A stretch of DNA of 64,000 bases from positions 124,001 through 188,000 of the forward strand of contig NZ_BOOU01000058.1 of the NCBI RefSeq assembly GCF_016863395.1. Reading direction: 5' to 3'. The position numbers were made by a program, and so were the translations under genes. The DNA comes from Sphaerisporangium rufum. Its GTDB lineage: Bacteria; Actinomycetota; Actinomycetes; Streptosporangiales; Streptosporangiaceae. Below the pieces are notes generated by a model that searched no databases, had not been told where the DNA came from, and saw only the letters and a list, made by a program, of their open reading frames with translations. This document shows positions 1 to 64,000 of this stretch, one piece after another. Positions within the stretch are counted from its first letter, which is position 1. Every line of letters starts with the position of its first letter.

Positions 1-2
1 AG

Positions 3-689
3 CCGGAGCCGCGCCCGGACCGTCCCCGGTACCGGGGGAGCCACCCGCTGGTGTCCGCCGGGCTGCTGGCCATCGCGGTGGCCGGCGCCCGGATGCTGCC
101 GGTGCTGTTCAGCGTGCTGATGGTGGTCGTGGTGCTGTGCCTGCGCGTCGGCGAGTACCTGTTCGGCGACCTGGCCGAGCGCCGCTCGGTGCGGGGCAGC
201 AGTGCCGGCGACCCGTTGATGGCCGTGCTCGGCACGCCGTGGGCGCTGATCAGGGCCGCGCTGGTGACGCTGGTCGCGACCCCGCTGGCCCTGATGCTCG
301 GCATGTGCGTGTGGGGCGCGCTGCGATTCGCCGGCGGCATGACGACCGACACCGCGGCCGCCTGGGGCGCCGCCGCGTTCGTCGGCGGCCTGTTCCTGCT
401 GCCCGGCGGCAAGAAGCCGCGCCGGGCGGTGGCCCGCGGGCTCAGCGCGGCCATCCGCAGCCCGGGCGCGGGCATGGTCGTCGTGCTGATCGTGGGCACG
501 CTGGCCTTCTTCGCGGTGATCAGCGCGCTCACCGCCGTGCCGTCCTGGACGCCCTGGGAGCCGCCCTCCCAGGCGATCAGCGACCTCGGCGCCCAGGCGC
601 GCAGCAGCGCGATGGGCATCATCGGCGGCCTGATCCAGGACCTGCTGAAGGACCTGGGTCTCGGCTTCCTGGCCTTCTGGGGCAGGTGA
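3..689 (+). CDS. Membrane protein, C-terminal part (probable Ser/Thr kinase tail), cut by window edge
   Basis: The frame is open to the left edge, so only about 229 C-terminal residues are visible. A GTG at 51 has a GGGGGAG about ten bases upstream, but the residues before it look equally coding, so I treat the gene as 5'-truncated. Several hydrophobic segments are visible, separated by a basic loop (GGKKPRR), and the chain ends in an amphipathic tail. The next gene, 193 bp downstream on the same strand, is a Ser/Thr kinase whose own C-terminus is membrane-embedded. Kinases of Streptosporangiales often carry such multi-pass tails, so this is probably the end of a neighbouring kinase. That is inference, because no catalytic motif is in view. 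Confidence 0.6.
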   Translation, partial: PEPRPDRPRYRGSHPLVSAGLLAIAVAGARMLPVLFSVLMVVVVLCLRVGEYLFGDLAERRSVRGSSAGDPLMAVLGTPWALIRAALVTLVATPLALMLGMCVWGALRFAGGMTTDTAAAWGAAAFVGGLFLLPGGKKPRRAVARGLSAAIRSPGAGMVVVLIVGTLAFFAVISALTAVPSWTPWEPPSQAISDLGAQARSSAMGIIGGLIQDLLKDLGLGFLAFWGR

Positions 690-882
690 CGACGGCCCGG
701 ACACCGTTTCCCAAGGCCGCGCGCGTGGAAAAAGCTCAGCCGAGAGCCTTCGGCCGGGCCGCGGGACCGGCGCACCTGGCGGCGAGCCGCCGGCGCGCCG
801 CAGCGCCGTGATGGCGGTCCACGCCGGCGGCGGGTGACGTGCGCGTCCTCGGCGCGCGGAGCGGTGATCCGGAAGGAGTCGC

Positions 883-2109
883 ATGGGCGTGCCGACGGCG
901 GGGCGGCTCGGCCCCTACCGCCTGCTGTCCCGGCTGGGCGCGGGCGGGTTCGGGGAGGTCCACCTCGCGCTGGACCCCGAGGGGCGCACCGTGGCGGTGA
1001 AGGTGCTGCACCCGCACGTGGCGGCGGACGAGGTGGCGCTGGCCCGGCTGGCCCGCGAGGTGGACACGATGCGCCGGGTACGCGGGCCGCACGTGGCCGA
1101 GGTGCTGGACGCCGAGCTGACCGGCGCCCGGCCGTACATCGTGACCAGGTACGTGCAGGGCCGGTCGCTGGCCGCGCTGGTGGCCACCGGCGACCCGCTG
1201 CGCGGCGAGGAGCTGACCCGGCTGGTGCGCGGGCTGGCCGAGGCGCTGGCGGCGATCCACGCGGCGGGCATCGTGCACCGCGACCTGAAACCGGCGAACG
1301 TCATCCTGGCCGACGGCGAGCCGCACGTGATCGACTTCGGCATCGCCTACGCCCTGGACTCGGCGTCGGTGACCGCGTCCGGCGCGGTGCTCGGCACCCC
1401 GGGCTACCTGGCGCCGGAGGTGCTGGAGGGCCGGGACGCCGGGCCGCCGGCGGACGTGTTCTCCTTCGCCGCCACGGTGGCCTACGCGGCGACCGGGCGC
1501 CCGCCGTACGGCACCGGGCCGGCGCCGGCGGTGGCCTACCGGGTGGTCCACCACGGCCCGGACCTGACGGACGCGCCGGCCTGGCTGGCTCCGCTGCTGG
1601 AGCAGTGCATGAGCACCGACCCGGCGGTCCGGCCGCCGGCGGCCGAGCTGTGCGAGCGGGTGGGCGCCGCGGTGCCGCCGCCGGGGCCGGTGGCGGCACC
1701 GGTGCGGCGGCCGGCGGTGGACCGGGGGGAGGAGCCGCCCACCGAGCACATGCGGCCGGACCGCCGCGCGCCGGGGCCGGCCGAGACCTACGCGCGGCAC
1801 CGGGAGCGGGTGCACCGCCGCTGGGTGGTGGCGACCGGGGTGGTGGCCGGGCTGACCGCCGCCGCGGTCCGCGACTATCTCCCGGAGCTGTCGGTACTGG
1901 TGCTGGCCGCCTACGGCACCGGGGTGCTGATCGACGCGGGGTTTGCGCTGGCGGCCCGGGCCCGGGGGCGGATCACGTTCGACGTGGCGGGCGGGCTGGG
2001 CGCGGCCGGGCTGTACGCGCTGCTGGTCGCGGTGTTCAGCCCGTTCACCCTGCTGCTCGCGGCCGGGACGGTGCTGGTCGTGCTGATGATGATCCTGCTG
2101 GCCGGGTGA
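883..2109 (+). CDS. Serine/threonine protein kinase with membrane C-terminus
   Basis: Hanks-type protein kinase of 408 residues that phosphorylates Ser/Thr on partner proteins. The catalytic domain spans about residues 10-260: glycine loop LGAGGFGEV (18-26), ATP lysine K40 in VAVKV, catalytic HRDLKPANV (132-140), DFG (151-153) and APE (177-179) are all intact. A proline-rich linker of about 50 residues follows, then three or so hydrophobic segments from about residue 312 to the end, so the kinase should be anchored at the inner face of the membrane. There are no PASTA repeats, so it is not a PknB-type muropeptide sensor. The ATG is preceded by GGAAGGAG at a good distance. The substrate cannot be told from the sequence. 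Confidence 0.93.
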   Translation: MGVPTAGRLGPYRLLSRLGAGGFGEVHLALDPEGRTVAVKVLHPHVAADEVALARLAREVDTMRRVRGPHVAEVLDAELTGARPYIVTRYVQGRSLAALVATGDPLRGEELTRLVRGLAEALAAIHAAGIVHRDLKPANVILADGEPHVIDFGIAYALDSASVTASGAVLGTPGYLAPEVLEGRDAGPPADVFSFAATVAYAATGRPPYGTGPAPAVAYRVVHHGPDLTDAPAWLAPLLEQCMSTDPAVRPPAAELCERVGAAVPPPGPVAAPVRRPAVDRGEEPPTEHMRPDRRAPGPAETYARHRERVHRRWVVATGVVAGLTAAAVRDYLPELSVLVLAAYGTGVLIDAGFALAARARGRITFDVAGGLGAAGLYALLVAVFSPFTLLLAAGTVLVVLMMILLAG

Positions 2110-2121
2110 TCGCACTCACCG

Positions 2122-2181
2122 GAACTTAGTTCGGTACGGTGGGGGCAGCCGGTTTGGCAGCAAGCTACTAGCGGGTAACAT
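2122..2181 (+). promoter_or_regulatory. Inverted repeat and candidate promoter of etfBA
   Basis: GAACT-T-AGTTC at 2122-2132 is an operator-like inverted repeat. Just downstream TTGGCA (2154-2159) and TAACAT (2176-2181) are 16 bp apart and form a plausible sigma-70-type promoter for etfB, which starts at 2407. The 297-bp gap between the kinase and etfB holds nothing else I recognise. The site could bind a fatty-acid-responsive TetR repressor, as etf genes are often in such regulons, but that is a guess. Confidence 0.3.
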
Positions 2182-2406
2182 AATGGGAAGGGAAAGGGCG
2201 AGGGTCGCACCGGCACCCGCCCCGGCCTCGTCCGGGACCCAGCGGTCCCGGCCCGGCGGGGGCATGACAAGGTTGAGGCGGCCCCCGGTGCCCCGGCACC
2301 GGGTCGCCCCGCACGACGTGCGCGTACCCCGCGCGCACGTGCCGAGGAATCGGCGCCAGCCCAGCACGCGGTGGCGCCTCGTGGAACGGGAGGACGGCCA
2401 CCGGCC

Positions 2407-3186
2407 ATGAACATCGTCGTCTGCGTGAAGCAGGTCCCCGACACCGCGACCGAGCGCAAGCTCCGGTCCGATGACAACACTCTCGACCGCGACGCCGCGG
2501 ACGGCGTCATCAATGAGCTGTGCGAATACGCCGTCGAAGAGGCCCTCAAGATCAAGGAGGCGCACGGCGGCGAGGTGACGGTCCTCACCATGGGCCCGAC
2601 CAAGGCCACCGACACCATCCGCAAGGCCCTGGCCATGGGCTGCGACAAGGCCGTCCACCTGGTGGACGACGCGCTGCACGGCTCGGACGCGCTGTCCACC
2701 TCCTACGCCCTGGCCCAGACGCTGAAGAAGATCGGCTTCGACCTGGTCGTCCTCGGCTCGGAGTCCACCGACGCGCGGATGGGCGTGCTGCCCGCCATGC
2801 TGGCCGAGCGGCTCGGCGTCCCGCAGCTCACCTTCGCCAAGAAGGTCGACATCGACGGGTCGGCCATCACCGTCCAGCGGGTCACCGACTACGGCTTCGA
2901 CAAGGTCGAGGCCACGCTGCCCGCCGTCGTCTCGGTGGTGGAGAAGATCAACGAGCCGCGTTACCCGTCCTTCAAGGGCATCATGGCGGCCAAGAAGAAG
3001 CCGGTGCAGACCCTCGGCATCGCCGACGCCGACATCGACGCCGCCCTGGTCGGCCTGACCGCGGCCTGGAGCCAGGTGGCGGAGTTCGCCGTCACCCCGC
3101 CCCGGGTCACCGGCACCATCGTCAAGGACGAGGGCGACGGGGGCGGCAAGGCCGCCGAGTTCCTCGCGTCGAAGAAGTTCATCTGA
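2407..3186 (+). CDS. etfB: Electron transfer flavoprotein beta subunit
   Basis: Small (beta) subunit of the heterodimeric electron transfer flavoprotein. It accepts electrons from acyl-CoA and other dehydrogenases and passes them to the quinone pool via ETF dehydrogenase. At 259 residues it has the family length. It opens with the typical MNIVVCVKQVPDT and carries the conserved region around LVVLGSESTDARMG. The ATG at 2407 is chosen because the family starts exactly there and a GGGAGGAC lies upstream; an in-frame GTG at 2371 would add twelve unrelated residues. etfA follows after 12 bp, so the two form an operon. Confidence 0.96.
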   Translation: MNIVVCVKQVPDTATERKLRSDDNTLDRDAADGVINELCEYAVEEALKIKEAHGGEVTVLTMGPTKATDTIRKALAMGCDKAVHLVDDALHGSDALSTSYALAQTLKKIGFDLVVLGSESTDARMGVLPAMLAERLGVPQLTFAKKVDIDGSAITVQRVTDYGFDKVEATLPAVVSVVEKINEPRYPSFKGIMAAKKKPVQTLGIADADIDAALVGLTAAWSQVAEFAVTPPRVTGTIVKDEGDGGGKAAEFLASKKFI

Positions 3187-3198
3187 GAGGGCCCACCG

Positions 3199-4152
3199 AT
3201 GGCTGAGATTCTGGTTCTCGTCGAGCACGTCGACGGTGCGGTCAAGAAGGTCACCCTGGAGCTGCTGACGCTGGCCCGCTCGCTGGGCTCGCCGTCCGCG
3301 GTCTGGGCCGGGGCCGGCTACTCCCCCGACGCCAAGGCCCAGCTCGCCGAGTACGGTGCCGACAAGATCTACGTCGCCGGCGCGGCGGAGATCGACGACT
3401 ACGTGGTGGCGCCCAAGGCCGAGCTGCTGGCCCAGCTGGTGTCCGCCGCCGCCCCGGCCGCGGTCCTGGTGGCCGCGAACGCCGAGGGCAAGGAGATCGC
3501 CGCCCGCCTGGCGATCAAGACCGACTCGGGCGTCATCACCGACGCGGTGGGCCTCGGCGAGGGCGTGCTCGCCGAGCAGTCCATCTTCGGCGGCGGCGTG
3601 GACGTGAAGTCCCGGGTGGCCAAGGGCACCCCGATCGTCGCGGTCCGGCCCAACGCGGCCAACCCCGAGCCCGCGGCCGGTGCCGGTGCCGAGGAGCAGG
3701 TGTCGGTCACCCTGTCCGACGCGGCCCAGGCGGCCAAGGTGGTCGAGCGCGTGCACGAGGAGAAGGGGGCCCGGCCCGAGCTCACCGAGGCGGCGATCGT
3801 CGTCTCCGGCGGCCGCGGCGTCGGCTCGGCGGAGAACTTCGCGGTGATCGAGCGGCTGGCCGACGCGCTGGGCGCCGCGGTCGGCGCCTCGCGCGCCGCG
3901 ACCGACGCCGGCTGGTACCCCCACCAGTTCCAGGTCGGGCAGACCGGCAAGACCGTCTCGCCGCAGCTCTACATCGCGGCGGGCATCTCCGGCGCCATCC
4001 AGCACCGGGCCGGCATGCAGACCGCCAAGACCATCCTGGCGATCAACAAGGACCCGGAGGCCCCGATCTTCGAGCTGGCCGACTTCGGCGTCGTGGGCGA
4101 CCTGCACCAGATCGTCCCCCAGCTCAGCGAAGAAGTAGAAAAGCGGAAGTAA
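3199..4152 (+). CDS. etfA: Electron transfer flavoprotein alpha subunit
   Basis: Large (alpha) FAD-binding subunit of the electron transfer flavoprotein, 317 residues. The N-terminal half is the ETF fold. The C-terminal FAD domain is plain: GGRGVGSAENF, then VGQTGKTVSPQLYIAAGISG and the closing stretch with AINKDPEAPIF and ADFGVVGDL. It starts 12 bp after etfB behind GAGAGGG and ends just before a strong hairpin, so the unit is a two-gene etfBA operon. Confidence 0.97.
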   Translation: MAEILVLVEHVDGAVKKVTLELLTLARSLGSPSAVWAGAGYSPDAKAQLAEYGADKIYVAGAAEIDDYVVAPKAELLAQLVSAAAPAAVLVAANAEGKEIAARLAIKTDSGVITDAVGLGEGVLAEQSIFGGGVDVKSRVAKGTPIVAVRPNAANPEPAAGAGAEEQVSVTLSDAAQAAKVVERVHEEKGARPELTEAAIVVSGGRGVGSAENFAVIERLADALGAAVGASRAATDAGWYPHQFQVGQTGKTVSPQLYIAAGISGAIQHRAGMQTAKTILAINKDPEAPIFELADFGVVGDLHQIVPQLSEEVEKRK

Positions 4153-4161
4153 CGCCCGCGC

Positions 4162-4217
4162 ACGACGGCGACCCTCGCCTGTCCCCTTGCCGGGGGACGG
4201 GCGAGGGTCGCCGTCGT
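4162..4217 (+). terminator. Long hairpin terminator after etfA
   Basis: Two 25-base arms (4162-4186 and 4193-4217) pair over their whole length with only one G-U wobble and leave a 6-base loop; TTT follows at 4217-4219. It begins 10 bp after the etfA stop and also lies 24 bp beyond the stop of the convergent gene, so it can serve both. Confidence 0.85.
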
Positions 4218-4240
4218 TTCCCGGCCGGGTGCGCTCGGGT

Positions 4241-5113
4241 CTACCGGTGGGGGTCGAAGCTCGCCAGGTAGGCGGCGGCCATGTCCTGGTCGCCGTGACC
4301 TTGGTCGATGGCGCGGCGGAACCGCTCGACGGCCGCCGGGGTGAGGTCGAGGCGGACGCCGTGCGCGGCGGCGGCCTGGCTGACCAGCCGGAGGTCCTTC
4401 TCGGCGTTGGCGAGCGTGAAACTGGGGGACAGGTCGCCCTCCAGCAGCGCCTTGGTCTTGGCCTGGAAGTACGCGCTGTCCAGCGGGCCGCCGGTGATCA
4501 GGTCGACGAACAGCTTCGGGTCCGTCCCCAGCCCCTTGGCGAGGGCCAGCGACTCGCCCAGCACGGCGGTGAGGGCGATCGCGTAGTTCACCCCGGCCAG
4601 CTTGAGCCGGGTGCCGGCGCCGCTCGCGCCGTCCTCCCCCAGCCACTCGGTGCGCCGGCCCATCGCGTCGAAGAGCGGCTGCAGGACCGGCCGGGCGTCC
4701 GCCGGCCCGGCGGCCAGGATGATCAGCTGCCCGCTCTCGGCGGGCTGCTTGGTGCCCTGGACCGGCGCGTCCACGAAGACCAGGCCGTGCTCGCCGGCGA
4801 GCTCGGCCAGCGGGGCCAGCGCGGCCGGCCCGACCGTGCTCATCTGCGCCCAGATCTGCCCGGGGCGCAGGCCCGCCGCCGCGCCGGTCATCGTCTCGCG
4901 CACGGCCTCGCCATCGGTGAGGATCGTGATGATCACGTCGGCGGACTCGACCGCCTCCGCGGGCGTGCCGGCGACGATCCCCCCGGCGTCCCGCAAGGGT
5001 TCTGCCCGGCTGGTCGTCCGGTTCCACACCCGCACCTGGTGGCCCTGCTTGAGCAGGTTGCGAGCCATCGGCGCACCCATGATCCCGGTGCCCAGTACCG
5101 CGACGGTCGTCAT
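4241..5113 (-). CDS. NAD(P)-dependent beta-hydroxyacid dehydrogenase (3-hydroxyisobutyrate dehydrogenase family)
   Basis: A 290-residue member of the 6-phosphogluconate/3-hydroxyisobutyrate dehydrogenase superfamily, which oxidises beta-hydroxyacids or reduces imines and aldehydes. The Rossmann motif GTGIMG is at residues 8-13. The substrate-loop signature appears as DAPVQGTKQPAESGQL, and the catalytic lysine lies in GTRLKLAGVNYA at about residue 170. The ATG at 5113 is chosen because AAGGGGGA lies eight bases upstream and the fold begins at once; the frame could extend 43 residues further up but that part is not family-like. The exact substrate (hydroxyisobutyrate, tartronate semialdehyde, succinate semialdehyde or an imine) cannot be read from sequence. 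Confidence 0.85.
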   Translation of the reverse strand: MTTVAVLGTGIMGAPMARNLLKQGHQVRVWNRTTSRAEPLRDAGGIVAGTPAEAVESADVIITILTDGEAVRETMTGAAAGLRPGQIWAQMSTVGPAALAPLAELAGEHGLVFVDAPVQGTKQPAESGQLIILAAGPADARPVLQPLFDAMGRRTEWLGEDGASGAGTRLKLAGVNYAIALTAVLGESLALAKGLGTDPKLFVDLITGGPLDSAYFQAKTKALLEGDLSPSFTLANAEKDLRLVSQAAAAHGVRLDLTPAAVERFRRAIDQGHGDQDMAAAYLASFDPHR

Positions 5114-5269
5114 AGCGATGTCCCCCTTGATGTGAAGTGCCACGTCGTCACCCAAGAATGCCCCGGATTGGCGGACCGTCCCACTTGCGGCGGAATGCGA
5201 GATCAGGGCCTTACTCCGGGTTCGTCGGCCACGTCCCGGCATCCGGAGCGGGCCGGCCGCCGGCCGGCG

Positions 5270-6598
5270 TCACGACCCGCGCGAGTCGGTGCCGGCCGGA
5301 CGGGCGATGCGCGCCGCCCGGCGGATCCGCGCGCCGGCCGGAAGGCGGCGAGTGTCCCCGGCGCGGCCGGCGGGCCGGGCGGGGGCGCCGCGGCGGCGCG
5401 GCCGCGGGCCGCCGACCGGGCGGATCGGGCGGGGGAGCGGCGGGTGGTCCAGCGGGCTCGCGGTGACCGGCAGCAGCCGGGCGGCCAGCGCGATGACCAC
5501 GCCGAGCACCACCGCGATCCCCAGCGCGACCCGCAGCGAGGCGGCGTGGCTGAGGAAGCCGATCACCACCGGGCCGAGCAGCAGCCCCGCGTACCCCATG
5601 GCGCCGGTCTGGGCGATCGCCGGCCCCGGGGTCGAGGTCGCTGTTCCGGCCAGCGACATCGCCATCGGCGACACCATGGCCACCGCCAGGCCGACCAGGA
5701 CCATGCCCGTCACCGCCACCACGGCGGACGACGAGGTGATCACCACGGTGAAGGTGGCCGCGGTGCCCAGGCCGGAGGCGATCATCAGCCGCCGGGCGCC
5801 CCACCGGGTGCGCAGCCGGTCGCCGGTGAGCCGGGCGGCGAGCATGCCCGCCTCGAACACCGGATAGCCGAGCGCGGCGACCGCCTCCGGGGCGCCGATG
5901 GTGCGCCGCAGGAACAGGCCGTTCCAGTCGGCCACCGCACCTTCCACCATGAACGCGCAGAACGCGATGGCGCCGAGCAGGTACACCAGCAGCGGCATCC
6001 GCCGTCGCGCCGGGCCCGCGTTCTGGGCCGGGTCGGTGGCCGGGTCCGGCAGCAGGCCGCGGCCGATCAGCACGAACGCCGGCACCGAGCCCGCGGCGAC
6101 GATGGCCAGGTGCGCGGGATAGGGAACGCCGAGCGCGATCAGCCCGGCGCCCAGCAGGCCGGCCGCCATGGCGCCGACACACCAGCCGGCGTGCAGGCCG
6201 TTCATCAGCGGGCGGCGGGCGGCGCGCTCGACCACCGAGCCCTGGGCGTTCATCGCCACGTCCACCGCGCCGAAGAGCATGCCGAAGACCGCCGCCGCGC
6301 CGACCGCCCAGCCGGGCGCCGGGGCGAACGCCACCCCGAGCAGCGCCACCGCGCTCAGCGGGCCGGCCACCCGCAGCACGGCGGCGCTACCGGCCCGTGC
6401 GAGCAGGCCGCGCATGGCCTGCATGGCCAGCAGCGCACCGAGCCCCCAGGCCAGCAGCACCGCGCTGACCTCGGACTCGGCCATGCCGAGCCGGTCGGCC
6501 AGCGCGGGCAGGCGCACGGTGAAGGTGCCGCACACCAGCCCCGCGAGGACGAAGACGAGGACCGCCCGCCCCCGGGCGGTCCTCAAACGGCGGATCAT
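5270..6598 (-). CDS. MFS transporter with basic C-terminal tail
   Basis: Major facilitator superfamily permease of 442 residues with about twelve hydrophobic segments and the inter-helix motif GDRLRTRWGARR in the middle loop. It resembles the YbjJ-like MFS group found beside TetR repressors. The ATG at 6598 follows AAAGGAAC. The last 60 or so residues, after the final membrane segment, are a proline- and arginine-rich tail that looks like read-through into low-complexity GC-rich DNA rather than a domain. It lies 108 bp downstream of the TetR gene on the same strand, so TetR probably controls it; the substrate is unknown. Confidence 0.82.
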   Translation of the reverse strand: MIRRLRTARGRAVLVFVLAGLVCGTFTVRLPALADRLGMAESEVSAVLLAWGLGALLAMQAMRGLLARAGSAAVLRVAGPLSAVALLGVAFAPAPGWAVGAAAVFGMLFGAVDVAMNAQGSVVERAARRPLMNGLHAGWCVGAMAAGLLGAGLIALGVPYPAHLAIVAAGSVPAFVLIGRGLLPDPATDPAQNAGPARRRMPLLVYLLGAIAFCAFMVEGAVADWNGLFLRRTIGAPEAVAALGYPVFEAGMLAARLTGDRLRTRWGARRLMIASGLGTAATFTVVITSSSAVVAVTGMVLVGLAVAMVSPMAMSLAGTATSTPGPAIAQTGAMGYAGLLLGPVVIGFLSHAASLRVALGIAVVLGVVIALAARLLPVTASPLDHPPLPRPIRPVGGPRPRRRGAPARPAGRAGDTRRLPAGARIRRAARIARPAGTDSRGS

Positions 6599-6706
6599 CG
6601 GATGTTCCTTTCTATATCTGTGCGTTGTCGTGCCGCGGCCCCCGGGCACGCGGTCGCGCCCGGCAGGCCTGGCCGGCCATCCGGGCGCGTGGAGAGCGAG
6701 GGTGGA

Positions 6707-7216
6707 TCAGGTGGCGGGGAGCAGGGCGAGCAGCCGGGCGCGCAGCGCGTCCAGGGCCGGCTCGTCGTAGGACTCGGGATCGTGGGTGACCACGTCCCAC
6801 AGCCCTTCGCAGGCGAGGCGGACAATGCGAGCCGCCATCGGGTCGGGCTCGTCGGCCAGGCCGGTGCGGTGCCAGCGGGCCATCGCCTCGCGCAGCGGGG
6901 TCAGTAAGTGCGGGTCACCGGCCGCGCCGGTGACCACCGCCCAGCGCCGCAGCCGTCCGCTGCGGATCGCGGTGAAGGTGGCGTCCAGGTAGGCCCGGCT
7001 GTAGGAGCCGGGCGGGCCGGCGGCCACCAGCTCGTCGAAGTCGCTGATCAGTCGCTCGATCATGCCGCTGACCAGGGCTTCCTTGGTGCCGAAATGGTAG
7101 AGGAGGCCGCCCTTGCTGACCCCGGCGCGCTCGGCGACCGCCGCCAGCGTCAGGCACGGCGCGCCCTGCTCGGCGAGCAGGTCCTCCGCCGCGTTCAACA
7201 GCTCGTCTCTCCGCAT
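6707..7216 (-). CDS. TetR-family transcriptional regulator
   Basis: A 169-residue TetR repressor. The N-terminal helix-turn-helix is clear ([28 protein letters not shown]). The C-terminal half is an all-helical ligand and dimer domain containing [24 protein letters not shown] 7216 is the family-like start; an in-frame GTG nine bases upstream (VDGM) is an alternative. The start is 11 bp from the palindrome at 7228-7243. It is upstream of the MFS gene on the same strand and divergent from the cysteine desulfurase gene, which fits autoregulation together with control of the transporter. Confidence 0.9.
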
Positions 7217-7227
7217 GCCATCCACTA

Positions 7228-7243
7228 TACCGTCCGGACGGTA
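7228..7243. promoter_or_regulatory. TetR operator, perfect 16-bp palindrome
   Basis: TACCGTCCGGACGGTA reads the same on both strands. It sits between the TetR start (7216, minus) and the cysteine desulfurase start (7275, plus), 11 bp from one and 31 bp from the other, so a bound repressor would cover both promoters. Palindromes of this type are common TetR-family sites. Confidence 0.75.
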
Positions 7244-7274
7244 CACCGCGCGCACTCGGTACGCTTGGATCGCC

Positions 7275-8435
7275 ATGACATACCTGGACCACGCGGCGAC
7301 CACGCCGATGCTGCCCGAGGCGATCGAGGCGATGACCGCGCAGCTCGCGCGGGTCGGCAACGCCTCGTCCCTGCACGCGGCGGGCCGCCGCACCCGCCGT
7401 CTCGTCGAGGAGTCGCGCGAGACCATCGCCGGCGCGCTCGGCGCCCGGCCCAGCGAGGTGGTGTTCACCTCCGGCGGCACCGAGGCCGACAACCTCGCCG
7501 TCAAGGGCCTCTATTGGGCCCGGCGCGCCGCCACCGGGGCCGACCGCGTCCTGGTCAGCGCGATCGAGCACCACGCCGTCCTCGACCCGGCGGCCTGGCT
7601 GGCCGAGCGCGAGGGCGCCTCGGTCGAGCTGCTCGCGGTGGACGAGCACGGCCGGGTGCGCCCGGAGACGCTGCGCGCCGCCATCGACCGCGACCCGGCC
7701 CGGGTGGCGCTGGTCAGCGTGATGTGGGCCAACAACGAGGTCGGCACCGTCCAGCCGATCGCCGAGCTGGCCGCCGTCGCCCGCGAGCACGGTATCCCGT
7801 TCCACACCGACGCCGTCCAGGCGATCGGCCAGCTCCCGGTGTCGTTCGCCGAGTCCGGGGTGTCCGCGATGACGGTGACCGGGCACAAGGTCGGCGGCCC
7901 GGTGGGCGTCGGCGCGCTGCTGCTGGCCCGCGGCGTCGACCCGGTCCCGGTGCTGCACGGCGGCGGCCAGGAACGCGACGTGCGCTCCGGCACCCTGGAC
8001 GCCCCGGCGATCGCCGGGTTCGCCGCGGCCGTCGGCTCGGCGGTCGCCGGCCGGGACGCCGAGGCCGCCCGGCTGGCCGCGCTGCGCGACGAGCTGGTCG
8101 CCCGCGTCCGCGAGGCGGTGCCGGACGTCGTCCTCAACGGCCACCCGGTGGACCGGCTGCCGGGCAACGCCCACTTCTCCTTCCCCGGCTGCGAGGGCGA
8201 CGCGCTGCTCATGCTGCTGGACGCCCAAGGCGTGGAGTGCTCGACCGGCTCGGCCTGCTCGGCCGGGGTCTCCCAGCCGTCCCACGTGCTGCTGGCCATG
8301 AGTGCCGACGCGCTGCGCGCCCGGGGCTCGCTGCGCTTCTCCCTCGGCCACACCTCGACGGCCGATGACGTCGCCCGGCTGGCCGAGGTGATCGCCCCGG
8401 TGGTGGAGCGCGCCCGCCGCGCCGGCATCAGCTGA
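7275..8435 (+). CDS. Cysteine desulfurase (NifS/IscS family)
   Basis: PLP-dependent enzyme of 386 residues that removes sulfur from cysteine as an enzyme-bound persulfide, for iron-sulfur clusters and tRNA thiolation. The PLP lysine is K205 in [11 protein letters not shown]100 (EHHAV) stacks on the cofactor and D179 binds its ring nitrogen. The persulfide cysteine is C329 in STGSACSAG, with a second cysteine at 322. The ATG at 7275 begins [11 protein letters not shown], exactly as the family does. In many actinomycetes this gene stands next to mnmA, the sulfur acceptor; here mnmA is 14.7 kb away. Confidence 0.95.
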
Positions 8436-8510
8436 CCGGCCGCGCATCGACTGGCCGATCCGCCGGGTACGAGCCCGGTCACGCGGGGCGGCCGCCGGGC
8501 ATGAGGACGG

Positions 8511-9071
8511 TCAGCCCTGCGGCGGCCACTCCCGGCGGAGCATCGCGTAGACCAGCTCGTCGGACCACTCGCCCTTGAACAGCTCGTTCTCCACCAGGTG
8601 CGCCTCGCGCCGCATGCCCAGCCGCTCCATCAGCCTGGCCGAGGCGGTGTTGCGCCCGTCGCACCGTCCGTAGATGCGGTGCAGGCCGAGGTCCTCGAAC
8701 CCCAGCCGCAGGATCTCCCGGGACGCCTCGCCGGCCAGGCCGCGCCCGTGGTGGTCGGGGTGGAAGATGAAGCCGATCTCGCCCTGCCGATGCTCGGCGC
8801 TGCGCCAGAACAGGTACAGGTCGCCGATCAGCTCACCGGTCTCGCGCAGCTCGACCGCGAGGTTCAGATCCTCGCCGCCCTTGCGCAGCTCGGCCATCTC
8901 CGTCTTCTTGGCCAGAGCCGTCCTGGTCTCGTCCAGGGTGCGCGCGTCCCAGTACAGGTACCGCGCGACGTCGGCGCGGGAGTGGAAGGAGTGCAACCCG
9001 TCCAGGTCGTCCATGGTGAACGGGCGGAGCGACAGGCGCGGCGTCTCGATCGGATAGGCAGGCGACAGCAT
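8511..9071 (-). CDS. GNAT acetyltransferase, RimJ/RimL type
   Basis: A 186-residue N-acetyltransferase resembling the ribosomal-protein-serine acetyltransferase group. It opens with IETPRLSLRPF, typical of that group. The acetyl-CoA loop is seen as HHGRGLAGEASREILRLGF, followed by RNTASARLMERLGMRREA. It is a single-gene unit convergent with the cysteine desulfurase. The acceptor could be a protein N-terminus, a small amine or an antibiotic. Confidence 0.88.
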   Translation of the reverse strand: MLSPAYPIETPRLSLRPFTMDDLDGLHSFHSRADVARYLYWDARTLDETRTALAKKTEMAELRKGGEDLNLAVELRETGELIGDLYLFWRSAEHRQGEIGFIFHPDHHGRGLAGEASREILRLGFEDLGLHRIYGRCDGRNTASARLMERLGMRREAHLVENELFKGEWSDELVYAMLRREWPPQG

Positions 9072-9258
9072 CCGGCCACCCTATTGACATGCCCTGCCCG
9101 GCCGCCTCTGGATTTTCGACCGTGAGCGGCGTCATCGGCCGGTTCGGTCACCCGGCCACCTGCGGGTGATCGGGGCGGCCAGACACCCGATGGGCCGGTA
9201 CCCGCTACCGCCCGAACCGGATCGAAGCGTGCGGTGGACCGGCATGTCGGCGAGTAGA

Positions 9259-9317
9259 TCGACATATCTGGAAGTAGGTACTAATCTGTCCATCTATTAT
9301 GAATAACGTACCTACTT
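9259..9317 (+). promoter_or_regulatory. marR-type promoter with flanking inverted repeat
   Basis: TCGACA (9259-9264) and TAATCT (9282-9287), 17 bp apart, give a plausible promoter. AAGTAGGTAC (9272-9281) fills the spacer next to the -10, and its exact complement GTACCTACTT (9308-9317) lies just after the ATG at 9299, 26 bp away. A dimer or two dimers on these arms would block the promoter and start codon. No Shine-Dalgarno sequence is visible, so the transcript is probably nearly leaderless. Confidence 0.5.
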
Positions 9318-9856
9318 ATGAGGTCGACGCGACGGGTCTCCGCTATGACCCTCGCGTGCGGGCGATGATGGCGCGGTTCGCCGGCGACGGCGTCGCGTTG
9401 CCGCCACTTGAGGCGGCGGCCGCCGTGCGTAGCGCCTACCACGCCATCGAGCGCATGCGGGCCCACGGCTCGCAGGGCCGGGGAATCAGCACCGGAGCGC
9501 TCGACCTGCTGATCCGGCTGGACGGCGAGCACGGGATCAGCGTCGGCGAGCTGGCCCGCGCGGCCGGGGTCAGTTCCCGCAACGTGACCGGGCTGGTGGA
9601 CACCCTGGAACGAGGCGGGCTGGTCCGCCGCGTCCCGGACCGGAAGGACCGGCGTTCGGTTCTGGTGGAGATCACCCCCGGCGGTCGCGGGTGGGTGGAG
9701 GCGTTCCGAGAACCGTCCCGGCGTGCCATGAGGGCGATTTTCCACGGGTTCAGCGCCGAAGAACTCGCCGCCTTCCGTGATATGTGCCTGAGGCTGGCCG
9801 CCAACCAGCAACGTCTCGCCACCGAACTCGACCGGATCGGATCATCTGACTCATGA
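9299..9856 (+). CDS. MarR-family transcriptional regulator
   Basis: Winged-helix regulator of 185 residues. The recognition region is ISVGELARAAGVSSRNVTGLVDTLERGGLVRR, followed by the wing RVPDRKDRRSVLVEITPGG, both typical of MarR. A longer than usual N-terminal segment of about 50 residues precedes the domain. Its stop overlaps the next gene's ATG (ATGA), so the two are translationally coupled, and an inverted repeat spans its own promoter and start. Confidence 0.9.
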   Translation: MNNVPTYEVDATGLRYDPRVRAMMARFAGDGVALPPLEAAAAVRSAYHAIERMRAHGSQGRGISTGALDLLIRLDGEHGISVGELARAAGVSSRNVTGLVDTLERGGLVRRVPDRKDRRSVLVEITPGGRGWVEAFREPSRRAMRAIFHGFSAEELAAFRDMCLRLAANQQRLATELDRIGSSDS

Positions 9857-10245
9857 CGACGACACAGAACCGGACCCGCGATGCCGTCCGCGGCTACCAT
9901 CAGGCCCGCTTCCGGGGGGACGCGGCCGCCGCCGCGGTGCACGTCGGGGAGCCGTTCCGCTTCCAGAGCCCGTTCATCGACTCCCGCGACCGGCTGGGCC
10001 ATCTGGAGACGTTGCCGGGGTTCGTGTCGATCGTGACGAAGGTCGAGCTGATCAGCGAGCTGTACGGAGAGGACGAGGCGACACTGGTCTACGACGTGCA
10101 CACCGCCACACCGGCCGGCGTCCAGCGGACCGCCGAGCACTTCCGCCTGGCCGACGGCAAGATCGTGTCCATCCGGCTGATCTTCGACGCCGCGCCCTGG
10201 CAACCGATGAAACCCCACATCGAACCCCCGGCCAGTACCCCGTGA
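9853..10245 (+). CDS. SnoaL-like / NTF2-fold protein
   Basis: A 130-residue protein of the nuclear transport factor 2 superfamily. It has the usual order of an N-terminal helix (AVRGYHQARFRGDAAAAAVHV), a ligand pocket region (FQSPFIDSRDRLGHLETLPGF) and a curved sheet ending AEHFRLADGKIVSIRLIFD. Family members are small-molecule isomerases, hydrolases or ligand binders; no catalytic set can be assigned. It overlaps the MarR gene by four bases, so it is probably the MarR target. Confidence 0.8.
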   Translation: MTTTQNRTRDAVRGYHQARFRGDAAAAAVHVGEPFRFQSPFIDSRDRLGHLETLPGFVSIVTKVELISELYGEDEATLVYDVHTATPAGVQRTAEHFRLADGKIVSIRLIFDAAPWQPMKPHIEPPASTP

Positions 10246-10394
10246 TCGTCGGTGGACCGGCCCGCCACCTTGGGTGAGCGCCGTGAGCGGTTCGCTGCGA
10301 TCAAGGCAGCGGCCGGCCGTATCGCCGGCAGACGGTGCGGTCCTCCTCGACGGCCTACATGCGGACATCCACGCGGCGCGGCAGGTGGGAGCCG

Positions 10395-10431
10395 GTCGCC
10401 TGGTCCGTTCCTGCGGGGTGGACCAGGCGAC
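10395..10431. terminator. Hairpin between convergent genes
   Basis: Perfect 12-bp arms GTCGCCTGGTCC and GGACCAGGCGAC with a 13-base loop, in the 255-bp gap between the SnoaL gene and the convergent XRE regulator. No T-run follows. Probably a shared transcription end. Confidence 0.55.
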
Positions 10432-10500
10432 GGCCGCGAGTTCCTCAGTCGCTCGGCGGCGCGTGCGGAGTCGATCACCGCGTCGATCGTCCGACGGGGC

Positions 10501-11814
10501 TCACACGTAGGCGCTCTGCGGCGGCGGGGTGGTCAGCAGCTTGCGGAACTCGGTGACGGAGGCGCGGCCACGCTGGTCGGCGGGGACGGCGCGCAGCACC
10601 AGGTTGGCGGTCTCCATGATGTGGTTGCTGCGATAGGCCGGTGCCGGCGTGTCGATCATTGTCGCTGCTTGGCGTGTGCCCTCGTCGATGCCGCCCTGGG
10701 CGACCGTGCACATCGCGCCGTGCAGCTGGACGTTGATGCGGTAGTGGTAATCGCGCGTGGTCTTGCGTACCTTGTCCTGGGCCGGAGCGCCGGCGGACTC
10801 GTTACCTGCTGCGGCGTACACCCAACTCTCCGCGAAGTAGATCTGGTTGGGCGTCCATATGTCGTACCGGTCGATGTCACCTTGATCGGTGGCCCGATGC
10901 AGGGCGGCCAGAGCGGCGATCGCTTCGTCATGTCTGCCGAGCATCGACAACGCCTTGGCCTCGGTGGCCAGCAGTTGGAGGAACGGCTTGCTGCTGAGCT
11001 GCTGCGCGCTGCGCACCATGTCCAAGACCGTTCTGGGATCACGCTGGCCGTACAGGCCGTGACCGGCCGCCTCGGCGCGGACCAGGAGGCGGATGGAGAG
11101 ATCGCCGGAGGTGTCGGCGGCCTGGCGGGCGGTCTCCATCCAGCGGATGGCGGCGCCGTGGTCGGCCAGCCGGGTGAGAGCGTTGGCTTGCAGGGCGGCC
11201 AGCAGTGCGGTGATGCGGTGCAGTTCGGTGGCCAGGGCCGGGGGCGCGGCCTGGGCCTGCTGCCGGACGGCGGCCAGGTCGATGACCAGGTCGGCGGCCA
11301 CCTGCGCGGGTGGCCGGGTGCGCAGGGCGTACAGGTGGTCGGCGCAGGCCTGTTCCCAGCCGGCCAGGTCGCGGCCGGGGTGCTCGAAGTCGGTGTCGAG
11401 CAGTCGCCGGAGCGGTTCGGTGGCGATGCCGAAGGTGCCGAGGGAGCCCAGGCCGGCGAGGAGGTGCAGGGCGGTCCGACGTTCCATCTCGTCGTCTCCC
11501 ATGCCGAGTGTGGAGTTTTCTCCATGTCTACCCGGATGGGGCCGGGCCGACTCGGCGGCCTGCAGCCGGAGCAGCACCGCGTGCAGCGCGCTCAGCATCC
11601 CGCCGGCGCCGTAGATCTGGTCCAGCCGGGCGACCAGGTCCGCCGCCGGCATGCGCTCGCCGCGCTCGAAGCGGCCGATGTTGGAGAAGTCGGTGAACGC
11701 CAGCTCGCCGGCCCGCCGCAGCGCCATGTTCGCCCGGCTCTGCCGGAAGTGCCGCAGCACCGCGCCGAACAGCCGCTCCACCGAAGCGTGCGGATCGATA
11801 GTCTCCTCGCCCAC
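10501..11814 (-). CDS. XRE-family regulator with TPR-like C-terminus
   Basis: A 437-residue actinomycete-type regulator. A helix-turn-helix of the Cro/CI fold lies in the first 80 residues (GELAFTDFSNIGRFERGERMPAADLVARL). About 330 residues of alpha-helical, TPR-like repeats follow, rich in Ala and Leu. The GTG start is chosen because GGAGGGA stands at an ideal distance upstream. It has no partner gene on its strand; the EspC-like gene 562 bp upstream on the other strand is its only divergent neighbour. Such proteins often respond to peptides or small signals, but the signal is unknown. Confidence 0.8.
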   Translation of the reverse strand: MGEETIDPHASVERLFGAVLRHFRQSRANMALRRAGELAFTDFSNIGRFERGERMPAADLVARLDQIYGAGGMLSALHAVLLRLQAAESARPHPGRHGENSTLGMGDDEMERRTALHLLAGLGSLGTFGIATEPLRRLLDTDFEHPGRDLAGWEQACADHLYALRTRPPAQVAADLVIDLAAVRQQAQAAPPALATELHRITALLAALQANALTRLADHGAAIRWMETARQAADTSGDLSIRLLVRAEAAGHGLYGQRDPRTVLDMVRSAQQLSSKPFLQLLATEAKALSMLGRHDEAIAALAALHRATDQGDIDRYDIWTPNQIYFAESWVYAAAGNESAGAPAQDKVRKTTRDYHYRINVQLHGAMCTVAQGGIDEGTRQAATMIDTPAPAYRSNHIMETANLVLRAVPADQRGRASVTEFRKLLTTPPPQSAYV

Positions 11815-12376
11815 CGCGACTCCCTCCAGGCCCGCACCGGCAACCCACCGGCCCCGGCTTCACCACCGCCCCACCAGTCTCGATCACCCACGATGCTCGC
11901 GCCGACACGCCGGGTAGCGCAGCTCGATCGCGAAGCTCCTATCCCCGATCGGCGGCCTCGCGGAGACCGCCACGCGCCGCCGCTACGGCGCGCCGCCTTC
12001 GGCCTGGTGGCGGGCGTCCATCAGAGGGACGGTGTCGCCGATGACCACGCGCGGCGAACGGTGTCCCTGCCCCTAGGGGAGGGCCGGCTAACCAGGGAAC
12101 GCCGGTGACCCGCGGCGCGACCGGCCGACCGAGCCGTCCGGAACGCGAGACGGTGGCATGAATGCCTGGTGACGGCAGGGGTGGACGGTTACGATCGCCA
12201 TGATCATGACTATCGGTACGTCCGTCACCTGCACGGGCGACCGGAGGGGGCTGGTGGTGGCGGCCCCGCGCATGCGAAGGGCCGGGCGGCCGGCGGCGGC
12301 CTTGGACAAGGACGGGTGCGGCGGCATGGACGCGGCGGGGGCCGCGAGGCGCCGTGACGGGGAAAGGTGCACGGGA
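11815..12376. other. 562-bp intergenic region, no gene recognised
   Basis: This stretch separates the divergent XRE regulator and the EspC-like gene. Several frames are open, as expected at this GC content, but none gives a recognisable protein or convincing start. TACGAT at 12190-12195 is a possible -10 for the plus-strand pair, with only a weak -35. I see no strong hairpin or repeat. Confidence 0.4.
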
Positions 12377-12700
12377 ATGCGTGAGTACATCGACGTCGAC
12401 GCCACCAGCCTGGCGCGGACCGGGGCCCGGTTCCAGGGTGCGGAGGCCGATTACGGAAGGTACGTCGCGGAGCTTCGCGAGCGGCTGGACGGGGCGGGCT
12501 TCCCCTGGCCCGATCAGGAGGCGACGACCGCCGCATCCCTCTACGCCCAGATCATGGCGCATCTCCTGGGCAGAGGGGCCGGATTGGCCGACCGGCTGGG
12601 CGACGTGGGCGCCCGGTACACGGCCGTGGGGCGCGCGGTGACCGCCACCGAGGAGGCCGCCGCGGCGGAGGCTCGCCGGGCCGGGCAGGACATCGTATGA
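12377..12700 (+). CDS. EspC-like / WXG100-related type VII secretion protein
   Basis: A 107-residue, almost wholly helical protein. It begins MREYIDVDATSLARTGARF and ends with an Ala/Glu-rich helix, the layout of ESX-associated EspC-like (DUF2580) and WXG100 proteins, which pair as helical hairpins and leave through type VII secretion. A turn with PW (residues about 40-41) replaces a strict WXG. ATG 12377 is chosen for the family-like start and the upstream GGGGAAAGG. Its stop overlaps the start of the next gene by four bases, as secretion chaperone or partner genes often do. No ESX core gene is in the window. Confidence 0.65.
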   Translation: MREYIDVDATSLARTGARFQGAEADYGRYVAELRERLDGAGFPWPDQEATTAASLYAQIMAHLLGRGAGLADRLGDVGARYTAVGRAVTATEEAAAAEARRAGQDIV

Positions 12701-13701
12701 CCGCGACCGCGGTACTCGATTCCCCCGTGGTCCGCCTCGGCCTGGACATCCTGGGGATCACGCCACCGCCGCCGTTCCCGTCCGCCTTCGACGAGCACAT
12801 CAGGGAGTGGGAGGCGGCCGGTACCGCCACCGAGAAGATCCAGGCCGCCGCCGGCGACGCGTTACAGGCGATGCTGGCCGCGAACGACAGCACGGCCGTC
12901 GAGGCGAGCCGGGTCGCGCTCACCGCGCCGGACGGACCGCTGGCCGCCTGCCGGGAACTGGCCGGCGACTGCCACCGGACCGCCATCGCGCTGCGGGTCT
13001 TCAAAGGACTCAGCACGTTGGTGTGGAGTGCCATCGGGCTGGCGGCCGCGGCGGTGGGCGTGGCCGCGGCGGTGGCGGCCACCAACGGCGGGCTGTCACT
13101 GGCCGGCATCATCGCTCGCGCGCGACTGGAGATCGGCCGTGTCCTCGCCAGGTTCCGTGCCGCGGTCGAGAAGCTGTTCACCGGACTGCTCCGCCAGGTC
13201 ACCCGGCCGCCGGCCCGGCTCAGGAAGGCGCGCTTCGAAGCGCGAGTGGAAGCCGTGGCCGCGCAGGCGCACGACCGGTGGCGTGCGGGGCGCCGGCTCC
13301 CGGACGGTACGTACGATCCGCGGCCCAAGCGCACCACCGATCAGGCGTGGATCCGCGCCCACGGCACCGATCAGGTGGACATCGCCAACACGAAGTATCG
13401 CGACCTGCCCGCGGACTGGCAGCAGGAGAACCGGGCCTCGGCCATAGACGCGGTCAGCGGGGCGATCCGGGCCAAGGAGCACGGGCTGGATCTGGAGGAG
13501 TACGACACCGTCCGAGGGATCGCCAAAGATGTGCGGGCCGGCTGGTACGACCGCAACGGGCAATGGGCGCCGCTCGACCAGAAGTGGCCGTTCGATCTGC
13601 TGCCGGAGGTGGAACGGGAGAAAGACGAGGTCATCGCCCGATCGGCGGCCGATCTCCTGCGTCGCCCCTTCTGGCGGGGCCGGTCAGTCGGCCTGTCCTG
13701 A
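12697..13701 (+). CDS. Putative type VII-associated protein with RyR-like C-terminal domain
   Basis: A 334-residue protein of unknown function, coupled to the EspC-like gene. Residues 1-100 are helical, as in partners of EspC/WXG proteins. Residues 108-130 form one membrane segment. Residues about 140-180 are a basic helix. The C-terminal part (183-320) is a separate soluble domain: AQAHDRWRAGRR, then VDIANTKYRDLPADWQQEN, and closing KWPFDLLPEVEREKDEV. The H-x2-W-x3-R and closing pattern recalls RyR (ryanodine receptor repeat) domains, which bacteria use in nucleotide- or ligand-linked conflict proteins. That assignment is inference. No immunity-like gene follows; the next gene is a convergent AraC regulator. 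Confidence 0.6.
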   Translation: MTATAVLDSPVVRLGLDILGITPPPPFPSAFDEHIREWEAAGTATEKIQAAAGDALQAMLAANDSTAVEASRVALTAPDGPLAACRELAGDCHRTAIALRVFKGLSTLVWSAIGLAAAAVGVAAAVAATNGGLSLAGIIARARLEIGRVLARFRAAVEKLFTGLLRQVTRPPARLRKARFEARVEAVAAQAHDRWRAGRRLPDGTYDPRPKRTTDQAWIRAHGTDQVDIANTKYRDLPADWQQENRASAIDAVSGAIRAKEHGLDLEEYDTVRGIAKDVRAGWYDRNGQWAPLDQKWPFDLLPEVEREKDEVIARSAADLLRRPFWRGRSVGLS

Positions 13702-13769
13702 GCCGCGCCGGCCTGGCATCGGCCGGGTGCCGACCGGCGTGCCGCCGGAGTTCGTGATCTGCCGGGCCG

Positions 13770-14744
13770 TCAGCTTCGGGAGGCGGTCCGGTGGTCGCGG
13801 GGGGTGCGGCCGTGGTGGCGTTTGAAGGCGGTGCTCAGCGCGAAGGAGCTGCCGTACCCCACCTGGCGGGCGACCGCGCCGACGGTGGCGCCGGGCTCGC
13901 GGAGCAGGTCGGCGGCCAGGGCCAGCCGCCACCCGGTGAGGTACGACATGGGCGGCTCGCCGACCAGCGCGGTGAAACGGCGGGCCAGCGTCGCCCGGGA
14001 CGTCCCGGCGGTGGCGGCCAGCGAGGCCACCGTCCATGGCCGGGCGGGGTCGTGGTGGATCAGCCGCAGGGCCTGGCCCACGACCGGGTCGCCGTGCGCC
14101 TGGTACCAGCCGGGCGGCCGCGCGCCGGGACGGGTGAACCACTCGCGCAGCACCGCGATGAGCAGCAGGTCGAGCAGCCGGTCCAGCACGGCCGGCTGCC
14201 CGGGGTCGTCCTTGACGATCTCGGTGGCGAGCAACGGCACCAGCGGGGAGTCCCAGGAGTCGCCCGGCACGACCAGCAGCGGCGGCAGCGCCTCCAGCAG
14301 CCGCCGGCTGAGCTCGCCGGGCATCGGGTAGGTGCCGGTGAGCAGCACCGTCGGGCCGGCCGGGCAGTTGCCCCAGGTCCGCACCCCCAGCTGCGCCATC
14401 TCGTACAGCTCCCGCCCCGCGGGGTCGGTGCAGCGCTGGCCCGGGTGGATGACGACCTGCGGCGCGGTGGCCGGGTCGTCGGCGACGGTGTAGGCGTCGG
14501 GGCCGCGGGCGATCGCCACGTCGCCGGGGCCCAGCCGCACGGCCGCGGCCTGGTCCGAGACGATCCAGGCGTCGCCGCGGACCGCGGCCACCAGGGTGAG
14601 CGGCGCGCGGTCCCTGATCGCCATCGACCAGGGCGGGGCGAGGATCGAGCGGAGCAGGAAGGCGCCCTGCGCCCGAGGGCCGTCCAGCAGGCTGACGATG
14701 GCGTCCATGAGACGATTGAACACGTTATCGCGACTCGTGGCCAT
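13770..14744 (-). CDS. AraC-family regulator with cupin domain
   Basis: A 324-residue regulator. Residues about 10-190 are a cupin-type ligand domain of the AraC cupin_6 kind (DRAPLTLVAAVRGDAWIV, then LGPGDVAIARGPDAYTV). The last 100 residues hold the double helix-turn-helix (WTVASLAATAGTSRATLARRFTALVGEPPMSYLTGWRL and VGAVARQVGYGSSFALSTAFKRHHGRTP). I chose ATG 14744; a GTG at 14771 is also in frame but would overlap the divergent promoter. It lies 35 bp from the NmrA-type gene on the other strand, a pairing seen repeatedly in actinomycetes. Confidence 0.88.
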   Translation of the reverse strand: MATSRDNVFNRLMDAIVSLLDGPRAQGAFLLRSILAPPWSMAIRDRAPLTLVAAVRGDAWIVSDQAAAVRLGPGDVAIARGPDAYTVADDPATAPQVVIHPGQRCTDPAGRELYEMAQLGVRTWGNCPAGPTVLLTGTYPMPGELSRRLLEALPPLLVVPGDSWDSPLVPLLATEIVKDDPGQPAVLDRLLDLLLIAVLREWFTRPGARPPGWYQAHGDPVVGQALRLIHHDPARPWTVASLAATAGTSRATLARRFTALVGEPPMSYLTGWRLALAADLLREPGATVGAVARQVGYGSSFALSTAFKRHHGRTPRDHRTASRS

Positions 14745-14779
14745 GTCCCGTCTCACGCCGCTGCGTTTCACTGATCGGT

Positions 14780-15616
14780 ATGACGAACCAACGAGAGCAG
14801 CAGACGATCCTGGTCCTCGGCGGCACGGGCAAGACCGGCCGCCGCGTCGTGGACCGGCTGCGCGCGGCCGGCGCGCCCGTCCGGGTGGGTTCCCGCTCCG
14901 CCGCGATCCCCTTCGACTGGACGGACCGGGCGACCTGGGCGCCGGTGCTGCGGGACGCCGGCGCGGTGTACATCTCCTACTATCCCGACCTCGCGGTGCC
15001 GGGCGCGCCGGAGACGGTCGGCGCGTTCGCGGAGATGGCGGTGGCGTCCGGGGTCTCCCGGCTGGTGCTGCTGTCCGGCCGTGGCGAGGATGAGGCGCAG
15101 GCTGCGGAGAAGCTCGTCCAGGACGCCGGGGCGGACTGGACGATCCTGCGGTCGAGCTGGTTCAGCCAGAACTTCAGCGAGGACTACCTGGTGGAGGCGG
15201 TGCGGGCCGGCCTGGTCGCGCTGCCCGCCGGGGACGTGCCCGAGCCGTTCGTGGACGCCGATGACATCGCCGATGTGGCCGTGGCGGCACTGACCGGAGA
15301 CGGGCACGCCGGTCAGGTGTACGAGCTGACCGGCCCCCGGTCGCTGCGCTTCGACGAGGCGATCGGCGAGATCTCCGCCGCGGCGGGCCGGCGCGTGGAG
15401 TTCGTCCAGGTGAGTGCCGCGGAGTACGCGGACGCGCTCAGCGCGGAGGGCGTCCCGGCGGGGACCGTGGAGCTGCTGACGTACCTGTTCACCACGGTGC
15501 TGGACGGCCGCAACGCCCGGCCGGCCGGCGGGGTGCGTGCCGCGCTCGGCCGGCCGCCTCGCGACTTCGCCGACTACGCCAGGCAGGCCGCGGCCACCGG
15601 CGTCTGGGAGCGGTGA
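14780..15616 (+). CDS. NmrA-like NAD(P)-binding oxidoreductase
   Basis: A 278-residue atypical short-chain dehydrogenase of the NmrA group. The nucleotide motif GGTGKTGR is near residues 14-21 and the central LVLLSGRG and ILRSSWFSQNFSE stretches are typical. These proteins sense NAD(P) redox state or reduce small substrates; the catalytic Tyr-x3-Lys of classical SDRs is not evident. It is divergent from the AraC gene, with 35 bp for both promoters, so AraC is its likely regulator. Confidence 0.85.
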   Translation: MTNQREQQTILVLGGTGKTGRRVVDRLRAAGAPVRVGSRSAAIPFDWTDRATWAPVLRDAGAVYISYYPDLAVPGAPETVGAFAEMAVASGVSRLVLLSGRGEDEAQAAEKLVQDAGADWTILRSSWFSQNFSEDYLVEAVRAGLVALPAGDVPEPFVDADDIADVAVAALTGDGHAGQVYELTGPRSLRFDEAIGEISAAAGRRVEFVQVSAAEYADALSAEGVPAGTVELLTYLFTTVLDGRNARPAGGVRAALGRPPRDFADYARQAAATGVWER

Positions 15617-15645
15617 GCACCGGGCCGCCACGAGCGAGTCCCCTG

Positions 15646-15668
15646 CCCGCCGGCCGTTCGCCGGCGGG
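15646..15668 (+). terminator. Hairpin after the NmrA-like gene
   Basis: CCCGCCGGC and GCCGGCGGG pair perfectly around a 5-base loop, 30 bp after the stop. No T-run follows. Confidence 0.5.
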
Positions 15669-15747
15669 TGGGCGTACAAAGCGTGATCGTCGTGACTCTG
15701 GGTAATCGAACATAGAAAGATCACTGGAACGACGCGGGGGACGTGCC

Positions 15748-15774
15748 ATGATTACTTCCGGGACCAGGGGGTGA
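15748..15774 (+). other. Possible upstream mini-ORF overlapping the pseudoprotease start
   Basis: ATG at 15748 opens an 8-codon frame (MITSGTRG) whose TGA overlaps the GTG start of the subtilase-like gene as GTGA. It may couple or tune translation, or be chance. Confidence 0.25.
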
Positions 15775-16964
15775 GCGGCGGGGCCGGGCGTGCGGCGCGC
15801 GCACTGGCCGGCCTGCTGCTCGCCCTGACCTCGGTGATCGCCGGACATCCCGCCGTGCCGCATCCGCCGCGTGACGCCGCCGCGGCACCGCCCCCCTCGC
15901 TCATCCCCGACCAGTACATCGTCCGGCTGCAACCCGCGGCGAACCCGGACAAGGTGGCGGCCGGCCTCGGCGTGAAACCGATCTACACCTATAGCAAGAT
16001 CATGAAGGGGTTCACCGCGCTCATGACGGCCGGGCAGCTGGGCGGGCTACGCCGGCATCCCGATGTCGCCGAGATCGAACAGGACGGCCGGATCCGCCAC
16101 CTCGACCTGCACCCCGTGATCCCGCTGCCCCCGCCCCTGGTGCCCGCACTGTCCTGGGCGAACGACCGGATCAACCAGCGATCCCTCCCGCTGGACGGGT
16201 CGTTCCACACCCACCACGACGGCGCCGGCGTCACCGCCTACATCGTGGACAGCGGCATCGACACCGCCCAGCCCGCCTTCACCGGCCGGCTCGATCCCGG
16301 CTACAGCAGCATCCGGGACGGCCGCGGCACCGGCGACTGCGCGGGCCAGGGCACCCTGGTGGCCGGAATCGTCGCCGGCACGTCCTGGGGCGTCGCGCCG
16401 AAGGCACGGCTCGCGCCGGTACGCGTGCTGGACTGCGCCGGCAACGGCACCTTCGGCGGCATGATCGCGGGCTTCGACTGGATCGCCGGTCACCTGCGAC
16501 GTCCCGCCGTGGTGAACGTCTCCGTCAGCGGCCTGCGGTCCGCCGTGGCCAACGACGCCGCCAAGACGCTGTCCGACCTCGGCGCCTTCGTCGTGGCGAG
16601 CGGCGGCGACCAGTCCGGTGACGCCTGTACCGCCTCACCCGGCAGCGCCTCCGGCGTCGTCACCGTCGCCGCGTCCTCGATCGAGGACGCACCCGCCCCG
16701 GGCGGCAACGCCGGTCCCTGCGTCGACCTGTACGCCCCGGGCGTCGGCATCGTCTCGGCGGCCGCGGGGGGCGGCGAGGCGCGGGGCAGCGGAAGCGGCT
16801 ACGCCGCCCCCTACGTGACCGCGACGGCCGCGCTGCTCAAGCAGGCCTACGGCGACTCCAGCACCGTCACCGTCCGCAACTGGCTCGTCGGTCATGCCAC
16901 CAGCGCGCTGCGGGACGTCCCGGCCGGCACCCCCGACCGGCTGCTCTACATCGACGATCTCTAG
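15771..16964 (+). CDS. Secreted subtilisin-like protein lacking catalytic residues (pseudoprotease)
   Basis: A 397-residue protein with the full S8 subtilase layout: signal peptide (1-25), an I9-type propeptide (PDQYIVRL at 46-53 to about 110) and the peptidase fold. The catalytic Asp is kept (D160, IVDSGID). The His position reads GQGTLVAG (Q193) instead of GHGTHVAG, the oxyanion Asn is Gly (SGGD, 277-280), and the Ser motif reads GSGYAAPYV with Gly at 343 where Ser belongs. Cysteine pairs of the proteinase-K type remain. The frame is otherwise intact, so this is a preserved inactive fold, perhaps a binder or inhibitor, rather than a decaying gene. The GTG start follows CAGGGG. Confidence 0.85.
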
Positions 16965-16989
16965 CTCGGACCTCCGGCCGGCGTGCGGT

Positions 16990-17009
16990 CGCGCCGGTCG
17001 GCCGGCGCG
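16990..17009. terminator. Hairpin between convergent genes
   Basis: CGCGCCGG-TCGG-CCGGCGCG, a perfect 8-bp stem with a tetraloop, 26 bp after the subtilase-like stop and 73 bp from the end of the convergent methyltransferase gene. Confidence 0.5.
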
Positions 17010-17081
17010 TCGGAGCAAGACCTGGGGGCGGCGGCCGGCAGATGCGCGGGGTGTTCCGCCAGGCCGGCCCGGCCGCGGTCA

Positions 17082-17903
17082 TCAGGGCCTCGGGACGCCG
17101 GCCTCCGGCGAGGACGCCGGGCGGTACCGCCAGACGGAGTCCAGCCACGGCGGGGCGACCCCGATGAAGTGCGCCCAGCTGCCCGGTTCCGCGTCCGGGT
17201 AGTGCTCGCGCGACTCGGCGAGGAAGGTCAGCGCGAAGCCTTCGCCGAGCAGACCGTTGACGACCCGGTCCAGGGTGTGCCGGTACTCCCGGGGCGGGCG
17301 GATGCGGCCGGCCGGCTCGCCGTCGTAGACCCACTCCTGGTCGGGATAGGAGGTCGCCGCCCCCTCGGTGTAGGGCTGCGTCAGCAGGTAACCCTCCCCG
17401 GTCCAGGTGTGGTGGGTGAGCCCGGAGAAGGCCGGGTTGGCGCACATCAGGTGGTAGTGGCCGCCTTCGGCGAGCACCCTCGCCACCTCGCGGAAGACGA
17501 CCAGGCAGTCCGGGACGAAGTTCAGCGAGTACGGGTGCCAGACCAGGTCGAACGTGGCGTGGTCGAGATCCGACAGGTCCCGCATGTCCCCCTGGACCGT
17601 GCGGACGGCGACGCCGTAGTGCTCGGCGGCCTGGCGGTCCCGCGCCAGCTGCCCGGACGAGATGTCGACGACCGTCACGTCGGCGCCCAGCAGGGCGAAG
17701 GCCGCGGACTGCTGCCCGCCGCCGCTCGCCAGGCAGAGCACCCTGCGGCCCGCCAGGTCGCCGGGGACGCCCAGCCGGTCCAGGTCCAGGTATGCCCGGG
17801 CCTTGTCCGGGTCCAGGTCGAGCGCGGGACGGGTGAATAACGCGTCCGCCGCCACCAGGGCCTGCCAGCGTTGCTCGTTGTAGTGGTAGGTCTCGTCGTG
17901 CAT
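17082..17903 (-). CDS. SAM-dependent methyltransferase (class I)
   Basis: A 273-residue methyltransferase. Motif I is VLCLASGGGQQSAAFA (residues about 55-70), the acidic ribose-binding residue follows in VTVVDISSGQL, and VQGDMRDLSDL and FDLVWHPYSLNFV mark motifs II and III of the Rossmann-like fold. The C-terminal part has the aromatic substrate lid of the UbiE/small-molecule group. ATG 17903 is family-like (MHDETYHYNEQRWQALV); the SD is weak. The methyl acceptor is unknown. Monocistronic, convergent with the pseudoprotease. Confidence 0.85.
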   Translation of the reverse strand: MHDETYHYNEQRWQALVAADALFTRPALDLDPDKARAYLDLDRLGVPGDLAGRRVLCLASGGGQQSAAFALLGADVTVVDISSGQLARDRQAAEHYGVAVRTVQGDMRDLSDLDHATFDLVWHPYSLNFVPDCLVVFREVARVLAEGGHYHLMCANPAFSGLTHHTWTGEGYLLTQPYTEGAATSYPDQEWVYDGEPAGRIRPPREYRHTLDRVVNGLLGEGFALTFLAESREHYPDAEPGSWAHFIGVAPPWLDSVWRYRPASSPEAGVPRP

Positions 17904-18038
17904 GGCGGACAACCCTAACCACCGTCGAGCGGCAGGAACGAGCAGATTTCGGGCGGCCTTTCCGCCGGCGTCCGGCACCGGAGGGCCACCCGATTTAATC
18001 GGTTGTCGGCCGGCGGCCGCCCGCCCATGATGGCGACC

Positions 18039-18620
18039 ATGGCGACGACACGACGCGCGGACATGTTCACCGCGGACGGCAAGCCCTCCGACGACGACCC
18101 GCGCGAGCACGGACCGACGCTCGGCGATGAGCGCACCACGCTGGCCGAGGCCCTGCGCACGGCCCGCCTGACGCTGGAGATGAAGTGCGAGGGCCTGGAC
18201 GCGGAGGCCATGGCCCGGCGGTCGGTCGAGCCGTCGACGATGTCGCTGCTCGGGCTGGTCCGGCACCTGGCCGAGGTGGAGCGCGCGACGTTCCGGGTGC
18301 TGATGGCCGGGCAGGACGTGCCGAAGCTGTTCACCTCCGACACCGACCGGGACGGCGACTTCGACGGGGCGGTCCCCGATCCGAAGGTGGTCGCGGAGGC
18401 GTGGGACGCCTGGCGGGCGGAGGTGGCCTTCGCCGAGCGATTCGTCGCCGAGGCACCGAGTCTCGACATCACCGGTGACGACTCGCTGAACAAGCACGGC
18501 AGCGGCGGCGGGCAGACCTCGCTGCGCGAGATGCTGGTCGGGATGATCTGGGAGTACGGTCGGCACATGGGCCACGTCGACCTGCTGCGCGAGCGCATCG
18601 ACGGTCGCATCGGCCAATGA
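18039..18620 (+). CDS. DinB/DUF664 family protein
   Basis: A 193-residue four-helix-bundle protein of the DinB (DUF664) family, metal-binding proteins related to thiol-dependent S-transferases. The histidines expected for the metal site are in LVRHLAEVERATF and RHMGHVDLLRERIDG. The start is uncertain: ATGs at 18027, 18030 and 18039 share a frame and none has a good SD. I chose the one that opens like the family (MATTRRADMF). TTTAAT near 17994 may be the -10. Confidence 0.82.
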   Translation: MATTRRADMFTADGKPSDDDPREHGPTLGDERTTLAEALRTARLTLEMKCEGLDAEAMARRSVEPSTMSLLGLVRHLAEVERATFRVLMAGQDVPKLFTSDTDRDGDFDGAVPDPKVVAEAWDAWRAEVAFAERFVAEAPSLDITGDDSLNKHGSGGGQTSLREMLVGMIWEYGRHMGHVDLLRERIDGRIGQ

Positions 18621-18752
18621 CCCGGCCAGGCTCGCCCAACCCGTTTCGCGCGGCCGGCCGGAGGCGCTGACCTGCGACGACCGGCCGCGGCGGCTTCCGC
18701 CTTACCTCCCGGGTAATCGACGCCCCGCACGCCCGGCCGGGAGAGTTGGGGC

Positions 18753-19175
18753 ATGAATCGTGACACTCGTGACGTCGTGACGGAGTTCCTGGGCCGGCTG
18801 GCCGAAGGCGACCATGAGCGCACCGCGGAAATGTTCGCCGAGCCGTTCGACTGGCGGCTCAGCTGGCCGGTCGAGGGGCACCCGGCGGTGCCATGGATCC
18901 GTCCCCGGTCCGCCCGCGCCGACGTGGCCGACCATTTCCGGTCGCTGGAGGCGCATCATGTGCCCGAGTTGAACGGCACCTCGGTGAGCCGGATTCTCGT
19001 CGATGGCGAGGACGCGGTGGTGCTGGGGGAGATCGCGCAGACGGTACGCGCCGGTGGGACCGCCTACACCTCGCCGTTCGCGCTGCACCTCACCGTCACC
19101 GACGGGCGCATCACCCGCTACCACATCTACGAGGACAGCCTCACCGTCGCGCGCGCCCTCAGCGTCCAGCCCTGA
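18753..19175 (+). CDS. SnoaL-like polyketide cyclase / NTF2-fold protein
   Basis: A 140-residue NTF2-fold protein, second of this type in the window. It shows DVVTEFLGRLAEGDHERTAEMFAE, the pocket residues DWRLSWPVEG, and ends with LTVTDGRITRYHIYEDSLTVARAL, the classic SnoaL-like C-terminus. Function within the family (cyclase, epoxide hydrolase or stress protein) cannot be assigned. The ATG has GGGAGAG upstream. Confidence 0.82.
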   Translation: MNRDTRDVVTEFLGRLAEGDHERTAEMFAEPFDWRLSWPVEGHPAVPWIRPRSARADVADHFRSLEAHHVPELNGTSVSRILVDGEDAVVLGEIAQTVRAGGTAYTSPFALHLTVTDGRITRYHIYEDSLTVARALSVQP

Positions 19176-19176
19176 C

Positions 19177-19199
19177 CGGCGCCGGCGGGTGCGGCGCCG
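19177..19199. terminator. Hairpin between convergent genes
   Basis: CGGCGCC and GGCGCCG around a 9-base loop, in the 33-bp gap between the SnoaL-like gene and the convergent Rpn-like gene. Confidence 0.4.
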
Positions 19200-19208
19200 C
19201 TTCGGTGA

Positions 19209-20150
19209 TCAGGTCATGCCGGAGCGGCCGCCATGGGGTGACGCGCATCCGTTCGGAGTGGCCGGGTGGTGATGGCGGGAGGGTCGGTCGAAGAGGTCGG
19301 CGGCGGTCGTGGCGGTGGCGGCCCGCTGGATCCAGGTGTCCAGCAGGGTGGTGTCCGTGCACTGCATGATGCGGTCGCGCATCTCGCCTGGGACCGGGAC
19401 GCCCCGTCCGGCCAGCAGCACGAGGACCGCCTCCGCCTTCCCTTCGGCCTTCCCTTCTTCTCTTCCTTCGGCGACGTACTTCTTGGCGAAGTCGCTCTGG
19501 TATTCGTACGTGCCCACCGCCATCAATACCTCCCAGTTCTTGCGCGCCGCCTCCGGCAGCATGGCGAATACGAAATCAGCGTACAACCGGGCCCGTTCGT
19601 CGTCGACGACGGTAAGGGCGGCCAGGCATGCCTCCAGCACCGGCTGGGCATCGTCCTGGCCGCCGTGGGTCACCGCCGACAGCACGGCCAGCTCGGGCGA
19701 GCGGATCGCCGTCTCGGCATCGGTTATCAGGGGGACCGCACCGGGGTCGGCTACCAGCGGAGTGAGATTCCACCCTGGGTGCCCCATGTCGATGGTCTTC
19801 GCGCACCATCGCGCGATCCCCGGGTCGGTACAGATGACCAGCAACAATGCCGGACATTTCAGGCGCGCACGGATGGATGCCAGGTAGACCGGCCAGCTCC
19901 ACCGCTTGCCGGGGTCACGGCCGCGTTGCACCTCGACCACCACGGCCAGCATTGGCTTGTCGGCCCACAGTACGGTAATCGTGTCTGATTGATATTCAAC
20001 CGGCTCGAACTGTGTCAGATCAGCCGACTCCACGCGTGCCTCGCGATGTGCGGGCAATGGCACTTTGAGCACCTGTTCCAGGACCTCGCCTGCCAATTCA
20101 GGACGATTCCTGAAAAGGGCGATCAACGCCTCGTGTTCCATCGTGAGCAT
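19209..20150 (-). CDS. Rpn-like PD-(D/E)XK nuclease family protein
   Basis: A 313-residue protein of a widespread, mostly unnamed family related to the Rpn/YhgA putative transposase-nuclease group. The core reads EHEALIALFRNRPELA at the start, then EARVESADLT, and the PD-(D/E)XK-like centre ADKPMLAVVVEVQRGRD (Glu-x-Gln in place of Glu-x-Lys, as in Rpn). The charged tract KKYVAEGREEGKAEGKAEA near residue 240 is a family hallmark. I chose ATG 20150 because the family begins there; a TTG at 20198 in AT-rich DNA is also in frame. TATGAT near 20245 on the minus strand may be its -10. Role unproven; relatives promote recombination and cut DNA. Confidence 0.65.
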   Translation of the reverse strand: MLTMEHEALIALFRNRPELAGEVLEQVLKVPLPAHREARVESADLTQFEPVEYQSDTITVLWADKPMLAVVVEVQRGRDPGKRWSWPVYLASIRARLKCPALLLVICTDPGIARWCAKTIDMGHPGWNLTPLVADPGAVPLITDAETAIRSPELAVLSAVTHGGQDDAQPVLEACLAALTVVDDERARLYADFVFAMLPEAARKNWEVLMAVGTYEYQSDFAKKYVAEGREEGKAEGKAEAVLVLLAGRGVPVPGEMRDRIMQCTDTTLLDTWIQRAATATTAADLFDRPSRHHHPATPNGCASPHGGRSGMT

Positions 20151-20423
20151 GGCCAGAACTTTATGGTGTCGGCAAAGCCCGCTCAAACTTTCGATCAAGT
20201 CTCTAATCTGCTGGCAATTAATGAATCGATATCATATTTCCCGTAGTGTCGCGGCCGTCACGTTCACATTTCGGGGGGGCACCGAGTGTCGAGCGGGCGA
20301 GGAGTGCGCGGTGCCGCCTGGCCGAGGAGCCGGGCACCGCGGGCACGCTGTGACCTGAAGCAGGTGAGGCCGGTGGGGACCGCCGCCCACCGGGCCTGCT
20401 CTTGTGACGGCCGTGCGGCCGGC

Positions 20424-20849
20424 TCAGTCCTTGATCTTCAGACCCATGGAGCGGGCGGTGCCGGCGATGATCTTCTCGGCCTGGTCCAGATCGGTGGTGT
20501 TCAGGTCCGGCAGCTTGGTGCGGGCGACCTCCCGCAGCTGCTCGCGGCTGATCGTCGCCACGCTCTGGTGCCCGGGGCGGGGACTTCCGGAGTCCAGGCC
20601 GGCGACCCGGCGCAGCAGGGACGCCGTGGTCGGCATCTTGGTCACCACGTCGAACGAGCGGTCCTCGTACACCGTGATCTCCGCGGGCACCACGAACCCG
20701 CGCTGCGCCTCGGTCGCGGCGTTGTAGCGCCGGCAGAAGTCCATCAGGTTGATGCCGACCGGGCCGAGGTCCTTGCCCACCGTCGCGGGACCGGCCTCAC
20801 CGGCCTTGAGCTGGATCTTCACCACTCTTACGATCTTGCTTTTCGCCAT
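20424..20849 (-). CDS. rplK: Ribosomal protein L11 paralog with altered thiopeptide-site prolines
   Basis: A 141-residue L11. The family skeleton is clear: [38 protein letters not shown] and the closing GTARSMGL. In ordinary L11 the loop of the N-terminal domain reads NPxPPVGPALGQAG. Here it is [13 protein letters not shown], one residue shorter: the first proline of the PP pair is gone, the second is Thr23, and the proline of GPALG is Lys26. Those prolines contact thiostrepton-type drugs, and changes there give resistance. The gene is alone, away from the usual secE-nusG-rplK-rplA operon, and is divergent from a MerR regulator. Its promoter has a 19-bp spacer and implies a leaderless mRNA. 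I infer a specialised, inducible L11. Confidence 0.88.
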
Positions 20850-20856
20850 GCCGGAA

Positions 20857-20887
20857 ACGGTAAAGTGTCCAGTTACTGGAGACTCAA
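20857..20887 (-). promoter_or_regulatory. MerR-type 19-bp-spacer promoter of the L11 paralog
   Basis: On the minus strand TTGAGT (20887-20882) and TACCGT (20862-20857) are separated by exactly 19 bp, the over-long spacer that MerR-family activators correct by twisting DNA. Inside the spacer lies the palindrome TCCAGT-T-ACTGGA (20868-20880), extendable to 20865-20883 with one mismatch. Transcription would begin near 20850, next to the ATG at 20849. The MerR gene begins at 20905 on the other strand. Confidence 0.75.
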
Positions 20888-20904
20888 CCGGAATAATCGG
20901 TGCC

Positions 20905-21840
20905 ATGGCCCGCGAGACGTACACGATCGGCCGGCTGGCCGCGCTGTCCGGCATCCCGGTGAAGACCATCCGCTTCTACTCCGACGCCGGCGTGCTGCCC
21001 GAGCGCGACCGCACCTCCGGCGGCTATCGGGTGTACGGGGAGGAGGATCTGGCCCGGCTGGAGCTGATCCGCGCGTTGCGCGACATCGGCGTCGGCCTGG
21101 CCGTGATCCGCTCGCTGGGCGAACGCGACCTGCGCGAGGTGCTGGAACTGCACCTGCGGACGGTGGAGACCCAGCTCAAGGGCCTGCAGCGCACCCGGGC
21201 CATCCTGCGGGCCACACTGGAGCGCGGCGAGCCGTCCGAGACCGACCTGCGCCGGCTGAACACGCTCGGCCGGTTGGGCGCCGCCGAGCGGGACGCGCTG
21301 CTGGACACCTTCGTCGCCGAGGTCGGCGGCGGCGTGCCGGCCCGCGAGCGGTGGCTGACCTGCCTGCGGGAGGCCATGGTGCCCGACCTGCCCGCCGAGC
21401 CCACCGTCGAGCAGCTCGACGCCTGGCTGGAGCTGGTCGAGCTGCTCGCCGACGAGGACTACCAGGCGACGCTGCGCACCCGGAGCGACGAATACTGGCG
21501 CGAACGCGAGGCGGACGGCGGCTATGACCCGGCGGTCTGGCAGAAGGCCGACCAGGAGCTGGTGGAGATGGTGCTCGCCGCGGTGGCGGCGGGCGTCGCG
21601 CCGGACTCGGCGGCCGCCCGGCCGGTGCTGGACCGGGCGGCGGGCCTGCTGACCGAGATGCACGGCGGGCCGGACGGGCCGGAGTTCCGCCGCACGCTGC
21701 TGCGGGGCTACGAACAGCATGACCCGCGGGCCACCCGCCAGTGGCAGCTGGCCGCGATCATCCGGGGCGACCCCTGGCCGCACCCGCAGACCGCCGCGCA
21801 CACCTGGCTGGAGCAGGCACTGCGCGCCCACACCATGTGA
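20905..21840 (+). CDS. MerR-family transcriptional regulator with large helical C-terminus
   Basis: A 311-residue MerR protein. Residues 1-75 are the winged helix ([39 protein letters not shown]), followed by a coiled-coil dimer helix to about 115. About 190 residues of helical effector domain follow ([16 protein letters not shown], then [30 protein letters not shown]). The effector domain is longer than TipAS (the thiopeptide-binding domain of TipA) and I cannot identify it as such. The ATG begins a family-like sequence; AATAAT just upstream may be a -10 for a leaderless mRNA. It is divergent from the L11 paralog, whose promoter has MerR geometry. Confidence 0.92.
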
Positions 21841-21852
21841 TCAACAGGCAGT

Positions 21853-21890
21853 GCGGCGCCGCGGTCCCGGGGGCCCGGCCGCGGCGCCGC
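21853..21890. terminator. Strong hairpin between convergent genes
   Basis: Perfect 12-bp arms GCGGCGCCGCGG and CCGCGGCGCCGC around a 14-base loop, 12 bp after the MerR stop and 88 bp from the end of the convergent DUF695 gene. Confidence 0.6.
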
Positions 21891-21978
21891 CTCCGGCCGG
21901 CATGCGAGCCGGGCGTGAAAGGTGCGGGCCGGACGCGGCGCCGGGCGTGCGGGCCTCAGGGCGGGCCGGTGCGCCGGA

Positions 21979-23004
21979 TCAGCTGTGGAAGGGAGAGATG
22001 ATGATCCAGCCCGGGTCGTCGGCCACCTCGACCGTGGCGGGCCCCTCGGTCCAGCCGGCGGCCAGGTCGCGCAGCGCGCCGGGGACGTCGCCGTCGGGGT
22101 CGGCGTAGACATGGAAGACGCGGGCGCCTTCGGCGGTGACGTGCACGGCGAGCGTCGCGGTGCCGGCCAGCGGCGTCAGGGCCTGGGTCAGCCGCTCCTC
22201 GAACCCGCGCAGCGCCGCCGCCGAGCCGCCGGCGGGCAGGCCGTCGGCGTCCGCCTCGGCGTAGGCCAGGGTGATCGCGATGTGCTGGTCGAACAGCGGG
22301 TGGTCCACCGGCCGCAGCGGATGGCGGGCGGCGGCCAGCAGGCGCGCCCCGGCAGGGGTGCGGCCCTCCATCAGCGCCCACTGCCCGTCCGGATACTCCG
22401 ACGCCAGGTCGGCGACGACCGCCGGCAGGTGGACGGCGGCGACGGCGTCGATCGGCGGCGCGGTCGCGGCCACGACCTCGCCCGCCCAGCGGGCCACCTC
22501 GTCCTCCCCGAGCAGGTGGTCCAGGGCGAGCAGCGTCGCCTCGGTGCGCACCTCGTCGTCAGCGAGGTCCTCGAAGACCGGGTGGTAGGCGGTGATGTCG
22601 ACGCGCGGCTGCCCGTTCGGCACCCGAAGGCCCACCACCAGGTCGGCCAGCGGCAACGGACGCCCGTCCACCCGCAGCGTGCGCCCGGCGGCGCCGGGGT
22701 CGGCGGGCCGGGACGGATGGAACTCCCACCCTGCGTCGGCCGGCGGCGCCGACCGGGCCCAGCGGTGCGCGAGCGGGCGCAGCTCCGGGTCGCCGGCCGA
22801 GGACACCACCAGGGCGTGCCGGGCGGCCCGCCCCGGGGTCACGTCCCACACCAGGCCGGGGTCGATCGCCGCCACCGCCGGGTCCAGCTCGGCGGCCAGG
22901 CCCTCGGTGTCGCCGGCGTCCGCCAGGGACTCGACCCTCGGCCGGGCCCCGGCCCACCACGCCCAGAAGCCCGCCGGCCCGTCGCCATGCCCGTTGTCTC
23001 GCAT
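21979..23004 (-). CDS. DUF695 family protein
   Basis: A 341-residue cytoplasmic protein of the uncharacterised DUF695 group. The N-terminal signature is plain (FWAWWAGARPRVESLADAG, then VWDVTPGRAARHALVVSSAGDPELRPLAHRWARSAPPADAGWEFHPSR), with a second domain after about residue 190 that ends VFHVYADPDGDVP. No catalytic motif is known. It is transcribed away from mnmA, 108 bp off. The same family often lies near mnmA in related genomes as far as I recall, so it may mark the right border of the inserted block or belong to the backbone. Confidence 0.8.
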   Translation of the reverse strand: MRDNGHGDGPAGFWAWWAGARPRVESLADAGDTEGLAAELDPAVAAIDPGLVWDVTPGRAARHALVVSSAGDPELRPLAHRWARSAPPADAGWEFHPSRPADPGAAGRTLRVDGRPLPLADLVVGLRVPNGQPRVDITAYHPVFEDLADDEVRTEATLLALDHLLGEDEVARWAGEVVAATAPPIDAVAAVHLPAVVADLASEYPDGQWALMEGRTPAGARLLAAARHPLRPVDHPLFDQHIAITLAYAEADADGLPAGGSAAALRGFEERLTQALTPLAGTATLAVHVTAEGARVFHVYADPDGDVPGALRDLAAGWTEGPATVEVADDPGWIIISPFHS

Positions 23005-23112
23005 GGCCCCCGATCCTCGCAGGAGTCCCGGGCCGACGCCAACGCGTCCCGGCTGCCGCCCGGCGGCCGGGCCGCCGTGCGGGGCGCCGAGGGGAGGTAA
23101 CCTCGTGGTGTT

Positions 23113-24183
23113 ATGAGCCTTCGCGTGCTTGCCGCCATGTCGGGCGGCGTCGATTCGGCCGTGGCCGCCGCCCGCGCCGCCGAGGCGGGGTACGACGTGA
23201 CCGGGGTTCACCTGGCGCTGTCGTCCAACCCGCGGTCGTACCGGACCGGCGCCCGCGGGTGCTGCACGCTGGAGGACTCGCGGGACGCCCGGCGGGCCGC
23301 CGACGTGATCGGCATCCCCTTCTACGTGTGGGACATGGCCGAGCGCTTCCACCGCGATGTGGTAGAGGACTTCGTCGGCGAGTACGCGGCCGGCCGCACC
23401 CCGAACCCCTGCCTGCGCTGCAACGAGAAGATCAAGTTCACCGCGGTGCTGGACCGGGCGATGGCGCTCGGCTTCGACGCGGTGGTCACAGGTCACCACG
23501 CCCGGCTGGCGGGCGGGGTGCTGCGCCGCAGCGTCGACGCGGGCAAGGACCAGTCGTACGTCCTCGGGGTGCTGACCCGCGAGCAGCTCGCGCACGCGAT
23601 GTTCCCGCTGGGCGACACCACCAAGGCGCAGGTGCGGGCGGAGGCCGCCGACCGCGGGCTCACCGTGGCCGACAAGCCGGACAGCCACGACATCTGCTTC
23701 ATCGCCGACGGCGACACCCGTGGCTTCCTGGCCGAGCGGCTGGGCGCCGAGCCCGGGCCGATCGTCGACGAGTCCGGCGCGGTGGTCGGCGGGCACGACG
23801 GCGCTTACGGCTTCACCGTGGGCCAGCGCAAGGGCCTGCGCATCGACCGGCCGGCGCCGGACGGGCGGCCGCGCTACGTGCTGTCCATCGAGCCGGTGTC
23901 CAACACGGTGACGGTGGGCCCGCGCGCGTCGCTGGCGGCGAGTTCGATCGTCGGCGAGCGCCCGGTGTGGAACGGCCCGCTGCCCGAGCCGGTGGCGCCG
24001 CTGGCCTGCCAGGTGCAGCTGCGCGCGCACGGCGAGGTGTACGGCTGCCGGGCCCAGCTGTCCGGCGGCGAGCTGCACGTGGAGCTGGACACCCCGGCGG
24101 CCGGGGTGGCGGCGGGCCAGGCGGCCGTGCTGTACGACGGCGACACCGTCATCGGCTCGGCCACCATCTCCGCCGCCCGCTGA
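23113..24183 (+). CDS. mnmA: tRNA-specific 2-thiouridylase MnmA
   Basis: Adds sulfur to U34 of Glu, Gln and Lys tRNAs using ATP and sulfur relayed from a cysteine desulfurase. The 356-residue protein has the PP-loop SGGVDSAV (10-17), the first catalytic cysteine C100 in NPCLRCN and the second C195 in [10 protein letters not shown]. The region [10 protein letters not shown] and the C-terminal beta-barrel ([10 protein letters not shown]) are normal. The start at 23113 gives [12 protein letters not shown]. In related genomes the cysteine desulfurase sits just upstream; here it is 14.7 kb away. Confidence 0.97.
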
Positions 24184-24229
24184 GCCCGCCCGCTGAGCCC
24201 GCCCGCTGAGCCCGCCCGCTGAGCCCGCC
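24178..24229 (+). repeat. Four tandem 13-bp repeats at the mnmA stop
   Basis: The unit CGCTGAGCCCGCC occurs four times without a mismatch. The first copy carries the mnmA stop codon, and every copy contains TGA in a different frame because 13 is not a multiple of three. Loss or gain of units would not change the protein. Probably replication slippage. Confidence 0.9.
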
Positions 24230-24235
24230 CGCGGG

Positions 24236-24871
24236 TCAGCCCGGCAGCTCGACGGTCTCGCCGGTGGCCAGCCGGCGGAAGTCGGCGTGCTGCGCCTCGC
24301 CCCGCCGGGCCAGGGTGCCGTCCACCAGCTTCAGCCCCACCTCGTTCCACAGCCCGTCATGGATGGAGTAGGCCCGGGCCGGCGCCACCTCGCGCAGGTA
24401 GTCGACCATGTCGGCGGCCTTCATCCACGGCCCGGAGGTGGGCGTGAGCAGCGTGCCCACCGGCCGGTCCGGCACGGTGAACGCGTCGCCGGGGTGGAAG
24501 ACCTCGCCGTCGACCAGGAAGCCGATGTTCTGCACGACCGGCACGTCGAAGGCGATCCGGGCGTGCTCGCGGCCGAGCACGCCGACCTCGAAGCCGGCGG
24601 CGGTGAACGCGTCGCCGTCCCCGACCACGTGCACCGGGGCGGCCAGCCCGGCGAGCTGCTCGGCCACCGGCGCGCAGGTGTAGACCGGCACGCCGGGGCC
24701 CAGCGCGGCCAGCCGCCGGGCGTCCAGGTGGTCGAAGTGCTCGTGGGTGATCAGGACGGCGTCCGCGCCGTCCAGCGCCGACTCCTCGGTGAGGCCGCCC
24801 GGGTCGATGATGAGGGTCGCGCCGTCCTTCTCCAGCCGGACGCAGGCGTGACCGTGCTTGGTGAGCTTCAT
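24236..24871 (-). CDS. MBL-fold metallohydrolase (UlaG-like)
   Basis: A 211-residue metallo-beta-lactamase-fold protein. It starts MKLTKHGHACVRLEKDG, as UlaG-like hydrolases do. The metal motif HEHFDHLD is at about residues 43-50, with further ligands in FHPGDAF and YSIHDGLWNEVG near the C-terminus. Substrates of this group are lactones or phosphoesters and are not predictable here. ATG 24871 is chosen for the family-like start. It converges on mnmA. Confidence 0.87.
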   Translation of the reverse strand: MKLTKHGHACVRLEKDGATLIIDPGGLTEESALDGADAVLITHEHFDHLDARRLAALGPGVPVYTCAPVAEQLAGLAAPVHVVGDGDAFTAAGFEVGVLGREHARIAFDVPVVQNIGFLVDGEVFHPGDAFTVPDRPVGTLLTPTSGPWMKAADMVDYLREVAPARAYSIHDGLWNEVGLKLVDGTLARRGEAQHADFRRLATGETVELPG

Positions 24872-24980
24872 CGTCCCATCATGGCCCTGAGGCCGGTCCA
24901 CAGCCGGGACCGGGCCTCCCGGCCCGGTCCCGGGTCGTGCATTGCCGGCCGGGGCCGGGCGGCGGCCGGCCCGGGGGACG

Positions 24981-25925
24981 TCACATGGCCATCTCCTGGG
25001 TGCGGGCGAGCGCGCGGGCGAAGTCGCGCGACGACAGCCACAGCTTGTACATGATCGCCGCCTCGAAGACCAGCAGCAGCGCCGCGGCGCCCACCGTCAC
25101 CGGGATGATCTGCCCGGTGAGCGGGCCGATGATGAACACCGCCATCTGGAACTCGATGCCGCTGACCAGGTGGGTGCGCACCCGGTGGTCCCGCAGCCGG
25201 TCGCGGATCCGCAGGTAGCCGGTGAACCGGGAGCGGAACTCCTCCTGCAGGTCCACCTGGTCGCCGGGCCGGACCCGTGGCGCGGCGGCCGCGGCGAGCT
25301 CCTCGGGGGTGCGCACCCGGTTCTCCTCGGCGTCCAGGTCGGCGTCCTCGCCGAGCACCCCGCCGGGCATCCCGCCGGGCACGCCGGTCGCGAGGTCCGC
25401 GTCCGGCGCGGTCTCGGCCAGGGCACGCCGCAGCCGGGTGCGCATCTGGCGGCGCACCTTGGCGATCTGCAGGGCGTCGACGTAGCGCAGCATGTCCAGG
25501 AAGACCACCGCCACGCCGAGCAGCAGGTACACCTCCTGCCCGGTGGCCTGGTACTGCCCCCACATCAGCGCCAGCGTGCAGGTGAGCACCCGGATCCGGT
25601 CGAACACGTAGTCCAGCCAGCCGCCGAGCACCGTGCCGGTGCCCTTCAATCGGGCGATCTTGCCGTCCATGCAGTCCAGCACGAAGCTCAGGTGGTAGAG
25701 CAGCGCGCCGGCGACCAGCCAGGGCCACTCCGCCCGCAGGAAGCATCCCGCGGCGGCCAGGCCGAGCAGGAAGGCGCCCCAGGTGATCTGGTTGGGGGTG
25801 ATCGAGGTGCGGTTGGCGGTGATCACCACCAGGCGGCCGGCCAGCGGGTCCACCAGCCAGACCGTCCACCAGGCGTCCCGGGCCTTGTAGGTCTGGGCCC
25901 GTACCTCGTCCAGCGTGAAGGTCAT
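24981..25925 (-). CDS. CDP-alcohol phosphatidyltransferase family membrane protein
   Basis: A 314-residue integral membrane enzyme that moves a phosphoalcohol from a CDP-linked donor to an acceptor alcohol, in lipid or inositol-phosphate synthesis. The complete active-site motif is present: D84, D87-G88, A91-R92, G101, D105 and D109 in the exact family spacing. About six membrane segments flank a long hydrophilic insert (about residues 170-235) rich in Asp, Glu, Gly and Pro, which normal members lack. ATG 25925 follows GAGGGGAC. It lies 70 bp downstream of a small acidic ORF on the same strand. Confidence 0.87.
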   Translation of the reverse strand: MTFTLDEVRAQTYKARDAWWTVWLVDPLAGRLVVITANRTSITPNQITWGAFLLGLAAAGCFLRAEWPWLVAGALLYHLSFVLDCMDGKIARLKGTGTVLGGWLDYVFDRIRVLTCTLALMWGQYQATGQEVYLLLGVAVVFLDMLRYVDALQIAKVRRQMRTRLRRALAETAPDADLATGVPGGMPGGVLGEDADLDAEENRVRTPEELAAAAAPRVRPGDQVDLQEEFRSRFTGYLRIRDRLRDHRVRTHLVSGIEFQMAVFIIGPLTGQIIPVTVGAAALLLVFEAAIMYKLWLSSRDFARALARTQEMAM

Positions 25926-25995
25926 CCGGTGGCCCGTCCCCTCGGCCGCGTCGCCCCGCCGGCCCCGTGCGGCGGGCCGATCGTCGTTCTCGTCG

Positions 25996-26145
25996 TCATT
26001 CGTCGTCCAGGTCCTCGGCGTCGTCGTCGCCGTCGTCGTCGGTGAACGCGTGGGTGTCGTCCGCCAGGTGCGGATCGTCATCCGCGCCGAAGAAGCCGGC
26101 CAGGTAGCCGCGTAACCCCTTGCCGCCGTCCCCGTGGGCGGTCAT
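25996..26145 (-). CDS. Small acidic protein (49 aa), hypothetical
   Basis: A 49-codon frame with strong G/C at third positions. The N-terminus (MTAHGDGGKGLRGYLAGFFG) has a short hydrophobic helix. The second half is almost all Asp, Glu, His and Thr (ADDDPHLADDTHAF, DDDGDDDAEDLDDE) and could bind metal or a basic partner. It is 70 bp upstream of the phosphatidyltransferase gene and would be cotranscribed. Codon 11 is TTA, a codon that is very rare in such genomes and developmentally regulated in Streptomyces. I know no family for it. The alternative is that the GAC/GTC triplet run merely leaves a frame open. Confidence 0.45.
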   Translation of the reverse strand: MTAHGDGGKGLRGYLAGFFGADDDPHLADDTHAFTDDDGDDDAEDLDDE

Positions 26146-26480
26146 CCGGCCGATCCGGTCCGCGGCGCGGGAGCGCGCGTGCCGCCGATCCGCTCTGTCG
26201 TGACGTGCTGGGTGTATGTCACTTCTGTCCCCGTTCGAGATTTGGTGGTACTGCTTCTTCTCCGATCCGGCGCGGAGTGTTCATGGCGGCCCCGGTGCGG
26301 GGTGCTTTCTCTCTACGACGCCAGCGTGCGCGGGGATGTTGTATGACGTAAGTCACATTTCGCTACCTGGCCGCGGCGACACGGCACCACGAGGTGGTTC
26401 GCCGCGGGTGCGGGGTCGCGGGGAGGGACCCGCGGGTGCCCGGCGCCCGGCGTGCCGCGGCGGTTCTAAGCTGTGCGGCT
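26146..26480. other. 335-bp divergent promoter region
   Basis: This gap separates the small acidic ORF (minus) from the MetE-like gene (plus). It holds TGAC-GTAA-GTCA at 26344-26355, an operator-like palindrome, and a second spaced pair GTGAC (26200-26204) and GTCAC (26218-26222). TAAGCT near 26467 is a likely -10 for a leaderless MetE-like mRNA. An open plus-strand frame from 26216 has no family resemblance and I do not call it. Confidence 0.4.
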
Positions 26481-27485
26481 GTGAGCGAGTTTCCCTGGGA
26501 GGAGGCCGCCGCGACCGGAGTGGGCTCCCACCCGGGCGGCGACCACCTCGAGACGTTGCGGACGGTCTTCGGCGAGCTGCCCGGCCTGCCGTACCTGCCG
26601 GAGCTGCCGGACCGCGGCGTCGGCGCCGACATGATCGGCCGTACCGCCGGCCTGCTGGTCGACCTGCCGGTCGCCGTGCAGCCGTCCGGCTGGCGGGTCA
26701 CCGACCGGCCGGGCCGCGACCTGCGCCGGGCGCGCGAGCACCTGGCCCGCGACCTGGACGGGCTGGAGGAGGTCGCCTACGGCTACACCGGCCCGCTGAA
26801 GATCCAGGTGTGCGGGCCGTGGACGCTGGCGGGCGCCGTCGAGCTGCGGCACGGCGACAAGATGCTGGCCGACGCCGGCGCGGTCCGCGACCTGGCCGGG
26901 TCGCTGGCCGAGGGGCTCGCCGCGCACCTGGCGGACGTGCGCGCCCGGGTGCCGGGCGCCCAGGTGATCGTCCAGCTGGACGAGCCGGGCCTGCCCGGCG
27001 TGCTGGCCGGCACGGTGCCGACCGCGTCCGGGTTCGGCCGGCTGCCCGCGGTGGAACCGCCGGACGCCGCCGAGCGGCTGCGCGCCGTGCTGCCCGGGGA
27101 CGCCTTCACCGTGGTGCACTGCTGTGCCCCCGGCGTGCCGCTGAACGTGCTGCGCGCCGCCGGCGCGGGCGGGGTGTCGCTGGACGCGGCCCTGCTGCGC
27201 CGCCGGGACGAGGACCGGCTGGGCGAGGCGATCGAGGCGGGCATCGCGCTGTTCCTCGGCGTCGTCCCGGGCTCCGGCGCGCCGCTGCCCGCCACCGCGG
27301 CGGCGGCCGAGCCCGCCCGCACGCTGTGGGGCCGGCTCGGCTTCCCGCCGGGGCGGCTGGCCGAGCAGGTGGTGCTCACCCCGTCCTGCGGGCTGGCCGG
27401 CGCCTCGCCCGGCCAGGCCCGGGCCGCGCTGGCCCGCTGCCGGGAGGCCGCCCGTGTCCTGCGCGAGGACCCCGAAGACGGCTAG
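26481..27485 (+). CDS. MetE-like cobalamin-independent methionine synthase family protein
   Basis: A 334-residue protein resembling the C-terminal catalytic barrel of MetE. It opens VSEFPWEEAAATGVGSHPGGDHLETLRTVFGELP. The zinc ligands can be picked out: His-Cys in VHCCAPG and a Cys near the end in TPSCGLAG. The N-terminal half of true MetE is missing, so like archaeal relatives it may use another methyl donor. The GTG at 26481 fits the family start, with a -10-like TAAGCT about nine bases before it. Actinomycetes commonly carry this gene between mnmA and ligA. Confidence 0.85.
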   Translation: MSEFPWEEAAATGVGSHPGGDHLETLRTVFGELPGLPYLPELPDRGVGADMIGRTAGLLVDLPVAVQPSGWRVTDRPGRDLRRAREHLARDLDGLEEVAYGYTGPLKIQVCGPWTLAGAVELRHGDKMLADAGAVRDLAGSLAEGLAAHLADVRARVPGAQVIVQLDEPGLPGVLAGTVPTASGFGRLPAVEPPDAAERLRAVLPGDAFTVVHCCAPGVPLNVLRAAGAGGVSLDAALLRRRDEDRLGEAIEAGIALFLGVVPGSGAPLPATAAAAEPARTLWGRLGFPPGRLAEQVVLTPSCGLAGASPGQARAALARCREAARVLREDPEDG

Positions 27486-27504
27486 CGGGCCACCCGCCCG
27501 GCGG

Positions 27505-28092
27505 TCAGCGACCGGCCGGCCGGTCCGGCGACCAGAACGGATCGCGGCCGATGAATCCCAGCATCCTGGTCTGGGCGTCGGCGTCCTCCGGCACCTCGAC
27601 CCGGGGGCCGTACTGGCCGGAGGCGCGCATCGCCGCCTCGATCTCGACCATCCCGGCCAGGAGGCCGGCGCAGAAGTCCGGGTCCAGCCGGTCGTCCTGG
27701 CCGGTGGCCCGGGCCAGGTCCCAGGTGTGCATGAACACGTCGGCGGTGTAGAACCGGTCGATCGCCGCGTCCAGCGGCACCCGCCCGATGTGCGGATTCG
27801 TCAGTTCACGGCGTGCCGTCTCCGGATCGTCCAGCAGGTCCTGGACGCCGTCCCGCAGGACCTGCCAGGCGGCGACCGGGTCCTCCTCCACCGACGGCCC
27901 GCGGGCCAGGTCGACGCCGGAGCCGGCGGCCAGGAACGCGGGGAACCAGTCGACCAGGTGCCGCACGACGTCGCGGGCGGACCAGCCCGGGACGGGGGAG
28001 GGCACGTCCCAGGACCGGGTGCCGCGCACCCGGTCGGTGAACAGGCCGGCGACCTGACGGTGCCGGTCGGCGGGGCGGTCAGACAGCGCCAT
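27505..28092 (-). CDS. TIGR03086-type maleylpyruvate isomerase/DinB-like protein
   Basis: A 195-residue four-helix-bundle protein of the mycothiol-dependent/DinB-like group. It shows PVPGWSARDVVRHLVDWFPAFL and later DRFYTADVFMHTWDLARATGQD, the two histidine regions that bind metal in this family. It overlaps the SRPBCC gene by 14 bases and is third in an ArsR-SRPBCC-TIGR03086 operon. Its reaction, perhaps mycothiol-dependent, is not known. Confidence 0.85.
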   Translation of the reverse strand: MALSDRPADRHRQVAGLFTDRVRGTRSWDVPSPVPGWSARDVVRHLVDWFPAFLAAGSGVDLARGPSVEEDPVAAWQVLRDGVQDLLDDPETARRELTNPHIGRVPLDAAIDRFYTADVFMHTWDLARATGQDDRLDPDFCAGLLAGMVEIEAAMRASGQYGPRVEVPEDADAQTRMLGFIGRDPFWSPDRPAGR

Positions 28093-28561
28093 CGGCGAGC
28101 ATCCTGTCCAGCTTCGCGTATCCCTGGTCGACGCCGACCTCCATGCCGCTGCGCAGCCATGCGTCGCGGCCCTCCAGGCTGTCGACCAGCGACCGCGCCC
28201 GCAGCCGGGTGCGGCCGTCGCCCAGGTCCTCGAACGACAGCGTCTCCAGGGCGACCCCGTCGGGTTCGCCGTCGAAGGTGAAGGTCTGCACGATGCGGTC
28301 CGGCCGCACCTCGTGGAAGCAGCCGTGGAACCCGTACTCGGTGCCGTCCTGCGCCGCGACGTACCGCCAGCTGCCGCCGGTGCGGGCGTCCCAGTGCACG
28401 ATGCGGGTGGCCAGCGCGTCGGGCCCCACCCACCGGGCGAACAGCTCGGGGTCGGTGTGCGCGCGGAACAACTGCTCCGGCGTGGCCGTGAAGTCACGGG
28501 TGATCTGGATGATCGGCAGCTTGGGATCCGCCTCGATCGCCGTCTCGCTGATGCTGTTCAT
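28079..28561 (-). CDS. SRPBCC/AHSA1-domain protein
   Basis: A 160-residue START-like ligand-binding protein of the Aha1-C-terminal type. Typical pieces are ITRDFTATPEQLFRAHTDPELFARWVGP, HWDARTGGSWRYVAAQDGTEYGFHG and a closing long helix (GMEVGVDQGYAKLDRMLADG). It overlaps the ArsR gene upstream by 68 bases and the next gene by 14, so the three are translationally coupled. ArsR-SRPBCC pairs are common; the ligand is unknown. Confidence 0.9.
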   Translation of the reverse strand: MNSISETAIEADPKLPIIQITRDFTATPEQLFRAHTDPELFARWVGPDALATRIVHWDARTGGSWRYVAAQDGTEYGFHGCFHEVRPDRIVQTFTFDGEPDGVALETLSFEDLGDGRTRLRARSLVDSLEGRDAWLRSGMEVGVDQGYAKLDRMLADGAV

Positions 28562-28889
28562 GCTCGTCTCTCCTCATCTCCGCCAGGACGGTGTCCAGGC
28601 GGCGGTAACGCTGCTCGGTGCGGCGCCGGTGCCGCTCGAGCCAGGTGTCCAGTAGGTCGAAGGCCCGGGTCTCCAGGCGCACCGCCCGCGGCTGCGGTCC
28701 GGGCGGGCGGCCGACCAGGCCGGCCTCCTCCAGCACCCGGAGGTGCTTGTAGACGGCCTGCAACGACATGCGGTACGGCTCGGCCAGCCGGCTCACGGTG
28801 GCGTCGCCCTCCGCCAGCCGGGCGACCATGTCGCGCCGGGTCGGGTCCGCGAGGGCGGCGAATACGCGGGACAACCCATCCGTGCTCAT
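28494..28889 (-). CDS. ArsR-family transcriptional regulator
   Basis: A 131-residue winged-helix repressor. It reads SRVFAALADPTRRDMVARLAEGDATVSRLAEPYRMSLQAVYKHLRVLEEAGLV, the standard ArsR/SdpR layout. It lacks the metal-binding Cys motif of ArsR/SmtB sensors, so it is not a metal sensor of that kind. ATG 28889 is preferred over the adjacent ATG 28892 because GAGG lies four bases before it. A perfect palindrome is 12 bp upstream. First gene of the operon. Confidence 0.9.
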   Translation of the reverse strand: MSTDGLSRVFAALADPTRRDMVARLAEGDATVSRLAEPYRMSLQAVYKHLRVLEEAGLVGRPPGPQPRAVRLETRAFDLLDTWLERHRRRTEQRYRRLDTVLAEMRRDEHEQHQRDGDRGGSQAADHPDHP

Positions 28890-28900
28890 CATTCCTCGCC

Positions 28901-28922
28901 GTTTCAACCGTGTGGTTGAAAC
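28901..28922. promoter_or_regulatory. ArsR operator
   Basis: GTTTCAACC-N4-GGTTGAAAC, two perfect 9-bp arms, 12 bp upstream of the ArsR start. This form is typical for autoregulated ArsR genes paired with SRPBCC proteins. Confidence 0.75.
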
Positions 28923-29116
28923 AACGGTACGTCCGATGAAGGCTTACTGACAACCTTTCGGTAGAAAGACCTGTTCATCAGGGTGGCGGCCGATCGGGAG
29001 AGCGGTGTACGGCGCTCTGGTGGCCGGCCGCCAGGGCCGCCGTCCGCCCCTCGGCCGGGTGGCACCTGATCGACGGGCATGTGCACGCGCGGCCGTGATT
29101 CCCTACGATTCCCGGC

Positions 29117-30946
29117 ATGGCTCCTCGCGAGGACGACGGCGGTGGTGACTTCGCCGGTATCGACCCGGTGCTGATGCGTTCGATGATCAAGGATTTGGAG
29201 GGTGCCAAGGGGCTGGTGGAGGAGCACGTCCCGGGGTTGAAGGACGCCTTCTCCCGGGTGGGGTTGTCCACCAAGCCGATCGGCACGCTGGCCGGGGTGG
29301 CCGGGTGGATCGGCGGTGAGCTCGGCATGCTGAACCGGCGGCAGCGGATGGCCGAGCAGCTGTCGAAGGAGAACGACCAGTTCGGTTTCACCGGGGCGAT
29401 GGTGCAGACCGAGTGGGAGGGGTTCTTCAAGAGTCCCGCCGAGGCGGAGGCCAAGGCCAAGGAGCTGGCCGGCACGTACCAGGAGCCGGAGGGGTTCCCC
29501 GACGACGCCTGGGAGCAGATCCGCAAGTACCAGAGCGATCCGGACTTCGCCCGGGCCCTCCTCAAGCAGCTCGGCCCGGAGAAAGCCGCCTTTCTGGTCA
29601 ACCGGGCCCGCGGCGAGAACGACGACGGTGCCCGGCTGGCCGCCTTCTCCACCGTCATGGCGGTGGCGAGCCACCAGGGCGTGATCGACGACGCGTGGCT
29701 GGGGAAGTTCGCGAAGGGCACCGACGGGATGCCCGATCTGAGCGGCCTGGCGGCGGTCATCCAGCACGGCACCTGGAACAAGGACACCCTGGTCGCCATC
29801 GGCAACCGAGGGCTGCGCGGCACCCTGGGGGGCGACACCGAGCTCGCCGCCTCGTTCCTGGACGGCCTGGCGCGCAACCCGATGGCCGCCAACCAGGTCT
29901 ACGCCGAGAACTTCGACATGATCAACCGGATGATCAGCGGGGACCTGCCCGGATGGCTGGGTGACGACGCCGGCCGCGGCGACCCGCTCGGCCGGTTCGT
30001 GACCGCCGCCACCGTCGAGGCCCGCGAGGTGGGCGAGCGGATGCGTCCCCCCGGCGACCTCACCTGGTGCAATCCGGCCGACCCGCTCATCTCCCGGGTC
30101 CTCGGGCAGACGCAGAACAAGGAACCGCTGACCAGCGAGTTCGACGGCGTCCGGCAGGCACTGGCCGGCCTGGCCGGGCTCGCCGGCCAGGTGCCGGTCC
30201 CGGATCCGCGCCTCGACGTGGAGGACGCCGGCCGGTTCGAGTACGGGATGCCGGGCACGCTGCCGGATCCGTCGATGCCGCTCTACCAGCTGGGGGTGAG
30301 CCAGGGCCAGCTCGGCGACTGCTACTTCCTGGCCGCCGTGGCGGGCCGGTTGCGGCAGGACCCCAACTTCCTGACGAAGCGGATGACCCGCAACGCGGAC
30401 GGGACTTACACGGTGACCTTCTTCCGCGACGGCGCGCCGGTGCCGGTCACGGTGACGGCGGCGGTTCCGATGTGGAAGGGGACCCAGCAGGACGCGTTCG
30501 TGAGCCCGCCGCTGCTGGCCATCTATGAGAAGGCTTACGCGCAGTTCAAGGGCCTGAGCTCCTTCGAGGAGATCGAGGGTGGGTTCGTCGTCGATCCCTG
30601 GCCGGACATCGACGGCAAGAAGGTCGGGGAGCTGGACGACCTGAGCTACGCCAACCTCAAGAAGCTGAGCGACGCGAAGGTGCCGATGACGGTCAGCACG
30701 CCGGCCGACGGGATCTTCGACGATGACCATCGCACCGGTCCCGGTGCCCAGCTGGTGACCAAACACGTGTACTCCGTCGAGGACGTCTTCATCGACAAGA
30801 ACGGGGTGGAGACCGTCAGGCTGGTCAACCCGTGGGGTGCCGGCGCCTCGGCGCCGCATCAGGTGGACGTCCCGCTCAGCTGGATCAAGGACGGGACCGG
30901 CACCTGGGCCCGGAACTGGCAGGTGGAGATCGCCGCCGAGGAATGA
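29117..30946 (+). CDS. Calpain-like (C2) cysteine protease with WXG100-like N-terminal region
   Basis: A 609-residue intracellular-type protein. The C-terminal 220 residues are a calpain catalytic core: Gln and Cys in SQGQLGDCYFLAAV (C402), His in TKHVYSVEDV (H550) and Asn in RLVNPWG (N571), so the triad is complete. The N-terminal 390 residues are helical, with an ALAEKLEN-like layout reminiscent of type VII substrates and no signal peptide. No EF-hand or calcium-binding domain is visible. TACGAT at 29104-29109 is a good -10 that would give a leaderless mRNA beginning at the ATG. Two small genes follow closely and may be partners. Protease activity is well supported; the target and any export are inference. 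Confidence 0.85.
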   Translation: MAPREDDGGGDFAGIDPVLMRSMIKDLEGAKGLVEEHVPGLKDAFSRVGLSTKPIGTLAGVAGWIGGELGMLNRRQRMAEQLSKENDQFGFTGAMVQTEWEGFFKSPAEAEAKAKELAGTYQEPEGFPDDAWEQIRKYQSDPDFARALLKQLGPEKAAFLVNRARGENDDGARLAAFSTVMAVASHQGVIDDAWLGKFAKGTDGMPDLSGLAAVIQHGTWNKDTLVAIGNRGLRGTLGGDTELAASFLDGLARNPMAANQVYAENFDMINRMISGDLPGWLGDDAGRGDPLGRFVTAATVEAREVGERMRPPGDLTWCNPADPLISRVLGQTQNKEPLTSEFDGVRQALAGLAGLAGQVPVPDPRLDVEDAGRFEYGMPGTLPDPSMPLYQLGVSQGQLGDCYFLAAVAGRLRQDPNFLTKRMTRNADGTYTVTFFRDGAPVPVTVTAAVPMWKGTQQDAFVSPPLLAIYEKAYAQFKGLSSFEEIEGGFVVDPWPDIDGKKVGELDDLSYANLKKLSDAKVPMTVSTPADGIFDDDHRTGPGAQLVTKHVYSVEDVFIDKNGVETVRLVNPWGAGASAPHQVDVPLSWIKDGTGTWARNWQVEIAAEE

Positions 30947-30983
30947 TCGGCACGCGGCGGGAACGACGGAGAGAGATGACGGG

Positions 30984-31268
30984 GTGGCGATGGAGTACAC
31001 GGTGAAGGTGCGGCGCGGCGTGGACGCCGAGGCCTGGGGCATGCGGATCGGCATCCGCCGGTTCACCGGCGGGGACGGCCCGCGGGCGGTGCTGCTGGGC
31101 GTGCGCGCGGCCGGCGCGGCCGAGCCCGAGGCCTTCCTGCTCGGCCCGGGGGAGAGCGCCGAGGCGGGCGGGCGGGTGCTGGTGGTCCGCGAGATCGCCG
31201 CCGAGCACGTCCTGGTGGCGTCGGAGGGCGAGCCGTGGCCGGGCGCCGGGACCGAGCCGCCGGCGTGA
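30984..31268 (+). CDS. Small soluble beta-rich protein (DUF6406-like), calpain partner candidate
   Basis: A 94-residue protein without membrane segments. It reads MEYTVKVRRGVDAEAWGMRIGIRRF, then AVLLGVRAAG, EAFLLGPGESAEAGGRVLVVREI. The order of beta strands matches DUF6406-type actinobacterial proteins, an assignment I make from memory. I chose GTG 30984 because GGAGAGAG is eight bases upstream; ATG 30990 is the alternative. It lies 37 bp after the calpain stop, and its own stop overlaps the next start. The next protein repeats the same strand pattern behind a membrane anchor. Confidence 0.6.
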   Translation: MAMEYTVKVRRGVDAEAWGMRIGIRRFTGGDGPRAVLLGVRAAGAAEPEAFLLGPGESAEAGGRVLVVREIAAEHVLVASEGEPWPGAGTEPPA

Positions 31269-31624
31269 GGGTCTGGGCCGCGGTCGCCGGGCTGGTCGTG
31301 CTCGCCGGCGTGGTGTTCGCGCTGGCCAGGTACAGCGCCGCGCCGCCGCCGGCGGGGCCGGGCGCGGTGCGGCTCACCCTGTCCCGGCCCGGACTGCCGC
31401 CGCTCCAGCATCCGTACCCGGGCGGGGCGGTGTCGCTGAACGCCATGCTGGGCGGCGGCGACGTGCTCATCGGGATGCGCGGGACCGCCGGCGGCGGCCG
31501 GGAGGTGCGGGTGAGCGAGGGGCAGACCGTCGAGGTGCCCGGGGGCAGGCTGCGCCTGGTGGGCGTCTGGGACATGTGGCGCCGAGACCGGGACGCGGTG
31601 GACGTCGTGCTGAGCACGCCGTGA
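31265..31624 (+). CDS. Membrane-anchored small beta-rich protein, second calpain partner candidate
   Basis: A 119-residue protein with an N-terminal membrane segment (VWAAVAGLVVLAGVVFALARY) and an outside domain of about 85 residues. The domain reads GGGDVLIGMRGTAG, REVRVSEGQTVEVPGGRLRLVGVW, which parallels the preceding gene's AVLLGVRAAG, EAFLLGPGESAEAGGRVLVVREI. The two are probably old duplicates, one cytoplasmic and one surface-anchored. GTG 31265 overlaps the previous stop as GTGA. Function unknown; both could bind or inhibit the calpain-like protease. Confidence 0.6.
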   Translation: MRVWAAVAGLVVLAGVVFALARYSAAPPPAGPGAVRLTLSRPGLPPLQHPYPGGAVSLNAMLGGGDVLIGMRGTAGGGREVRVSEGQTVEVPGGRLRLVGVWDMWRRDRDAVDVVLSTP

Positions 31625-31711
31625 CCCGCCCTATTCATAGGGGTATGGCAGGTTTTCGTGGGGAAATGTCGGTGGCGGATGGCATGGTAGGAGTAACGAT
31701 TCCCCAGGTGA

Positions 31712-34087
<2,376 letters not shown>

Positions 34088-34210
34088 TCCTCCTTCCTGG
34101 CATATGTACGACATGTCATGACTGCGCCAGCCTGACGCTAGTGACGCCCCCCGGAGCCGTCCGCCAGTCTCGTGATCGGCAACACGGCTTCACGGAAGGT
34201 CAGGCACCCC

Positions 34211-37200
34211 ATGGGTTGGTCCGCGCGTCTCCTCGCGGTGGGAGTGGCGTCCACGCTGCTCGCCCTGCCCGCGCCGGCTCGGCCGGCGAGTGGCGAGGCG
34301 TCCGCCGCACCGGTCGGCGACGTCCGTCATGTCACCCTCATCACCGGCGATGTCGTCACCGTCCGGCCCCGCGCCGGCGGCGGCCGGGCGGTCACCGTCC
34401 GGCCGGGCAAGGGCCGGGAGAAGATCCGATTCACCACCGAGGAGGTCGACGGCGAGATCCGGGTCACGCCGTCCGACGCGTTCCCCTATCTGGTCAACGG
34501 CCTGCTCGACCCGACGCTGTTCCAGGTCGGGGAGCTGATCGACCAAGGATACGACGACAGGAGCAGGCCCACCCTGCCGCTGCTGCTCGACTACGCCGAC
34601 GGGGCGCGGGCGGCGGCCGTGCCCGGTGTCAAGGTCACCGCGACCCTGAACAGCATCGACGCCCAGGCCGCCGCGCCGGAGAAGGGCCGGCTCGCCGACT
34701 TCTGGAAGGCCGCCGTCACCACGGCGGACCCGTCGGCCAAGGCGGGCGCGGCGAACGGCCTGGAGAAGATCTGGCTGGACGCCCGGGTGAAGGCGAGCCT
34801 GGAGCGCAGCGTCCCCCAGGTCGGCGCGCCGCAGGCCTGGCAGGCCGGCTACGACGGCACCGGGGTCAAGGTCGCGGTGCTGGACACCGGCGCCGACGAG
34901 ACCCATCCCGACCTGGCCGGCCGGGTCGACGACCGGCGCAACTTCACCGACGACCCCACGACCGAGGACGGCGTCGGGCACGGCACGCACGTGGCCTCGA
35001 TCATCGCCGGCCAGGGCTCCGCCTCCGCGGGCCTGCGCAAGGGCGTCGCCCCGGGTGCGCGCCTGCTGGTGGGCAAGGTGCTCGACAACACCGGCTCCGG
35101 CACCCTCTCCCAGGTCATCGAAGGTCTGGAGTGGGCCGCCGGGGCGGGGGCCGACGTGGTGAACCTCAGCCTCGGCTCGGGCCCCACCGACGGCACCGAC
35201 CCGCTCAGCGTGGCCGTGGACGAGCTCACCGCGAGCACCGGCACCCTGTTCGTCGCCGCCGCCGGCAACGAGGGCAGGGCGTACCAGGTCGGCGCGCCGG
35301 GCGCCGCGACCACCGCGCTCACCGTGGGCGCGGTGGACCGCGACGACGCCCTGGCGTCCTTCTCCAGCCGCGGTCCCCGGCTGGACGACGCGCCCAAGCC
35401 GGACATCACCGCGCCCGGGGTGGGGATCGCGGCGGCCCGCGCCGCCGGGACCACCATGGGCGATCCGGTCGACGAGCGGTACATCGCCGCGTCCGGCACG
35501 TCCATGGCGACCCCGCACGTGGCGGGGGCCGCGGCGATCCTCAAGCAGCGCCATCCCGGCTGGACCGCCGGGCGGCTGAAGGACGCCCTGGTCTCGACCG
35601 CCGCCACCATCGATGGGCAGACCGTGCACGAGCAGGGCGGCGGCCGGCTCGACGTGGCCCGCGCGGTCCGCCAGGACGTCACCGCCACCGGCGTGCTGGA
35701 CCTCGGCACGTCCGTGGAGGGCGAGTCCGGCCAGGACGTGCAGGGCAAGGTGGCCTACACCAACACCGGCACCGCGCCGGTCACCCTGGACCTGTCGGCC
35801 GCGCTGCGCAACCAGGACGGCGCGGTGCCCGGCGAGGGAGCCCTCGCCCTCGGATCGACGGCGGTCACCGTGCCCGCCGGGGGGACCGCCGAGGTCCCGG
35901 TGCGGGTGGACCTCACCAAGATCGCCAAGGGCCGGCACGTCGGCTACCTCACCGCCCGCTCCGCCGACGGGTCGGTCGCCGCGCACACGACCCTGGCGCT
36001 CACCCGGCGGGGACCGGCGCGCAAGGTGCACTTCCGGGCGATCGACGACGAGGGGAAGCCGTCCCGGGTGGCGGCCATCCTGATGTACGGCGCCGCCGCG
36101 ATCAATGACGCTTCGGGCTGGATCGAGGACCGCGACGCGGGTCTCATCCTGGAGGTCGAGCAGGGCACCTACCTGACCCAGGCGGTCTTCGGCGGGATCT
36201 CCAGCCGGCAGCAGCCGCTCGACGTGCTCATCTCCATTCCCGAACTGAAGGTGGACCGGGATCTCGAGGTGGTGCTGGACGCGCGCAAGGCCAAGCCGGT
36301 CGTGGTGGAGACCCCGAAGCCGGCCGTGCGGTCCGGCATCACCACCTGGGCTGCCTATCGCACCTACGGTGACCGCCGGATCTCCATCGCGGGCATGAAC
36401 TTCCCGTCGGACCTGGTCACCGTGGCGGGTACCGACCGGGTGAAGAACGGGACGTTCGAGTTCAACACCCGCCTCCAACTCGCCGCGCCCATGGTCTCGC
36501 GGGCCCGGGTCACCGGTCTGCGGGACGATCTGCCGATGCAGCCGGCCATCTGGTCGCCGGAGATGGACGGCCGGTTCCGGTGGCCGCTGATGGAGGCCGG
36601 GCGTGGCCGGCCGGAGGACGTCGCCGGTCGCGACGTACGCGGCAAGGCGGTGGTGATCTCGCTGCCCTCGGAGGAGGAGGACTTCTACGAGTCCGAGGAA
36701 CGGATCAGGGCGATCGGCAAGGCCGGCGCCGCCGCGGTCATCGCGGTGGGCGGCGAGCGGTACGGCCTGTGGCAGCAATGGCTGCCGGTCAACCCGCGGT
36801 ATCCGTCGCCGGCCTTCCTCATCTCCCACGACGCCGGGCAGAAGTTGCTGGGGCGGGTCCGGGCCGGGCGGGCGACCATCGATCTCACCTGCACCATGGC
36901 GCCGCCGTACACCTACGACGTCTCGCACAGCGAGTACGGCGGCATTCCCCGCCAGATCGTGCACAAGGTGCGTCCCGGCAACACCGCGCGGATCGCCGCG
37001 GAGTACACCGAGTCCGGCGGCGAGCACTGGGCCAAGGAACAGCGCTTCGGGTGGCGCCCCTGGCAGGTCTTCGCCAACGAGCGGCAGACGCCGGTGCGCA
37101 CCCCGCTCCGGCGCGACGAGTACGTCAGCTCCAGCGACGCCGACACGACGTGGGAGCACTTCGTGCACAGCTACTTCACCTGGGAGCTGTGGGGGTCCAT

Positions 37201-37924
37201 CTACGGCGGTGGCGTCGCCCAGCCCGAACGCGGCTACCGGCCGGGCGAGATCGTCCGGGAACGGTGGTGGGGCCCGCTGGTCCGCCCGGCGATCCCGGCC
37301 GGCTACCCGTACCCGCCGACCCGGGACGGTGACGAGATGACGATCATCGTGCCGGAGATGGTGGACGGCGACGGCCACTACGGATACCTGGAGCAGAGCC
37401 TCGGCGAGGACGAGACCTCGGCGCGGCTCTTCCGGAACGGCGAGCTGGTGGCCGAACGGGCCAACGCCCGGGACCGCTTCCCGGCCGTACCTGAGGAGGC
37501 CGAGTACCGGCTGGAGCTGTCGACCTCCCGCACGTCCCCGGAGTGGGTGCACGCGACCGCCACCGAGACGGCGTGGACGTTCCGGTCCCGCGGCGCCGAT
37601 CGGGAGCAGGTGCTGCCGATGCCGCAGGTCGACTACGACGTGCCGGCCGACGAGAACGGCCTGGTCCCGGCCGGCCGGCCGGTCTCGCTGGGCTTCACGG
37701 TGCGCGGCACGGTCCCCGGGATGAAGGTCGGGCAGATGACGGCCGAGCTGTCGTACGACGACGGCGCGACCTGGACGCCGGTCCGGCTGCGTTCGACCGG
37801 CGGCGGCGGGTACACCGGCCAGGTCACACACCGGGCGGGCACGGTGTCCCTGCGGGTGGCGGCGACGGACCGGGCGGGCAACCGGGTCGAGCAGAAGATC
37901 ATCCGCGGCTACGGGGTGCGGTAG
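34211..37924 (+). CDS. Large secreted S8 subtilase with PA domain
   Basis: A 1237-residue secreted serine protease. It has a signal peptide (first ~28 residues, ending near ARPASG) and a propeptide, then the catalytic domain with Asp in AVLDTGAD, His in GHGTHVASIIAG, oxyanion Asn in AAAGNEG and Ser in GTSMATPHVAG, all intact. A protease-associated (PA) domain (RGKAVVISLPSEEED to PAFLISHDAGQKLLG) and C-terminal beta domains follow. Unlike the subtilase-like gene at 15.8 kb this one should be active. I chose ATG 34211 (MGWSARLLAVG) because GGAAGGTC precedes it; an upstream GTG at 34172 has no SD. It converges with a LuxR regulator. Confidence 0.92.
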   Translation: MGWSARLLAVGVASTLLALPAPARPASGEASAAPVGDVRHVTLITGDVVTVRPRAGGGRAVTVRPGKGREKIRFTTEEVDGEIRVTPSDAFPYLVNGLLDPTLFQVGELIDQGYDDRSRPTLPLLLDYADGARAAAVPGVKVTATLNSIDAQAAAPEKGRLADFWKAAVTTADPSAKAGAANGLEKIWLDARVKASLERSVPQVGAPQAWQAGYDGTGVKVAVLDTGADETHPDLAGRVDDRRNFTDDPTTEDGVGHGTHVASIIAGQGSASAGLRKGVAPGARLLVGKVLDNTGSGTLSQVIEGLEWAAGAGADVVNLSLGSGPTDGTDPLSVAVDELTASTGTLFVAAAGNEGRAYQVGAPGAATTALTVGAVDRDDALASFSSRGPRLDDAPKPDITAPGVGIAAARAAGTTMGDPVDERYIAASGTSMATPHVAGAAAILKQRHPGWTAGRLKDALVSTAATIDGQTVHEQGGGRLDVARAVRQDVTATGVLDLGTSVEGESGQDVQGKVAYTNTGTAPVTLDLSAALRNQDGAVPGEGALALGSTAVTVPAGGTAEVPVRVDLTKIAKGRHVGYLTARSADGSVAAHTTLALTRRGPARKVHFRAIDDEGKPSRVAAILMYGAAAINDASGWIEDRDAGLILEVEQGTYLTQAVFGGISSRQQPLDVLISIPELKVDRDLEVVLDARKAKPVVVETPKPAVRSGITTWAAYRTYGDRRISIAGMNFPSDLVTVAGTDRVKNGTFEFNTRLQLAAPMVSRARVTGLRDDLPMQPAIWSPEMDGRFRWPLMEAGRGRPEDVAGRDVRGKAVVISLPSEEEDFYESEERIRAIGKAGAAAVIAVGGERYGLWQQWLPVNPRYPSPAFLISHDAGQKLLGRVRAGRATIDLTCTMAPPYTYDVSHSEYGGIPRQIVHKVRPGNTARIAAEYTESGGEHWAKEQRFGWRPWQVFANERQTPVRTPLRRDEYVSSSDADTTWEHFVHSYFTWELWGSIYGGGVAQPERGYRPGEIVRERWWGPLVRPAIPAGYPYPPTRDGDEMTIIVPEMVDGDGHYGYLEQSLGEDETSARLFRNGELVAERANARDRFPAVPEEAEYRLELSTSRTSPEWVHATATETAWTFRSRGADREQVLPMPQVDYDVPADENGLVPAGRPVSLGFTVRGTVPGMKVGQMTAELSYDDGATWTPVRLRSTGGGGYTGQVTHRAGTVSLRVAATDRAGNRVEQKIIRGYGVR

Positions 37925-37972
37925 CGGGGCGGTGGGCGGCCGGACCGGCCGCCCACCGCTCACGGCCGCCGC

Positions 37973-38965
37973 TCACAGCCACCCTTCCCGGGCGGCGTGC
38001 CAGGCGAGCTGCATGCGGGTCTGCGCGCCGGCGAGTTCCATCAGGCTCTGCAGCCGCCGCTGGACGGTCCGCAGGCTCAGCCCGAGCTGGGTGGCGATCG
38101 ACTTGTCGGACACTCCGGCGACCAGCAGCGAGAGCAGGTAGAGATCATCGCCCGACGGGGTGACGGCCGCCGAGCCGTCCTCGGTGTCGTCACCGGCCAG
38201 CCGTACGGGGGTGGCGCGGGTCCAGTGCGATTCGAACAGCGCGATCAGGGCGTCGAGGAGGCTGCTGTGGTGGATCACGGCCGCGGTGGGCTCGGAGACT
38301 CCTCGCACGTGCTGGACCAGCGGCATGACGGCGATCCGCCGGTCCACGATCATCATCCGGACCGGCAGCGCCAGCATCGCCCGCGCCTGCTCGCCGAGGT
38401 CGACGCTGTAGGCGACGTTGGGCAGCATCCCCGGCTGTTCCAGCAGCGCCCGCTCGTAGATGACCCGGTAGGCGACGCCGCGCTCCAGGGCCGCCGGCTC
38501 CTCGCGGTTGTCGGTGGAGGGCATCGCGACGTGCCCGGCCCGGCAGAAGTAGAGGACCTCCTCGCGGGCCCCGTCCTGGAGCAGCCGCAGCTTCTCGCGC
38601 AGCGCGGACCGGCTGGGCAGGATCTCGACGAGCTGGGCGGCGTCCCGGCGGCGGACGTTGGTCCGGTACTCCTCGGCCAGCTGGTCCACCGCGCGGCGGG
38701 CCGAGTCGAGCATCGCGTGCCGCCGGGTCAGCTCCGGGCCGAGCGCGAGGTCCGGAGCGACCGGGGAGAACCGCGGCACGCTTCCGGCGGTCTCGCGCAC
38801 CAGCCCCATGGCCCGCATGTCCCGCAAGGCGCGCTCGGCCTCCGCGATCGGCACGCCGAGTTCGGCCGCCAGCCCGGTGAGGTCGGTCTCGGGGGCGGTG
38901 ATGAGGAGCCGGTACGCGCGTTCCATGACCGCGTCCAACCCGGCCATCTCCAGCATGGGGACCAT
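37973..38965 (-). CDS. LuxR-family regulator with TrmB-like N-terminus
   Basis: A 330-residue regulator. The N-terminal winged helix resembles TrmB (TDLTGLAAELGVPIAEAERALRDMRAMGLV), the middle is a phospholipase-D-like signal domain (LLQDGAREEVLYFCRAG to VRMMIVDRRIAVMPL), and the C-terminus is a LuxR helix-turn-helix (DLYLLSLLVAGVSDKSIATQLGLSLRTVQRRLQSLMELAGAQTRMQLAWHA). I chose ATG 38965; ATG 38956 is possible and none has a clear SD. Regulators of this kind often neighbour subtilase genes, and this one converges on the large S8 gene with 48 bp between stops. Confidence 0.85.
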   Translation of the reverse strand: MVPMLEMAGLDAVMERAYRLLITAPETDLTGLAAELGVPIAEAERALRDMRAMGLVRETAGSVPRFSPVAPDLALGPELTRRHAMLDSARRAVDQLAEEYRTNVRRRDAAQLVEILPSRSALREKLRLLQDGAREEVLYFCRAGHVAMPSTDNREEPAALERGVAYRVIYERALLEQPGMLPNVAYSVDLGEQARAMLALPVRMMIVDRRIAVMPLVQHVRGVSEPTAAVIHHSSLLDALIALFESHWTRATPVRLAGDDTEDGSAAVTPSGDDLYLLSLLVAGVSDKSIATQLGLSLRTVQRRLQSLMELAGAQTRMQLAWHAAREGWL

Positions 38966-39157
38966 GATGACATCCGGAACCGGATATTTGTCGGATTTTA
39001 TGATGACCGGAAGTGCCGTACCCGCCGGGGGCGGGTGGTCCGGGGCGCCGCGGGGTGCTGGGGAGGCGTGTGGGCTCCTGACCGAAATGCCGGAATAATA
39101 TTTTGGGTGATTTTTCATCATCCGCGAGCCGGGTGGGCGACGAACCAGATGTGCCTA

Positions 39158-39178
39158 GTCACCGAAATATTCGGTGAC
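39158..39178. promoter_or_regulatory. Operator-like palindrome before the GGDEF-EAL gene
   Basis: GTCACCGAA-ATA-TTCGGTGAC, two perfect 9-bp arms, 80 bp upstream of the GGDEF-EAL start and 193 bp from the LuxR start. The 292-bp divergent gap also holds AT-rich stretches near 39090-39120. The binding protein is unknown. Confidence 0.55.
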
Positions 39179-39257
39179 GGAACGTACCCAACCGGTTTCG
39201 CGAAGTGGCCCAGAGGCCGTACTCTCCCATAGTGGCCTCTTGGGGGTTTACTTGCTT

Positions 39258-41318
39258 ATGACGGATCCATCCGATACGCGGGATACCGCGCCGCGGCCGT
39301 ACTCCCCGCTGTGGACGTACCTGACCGTGGTGGTCGTGGCCGGGCTGGCGGCGCTGCTCGCCGCCGAGATCCGGCTCGGCACCGGTGAGCCGGCCGGGCT
39401 CGCCCGCACGCCGCTGTTCTGGACGCTGGTGGCGCTGACCGTGCTCGGCGAGCTGCGGCCGATCGTGGTCTCCAGCTCGCGCCTGGCCGGTGGCACCGCC
39501 ACCTCCACCCTGTTCGCCTTCGCCGCGCTGCTGTACTACGGGCTTCCGGTGGCGGTGCTGATCCACACCATCGCGGTGGTGGCCAGCGGGCTGTCCCGCC
39601 GGCGGGCGCCGCACCGCACCCTGTTCAACGTCTCCCAGATCACGCTGGCCTCGACCGCGGCGGCGGGCGTGCTGGACGCCTTCGGTCACCATCCACGGCC
39701 GGGGGTGCCCTGGGTGCCGGACGGCGCCGACATCACGTCGGTCGGCCTGGCCGCGCTCGCCTACTTCCTGACCCGCGGGCTGCTGGTGTGCGCGGCGGTC
39801 TCGCTGCACGAGCGGCGCTCGCTGGTGCGGGTGCTGCGCGCCACGATCGGCCACCAGAGCCTGGTGTACGCCGCCCTGCTCGGCCTGGCCCCGCTGGTGG
39901 TCGTCGTGATGAGCCGGTCGCCGGGGCTCGTCCCCCTCTTCGTCGCCCCGCTGGCGACCATGTACCTCACCGCGTCGCAGTCCGTCCGCCGCGACCACCA
40001 GGCCATGCACGACGGCCTCACCGCGCTGCCCAACCGCAAGCTCCTGGTCCTGCGCACCGAGGAGGCGCTGGCCGAGGCGCGGGAGAACGAGCGGGTCGGC
40101 CTGCTGCTGCTGGACCTCGACCGGTTCAAGGAGGTCAACGACACCCTCGGCCATCCGGTGGGCGACCGGCTGCTGCAGGTCGTCGCGCACCGGCTCACCC
40201 ACAGCGTCCGGCCCGGGGACGTGGTGGCCCGGCTCGGCGGCGACGAGTTCGCCGTGCTGCTGCCGACCGTCCGCGACGCCGCCGCCGCCCGCGAGGTGGC
40301 CGCCCGGCTGCGGGTCGCGCTGACCCAGCCGGTGCGGCTGGAGGGCATGTCCTTCGACCTGGACGCCTCGGTGGGCATCGCGCTCTACCCCGACCACGCG
40401 CCGGACTTCGAGCTGCTGCTGCAGCGTTCGGACGTCGCGATGTACTTCGCCAAGGAAGGCCGCACCGGCGTGGAGACCTACCTCGCCGAGCGCGACCGCA
40501 ACTCGCCCGAACGGCTCAGCCTGCTGGCGGACCTGCGCCGGGCCGTCGGCGGCAGCGAGCTGCGGCTGAACTACCAGCCCAAGCTGTGCCTGGCCACCGG
40601 GGCGGTGGAGGGCGTGGAGGCCCTGCTGCGCTGGTGGCACCCCGAGCGCGGGCCGATCTCCCCGGCCGAGTTCATCCCGCTGGCCGAGCAGTCGTACCTG
40701 ATGCGGCAGATCACCCAACACGTCACCGACGCCGCGCTGGAGCAGGCGGCGGCCTGGTGGCACGCCGGGATCGAGATCCCGGTGTCGATCAACGTCTCGG
40801 CCCGCGACCTGCTCGACCCGGGGCTGCCCGACCTGCTGGAAGCCGGACTCTCCCGGCTGCGGCTGCCGCCGCGGGCCGTCCAGCTGGAGGTCACCGAACG
40901 CATCCTGATGACCGACCAGGCCTACACCGCCGACTCGGTGCGCGCCCTGGTCGAGCTCGGCGTGCCGCTGGCCCTGGACGACTTCGGTACCGGCTACAGC
41001 TCGCTGGTGCGGCTGCAGCGGCTCCCGGTCGGCGAGGTGAAGATCGACGAGTCGTTCGTCCGGCGGATCGGCGCGTCCGCCGACGACGAGCGCATCGTCC
41101 GGTCCATCGTCGACCTGGTGCGCTCGCTGGGGCTGCGCTCGGTGGCCGAGGGGGTGGAGACCGAGGAGGTCGCCCGGCGGCTGCGGGAGATGGGCTGCGA
41201 CGCCGGGCAGGGCTGGCTGTTCGCCGAGCCGATGCCGGCCGGCGAGGCCACCGCCTGGCTCCGCCGGCGGCTCGGCGTCGCGGCCTACGACCGGCCGGCC
41301 GAGCTCACCACCGGATGA
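39258..41318 (+). CDS. GGDEF-EAL c-di-GMP turnover protein with membrane N-terminus
   Basis: A 686-residue protein. About seven membrane segments fill residues 15-240. The diguanylate cyclase domain follows with an intact RLGGDEF (about 325-331) and DLDRFKEVND. The phosphodiesterase domain has VEALLRWW (about 452), EVTERIL, ALDDFGTGYSS, KIDESFV and AEGVETEE, all complete. No I-site RxxD stands at the usual five residues before GGDEF, so product inhibition is doubtful. It may make, degrade or sense c-di-GMP, the signal that controls development in actinomycetes. The SD is weak; the ATG opens a charged leader before the first helix. Confidence 0.92.
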   Translation: MTDPSDTRDTAPRPYSPLWTYLTVVVVAGLAALLAAEIRLGTGEPAGLARTPLFWTLVALTVLGELRPIVVSSSRLAGGTATSTLFAFAALLYYGLPVAVLIHTIAVVASGLSRRRAPHRTLFNVSQITLASTAAAGVLDAFGHHPRPGVPWVPDGADITSVGLAALAYFLTRGLLVCAAVSLHERRSLVRVLRATIGHQSLVYAALLGLAPLVVVVMSRSPGLVPLFVAPLATMYLTASQSVRRDHQAMHDGLTALPNRKLLVLRTEEALAEARENERVGLLLLDLDRFKEVNDTLGHPVGDRLLQVVAHRLTHSVRPGDVVARLGGDEFAVLLPTVRDAAAAREVAARLRVALTQPVRLEGMSFDLDASVGIALYPDHAPDFELLLQRSDVAMYFAKEGRTGVETYLAERDRNSPERLSLLADLRRAVGGSELRLNYQPKLCLATGAVEGVEALLRWWHPERGPISPAEFIPLAEQSYLMRQITQHVTDAALEQAAAWWHAGIEIPVSINVSARDLLDPGLPDLLEAGLSRLRLPPRAVQLEVTERILMTDQAYTADSVRALVELGVPLALDDFGTGYSSLVRLQRLPVGEVKIDESFVRRIGASADDERIVRSIVDLVRSLGLRSVAEGVETEEVARRLREMGCDAGQGWLFAEPMPAGEATAWLRRRLGVAAYDRPAELTTG

Positions 41319-41516
41319 TCGCCGGACGGCCGCCGGGCCACCGACGCCGGGCGGGCCGGTCCCGCGGCCGGTCCCGCTGCCGGCGGCGGGCCCGCGGCCG
41401 GTCCGGCGGCCGGGCCGGCCGGTCCCCGCGACCTCACCGGATGGTTCGGCCGCCGGCGGCGGGGCGCCCTAGGATGACAGTGTCCGATTGCCATCCATGA
41501 AACGGGTTAACGACTC
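41319..41516 (+). promoter_or_regulatory. Upstream region of gatCAB
   Basis: The first 120 bp are extremely GC-rich with the direct repeat CCCGCGGCCGGTCC occurring twice and several possible hairpins, probably ending the GGDEF-EAL transcript. TAGGAT at 41470-41475 is a consensus-like actinobacterial -10 about 42 bp before gatC. Confidence 0.45.
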
Positions 41517-41816
41517 ATGTCCGCCATAACCCGCGACGAGGTCGCCCACCTCGCCCGGCTGTCCCGGCTGGCCCTGGCCGACGACGAGCTCGAACACTAC
41601 GCCACGCAGCTCGATGACATCATCGGTGCGGTCGCGCGGGTGGCCGAGGTCGCCACCGATGACATCCCGCCGTCGTCGCACGCGCTGCCGCTCACCAACG
41701 TCTATCGACCCGACGAGGTGCGGCCCGGCCTCACCCCCGAACAGGCGCTGGCCGCCGCCCCGGCCGTCGAGGACGGCCGCTTCCGCGTCCCGCGCATCCT
41801 CGGGGAGGAGGCATGA
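41517..41816 (+). CDS. gatC: Asp/Glu-tRNA amidotransferase subunit C
   Basis: Small 99-residue subunit that wraps round GatA and steadies its contact with GatB. It reads [39 protein letters not shown], the family signature, and ends with the conserved [12 protein letters not shown]. It overlaps gatA by four bases (ATGA). First gene of gatCAB. Confidence 0.96.
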
Positions 41817-43303
41817 GTCTCACCCACCGGAACGCCGCCGAGCTCGGCGCGCTGATGGCCGCCGGCGAGGTCTCCGCCGTCGAGGTGGCGCAGGCCCACC
41901 TGGACCGCGTCGCCGAGGTCGACTCGCGGGTCCACGCGTTCCTGCACGTGGCCGCCGAGTCCGCCCTGGAGCAGGCCCGCGCGGTCGACGCGCGCCGCGC
42001 CGCCGGCGAGAAGCTCGGCCCGCTCGCGGGTGTGCCCATCGCGCACAAGGACGTCTTCACCACCCGTGACATGCCGACCACGGCCGGGTCGAAGATCCTC
42101 GAAGGCTACCGCCCGCCCTACGACGCGACCGTCACCACCCGGCTGCGCGAGGCCGGCCTGGTCATCCTGGGCAAGACCAACCTCGACGAGTTCGCGATGG
42201 GGTCCTCCACCGAGAACTCCGCCTACGGTCCGACGCGCAACCCGTGGGACCTCGACCGCGTCCCGGGCGGCTCGTCCGGCGGCTCCAGCGCGGCGGTGGC
42301 CTCCTACCAGGCGCCGCTGTCCACCGGCACCGACACCGGCGGCTCGATCCGCCAGCCGGCGGCGGTCACCGGCATCGTCGGCATGAAGCCCACCTACGGC
42401 GGCTCGTCCCGCTACGGCCTGATCGCCTTCGCCTCCTCGCTGGACACCCCGGGGCCGTTCGCCCGCACCGTGCTGGACGCGGCGCTGCTGCACGAGGCGT
42501 TCTCCGGCCACGACGTGATGGACACCACCTCCATCCACGCCGAGGTGCCGCCGGTGGTCGAGGCGGCCCGGCAGGCCGACGTCGCCGGCCTGCGCGTCGG
42601 CGTGGTCCGCGAGTTCGGCGGCGAGGGCTACCAGCCCGGCGTCACCGCGCGGTTCCAGGAGGCCGTCGAGCTGCTGGAGTCGCTGGGCGCCAAGGTCACC
42701 GAGGTGTCCTGCCCGAGCTTCACCTACGCCCTGCCGGCGTACTACCTGATCGCGCCGTCGGAGTGCTCCTCCAACCTCGCCCGGTTCGACGGCATGCGCT
42801 ACGGCCTGCGGGTCGCCGACGACGGCACCCGCAGCGCCGAGGAGGTCATGGCGCTGACCCGGGCGGCCGGCTTCGGCGCGGAGGTCAAGCGGCGCATCAT
42901 GCTCGGCACCTACGCGCTGTCCAGCGGCTACTACGACGCCTACTACGGCTCGGCGCAGAAGGTCCGCACGCTGATCGCCCGCGACTTCGAGGCCGCGTTC
43001 CACCAGGTCGACGTGCTGATCTCGCCGACCACGCCGACCACGGCGTTCCCGATCGGCGAGCGCGCCGACGACCCGATGGCGATGTACCTGGCCGACCTGT
43101 GCACGATCCCGGCCAATCTGGCGGGCAACGCCGCCATCTCGGTGCCGTGCGGGCGGGCCGACGAGGACGGCCTGCCGGTCGGCCTGCAGATCATGGCGCC
43201 GGTGCTCGGCGACGACCGCTGCTACCGGGTCGGCGCCGCCGTGGAGAAGGCGTTCGAGGACCGCTGGGGCGGCCCGCTGCTGAAGGAGGCTCCGTCCCTG
43301 TGA
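41813..43303 (+). CDS. gatA: Asp/Glu-tRNA amidotransferase subunit A
   Basis: Amidase subunit of 496 residues that releases ammonia from glutamine for the transamidation of Glu-tRNA(Gln) and Asp-tRNA(Asn). The amidase-signature triad is exactly placed: K79 (PIAHKDVF), cis-Ser154 ([10 protein letters not shown]) and nucleophile S178 (TDTGGSIRQ). It overlaps gatC by four bases and gatB by four (GTGA), so the three are translationally coupled. Confidence 0.97.
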
Positions 43304-44808
43304 CCACCACCCGCTCCGTGATGCCGTTCGACGAGGCGCTCGAGCGCTTCGAGCCGGTGCTCGGCCTGGAGACCCACGTCGAGCTCGGCACCGAGTCGAA
43401 GATGTTCTGCGGCTGCCCGACCGCCTTCGGCGCGCCGCCCAACACCCAGGTCTGCCCGGTGTGCCTGGCGCTGCCGGGCGCGTTGCCGGTGGCCAACGAC
43501 CAGGCGATCGAGTCGACGATCCGCATCGGCCTGGCGCTGAACTGCACCATCGCCGAGTGGTGCAGGTTCGCCCGGAAGAACTACTTCTATCCGGACATGC
43601 CGAAGAACTACCAGATCAGCCAGTACGACGAGCCGCTGTGCACCGACGGCCACCTGGACGTCGAGGTGGACGGCCGCACCGTCCGGGTGGAGATCGAGCG
43701 CGTCCACCTGGAGGAGGACACCGGCAAGTCCACCCACGTGGGCGGGGCGACCGGCCGCATCCACGGCGCCGACTATTCCATCGTCGACTACAACCGGGCC
43801 GGCATCCCGCTGGTCGAGATCGTCACCCGGCCGATCGCCGGCACCGACCGGCTGGCCCCCGAGGTCGCCCGAGCCTACGTCACCGAGCTGCGCGAGCTGA
43901 TGCGCTCGCTCGGCGTCTCCGACGTGCGCATGGAGCAGGGCTCGCTGCGCTGCGACGTCAACGTCTCGCTGATGCCGCGCGGTGCGGCCGAGTGGGGCAC
44001 CCGCACCGAGACCAAGAACGTCAACTCGCTGCGCAGCGTCGAGCGGGCGGTGCGCGGCGAGATCGAGCGCCAGGCGGCGGTGCTGGCCGACGGCGGCCGC
44101 ATCGTCCAGGAGACCCGCCACTTCCACGAGGACACCGGCGCCACCACCTCGGGCCGGTCCAAGGAGGAGGCGCAGGACTACCGCTACTTCCCCGAGCCCG
44201 ACCTGCTGCCGATCGCGCCGGCCCCCGAGTGGGTCGAGGAGCTGCGCGCCCGGCTGCCCGAGCTCCCCACCGCGCGCCGCCGGCGCCTGCAGGCCGAGTG
44301 GGGCGTCTCCGACCTCGACATGGCGGCCATGCGCAACGCCGACGCCGTCGACCTGGTCGAGGCGACGGTGGCGGCCGGGGCGCCCGCGGCCGACGCGCGC
44401 AAGTGGTGGATGGGCGAGCTGGCCCGCCGGGCCAACGAGTCCGGCACCGCGCTGGCCGACCTGCCGATCGAGCCGGGGCAGATCGCCCGGGTCGTCGAGC
44501 TGGTCGCCTCCGGCGCGCTGACCGACAAGCTGGCCCGCCAGGTGCTGGAGGGCCTGCTGGCCGGCGAGGGCTCGCCGGACGAGATCGTCGAGGCGCGCGG
44601 CCTGCGGGTCGTCTCCGACGAGGGCGAGCTCATCGCGATCATCGACCAGGTGCTGGCCGCCAACACCGACGCGGCCGACAAGGTGCGCGCCGGCAAGGTC
44701 GCCGCGGCCGGCGCCCTGGTGGGCGGGGTGATGAAGGCCAGCCGCGGCAAGGCGGACGCCGCCCGGGCGCGCGAGCTGATCCTGCAGCGCCTGGGCGTCG
44801 CGGGGTAG
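43300..44808 (+). CDS. gatB: Asp/Glu-tRNA amidotransferase subunit B
   Basis: Kinase-transamidase subunit of 502 residues that activates misacylated tRNA and transfers ammonia to it. Visible signatures are [20 protein letters not shown], the zinc cysteines with [35 protein letters not shown] and the C-terminal YqeY-like tail domain. GTG 43300 follows GAAGGAGG at a good distance and overlaps the gatA stop. Last gene of the operon, followed by a strong hairpin. Confidence 0.97.
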
Positions 44809-44821
44809 CGGCCGGCCGACT

Positions 44822-44867
44822 GGTGTGTTCGCCGGCGGGTCCCGCGGGACCCGCCCGCGAACACACC
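44822..44867 (+). terminator. Hairpin terminator after gatB
   Basis: Arms 44822-44842 and 44847-44867 (21 bases each) pair with one mismatch around CGCG, 13 bp after the gatB stop. No T-run follows. Confidence 0.75.
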
Positions 44868-45003
44868 CGTACTTGGTACCGATCCCGCCCGCCGGCGATT
44901 CGTACTTGGGACAGGATTCGTCGCCCGTTGCGGCAGAAATCCCAGGGGCGGTTGGTCTAGGGTGATGCGGGGGGTCGGGTACGGAGCGGGAGGAGACGAG
45001 GGC

Positions 45004-47472
45004 GTGCGGGACGCCGGAGCGTCGATCGACCCGCCGCCCGAGCCCTTCGCGCCGGTGCCTGCGAAGTCCTCCGGCGCGCGGCCGGCCGAGCATGGCGCCG
45101 CGGCCGGGTCCGGCCCGCGCAAGAGGCTGCCGCCCGGCGTCACCCCGATCCCGCCCGGCGTCTCGCCGGAGATCTTCGTGACCACGCCGCCGCCGCCCGG
45201 GTCCGGGGCGCCGAGCGCGCCGGTGCCGACGCCTCCGTCCACCCTGCCGCCGCCCCCGCCGCCCGCCGAGCCCTGGCGGGTGGCGCCCCGCTCGCGGCGC
45301 GGCGTGGAGTTCGAACCGGTCGAGCCGGTCGAGCCCGCCGAACCGGAGCGGTCCCGCCGCGGGCTGCGCCGCACGCTGACCGCGTTCGGCACGATCTGCC
45401 TGCTCTTCGTGCTCGCCTACGCCGTGCCGGCCGCGATCATGTGGGGCAAGGTGCTGCCGGGCACCCGGGTGGGGGACGTCGACATCGGCGGGCTGACCGA
45501 GACCGTGGCCATCGAGCGGCTGCACCAGCGTTTCGACCGGCTGGACCAGCAGGCCATGACGCTCAACGTGCGGGGCCGGCGGGTCGCCGTGCTCGACCCG
45601 GGCGACGCCGGCCTGACGGTGGACGTCGAGCGGACGGTGACCGAGGACGCGAAGGCCGGTTTCCCGAGCCCGCCGGCCGTCTGGCGGGCGCTCACCGGAG
45701 AGCGCCGGCTCACCCCGCGCATCTCGCTGAACCCGGTCAAGTTCCCCCAGCGGCTACGGAGCATCCTCAAGGAGGCGAACGACCCGGCGCATGAGGGATC
45801 CATCGTCTACCGCGGCACCACGCCGGAGGTGGTCCCCCCGAGAACCGGCCTGGTCCTGGACGAGCAGGCCGCCTCCCAGGCCGTCCAACGCGCCTTCGTG
45901 CGCGGCGCCGGCCCGGTCGACCTGCCGGCCACCCCGGTGCTGCCCAAAGTGGAACGTCCGGCGTTCGACGCGGCGCTGGCCCGGGCCCGGGCGGCGGTGG
46001 CCGCGCCCATCGTGCTGCGGAGCGGGGCCGGCCGGGTACGGCTGTCGCCGCCGGTGATCGCGGCCAACCTCACCTTCGTCCCGGACGAGCGGGGCGCGGT
46101 ACGTCCGAGGTTCGACGCGGCCACCGCCGTCGCAGGTCTGGAGACCACCCTGGTCGGGGTCGCCGAGGCGGTGCGCGAGGCGGGCTTCCAGATCGTCGGC
46201 GGCGTGCCGACCTTGGTGCCCGCGCGCGTCGGCAAGGGGGTGGACACCGGGCGGCTCGCCGCCGAGGTCTCCCGGATCGTCGAGCACGGCGGGTCCCGGA
46301 CGATCCGGGTCACGCTCGCCATCACCCGGCCGGAGCTGAGCGACGCCGAGGCGCTCAAGCTCGGGGTCAAGGAGCAGATCGGCACGGCCACCACCGGTTA
46401 CCCATGCTGTTCGGCCCGGGTGACCAACATCGAGCGGGCCGCCCGCCTGGTGGACGGGCTGATCGTCCGTCCCGGGCGCCGCTTCTCGCTGAACGAGGTC
46501 ATCGGCGAGCCGGACGCGGCCCGCGGGTTCGTCCGGGCGCAGGCCGTCCAGGACGACCGGGTGACCGTCGCCGTGGGCGGCGGTGTCGCCCAGCTCGCCG
46601 GCACGATGTACGAGGCGGTGTACCGCGCCGGGTTCCGGGATGTGGACCACACCCGGCACCAGGTCAACGCCCCCGGGCTCGTCCCCGGCCTGGACGCGGT
46701 GGTGTCCTACCCGGACGTGGATCTGCGGTGGCGCAACGACACCGGCCATGGCGTGCTGATCAAGGCGGCCGCCACCGGCACCGGGCTGACGGTGACGCTG
46801 TGGAGCACCAAGATCTACGACCAGGTGGACGTGCTCACCTCGGCGCGGACCGCGATCACCCAGCCGGGCGAGCGGGTCGACCGCGGTTCGGACTGCGTGG
46901 CCGCCGCAGGCGCGCCGGGGTTCACCGTCACGGTCGGCCGGGTCTTCTACCGGGGTGGCAAGGTCGTCCAGCGGGACCCGGCGCAGACGGTGGTCTATGC
47001 GCCCCGTCCCCGCACGGTGTGCTTATCCGAGGACCAGGCCGGCCGCACCGACGCCGCCAACGGTGACGGTGGCGCCGGCAAGGGCAAGACCAACGGCAAC
47101 GGCAACAGTGGTAACGGTAAGACGAATGGCACCGGCGGTTCCGGCAGGACCAACGGCGGCGGCAACGGCAACGGCGGTAACGGTAAGACGAATGGCACCG
47201 GCGGTTCCGGCAAGACCAACGGCGGCGGCACCGGCGGCGGGGACGGCAAGAGCAACGGCAACGGTGCCGGCCACGGCAAGACCACCGACCGCGACGGCGG
47301 TGACGGCAGGACCGACGGCGGCCGCGGCGGCGACGGTGCCGGCGGCCGCAAGACCGGTGGCGACGGCACCGGCCGGGCGAACCGCGACGGGGCCGCCGAC
47401 CGGACGGACGCCGGCACCGGTGCCGGCGGGGACGGCGATGCCGGCCGGACGAACGGCGACCCCGGCGCGTAG
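45004..47472 (+). CDS. VanW-domain envelope protein with Gly/Asn/Thr-rich repeat tail
   Basis: An 822-residue membrane-anchored protein. A proline-rich cytoplasmic part (1-115) precedes one membrane helix (about 125-147, TICLLFVLAYAVPAAIMWG). Outside follow two YoaR-type peptidoglycan-binding-like domains and the VanW domain (about 470-600, with CCSARVTNIERAA, RRFSLNEVIG and GGGVAQLAGTMYEA). The last 150 residues are low complexity built from KTNG, GNG, TGGSG and DGG units, with a 66-bp period in part. GTG 45004 is chosen because GGGAGGAG lies eight bases upstream; starts at 44962 and 44965 lack an SD. VanW proteins occur in cell-wall contexts; activity unknown. Confidence 0.85.
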   Translation: MRDAGASIDPPPEPFAPVPAKSSGARPAEHGAAAGSGPRKRLPPGVTPIPPGVSPEIFVTTPPPPGSGAPSAPVPTPPSTLPPPPPPAEPWRVAPRSRRGVEFEPVEPVEPAEPERSRRGLRRTLTAFGTICLLFVLAYAVPAAIMWGKVLPGTRVGDVDIGGLTETVAIERLHQRFDRLDQQAMTLNVRGRRVAVLDPGDAGLTVDVERTVTEDAKAGFPSPPAVWRALTGERRLTPRISLNPVKFPQRLRSILKEANDPAHEGSIVYRGTTPEVVPPRTGLVLDEQAASQAVQRAFVRGAGPVDLPATPVLPKVERPAFDAALARARAAVAAPIVLRSGAGRVRLSPPVIAANLTFVPDERGAVRPRFDAATAVAGLETTLVGVAEAVREAGFQIVGGVPTLVPARVGKGVDTGRLAAEVSRIVEHGGSRTIRVTLAITRPELSDAEALKLGVKEQIGTATTGYPCCSARVTNIERAARLVDGLIVRPGRRFSLNEVIGEPDAARGFVRAQAVQDDRVTVAVGGGVAQLAGTMYEAVYRAGFRDVDHTRHQVNAPGLVPGLDAVVSYPDVDLRWRNDTGHGVLIKAAATGTGLTVTLWSTKIYDQVDVLTSARTAITQPGERVDRGSDCVAAAGAPGFTVTVGRVFYRGGKVVQRDPAQTVVYAPRPRTVCLSEDQAGRTDAANGDGGAGKGKTNGNGNSGNGKTNGTGGSGRTNGGGNGNGGNGKTNGTGGSGKTNGGGTGGGDGKSNGNGAGHGKTTDRDGGDGRTDGGRGGDGAGGRKTGGDGTGRANRDGAADRTDAGTGAGGDGDAGRTNGDPGA
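47110..47229 (+). repeat. Two 54-bp near-identical repeats inside the VanW gene tail
   Basis: The stretch from 47110 recurs at 47176 (66-bp period) with one difference, and encodes GNGKTNGTGGSG(R/K)TNGGG. It lies in the low-complexity tail and probably expands and contracts by slippage. Confidence 0.8.
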
Positions 47473-47513
47473 GACGTGGGGCCGGCCGCGCGCCGATGGG
47501 GCCGCGACCACGG

Positions 47514-48746
47514 TCAGGACGACCGGTCCAGCGGGATGACCAGGATGCGGTCGTCGCCGTCCCGCACGTCGCCACGCCCGTCCTTGTTGCTGGTGCTCAC
47601 GTAGAGCGACCGCCCGTCGGGGGTGGCCGACACCGCCCGCAGCCGGCCGTACTCGCCCTCGAACCAGGCGACCGGCTTTCCGGTGCGCCCGCCGCCGGTG
47701 AGCGGGACCTGCCACAGCCGCTCGCCGCGCAGCGCCGCCGCCCACAGCGACCCGCCCGCGTACGCCAGGCCGGAGGGGGACGCGTCGGCGGTCGACCAGG
47801 TGACCAGCGGGTCGGTGTACTTCGACCCCCCGCCGGTGCCCTCCACCTGCGGCCACCCGTAGTTGTGGCCCTTCTCGACCAGGTTCACCTCGTCGAAGGT
47901 GTTCTGGCCGAACTCGGTGGCGTACATGCGCCCCTGGGCGTCCCAGGCCATGCCCTGCACGTTGCGGTGCCCGTAGCTCCAGATCACGTTCTGGAACGGG
48001 TTGCCGGGCACCGGCTTCCCGTCCATGGTCATCCGCAGGATCTTGCCGCCGAGCGAGCCCAGCGCCTGGGCCAGCGGCCGGTCGCCGGTCTCGCCGGTCG
48101 AGGCGTACAGGTTGCCGTCCGGGCCGAAGGCGAGCCGGCCGCCGTTGTGGATGCCGCCTCGCGGGATGCCGCTGAGGATGGTGACCGGGTCGCGCAGCGC
48201 GCCGTCGTACCGGTAGCGCACGATGCGGTTCTCGGTCGCGGCCGTGAAGTAGACGAACACGTAGCGGTCGCGGGTGTACTTCGGCGAGACGGCGACGCCC
48301 AGCAGGCCGCCCTCGCCGCTCGCCGAGACCCCGTCGACCGTGCCCACCGTGGTCACCCGCCCCTGCGGGGTGACGCGCAGCAGCCGCGCGGAGTCGCGTT
48401 CGGTCACCAGCGCGTCGCCGCCGGGCAGGAACGCGATCGCCCACGGCACGGAGAGGCCGGTGGCCAGGGTGCGCGGCTCGCCCGGTCGGGCGGTGCCCGC
48501 GGTGCCGGTGCCCGGTGTGGCGGTGCCCGGTGCGGCGGTGCCCGGTGCGGCGGTGCCGGCCGGCGCCGGGGCCGTCCCGGCGGGCGAGGCCGCGCCGCCG
48601 GACGCGGGCGGCGCGCCCGCCGCGCCCTCCGGCTCGGCCGCGCACCCCGTGGCCAGCGCCGCCGCCAGCAGCGCCGCGACCGGCATCGCGGCGGCCCGCG
48701 CTCGTGCGGTGGCCCGGCCGGCTGCCGGGCGGGGTCGGTTGGACAT
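47514..48746 (-). CDS. PQQ-dependent aldose sugar dehydrogenase, lipoprotein
   Basis: A 410-residue secreted beta-propeller of the soluble glucose/aldose dehydrogenase (GSDH) family, which oxidises sugars with PQQ. The signal peptide ends in a lipobox (LATGC, Cys at 35), so the protein is lipid-anchored. An Ala/Pro/Gly/Thr-rich linker with PGTA repeats reaches to about residue 90. Then come LSVPWAIAFLPGGDALVTER, SGEGGLLGVAVSP, GIHNGGRLAFGPDGNLYASTG and YGHRNVQGMAWD, the cofactor-site motifs. It converges with the VanW gene. Whether the host makes PQQ is unknown. Confidence 0.9.
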   Translation of the reverse strand: MSNRPRPAAGRATARARAAAMPVAALLAAALATGCAAEPEGAAGAPPASGGAASPAGTAPAPAGTAAPGTAAPGTATPGTGTAGTARPGEPRTLATGLSVPWAIAFLPGGDALVTERDSARLLRVTPQGRVTTVGTVDGVSASGEGGLLGVAVSPKYTRDRYVFVYFTAATENRIVRYRYDGALRDPVTILSGIPRGGIHNGGRLAFGPDGNLYASTGETGDRPLAQALGSLGGKILRMTMDGKPVPGNPFQNVIWSYGHRNVQGMAWDAQGRMYATEFGQNTFDEVNLVEKGHNYGWPQVEGTGGGSKYTDPLVTWSTADASPSGLAYAGGSLWAAALRGERLWQVPLTGGGRTGKPVAWFEGEYGRLRAVSATPDGRSLYVSTSNKDGRGDVRDGDDRILVIPLDRSS

Positions 48747-48831
48747 GTGTGGACCTCCTCGCTAGGTCCATACTGCCCCGCCCGCCCGGAGGTTCCCGCC
48801 CGGCCCGGCGGACTCGCTAGGGTGGGCGGCC

Positions 48832-49740
48832 ATGAGGATCTGGGCCCCCTCGCGGGACGTCGCGGACGTGCTGGCCGACCTGCCGGACGTGGAGTGCGAG
48901 ATCTACGACGGCGCCGGCCCGCCGCCCGGGGGAGCCGGCGAGGTCGAGGTCTGGATCCCGCCGCTGATCCCGCCGCCCGGCACCGCCGAGCTGCTCGGCC
49001 GGATGGCGCGGCTGAGGCTGCTGCAGACCGTGTCGGCCGGGGTGGAGGCCTACCGGCCGCACCTGCCGGACGGGGTCGTGCTGTGCAACGCCCGCGGCGT
49101 GCACGAGGCCGGTACCGCCGAGTGGGCGGTCGGCGCCATGATCGCGGTGCTCCGCGACTTCCCGGAGTTCGCCGCGGCCCAGCGGCGCGGGGAGTGGATC
49201 TACCACCACACCGGCGTGCTGGCCGATGCCACCGTGCTGATCGTCGGGTACGGCTCGATCGGCGCGGCGCTGGAGCGGCGGCTGGCCGGCTTCGAGGTGG
49301 ACGTGGTCCGGGTGGCCGGCTCGGCCCGGGAGGGCGTGCACGGCGCGGATGAGCTGCCTCGCCTGCTGCCGGCGGCCGACGTGGTGGTGCTGCTGGTGCC
49401 GCAGACCCCCGCCACCGCGCGGATGGCGGACGCGGCGTTCCTCGCCGCGATGAAGGACGGCGCGCTGCTGGTGAATGCCGCGCGCGGCTCGGTGCTGGAC
49501 ACCGATGCGCTGCTCGCCGAGCTGCGCGCCGGGCGGTTGCGGGCCGCGCTGGACGTGACCGACCCCGAGCCGCTGCCACCCGGCCACCCGCTGTGGACGG
49601 CGCCCGGCGTCTTCATCACCCCGCACGTGGCGGGCAGCACCCCCGCCTCGCTGCGCCGCGCCCGCCGGCTGGTCCGCTCTCAGATGCTGAGATACCTGTC
49701 CGGGGAACCGCTGAACAACGTGATCACCGGCTCGTACTGA
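48832..49740 (+). CDS. D-isomer-specific 2-hydroxyacid dehydrogenase
   Basis: A 302-residue NAD(P)-dependent oxidoreductase. The Rossmann motif is VGYGSIG. The catalytic set is present: Arg in NAARGSVLD, Glu in VTDPEPLPPGHPLW and His in ITPHVAG. The substrate (hydroxypyruvate, glyoxylate or another 2-ketoacid) is not evident. The short, Pro-rich N-terminal domain is typical of actinomycete members. It is divergent from the sugar dehydrogenase, with 85 bp between. Confidence 0.92.
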   Translation: MRIWAPSRDVADVLADLPDVECEIYDGAGPPPGGAGEVEVWIPPLIPPPGTAELLGRMARLRLLQTVSAGVEAYRPHLPDGVVLCNARGVHEAGTAEWAVGAMIAVLRDFPEFAAAQRRGEWIYHHTGVLADATVLIVGYGSIGAALERRLAGFEVDVVRVAGSAREGVHGADELPRLLPAADVVVLLVPQTPATARMADAAFLAAMKDGALLVNAARGSVLDTDALLAELRAGRLRAALDVTDPEPLPPGHPLWTAPGVFITPHVAGSTPASLRRARRLVRSQMLRYLSGEPLNNVITGSY

Positions 49741-49959
49741 CCGTCCTGACAGCACATCCTGACTCGGACCGATAGTAAAGCAAAGTCAGACCGTGGCTGC
49801 CTCGTGACCTCCGCTGCGTACGGTGAATCTCACCGTGCCACCGTTCGGAAGCACCAATGGCGGTTATCAGATCGGTGACGACTGGGCGGTTGTCGCCTCC
49901 CGCGCCGCCGGCCGGGAGCGAGACTGGCGACGTGACAGGGATGAGCCGTATGGGCGACG

Positions 49960-52614
49960 ATGTTGAACCGTCTTCGTGATCCAAAGGTCCCGCTGACCGC
50001 CGCCGCCGGGTTCGGCGGGGCGGCCCTGACGGCTGCCCTGCTGATCAACCGGCCCTCCCCGGCGGTCACCGCGGTCGCGGGGGTGGTGGCCGGGCTGGCC
50101 GCCGCGGTCTCGCTGCTGCTGGCGGTGGCGCGCGGCGGGCACCGGCCGCGGTCGGACTCCTGGAGCTGGCTGGCCTTCGGGTCGGTCACCTGGCTGTCCG
50201 GGGTCGGCGTCCGGCCGCTCGCCGAGGGCACGCCGTTCGTGCTGACCTTCGCCGACGTGCTGCTGCTGGTCGGCACGGTGCTGCTCGCCATCGGCTGCGG
50301 GCGGGCCGCGGGCCGGCCCGCCTACGGGCGGTCGCTGCTGCACTACGCCACCAACGCCTACGTCGCGGCGGCGTCCATCTTCGCGATCTGCTGGCTGCTG
50401 GTGCTGGCCCCCGCCTACGCTCAAGGGGACGGCCCCGGCCCGCTGATCTCGCCCGTGCTGTGCCTGCTGGCCGGCTGCGCGGTGGCCCCCGCCGTGCTCG
50501 CCACCCGCGCGCCCGGCCGCCGGGTCGCCACCGCCGCGCTGGTCGCGCTGGCGGCGATCACCTTCGCCGAGTTCGCCACCGCCGTGGTCCGGTTCACCTC
50601 CGGCGGCGACCCCCCGCTGGTCGCGGGCATGGTGGCCCCGGTGGCGTTCCTGCTGCTGGCCGCCCTGCCGTGGACCGGCGGGCACGCCCCCGGCCGGCCG
50701 GGCCCGTCGGCGTCGGTGGCGGTGGCCGAGGCCGCGCCGCTCGGCCTGGCGGCGGTCGCCACCGCGGTCATCGTGATCGGAGTGATCACCGGCGGGGTGC
50801 GCCCACCGATGGCGGTACTGCCGGTGCTGGGCGGCTCGGTGGTCGTGGTGCTGCTGGCCAAGGTGTTCGTGCTCGCCGTCGAGGCCACCGGCATGCGCGC
50901 CTCGGTGGCGTCCGGCGAGCGGCGGCTGATCAGCCTGGCGGAGAACGCCGGGGACGTCGTGCTGGTGTGCGACCACGACGGCGAGATCCGCGAGATGGGT
51001 TCGGGCGTGACGGCCGTGTACGGCTACCGGGCCGCCGACCTGGTCGGCCGCTCCATCCTCGACTACGTGCACTCCGAGGACGCGCCCGGCGTGCAGGCCG
51101 CGCTGCGCGCCATGACGACGGAGGACGAGCCCGCGCCGGAGGGCGTGTGCCGGGTCTCCTGCCGGGTGCGCGCCGCCGACGGCACCTGGCGCCCCGCCGA
51201 GTCGGTGGCCACCCGGCATCCCCGCGAGGGCGAGGACCTGGTGCTGATCTCCACCCGGGACGTCAGCGACCAGGTGGCGCTGCGCGACCAGGTCGCCCAC
51301 CTGACCTTCCACGACGGGGTCACCGGGCTGCCCAACCGCGCCTACTTCGAGGAGCGCACCCGCGAGGTGCTCGCCCGCCGGGGCGCCGGCCGCACCGCGG
51401 TGGTGTTCCTCGACCTGGACGGCTTCACCGGCGTGAACGACTCGGTGGGGCACGCCGGCGGCGACTACCTGCTCAGCCAGGCGGCCCGCCGGCTGCGTGC
51501 CGCGGTGCGCGCCGACGACACCCTGGCCCGGTGGGGCGGCGACGAGTTCGCGGTGCTGCTGGAGTCCGGCAGCACCGGCGCCGGGACGGCCGACGCGCAG
51601 TCGGCGATCGACCTGGCCGAGCTGCTGGTCCGGGTGGTGTCCGCCGAGCCGTTCCGGGTGGCCGGCCGCGACATCGCGCTGACCGCCAGCGTCGGGGTCG
51701 CCTTCGCCGAGGACGGCACGCCCGCCGGCGATCTCATCCGTAACGCCGACGTGGCGACCACCCGGGCCAAGGAGCTCGGCGGGCGCCGGGTCGAGGTGTT
51801 CGCCGCGCACATGCACGCCGACGTGGTCCGCCGCCTGGAGCTGGCCGCCGACCTGCAGCGGGCGCTGCTGGACGGCCAGTTCGCCGTGGAGTACCAGCCG
51901 GTGGTCGACCTGGCCACCTCCCGGGTGACCGCGGTGGAGGCGCTGGTGCGGTGGTGGCGGGGCAGCGCGTTCGTGCCGCCGCAGCAGTTCCTCGGCGCGG
52001 CCGAGGACACCGGGTTGATCGTCCCGCTCAGCGAGTGGATCCTGCGCGAGGCCTGCCGCGAGGTCGCCGCCTGGCGGGCCTCCTCGTGGGACGTCGGGCT
52101 GTCGCTCAACCTGTCGTGCCGGCAGATCACCGCGCCGCGCTTCGTGGAGACCGTGCAGGCGGCGCTCGCCGAGAGCGGCCTGCCGCCCGGCGTGCTCACC
52201 CTCGAGGTGATCGAGGAGATGCTGGTCGAGGACGCCGAGGAGGTCATCCGGCGGCTGTCGGAGCTGCGCGCGCTCGGCGTGCGGCTGGCCATCGACGACT
52301 TCGGCACCGGATACGCCTCGCTTGCCCTGCTGCGGCAGCTCCCGGTCGACATGATCAAGATCGATCCGTCGTTCGTGGCCGGGCTGGGCCGGGACGAGAC
52401 GCTCACCCTGCTGACCCGGACCATCGTCCGGCTGGGCCACGATCTCGGGCTGGTCGTGGTGGCCGAGGGCATCGAGCGTCCCGAGCAGCTGGAGCTGCTG
52501 CGCGAGATGGGCTGCACCCGCGGTCAGGGCTACCTGGTGGCCCGGCCGATGGCCGCCCGCGGCGTCGACTCGCTGATGCGCACCAGCTGCGCGCCGCTGC
52601 AGAACACCGCCTGA
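49960..52614 (+). CDS. PAS-GGDEF-EAL c-di-GMP protein with membrane N-terminus
   Basis: An 884-residue protein. About eight membrane segments cover residues 10-310. A PAS domain follows (GDVVLVCDHDGEIREMGSG to VRAADGTWRPAESVA), then GGDEF with RWGGDEFAVLL intact, and EAL with VEALVRWW, AIDDFGTGYAS, KIDPSFV and AEGIERPE intact. The usual ETE motif reads EVIEEM, a mild change. The architecture resembles the RmdB/CdgB-type actinomycete proteins. It is the second composite c-di-GMP protein within 11 kb. It ends just before a 13-bp-stem hairpin and the ilv leader. Confidence 0.92.
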   Translation: MLNRLRDPKVPLTAAAGFGGAALTAALLINRPSPAVTAVAGVVAGLAAAVSLLLAVARGGHRPRSDSWSWLAFGSVTWLSGVGVRPLAEGTPFVLTFADVLLLVGTVLLAIGCGRAAGRPAYGRSLLHYATNAYVAAASIFAICWLLVLAPAYAQGDGPGPLISPVLCLLAGCAVAPAVLATRAPGRRVATAALVALAAITFAEFATAVVRFTSGGDPPLVAGMVAPVAFLLLAALPWTGGHAPGRPGPSASVAVAEAAPLGLAAVATAVIVIGVITGGVRPPMAVLPVLGGSVVVVLLAKVFVLAVEATGMRASVASGERRLISLAENAGDVVLVCDHDGEIREMGSGVTAVYGYRAADLVGRSILDYVHSEDAPGVQAALRAMTTEDEPAPEGVCRVSCRVRAADGTWRPAESVATRHPREGEDLVLISTRDVSDQVALRDQVAHLTFHDGVTGLPNRAYFEERTREVLARRGAGRTAVVFLDLDGFTGVNDSVGHAGGDYLLSQAARRLRAAVRADDTLARWGGDEFAVLLESGSTGAGTADAQSAIDLAELLVRVVSAEPFRVAGRDIALTASVGVAFAEDGTPAGDLIRNADVATTRAKELGGRRVEVFAAHMHADVVRRLELAADLQRALLDGQFAVEYQPVVDLATSRVTAVEALVRWWRGSAFVPPQQFLGAAEDTGLIVPLSEWILREACREVAAWRASSWDVGLSLNLSCRQITAPRFVETVQAALAESGLPPGVLTLEVIEEMLVEDAEEVIRRLSELRALGVRLAIDDFGTGYASLALLRQLPVDMIKIDPSFVAGLGRDETLTLLTRTIVRLGHDLGLVVVAEGIERPEQLELLREMGCTRGQGYLVARPMAARGVDSLMRTSCAPLQNTA

Positions 52615-52618
52615 TCGT

Positions 52619-52653
52619 GGACGCGTGTCTCTCGGATGGTGAGACATGCGTCC
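52619..52653 (+). terminator. Hairpin after the PAS-GGDEF-EAL gene, or ilv operator
   Basis: Arms 52619-52631 and 52641-52653 (13 bases, one mismatch) around a 9-base loop, five bases after the stop codon. It also lies directly upstream of the ilv -35, so its inner part GTCTC-N9-GAGAC could be a regulator site, for example for an NdgR/LtbR-type IclR protein. Confidence 0.55.
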
Positions 52654-52659
52654 ATAGAT

Positions 52660-52690
52660 TTGACACCCCCGTCCTCCGAAGGGCTATCGT
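52660..52690 (+). promoter_or_regulatory. Promoter of the ilv leader
   Basis: TTGACA (52660-52665) is a perfect -35. TATCGT (52685-52690) fits the actinobacterial TAnnnT -10 at a 19-bp spacing. Transcription seven bases on would begin at 52697, the ATG of the leader peptide, so the leader is leaderless. Confidence 0.65.
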
Positions 52691-52696
52691 TACGCC

Positions 52697-52780
52697 ATGC
52701 GTACCACTGGAGAGGCCATCGCCGGGCTCGGCCGAGCCCGTCTCGACGGTGTAGTACTTCGCCGGCGCGCAGGCCGCTGA
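52697..52780 (+). CDS. ilvB leader peptide (attenuator), 27 aa
   Basis: A 27-codon leader: MRTTGEAIAGLG, then RARLDGVVLRRRAGR. It contains Ile, Leu, Leu, Val, Val, Leu. The control core is GTA-GTA-CTT (Val-Val-Leu), codons that are scarce in this GC-rich DNA, so shortage of charged Val or Leu tRNA would stall the ribosome there. An attenuator hairpin follows at 52804. Leaders of this kind precede ilvB in other actinobacteria. Confidence 0.75.
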   Translation: MRTTGEAIAGLGRARLDGVVLRRRAGR

Positions 52781-52803
52781 CGAAGCTCTCCGGCCCGCGC
52801 GCA

Positions 52804-52841
52804 GCCCCAGCACCGCCTCTCCGGCGGGCGGGGCATTTTTT
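52804..52841 (+). terminator. Transcription attenuator of ilvBNC
   Basis: GCCCC-AGCA-CCGCC-TCTCC-GGCGG-GC-GGGGC forms a two-part stem ending directly at a run of six T, the only clear T-run terminator in the window. The loop side GCCTCTCC (52815-52822) is the exact complement of GGAGAGGC in the leader at about 52709-52716, which allows an alternative antiterminator fold. It sits 24 bp after the leader-peptide stop and 39 bp before ilvB. Confidence 0.8.
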
Positions 52842-52879
52842 ATGGCCACGTCCAGCTCAGCCACACGAGGAACGAGCCG

Positions 52880-54631
52880 ATGACCGAAGAGATGACAGGT
52901 GCACAGGCCCTGGTGCGGGCCCTGGAGCACGTCGGGGTCGACACGGTGTTCGGGATCCCCGGCGGTGCCATCCTGCCCGCCTACGACCCGCTCTACGACT
53001 CCACCAAGGTCAGGCACGTCCTCGTACGGCACGAGCAGGGCGCCGGCCACGCCGCCGAGGGCTACGCGCAGGCCACCGGCCGGGTCGGGGTGTGCATGGC
53101 CACCAGCGGCCCCGGCGCGACGAACCTGGTCACCGCGATCGCCGACGCCTACATGGACTCGGTGCCGATGGTCGCGATCACCGGCCAGGTCGTCTCGCCG
53201 CTGATCGGCACGGACGCCTTCCAGGAGGCCGACATCTCCGGCATCACCATGCCGATCACCAAACACAACTTCCTGGTCACCGAGGCCGGCGACATCGCGC
53301 GGACCATCGCCGAGGCCTTTCACATCGCCTCCACCGGCCGGCCCGGCCCGGTGCTGGTGGACATCTCCAAGGACGCGCTGCAGGCCACCACCGCTTTCTC
53401 CTGGCCGCCGGTCATGCGGCTGCCCGGCTACCGGCCGGTGACCCGGCCGCACTCCAAGCAGATCCGCGAGGCGGCCCGGCTGATCTCGGAGGCACGGCGG
53501 CCGGTGCTCTACGTCGGCGGCGGCGTGCACAAGGCGCGGGCGTCGGCCGAGCTGGCCGAGCTGGCCGAGCTGACCGGCATCCCGGTGGTCACCACGCTGA
53601 TGGCCCGGGGCACCTTCCCCGACAGCCACCCCCAGCACCTCGGCATGCCGGGCATGCACGGCACGGTGGCCGCGGTGGGCGCGCTGCAGCGCAGCGACCT
53701 GCTCATCGCGCTCGGCACCCGGTTCGACGACCGGGTCACCGGCCGGCTGGACTCCTTCGCCCCGCACGCGAAGGTCATCCACGCGGACATCGACCCGGCG
53801 GAGATCTCCAAGAACCGGCACGCCGACGTCCCGATCGTCGGCGACTGCCGCGAGGTGATCAACGACCTGCTCGGCGCGGTGCGCCACGAGCGGGCCGAGG
53901 GCCGGACCGGCGACTACACCGCCTGGTGGACGGTGCTGAACGGCTACAAGACCACCTACCCGCTGGGTTATGACGAGTTCGACGACGGCTCGCTGGCGCC
54001 GCAGTACGTCATGCGCAAGCTGAGCGAGATCGTCGGCCCGGACGCGTTCTACGTGGCCGGGGTGGGCCAGCACCAGATGTGGGCGTCGCAGTTCATCGGC
54101 TACGAGAACCCCGGGACGTTCATCAACTCCGGCGGCGCGGGCACCATGGGCTTCGCGGTGCCGGCCGCGATGGGCGCCAAGATGGGGCAGCCGGAGGCCA
54201 CGGTGTGGGCCATCGACGGCGACGGCTGCTTCCAGATGACCAACCAGGAGCTGGCCACCTGCGCACTGGAGGGCGTGCCGATCAAGGTCGCCGTGATCAA
54301 CAACGGTAACCTGGGCATGGTCCGGCAGTGGCAGACGCTGTTCTACGAGCAGCGCTACTCCAACACCGACCTGCAGTCGGTGCGCCGCATCCCCGACTTC
54401 GTGAAGCTCGCCGAGGCCTACGGCTGCGTCGGGCTGCGCTGCGAGCGGCCGGAGGACGTGGAGGCCACCATCCGCAAGGCGATGGAGATCAACGACGTGC
54501 CGGTGGTCGTCGACTTCGTGGTGCACAAGGACGCGATGGTGTGGCCCATGGTCGCGGCCGGCACCGGCAACGACGAGATCAAGGTCGCCCGGGACATGGC
54601 TCCCGTGTGGGACAACGAGGATGACGCATGA
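52880..54631 (+). CDS. ilvB: Acetolactate synthase large subunit
   Basis: ThDP-dependent enzyme (583 residues) that joins two pyruvates, or pyruvate and 2-ketobutyrate, in valine, leucine and isoleucine synthesis. The N-terminal pyrimidine-binding part has [13 protein letters not shown] with the catalytic Glu in [16 protein letters not shown], the middle FAD region has [10 protein letters not shown], and the C-terminal pyrophosphate site is [15 protein letters not shown] to [12 protein letters not shown]. The N-terminus starts at once at the fold. It lies 39 bp after the attenuator; ilvN and ilvC follow on the same strand. Confidence 0.97.
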
Positions 54632-54674
54632 GCCGGCCGGGCACCGCCCCGCGGGCGATCGTGGGAGGGAACAG

Positions 54675-56226
<1,552 letters not shown>

Positions 56227-56238
56227 CCCGCCCCACCA

Positions 56239-56273
56239 CCGATCGCCCGGACCCTTCGGCTCCGGGCGATCGG
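56239..56273 (+). terminator. Hairpin terminator after ilvC
   Basis: Perfect 12-bp arms CCGATCGCCCGG and CCGGGCGATCGG around an 11-base loop, 12 bp after the ilvC stop. Confidence 0.75.
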
Positions 56274-56342
56274 CGCTTCCAGGCCGGCCGGGTACGGCTG
56301 GATATCGAGTCACGAAGTAATCCTCCGTGAAAAGGTCGCTTT

Positions 56343-56801
56343 ATGACCGTTGACGAGCTCCACGATGTTTCCGTGCGAGCCGGTACCGCCGGCGACGCGG
56401 ATGCCCTGGCGCTTCTCGACCCGGTGGCCGGATCGGACGGAGGCGGGCGGCGCGAGAGTATCGAGCGATGGTGCCGCGCCGGGTCGGTGCTGGTCGCCGA
56501 CGGGCCCGCCGGGGTGGCCGGGTACTGCGTCGTGGAGTACACCTTCTTCGAGCAGGGTTTCGTGACGATGCTCATGGTCGCCGAGGGCCGGCGTCGCCAC
56601 GGCATCGGTGAGAGGCTGCTGCGTGCCGCAGTGGTGTCCTGCCGGACGGCCAAGTTGTTCACCTCGACGAACCTGTCGAACCAGCCCATGCAGCGCCTGC
56701 TCCGGCGGCTCGGCTGGTACCCGGCCGGAATGGTGCACGGCCTCGACGACGACGACCCCGAGGTCTTCTACCTCTGCCACCCACGCGAAGCCGATCAGTA
56801 G
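56343..56801 (+). CDS. GNAT acetyltransferase
   Basis: A 152-residue N-acetyltransferase. The acetyl-CoA loop is VAEGRRRHGIGERLLRAAV, followed by SCRTAKLFTSTNLSNQPMQRLLRRLGWYPAG, the alpha4/beta5 region of GNAT folds, and a tail DDDDPEVFYLCH. Good SD (AAAAGG). Two decayed partial copies of its C-terminal half lie 3-4 kb downstream at 59599 and 60749. It overlaps the convergent flavoprotein gene by seven bases. Substrate unknown. Confidence 0.87.
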   Translation: MTVDELHDVSVRAGTAGDADALALLDPVAGSDGGGRRESIERWCRAGSVLVADGPAGVAGYCVVEYTFFEQGFVTMLMVAEGRRRHGIGERLLRAAVVSCRTAKLFTSTNLSNQPMQRLLRRLGWYPAGMVHGLDDDDPEVFYLCHPREADQ

Positions 56802-57346
56802 CCGAGTCTCGATCGCACGACCCGGAGTTCTCGGTACAGATCGTCCCAGGGAAATGATGCGGCGCCAGGTGCCCCCGAGTTGGGTGCCGGGAGACGATCG
56901 AAGTCGAGGACGACCGTGACTCCTGCCTTACGGAGCAGTGCGACACTGGCCGGGAATGCCGGATGGCGCGCCAGCGCGACGTTGGGCCATGGGACGGCGA
57001 CGATGGGCAGTCCGAGTCCGAGGGCTTCGTTGAGTAGGCCAAGTGCCAGGGTGTCGCTGATTCCTTGTGCCCACTTGTTAATGCTGTTGAAGGTCGCGGG
57101 CACAACGGCGAAAGCATCCGCCGGGGGGAGGACATCCGGCTCTTCCGGCCGTTTGTAATCACTACGGACGGGATATCCCGTCAAGGCGCTCAGTTGCGAC
57201 GCATTCAGAAATTTCATGGCAGATGGTGTGGCAACTACACAGACTGCCCAACCTTCACCGTGCAGGCGCTGCACCAGGGAAGGGAGTTCTCCTGCAGGTC
57301 GGCCGCCACACGCGATGATGTAGAGGACCGGCTTTTGATCGGCCAT
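56795..57346 (-). CDS. HFCD-family flavoprotein (phosphopantothenoylcysteine decarboxylase-like)
   Basis: A 183-residue flavoprotein of the homo-oligomeric Cys decarboxylase type, using FMN. It reads PVLYIIACGGRPAGELPSLVQRL, then VVPATFNSINKWAQGISDTLALGLLNEALG, the PATANT-like Asn/Lys site, and VPWPNVALARHPAFPASVALLRKAGV in place of the substrate-clamp loop. It is not fused to a synthetase domain, so it is probably not the housekeeping CoaBC but a stand-alone member. It is divergent from an XRE regulator 106 bp away, a pairing seen in other actinomycetes. Confidence 0.82.
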   Translation of the reverse strand: MADQKPVLYIIACGGRPAGELPSLVQRLHGEGWAVCVVATPSAMKFLNASQLSALTGYPVRSDYKRPEEPDVLPPADAFAVVPATFNSINKWAQGISDTLALGLLNEALGLGLPIVAVPWPNVALARHPAFPASVALLRKAGVTVVLDFDRLPAPNSGAPGAASFPWDDLYRELRVVRSRLGY

Positions 57347-57452
57347 TCCTAACGCCTCCCGACATACATGTGACTACACTCGGTTATGTTCCATATCTCA
57401 AGGGTGAATGCATCCTGCAAGGAACCATACGTCCGGGTTCAGGGGGCTTGCC

Positions 57453-58703
57453 GTGGAGACCACCCACAAGGAAGACGCTGAGATCGACCGGCGTATCGGT
57501 AGCCGGGTTCGAACGCTGCGGCTGCGCCGTGGCCTTGGTCTTCGTGCCTGCGCCGAGTTGTGCGGCCGTACCGAGGAGTGGCTGCGCCAGGTGGAACGCG
57601 GTCAGCAACGTCTGGACAAGCTGTCCACGCTGGTGACCCTGGCAGAGGTTCTCGGCGTGCGAGACATCGGCCTCATCGTGGAAGATCGGCTTCATGGGTC
57701 GACGTGTACGGTGACCCGCACTGGCGGGATCCAGCACAAGGCGGTCCCGGAGATCCGACGCGCCATGTCGACCCCGCTGTGTCAGCCCTACGAGGTGGAC
57801 AACGTCGCCCTTGAGATCGACAAGGTTCAGAGTCGGCTCGCGTCTGCTTGGTCGACCTGGCACGGATCGACACGTCCATACACCGCATTGGGAGTGGTGG
57901 CTCCTGGTCTGGTGCGGGATGCTCTTTCCTTGCATAAGACGGCCCGACCGTCCGAACGGATTCGCACGTGGTCGCTGCTGGCGGATGTATTTCAACTCAC
58001 CCAGCGCTTCATGTACTGCGTAGGTGAGACCGAGATCGCAGCCAGAGCGGCGGATCGCGCGATGGTGTCGGCGGAAGAGACCGGTGATCCCATTTCGATC
58101 GCCATCGCGGCCTGGACGTCGACCATGGCGGCCCTCGGCCGAGACGAGATCGACGAAGCACTCGATATCGCCATCAACGCCGTCCGTCACCTGGCGCCAC
58201 ACCGTGAGCGTTCCGCAGCGGCGCTGTCAGCATGGGGATCTCTCCAACTGTTCATCGCGATCGCGAGTGCGAAGAACGGGCGAGTCGCCGATGCATGGCG
58301 GCACTGGGACCTCGCATGCGGCGCCGCCGCCCGTCTCGGCCCTCTTCATCACGATCCGCTCACCATGTTCGGCGAGCCGAACGTCGGGATCTACGCCGTG
58401 GCCATCGACGTCGAGACTGGACGATCCGCAGCGGCGATCGATCGGGCGAACGCCGTCGATGTCTCCGCCATCCCTTCCTCCAATCGACGTGCTCAGCATC
58501 TGCTCGACGTCGCCCGTGGATATCTGCGCCGCCATGATGACGATGCGGCGATGGCTGCGCTCCGGCATTCGGAAGTCCACTCCGCAGAGACCGTCGTCTT
58601 CAGTCCGATCGCCCGACAGATGATCAGGGAGATGCTGTCGGAGCGGAGACGCCCCGCACCTTCACTGCTCGATCTGGCAGTTCGGACGCGAATCATCGGT
58701 TAG
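57453..58703 (+). CDS. XRE-family regulator with TPR-like C-terminus
   Basis: A 416-residue regulator. The helix-turn-helix lies in residues 12-66 (IGSRVRTLRLRRGLGLRACAELCGRTEEWLRQVERGQQRLDKLSTLVTLAEVLGV). A long helical repeat domain follows, ending in SPIARQMIREMLSERR. GTG 57453 (METTHKEDAEIDRR) is preferred over ATG 57408 because AGGGGG is seven bases upstream. Codon use here is less GC-extreme than in the backbone genes, in keeping with accessory DNA. It is divergent from the flavoprotein and 156 bp upstream of a small gene and an anti-sigma-like ATPase. Confidence 0.82.
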   Translation: METTHKEDAEIDRRIGSRVRTLRLRRGLGLRACAELCGRTEEWLRQVERGQQRLDKLSTLVTLAEVLGVRDIGLIVEDRLHGSTCTVTRTGGIQHKAVPEIRRAMSTPLCQPYEVDNVALEIDKVQSRLASAWSTWHGSTRPYTALGVVAPGLVRDALSLHKTARPSERIRTWSLLADVFQLTQRFMYCVGETEIAARAADRAMVSAEETGDPISIAIAAWTSTMAALGRDEIDEALDIAINAVRHLAPHRERSAAALSAWGSLQLFIAIASAKNGRVADAWRHWDLACGAAARLGPLHHDPLTMFGEPNVGIYAVAIDVETGRSAAAIDRANAVDVSAIPSSNRRAQHLLDVARGYLRRHDDDAAMAALRHSEVHSAETVVFSPIARQMIREMLSERRRPAPSLLDLAVRTRIIG

Positions 58704-58859
58704 CGCGAGACCCAACTGTCGCTTGGGTTCAGAACCCTGATCGACTTCTACGGTCGCGGCATGCTTCACGATGCCCTGCCGGTCATCGGCCTCGGTGGTG
58801 AACCGCACGAATCCGTTGACCCGATACGAAAGCGTGGTCGGCACCGGCGCGGTGCGCCG

Positions 58860-59210
58860 ATGAGCCAAGTATCCCCGCGACGCTGGGATGTCGCCCAACG
58901 AGCCGCCGGGCGGCAACTGGACCAGATGGAGCCCGACTGGGTCGTCTGGTATGGCGTCGGCGCGCGGCGTTTCTATGCCTTTGCCATCACGGCCATGGCA
59001 GAACCGCTGATCCTGCAGGCCGGTGCGGCCGACGAACTTCGGGCTCTCATGCGCGAGGCCGAGCGGGCCGGCGCGGCGGCACGTTCCCTTCCATCAGGTG
59101 CACAGTCACCAAGAGGAGTCGGCATGCGGAGACGATGGGCGGTACACGTTCGGTCTGCTGGGACCTGCCGCCGGACGCGGCGATCGTCGCCAAGGCACGC
59201 GGCATGGTGA
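58860..59210 (+). CDS. Small conserved protein upstream of an anti-sigma-type ATPase
   Basis: A 116-residue frame. The first 70 residues (RRWDVAQRAAGRQLDQMEPDWVVWYGVGARRFYAFAITAMAEPLILQAGAADELRALMREAE) resemble a recurring actinomycete family found next to XRE regulators. The last 35 or so residues are Arg-rich and overlap the next gene by 76 bases in another frame, so the natural stop may have been lost by a frameshift near 59110. No function is known. Confidence 0.6.
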   Translation: MSQVSPRRWDVAQRAAGRQLDQMEPDWVVWYGVGARRFYAFAITAMAEPLILQAGAADELRALMREAERAGAAARSLPSGAQSPRGVGMRRRWAVHVRSAGTCRRTRRSSPRHAAW

Positions 59211-59536
59211 ACGAGACCCTCCTCTGCTGGGGGCTACGAGCTCTCGCGGATGACGTCGTCCTGGCGGTCGGCGAATTGCTCGCGAACGCGATCACCTATG
59301 GGGAGCCCCCGGTCCGGCTGGCCATTGCCGTCGAAGGCGCCGAACTGTGCGTCCAGGTCACCGACCACGGCGCCGAGCGGCCCCGTCATCTCGATCTCGG
59401 TGTCGACGCCGTCCACGGGCGCGGGCTGGTCATCGTCGCGGCCCTGGCCCACCGGACGGGAGTCACCCCATTCCCCGGTGCGGCAGGCAAGGCCGTCTGG
59501 GCGCGGTGGCGGCTACCGGCCGGGACGGTGTGCTGA
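59135..59536 (+). CDS. Anti-sigma-type histidine kinase-like ATPase (RsbW/HATPase_c_2)
   Basis: A 133-residue single-domain ATPase of the GHKL fold, related to the anti-sigma kinases RsbW/SpoIIAB. The N box is VLAVGELLANAITYGEPP, the G1 box VTDHGAERP and the G2 region VHGRGLVIVAALAHR. With an XRE regulator and a small protein upstream it resembles the WhiJ/AbaA-type triads of actinomycetes. The ATG is internal to the previous frame. A deleted copy of its 5' and 3' parts is at 61589-61710. Confidence 0.82.
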   Translation: MGGTRSVCWDLPPDAAIVAKARGMVNETLLCWGLRALADDVVLAVGELLANAITYGEPPVRLAIAVEGAELCVQVTDHGAERPRHLDLGVDAVHGRGLVIVAALAHRTGVTPFPGAAGKAVWARWRLPAGTVC

Positions 59537-59935
59537 GCCCTGCTTCTAAGGCGCAGCGGAACCACGGGAACAAGGTGAAGCGGCACGGGCCGGTCGGCGC
59601 CGCGGTGGCGTCCTGCCGCACCGCTGAGCTGTTTCACCTCGACGAACCTGTCCGATCTCGCCATGCAGCGGTTGCTTGAGGGGCTCGGTCGACGACCGGA
59701 GGGCATGGTGCACGGCCTCGATGACGACGATCCCGAGGTGCTCTACCGCTGCCCGGAGTGATCGGCGGGTGGTGAGCGCCGCCGGCCAATCCGGACTTAA
59801 CCGGTGAATCATATTTGGCGCGCAGCGGCAAAGTGTGGACGCTCATGATCAACCTCTCTGGCTCGGATGGCTGCTGGAATATCGGCGGGGCCCCTTGGTG
59901 GCACAACTCGTGCCACGCGGAAGAGGAGGAAACGG
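59537..59935 (+). other. 399-bp gap with GNAT remnant and secreted-protein promoter
   Basis: Between the ATPase gene and the secreted protein lies the decayed GNAT fragment (59599-59761, listed separately). The remaining part from 59762 is more AT-rich (GTGAATCATATTTGG near 59802) and probably holds the promoter of the secreted-protein gene. Confidence 0.6.
59599..59761 (+). pseudogene. Decayed GNAT C-terminal fragment, frameshifted
   Basis: Read with one frameshift, this gives AVASCRTAELF, then TSTNLSDLAMQRLLEGLGRRPEGMVHGLDDDDPEVLYRC and a stop. The intact GNAT at 56343 has AVVSCRTAKLFTSTNLSNQPMQRLLRRLGWYPAGMVHGLDDDDPEVFYLC. The shift is one extra T in the run at 59632-59634. The N-terminal half is absent. 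Confidence 0.8.
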
Positions 59936-60340
59936 ATGTTCACGAAGACCACGAAGACCATGGTCGCCGCAGCCGCGATGACCTTCGGACTTTTCGGTGT
60001 GACCGCCACGCCGGCCAACGCGGCTTCGGGCGGGGGTTGCTACGACCACCCCAATACCGACCCGTGCATCAGCCTGTCGGGTAATTTCCTGTACGCCGAC
60101 TTCTACCAGAACAAGAGGCCGGACGCGAGCATGTCTACGGCCGTCCTGGCGATCATCAAGAACGGCTTAACGGCGACCTCCCAGTCGTACGACCTCACCC
60201 GGACGGGGCGGTACGGACCCATCAGCAACAACATAGCCACGCTTCCCCCCTCGAATGGATCGGCCTATGCTCGGGTGCGGGTGTACACCAACACCGGGGC
60301 TCTGCACTATGAGGTCAGGAGCCCCACGCAGTACTGGTGA
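59936..60340 (+). CDS. Small secreted protein, function unknown
   Basis: A 134-residue preprotein. A signal peptide (KTTKTMVAAAAMTFGLFGVTATPANA, cut after ANA at about residue 28) precedes a mature domain of about 106 residues. Two cysteines near its start (GCYDHPNTDPC) could form a disulfide; the rest is polar and beta-rich (SGNFLYADFYQNKRPD, AYARVRVYTNTGALHYEV). The ATG has an excellent GAGGAGG upstream. I do not recognise a family; the tail resembles exported bacteriocin-like or cell-surface small proteins. A perfect hairpin follows. Confidence 0.75.
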   Translation: MFTKTTKTMVAAAAMTFGLFGVTATPANAASGGGCYDHPNTDPCISLSGNFLYADFYQNKRPDASMSTAVLAIIKNGLTATSQSYDLTRTGRYGPISNNIATLPPSNGSAYARVRVYTNTGALHYEVRSPTQYW

Positions 60341-60363
60341 TCTCGAGGTGAGCGGGTGAACAC

Positions 60364-60394
60364 ACACCGGGCGGTCGCTACGGCCGCCCGGTGT
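60364..60394 (+). terminator. Hairpin terminator after the secreted-protein gene
   Basis: Perfect 11-bp arms ACACCGGGCGG and CCGCCCGGTGT around a 9-base loop, 23 bp after the stop, followed by CTTT. Confidence 0.75.
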
Positions 60395-60748
60395 CTTTGC
60401 GGCCGGCTGCCAGGCGCGACGGAATGCCGAACACCCACCCGCCTCGATAGAGGCCTGTCACTTCGGATGGCCAAAGATGCTGTCTGAGGGTTGGCGTGGA
60501 TTGTTTACCTGCTTCGCGCGGGATAGCGATTTTGAGGCTCCATGAGTGTTCCGCGGCCGGCCGAGACGTATTGTCGTTCTATAAAGGCATGCGATGTATG
60601 GTAGCGGTTATGCCGGTAAGCCGGTTTTAGTGTTATGGGCGACGCGTTCGCGGGCGCGCTAGAACTCGATCTCGATGATGAACGGCCGGAGCGGCCTGGC
60701 CCCCACTCATTGCGCACCATCGCAGTTCAGCCAGTGACCGCCGTCCGC

Positions 60749-60790
60749 AGGCTGCTGCGCGCCGCAGTGGCGTCCTGCCGGACGGTCAAG
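60749..60790 (+). pseudogene. Short GNAT fragment
   Basis: 42 bp encode RLLRAAVASCRTVK, against RLLRAAVVSCRTAK in the intact GNAT at 56343 (12 of 14 identical). Nothing else of the gene is recognisable on either side. Confidence 0.65.
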
Positions 60791-60802
60791 TGGGGAACCG
60801 GC

Positions 60803-61375
60803 TCAGCGCCGGTAGCCGCTGACCCCTACGGGCACCTTCGCGTCCACGGCTCTGATGACCGGCTCGGCCTCATCGGGCCCTTCGGTGCCGTACAGCTCGA
60901 TCAGCTGCGACTCCCCGGCCGGCTTCGCGGCCATCTCGGCGGCGGTGTTCACGTCCGGCACCGCGACGAAGATGGTCCGGCCGCCGCCCTCCTTCTCGTG
61001 CACCACGCGGTCGGCCTCGGGATCGGCTCCGCCGTGCACGACGATGAACGCCTCCGACAGCGGCTCGCCCGCCTCGAAACGTTCCTTGTACGAGGCCACC
61101 GAGGTCAACGACTCGAAGCCGTAGTAGATGGCCCCCACAGCCGCCTTCCCGCCCGTGGCCCGGCGTGCCTCGGCGTGCCACACGGCGCCGAACCCGCCGC
61201 ACAACTCGACCTGATCCACGCCTTCGGCCACCAGGCTCGCCACCAGGCCCACCATCTGGGCGGCCTCGGCCACGGCCCGCACGCGGGTGCGGCCGCGAGC
61301 GGTCTGGACCGCCATCACATCGATCCGCTGGTCGGCGTCGGCCTCCTCGTAGACGATCACCCGGTTCTCAGGCAT
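60803..61375 (-). CDS. DUF6506 family protein
   Basis: A 190-residue cytoplasmic protein. It is built of two halves: the first with MVGLVASLVAEGVDQVELCGGFGAVWHAEARRAT and AVGAIYYG, the second with SEAFIVVHGGADPEADRVVHE, IFVAVPDVNTAAEMA and IELYGTEG. The phrase VELCGGFG recurs in the DUF6506 group as I remember it. Function unknown. ATG 61375 follows AAGGGAG. Its promoter region contains a TTGACC and a SoxR-like half-site. Confidence 0.7.
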   Translation of the reverse strand: MPENRVIVYEEADADQRIDVMAVQTARGRTRVRAVAEAAQMVGLVASLVAEGVDQVELCGGFGAVWHAEARRATGGKAAVGAIYYGFESLTSVASYKERFEAGEPLSEAFIVVHGGADPEADRVVHEKEGGGRTIFVAVPDVNTAAEMAAKPAGESQLIELYGTEGPDEAEPVIRAVDAKVPVGVSGYRR

Positions 61376-61417
61376 GGCCGTGCTCCCTTCTGCGTGTTCG
61401 CGCCGACGACCAGCCTG

Positions 61418-61442
61418 CTAGTTGAAGTTAGGTTGAGGTCAA
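61418..61442 (-). promoter_or_regulatory. Candidate MerR/SoxR-like promoter element of the DUF6506 gene
   Basis: On the minus strand TTGACC is followed by TCAACCTAACTTCAACTAG. The left half (ACCTCAA) matches SoxR boxes; the right half (TTCAACT rather than TTGAGGT) is degenerate. About 45-65 bp upstream of the ATG. Confidence 0.25.
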
Positions 61443-61588
61443 CCCCGGCCGCGGAAGCCCCAGAGCACCGCCGCGGGGGCCGACGAGTCCGGAACCGACG
61501 GTGGTTTCTGCCCGGCCGGAGGATTCCGCCACGGCCGGACCGGCCGGTAGTAGCGGCCGGGAGGCTGAGTTCGACCGGGACGGGTGGC

Positions 61589-61710
61589 GTCCTGGCGGTC
61601 GGCGAGGTGCACGCCAACGCGATCACCCATGGGGAACCCTCGATCGGGCGCTGCCCGGTACCCGGTCGGGACGGTGTGCTGAGCCCTGCCACGAGGCGCA
61701 GCGGAAACCG
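61589..61710 (+). pseudogene. Deleted copy of the anti-sigma-type ATPase gene
   Basis: The left part (VLAVGEVHANAITHGEP) matches the N box of the ATPase at 59135, and the right part (CGGGACGGTGTGCTGAGCC and on to GGCGCAGCGGAA) matches the DNA at its stop and beyond. About 190 bp between are missing. The two copies share the same downstream sequence, so the duplication included flanking DNA. Confidence 0.75.
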
Positions 61711-61750
61711 GGGAAGTGACCCGCGCCGGCCAATGGAGCCCGGGTGTGGT

Positions 61751-63286
61751 TCACGATCCGGTGTAGAGGCGGGCTAGGGGGATGAGTTCGACGTCGTGGC
61801 GGGTGGTGGCGAGGCGGGTCAGGTCGGCGGTGAAGCCGGAGCGGGAGAACAGCAGGAGCTTCGGCAGCGCGCCGATCTTGGCACTGGGCAGCAGGCCGCG
61901 TAGGTGTTCAAGGCGCTCCAGCTCGGCGGTGCCGATCGGGGCGACGGTGCTCTTGACCTCGCCGATCGCGGTGATCCGGTCGGCGGCGAACGAGGTGACC
62001 TCGGTGACGACGACGTCCAGCTCGTGGCCCTGGCGGTGTTCGCGGCAGGGAAGCTCGGTCGGGCGGACCGCGCCGGCGGTGCCGCCGAGCGTCTCGGGAT
62101 CGGCGTGCTCGAAGCACCACTGCCGGGCGAGGTCCTCGAAGTGCGGGCCGTAGATCCGCGCGGCGACGGTGTCGGCGTTGGTCCGCCAGACCCGGTCGGC
62201 GTGCCCGGCGATCAGCTGGGCCTCGTGGCGCTGGATGAGGAGCTGGTGCAGCCGCACGACCGGCTCGGCGACGCGGAAGACGCTGCGCTTGCCGCGCAGC
62301 GCGTCGTCGAGCTGCTCGACCAGCCCGATGTCCTGCAGGCCGCTCAGCAGGTGGGCCAGCGCGCCGCTGGGACGGCCTAGGGCCGCGGCGATCTCCGAGC
62401 GCCGGTGGTTCCCGGCGCTGATCGCGCTGAGCGTGGCCGCGTACGAGGTCGGGTCGCTGATCGACGGCTCCTCGCGGAGCAGCAGGGCGCCTTCGCGGAA
62501 CATCGCGGAGGCGGGGTTCAGCAGGCGTCGCCGCACCCAGTGGTCGAACCCGGCGAGGTCGGCGGGGCCGGAACCACCGCTCATCTCCAGGTAGGCAGGA
62601 GTGCCGCCCAGCAGGGCGTGCAGCCGGAACGCGAGCTCCGGGTCATGATCGGCACCCCAGAAGGCGGCGGCCTCCCGGAAGCGGAACGGGCGCACGACCA
62701 GCTCCATGACCGCCCGCCCGCGCAGCGGCGCACCACCGGCGAGGAGCTGCGCCATCGTGGTCAGCGCGCTGCCGCAGAGGATGAGCCGGGTGCGGGTGTG
62801 CTCCTTGGCGTACCCGAGCGGGTTGAGCGCCTGCTGGAGGTAGGACGGCAGAGCCGGGGTGGCCGAGACCAGGTAGGGGAACTCATCGATGATGAGGGGG
62901 GTGGCCTGGCTCTCGCCGAGCCGGAGCAGTTCGTCCAGTGCCTCGCGCCAGCCGGTGAACACGACGGGCTGGCGCAGGCCGCGCTGGGCGGCGTAGGCCG
63001 CGCCGAGGTCGGCGAGGTTCTGCGCCTCGGTCTGCTGTGTCGCGCCGAAGAAGAAGCCGCCGGTCTGCTGGGCCAGCAGTTCGAGCATCAACGTCTTACC
63101 CTGCCGGCGTCGACCATAGACGAGCCCGAGGGTCGCGCCGGGCGCGGAGGACGCGACGAAGTCGGCGAGATGCTCCCATTCGAGGTCCCGGCCGTACAGA
63201 CGCTTCGGCTTTTGCAAGGGGCGCGTCCACTCTCTCCTGATGATGGCGCCAGAAATGATGGCTGCAACTATGATAGTTGCAGCCAT
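61751..63286 (-). CDS. DUF234-type AAA ATPase (archaeal ATPase-like)
   Basis: A 511-residue ATPase. The Walker A is LVYGRRRQGKTLML (about 65-80), Walker B LIIDEFPYLV, and a sensor region RLILCGSALTTM follows. A winged helix (ISAGNHRRSEIAAALGRPSGALAHLLSGLQDIGLV) and a C-terminal DUF234 nuclease-like domain (CREHRQGHELDVVVTEV to IGEVKST, a PD-(D/E)XK-like pattern) complete it. The start is uncertain: ATG 63286 lies inside a 33-bp palindrome and adds about 30 odd residues; a TTG at 63217 behind GGAGAGAG would begin nearer the domain. Such ATPases are thought to act in DNA processing or defence; role unproven. Confidence 0.82.
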   Translation of the reverse strand: MAATIIVAAIISGAIIRREWTRPLQKPKRLYGRDLEWEHLADFVASSAPGATLGLVYGRRRQGKTLMLELLAQQTGGFFFGATQQTEAQNLADLGAAYAAQRGLRQPVVFTGWREALDELLRLGESQATPLIIDEFPYLVSATPALPSYLQQALNPLGYAKEHTRTRLILCGSALTTMAQLLAGGAPLRGRAVMELVVRPFRFREAAAFWGADHDPELAFRLHALLGGTPAYLEMSGGSGPADLAGFDHWVRRRLLNPASAMFREGALLLREEPSISDPTSYAATLSAISAGNHRRSEIAAALGRPSGALAHLLSGLQDIGLVEQLDDALRGKRSVFRVAEPVVRLHQLLIQRHEAQLIAGHADRVWRTNADTVAARIYGPHFEDLARQWCFEHADPETLGGTAGAVRPTELPCREHRQGHELDVVVTEVTSFAADRITAIGEVKSTVAPIGTAELERLEHLRGLLPSAKIGALPKLLLFSRSGFTADLTRLATTRHDVELIPLARLYTGS

Positions 63287-63288
63287 CA
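63256..63288. promoter_or_regulatory. Perfect 33-bp palindrome at the ATPase start
   Basis: Two 16-base arms, TGATGGCTGCAACTAT and its exact complement ATAGTTGCAGCCATCA, around one central G. It overlaps the first ATG of the DUF234-type ATPase. It is either an operator (inner TGCAACTAT-N-ATAGTTGCA) or an RNA hairpin hiding the start. Confidence 0.8.
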
Positions 63289-63407
63289 AATCTGTCGCGC
63301 CGAACCTACAGGTCATGGTTCGGTGGGTGTCGCCCTCAGACTGCGACGCGTTCGTCCGCTCGATCGGATCGGAACCGCGCGGTTTCGGTCGCGTGACCGG
63401 TGGGATG

Positions 63408-63449
63408 CCCTCCCCGGGTGCGGGTGGGATACCTGCCGCCCGGGGAGGG
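63408..63449 (-). terminator. Hairpin after the carboxypeptidase gene
   Basis: CCCTCCCCGGG and CCCGGGGAGGG (11-bp perfect arms) with an additional inner stem, 7 bp beyond the stop at 63456 on the minus strand. Confidence 0.65.
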
Positions 63450-63455
63450 GCGGGG

Positions 63456-64000
63456 TCAGCAGGGGGCGGGCTTGAGCCAGGAGCATTCGAGGTCCTGGTC
63501 CTGCGGCGGGGCGGCCGTGCGGAGCTGGGCGACGTTCACCGGGGTGTCCCGCTTGAACTGGGCGAGCCGCACCGCGATGGCGTCCTCGATGGTGCGCGGG
63601 CTGCCGGTCAGGTGGTTGTTGGTCAGCACGGAGAACACCAGCGGTTCACCGTCGGCGCTGGTCACGTAGCCCGACAGGCCGGACACGCTGGTCAGCGAGC
63701 CGGTCTTGGCGTGCACGTTGCCCGCGGCGGCGGTGCCGCGCATCCGGCTGCGCAGCGTGCCGCCGGTGAAGCGGTCGGCCTCGCCGGCGATCGGCAGCGC
63801 GTCGTACCAGGTGGTGAACCACGGCTTGGCCCGCAGCGCGATCAGGTAGGCGGTCAGCTCGCCCGGGGTGAACCCGTCCAGCCGGGACAGACCCGAGCCG
63901 TCGCGCAGCCGCACCGTGGCCAGGCCGTTGGCCTTGGCGAACGCGGTGGTGACCGCCAGCCCCGCGTCCCAGGTGCCCTGGCCGGAGACCTTGCGGCCCA
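63456..64000 (-). CDS. dacB: D-alanyl-D-alanine carboxypeptidase/endopeptidase (S13), C-terminal part
   Basis: Periplasmic penicillin-binding protein of the PBP4/DacB type that trims peptidoglycan peptides. The right edge of the window cuts the gene, so only about 180 C-terminal residues are visible. They include VRLRDGSGLSRLDGFTPGELTAYL and the active-site KTG in HAKTGSLTSVSGLSGYV. The Ser-x2-Lys and Ser-x-Asn motifs would be outside. The tail contains a late cysteine pair (ECSWLKPAPC). Confidence 0.85.
   Translation of the reverse strand, partial: GRKVSGQGTWDAGLAVTTAFAKANGLATVRLRDGSGLSRLDGFTPGELTAYLIALRAKPWFTTWYDALPIAGEADRFTGGTLRSRMRGTAAAGNVHAKTGSLTSVSGLSGYVTSADGEPLVFSVLTNNHLTGSPRTIEDAIAVRLAQFKRDTPVNVAQLRTAAPPQDQDLECSWLKPAPC

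Follow-up and report, generated by a model that had tools for sequence, protein, structure and literature searches.

The window analysed here is a 64,000-nucleotide stretch of the genome of Sphaerisporangium rufum. On its reverse strand, at 20424–20849, lies a gene for a second ribosomal protein L11 of 141 amino acids (hereafter L11p; start codon at 20849), and on the forward strand, at 20905–21840, a gene for a MerR-family regulator of 311 amino acids. The two are divergent, as an earlier note on this sequence had stated, and 55 bp apart. That note placed the L11 gene at 20424–20905; the first coordinate is correct, but the gene reaches only to 20849, and the remainder consists of the intergenic 55 bp together with the first base of the MerR gene's start codon. 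The protein is a full L11, as proposed: it scores 165.6 bits against the NCBIfam L11 equivalog TIGR01632 (cut-off 141.85, residues 4–140) and passes both Pfam L11 domain cut-offs (PF00298 and PF03946). There are two L11 matches in the assembly (7.8 Mb, 99.28% complete), which bears out the view that L11p is not the sole L11 of the genome. The other match, at 60668–61087 of contig C63, is the housekeeping copy, with NusG-like and L1-like genes around it, of which the L1-like gene follows it (by eye). L11p is 56% identical to this protein, and its gene stands apart from the nusG-rplK-rplA cluster, adjoining MerR. In the RNA-binding half, residues K114, D117–N119, G132, T133, R135, M137 and G138 are invariant in 79 of 79 L11 and L11p rows, so that L11p is expected to have kept its binding to the ribosome.

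Two neighbouring genes can be mentioned. On the reverse strand at 19209–20198 is an open reading frame of 329 amino acids without a match to any Pfam family at E 0.001; its C-terminal repeats (EGREEGKAEGKAEA) presumably resemble those of the Rpn/transposase-nuclease type. On the forward strand at 23113–24183 is an MnmA-like gene. It accompanies MerR-L11p, or what is left of the pair, in five loci of Sphaerisporangium (L033, L035, L036, L037 and L041); none was found close to L11p in G005 (L034) or in G014 (L038), the latter from the other genus examined.

Copies that are 67–100% identical to L11p (class A) are present in 33 of the 345 genomes searched in the order, and belong to ten genera, all from the window's family. 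Each is an extra L11, since all 33 genomes have two or more L11 matches, and relatives with the same loop are accordingly not housekeeping copies. Thirty of these loci were fetched; the class A genes of G310, G311 and G346 (the last cut by a contig end) lie outside this set. The MerR-L11 pairs that had been suggested for other genomes do exist: a MerR match adjoins L11p in 29 of the 30 fetched loci, and is apparently intact in 27, the other two being L052, with the first part of MerR alone, and L061, where it is in two pieces. The exception is G005 (S. album), in which MerR is about 21 kb from L11p on the same contig. Both the pairing and the promoter described below are conserved over the ten genera. 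A scan of named genomes for VGKDLGP returned 51 stretches, 28 of them not L11 and 23 of them L11p; many of the latter overlap genomes already counted, and they were kept out of the counts. The L11p stretches come from Streptosporangium, Nonomuraea, Sphaerisporangium, Spongiactinospora, Sinosporangium, Thermocatellispora, Bailinhaonella and Rhizohabitans, together with one actinobacterial metagenome-assembled genome.

A more distant second L11 (class B, ten intact copies) is found in other genera, and also in family f3 within the order and in family f19 outside it. Among 348 class-level genomes outside the order there is a second L11 match in four: two are class B (G492 and G530), one is a weak match of 32% (G684), and one (G414, L196) represents another type, whose shortened loop (NANVA-KIGQALG) contains no proline and whose hinge reads ATT. 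Upstream of this last gene there is no promoter with a 19-bp spacer; by eye, the spacer is 17 bp. Within the order, the second L11 matches of G001, G025, G028, G092, G170, G215 and G287 are truncated, partial or split. In a tree of L11 proteins, which rests on few columns, classes A and B form one group each, apart from housekeeping L11, and the micrococcin immunity protein TclQ falls with the L11 of Firmicutes. By eye, the ten class B loci have no common neighbour gene besides MerR. In one of them (L039 of G017, 3763–6428), the class B gene has its own 19-bp-spacer promoter and lies directly downstream of what we take, by eye, to be a gene for an ABC-F-like ATPase, a class that includes ribosome-protection proteins.

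The loop of L11p at codons 21–29 (20763–20789, reverse strand) reads PA-TVGKDLG where the housekeeping L11 of the same genome has PAPPVGTALG: one proline is deleted, Thr stands in place of the next, and Lys occupies position 26. The deletion, the Thr and Lys26 had been recognized before, and all stand. The loss of a third proline, also claimed, does not, because position 26 is already Thr in the strain's own housekeeping L11, and L11p is therefore short of only two prolines relative to that copy; the wording Pro-to-Lys suits a comparison with other bacteria, but not one within this strain. The alignment comprised 30 class A, 10 class B and 2 TclQ rows, and 39 housekeeping rows that represent 36 genes (three entered twice) and 35 distinct proteins. 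The housekeeping loop is PAPPVG[TP]ALG in all 39, whereas each of the 40 class A and B paralogs lacks one loop residue and has Lys at position 26. The proline after the gap is likewise replaced in 40 of 40, by Thr, Asn, Ala or Ser in class A and by Asp or Glu in class B, and the first loop proline is present in class A and absent from class B. The interdomain hinge is also altered, with KTPPA changed to KMPTT at codons 74–75 (20625–20630, reverse strand). At the second of these sites the residue is Ala in all 39 housekeeping rows and Thr in class A (30/30), class B (10/10) and TclQ (2/2); at the first, Thr is confined to class A among the rows compared.

Published work connects this loop with drug action. 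In the part of PMC5960728 that deals with the site, the thiazole rings of thiopeptides stack on the prolines of uL11, and resistance arises from changes at these prolines as well as from mutations at A1067/A1095. The L11 changes P22S, P23L or G25V raised the tolerated drug level in B. megaterium (cited in a section of PMC9769715), and a S. aureus isolate that survived a mixture containing micrococcin had L11 Pro26Ser and a lowered micrococcin sensitivity (as given in the relevant section of PMC12285270). To the contrary, a review holds, in its passage on the subject, that thiostrepton binding is not abolished by L11 mutations and that affinity is lowered by rRNA mutations (PMC3917276). A further candidate site was Lys89, which is altered in one nosiheptide-resistant isolate of M. 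tuberculosis according to another section of PMC9769715. It is changed in 27 of 30 class A proteins; as a marker of resistance it is weak, because Lys is kept in 3 of 10 class B proteins and in both TclQ rows, and Ser occurs there in 2 of 39 housekeeping rows.

The promoter of L11p (20857–20887, reverse strand) is TTGAGT-19 bp-TACCGT, with the -10 box ending 7 nt before the ATG, and its spacer contains a dyad, TCCAGTAACTGGA (20868–20880), that is a putative MerR operator. This arrangement, which the earlier note described correctly, has the geometry of MerR targets (a 19–20 bp spacer and a dyad), and a search of the genome with the promoter-operator pattern, allowing up to three mismatches, gave one match, that of L11p. 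The more general pattern TTG[AC]N2-N19-TANNNT, chosen after the sequences had been looked at, occurs in the 150 nt preceding the gene in all 40 paralogs compared (30 of class A and 10 of class B). It precedes none of the 39 housekeeping rows, and among 8000 mononucleotide shuffles 0.46% contain it. With the other spacers between 14 and 23 bp it is found in none of the 40 paralogs, and in three housekeeping rows in all. In front of the 30 class A genes that were fetched, the dyad is retained with small changes. For 29 of these 30 genes the -10 box ends 6–7 nt short of the start codon, and for this reason the L11p message is probably leaderless.

The MerR protein begins with a winged helix-turn-helix domain (residues 6–70; 20920–21114, forward strand; PF13411, 65.9 bits; PF00376, 49.8 bits), and residues 112–311 (21238–21837) are predicted to form an all-helical sensor domain (AlphaFold2, mean pLDDT 88.7). 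Within the sensor, residues 205–279 (21517–21741) give a weak match to TipAS (PF07739), the thiopeptide-binding domain of the MerR regulator TipA; its score of 15.9 bits is below the curated cut-off of 23.8. PF07739 is the family most often matched by class A sensors, with 10 of 19 giving a match, and 9 of 19 none, in a Pfam scan at E up to 10. The cut-off is exceeded in two loci, L111 (25.4 bits) and L114 (25.5 bits), both from Spongiactinospora. Twelve further MerRs were scanned, of which one from G026 scored 14.4 bits and an ortholog of the class A regulators that lacks an L11p scored 18.4 bits. Eight more gave no TipAS match; nor did the two MerRs adjoining class B L11 genes (E up to 1). 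A Foldseek search with the sensor of about 200 amino acids returned 48 hits, none of them significant (best E 2.1), of which the one with the highest probability was TipAS bound to promothiocin (2mbz; probability 0.41, TM score 0.50 by target and 0.38 by query, E 3.1). The next six were chains of the AlbA drug-binding domain (probability 0.07–0.14, E values not significant), and all others had probabilities of 0.05 or less. A sequence search of solved structures gave none that covers the sensor, and among the 40 hits of a BFVD fold search there was none at E up to 0.001. The observed relatedness to TipAS is weak to moderate. The earlier note had regarded the inducer domain as not obviously TipAS; given the PF07739 matches and the fold hits, it is best read as a domain that is likely to be a diverged TipAS. 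A single active Cys, as in TipAS, was also looked for among the class A MerRs (L052 and L061 left out), and 19 of 27 have Cys at either of two neighbouring helix sites. This residue is not universal and lies outside the TipAS-matching part, and is a lead only. The MerR alignments (A1 and A3) contain neither damaged copies nor MerRs that run off the edge of a locus.

The association of regulator and L11 extends in part to class B. In L125 and L126 the class B gene also has a divergent MerR, 35–38% identical to that of the window. In G017, G026, G064 and G530 a MerR of the same subfamily is encoded elsewhere and has a similar dyad upstream of its own gene, which suggests that it may control the class B gene in trans. 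In G190 and G198 the dyad differs and no link between MerR and class B was found, and in G206 and G492 there is no MerR of the subfamily at E 1e-20, and no link to the class B L11.

Three known systems resemble parts of this arrangement. TclQ, which with TclT represents the alternative L11 proteins of micrococcin and thiocillin clusters, is like L11p a second, divergent L11 beside the normal one in the same cell, and has the Ala-to-Thr change of the hinge in common with it. In the sections of PMC9927498 and PMC6804068 on this protein, the alternative L11 protects a cell that also holds normal L11, and the former section credits it with a micrococcin MIC above 100 ug/mL. TclQ is encoded inside a biosynthetic cluster, whereas the stretches examined around L11p show no genes of this sort; it groups with Firmicutes L11, apart from classes A and B; and L11p, unlike TclQ, has a MerR of its own. 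TclQ also keeps PAPPVGT and all loop prolines, whereas L11p is without two of them, so loss from the loop is not required for immunity. For L11 paralogs of B. cereus, the part of PMC10704990 that discusses them states that ribosome binding was untested there. The second system is the TipA class (TipAL/TipAS, SkgA and Mta), which shares with the window MerR a MerR helix-turn-helix followed by an all-helical sensor. The window protein differs in its sensor, of about 200 amino acids and strongly diverged, and in its apparent target, a ribosomal protein gene. The section of PMC7762955 devoted to TipA views it as a minimal autoregulated multidrug-resistance system, in which TipAS binds thiopeptides covalently via a Cys. 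Third, the TsnR/NshR methyltransferase gives protection at the same drug site of the 50S subunit, but modifies A1067 of 23S rRNA and does not replace a protein. The open-access literature searched, with most subscription papers and preprints outside its scope, yielded the thiocillin and micrococcin L11 paralogs and TipA, and no MerR-controlled, stand-alone L11, in agreement with the earlier view that such a device is not a known stand-alone system. What appears to be new is the proposed joining of TclQ-like target replacement and TipA-like sensing in one dedicated pair, spread over ten genera of the window's family.

Taken together, the literature on proline stacking and resistance, on protection by TclQ and on TipAS makes drug-induced replacement of L11 the best reading. 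We consider it probable that L11p and MerR form a stand-alone, drug-inducible system that provides a thiopeptide-resistant L11 by target replacement. MerR would be a TipA-like drug sensor that, without ligand, keeps the promoter with its over-long 19-bp spacer silent. A thiopeptide-type antibiotic would bind the diverged TipAS domain, and ligand-bound MerR would then distort the operator and turn on L11p, probably from a leaderless mRNA. L11p would supplant the housekeeping L11 in 50S subunits, and there its shortened loop, which has Lys26 and lacks two prolines on which the drug stacks, and its altered hinge would prevent the drug from wedging itself between L11 and helices 43/44 of 23S rRNA. 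The outcome would be inducible target replacement that is independent of a drug cluster. The 23S drug-binding loop agrees with the expected sequence in each of the 13 genomes checked, ten of which carry L11p and three of which do not, so that, L11p aside, their ribosomes are expected to be sensitive to the drug.

Foremost among the rivals is a ribosome specialised for stress or for a particular stage, in which the changed loop and hinge would alter RelA activation, EF-G/IF2 traffic or termination, and MerR would sense a metabolic or stress ligand rather than an antibiotic. The N-terminal domain of L11 is central to RelA and factor function, and the paralogs differ from housekeeping L11 also at sites off the known drug contacts, for example positions 33 and 59. 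The regulator, moreover, can outlive its partner: among Sphaerisporangium relatives that retain MerR, L11p is truncated in G001 (L156) and gone in G002 (L157) and G009 (L158), the last with part of the former L11p promoter still visible. Because of this retention the window MerR may have other duties, perhaps drug sequestration, as is reported for TipA. Yet the loop that changed in 40 of 40 paralogs is the one that contacts the drug, the sensor resembles the drug-binding domains TipAS and AlbA, and the hinge change is common to TclQ. The patchy presence of L11p and its repeated decay, with further remnants in G170, G215 and G025, are also more in keeping with an accessory resistance gene than with a core response. 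On balance we regard a stress-specialised ribosome as unlikely, though worth keeping in mind.

A less probable alternative still is self-immunity, with L11p either a relic of the strain's own thiopeptide-like cluster or its partner in trans, and not serving as defence against others. A candidate for such a cluster does exist, at the end of contig C96 (L187; G000:C96:46900–55900), where it is cut off by the contig end; the earlier statement that there is no thiopeptide cluster is right for the surroundings of L11p and needs qualification for the genome. It contains YcaO and thiopep_ocin proteins over the NCBIfam cut-offs, SagB-like and precursor-binding-like matches below them, and LanB-like and peptidase-like genes recognized by eye or below cut-off; TclQ-type L11 paralogs sit inside clusters of this kind. 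Homologs of YcaO and the other cluster genes are, however, absent from the 64-kb window, and with positive controls detected none was found in 63 stretches, namely the window itself plus 62 loci that surround L11p genes (with flanks of about 1.5 kb to 12 kb, many of them about 1.5 kb and shorter at contig or locus ends, with overlap of species). Nor is an association of L11p with thiopeptide-type genes convincing, as PF14028, which is not specific to thiopeptides, is about equally common in carriers (33 of 43) and non-carriers (20 of 29). None of the 43 class A and B carriers checked has TsnR; among 29 non-carriers it occurs in one, G010, a congener that has a thiopeptide-like cluster and no L11p. 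In that cluster (L189; G010:C42:36000–54180) there are two YcaO genes over cut-off and a pyridine-synthase-like match far below cut-off, and the TsnR/NshR methyltransferase, over its curated cut-off, is right beside it. Finally, a decaying, functionless duplicate is highly improbable: truncated or partial copies do occur in G001, G170, G215 and G025, but the frame is without internal stop in the 33 class A genomes (one cut by a contig end), median NG86 dN/dS in class A is 0.27 (range 0.08 to 4.15 over 306 non-independent pairs of equal length with dS < 2), the promoter is present in 40 of 40 paralogs, and a divergent MerR match in 29 of 30 loci.

Returning to drug-induced replacement of L11, a wider and decidedly more tentative possibility is that classes A and B are parts of an old actinomycete family of drug-switched spare L11 proteins, in which different TipA-like or other MerR sensors have been set upon the same 19-bp promoter design, and in which a leaderless message may allow L11p to be made during a translation block. 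If the proposed reading is true, these actinomycetes would possess a stand-alone, inducible defence, in which one ribosomal protein is exchanged for another on exposure to an antibiotic that targets the ribosome, and TipA-like sensors would gain a clear downstream target. The pair would also provide a clean test of resistance via ribosomal protein exchange, and thiopeptide tolerance would be predicted in actinomycetes that make no thiopeptide.
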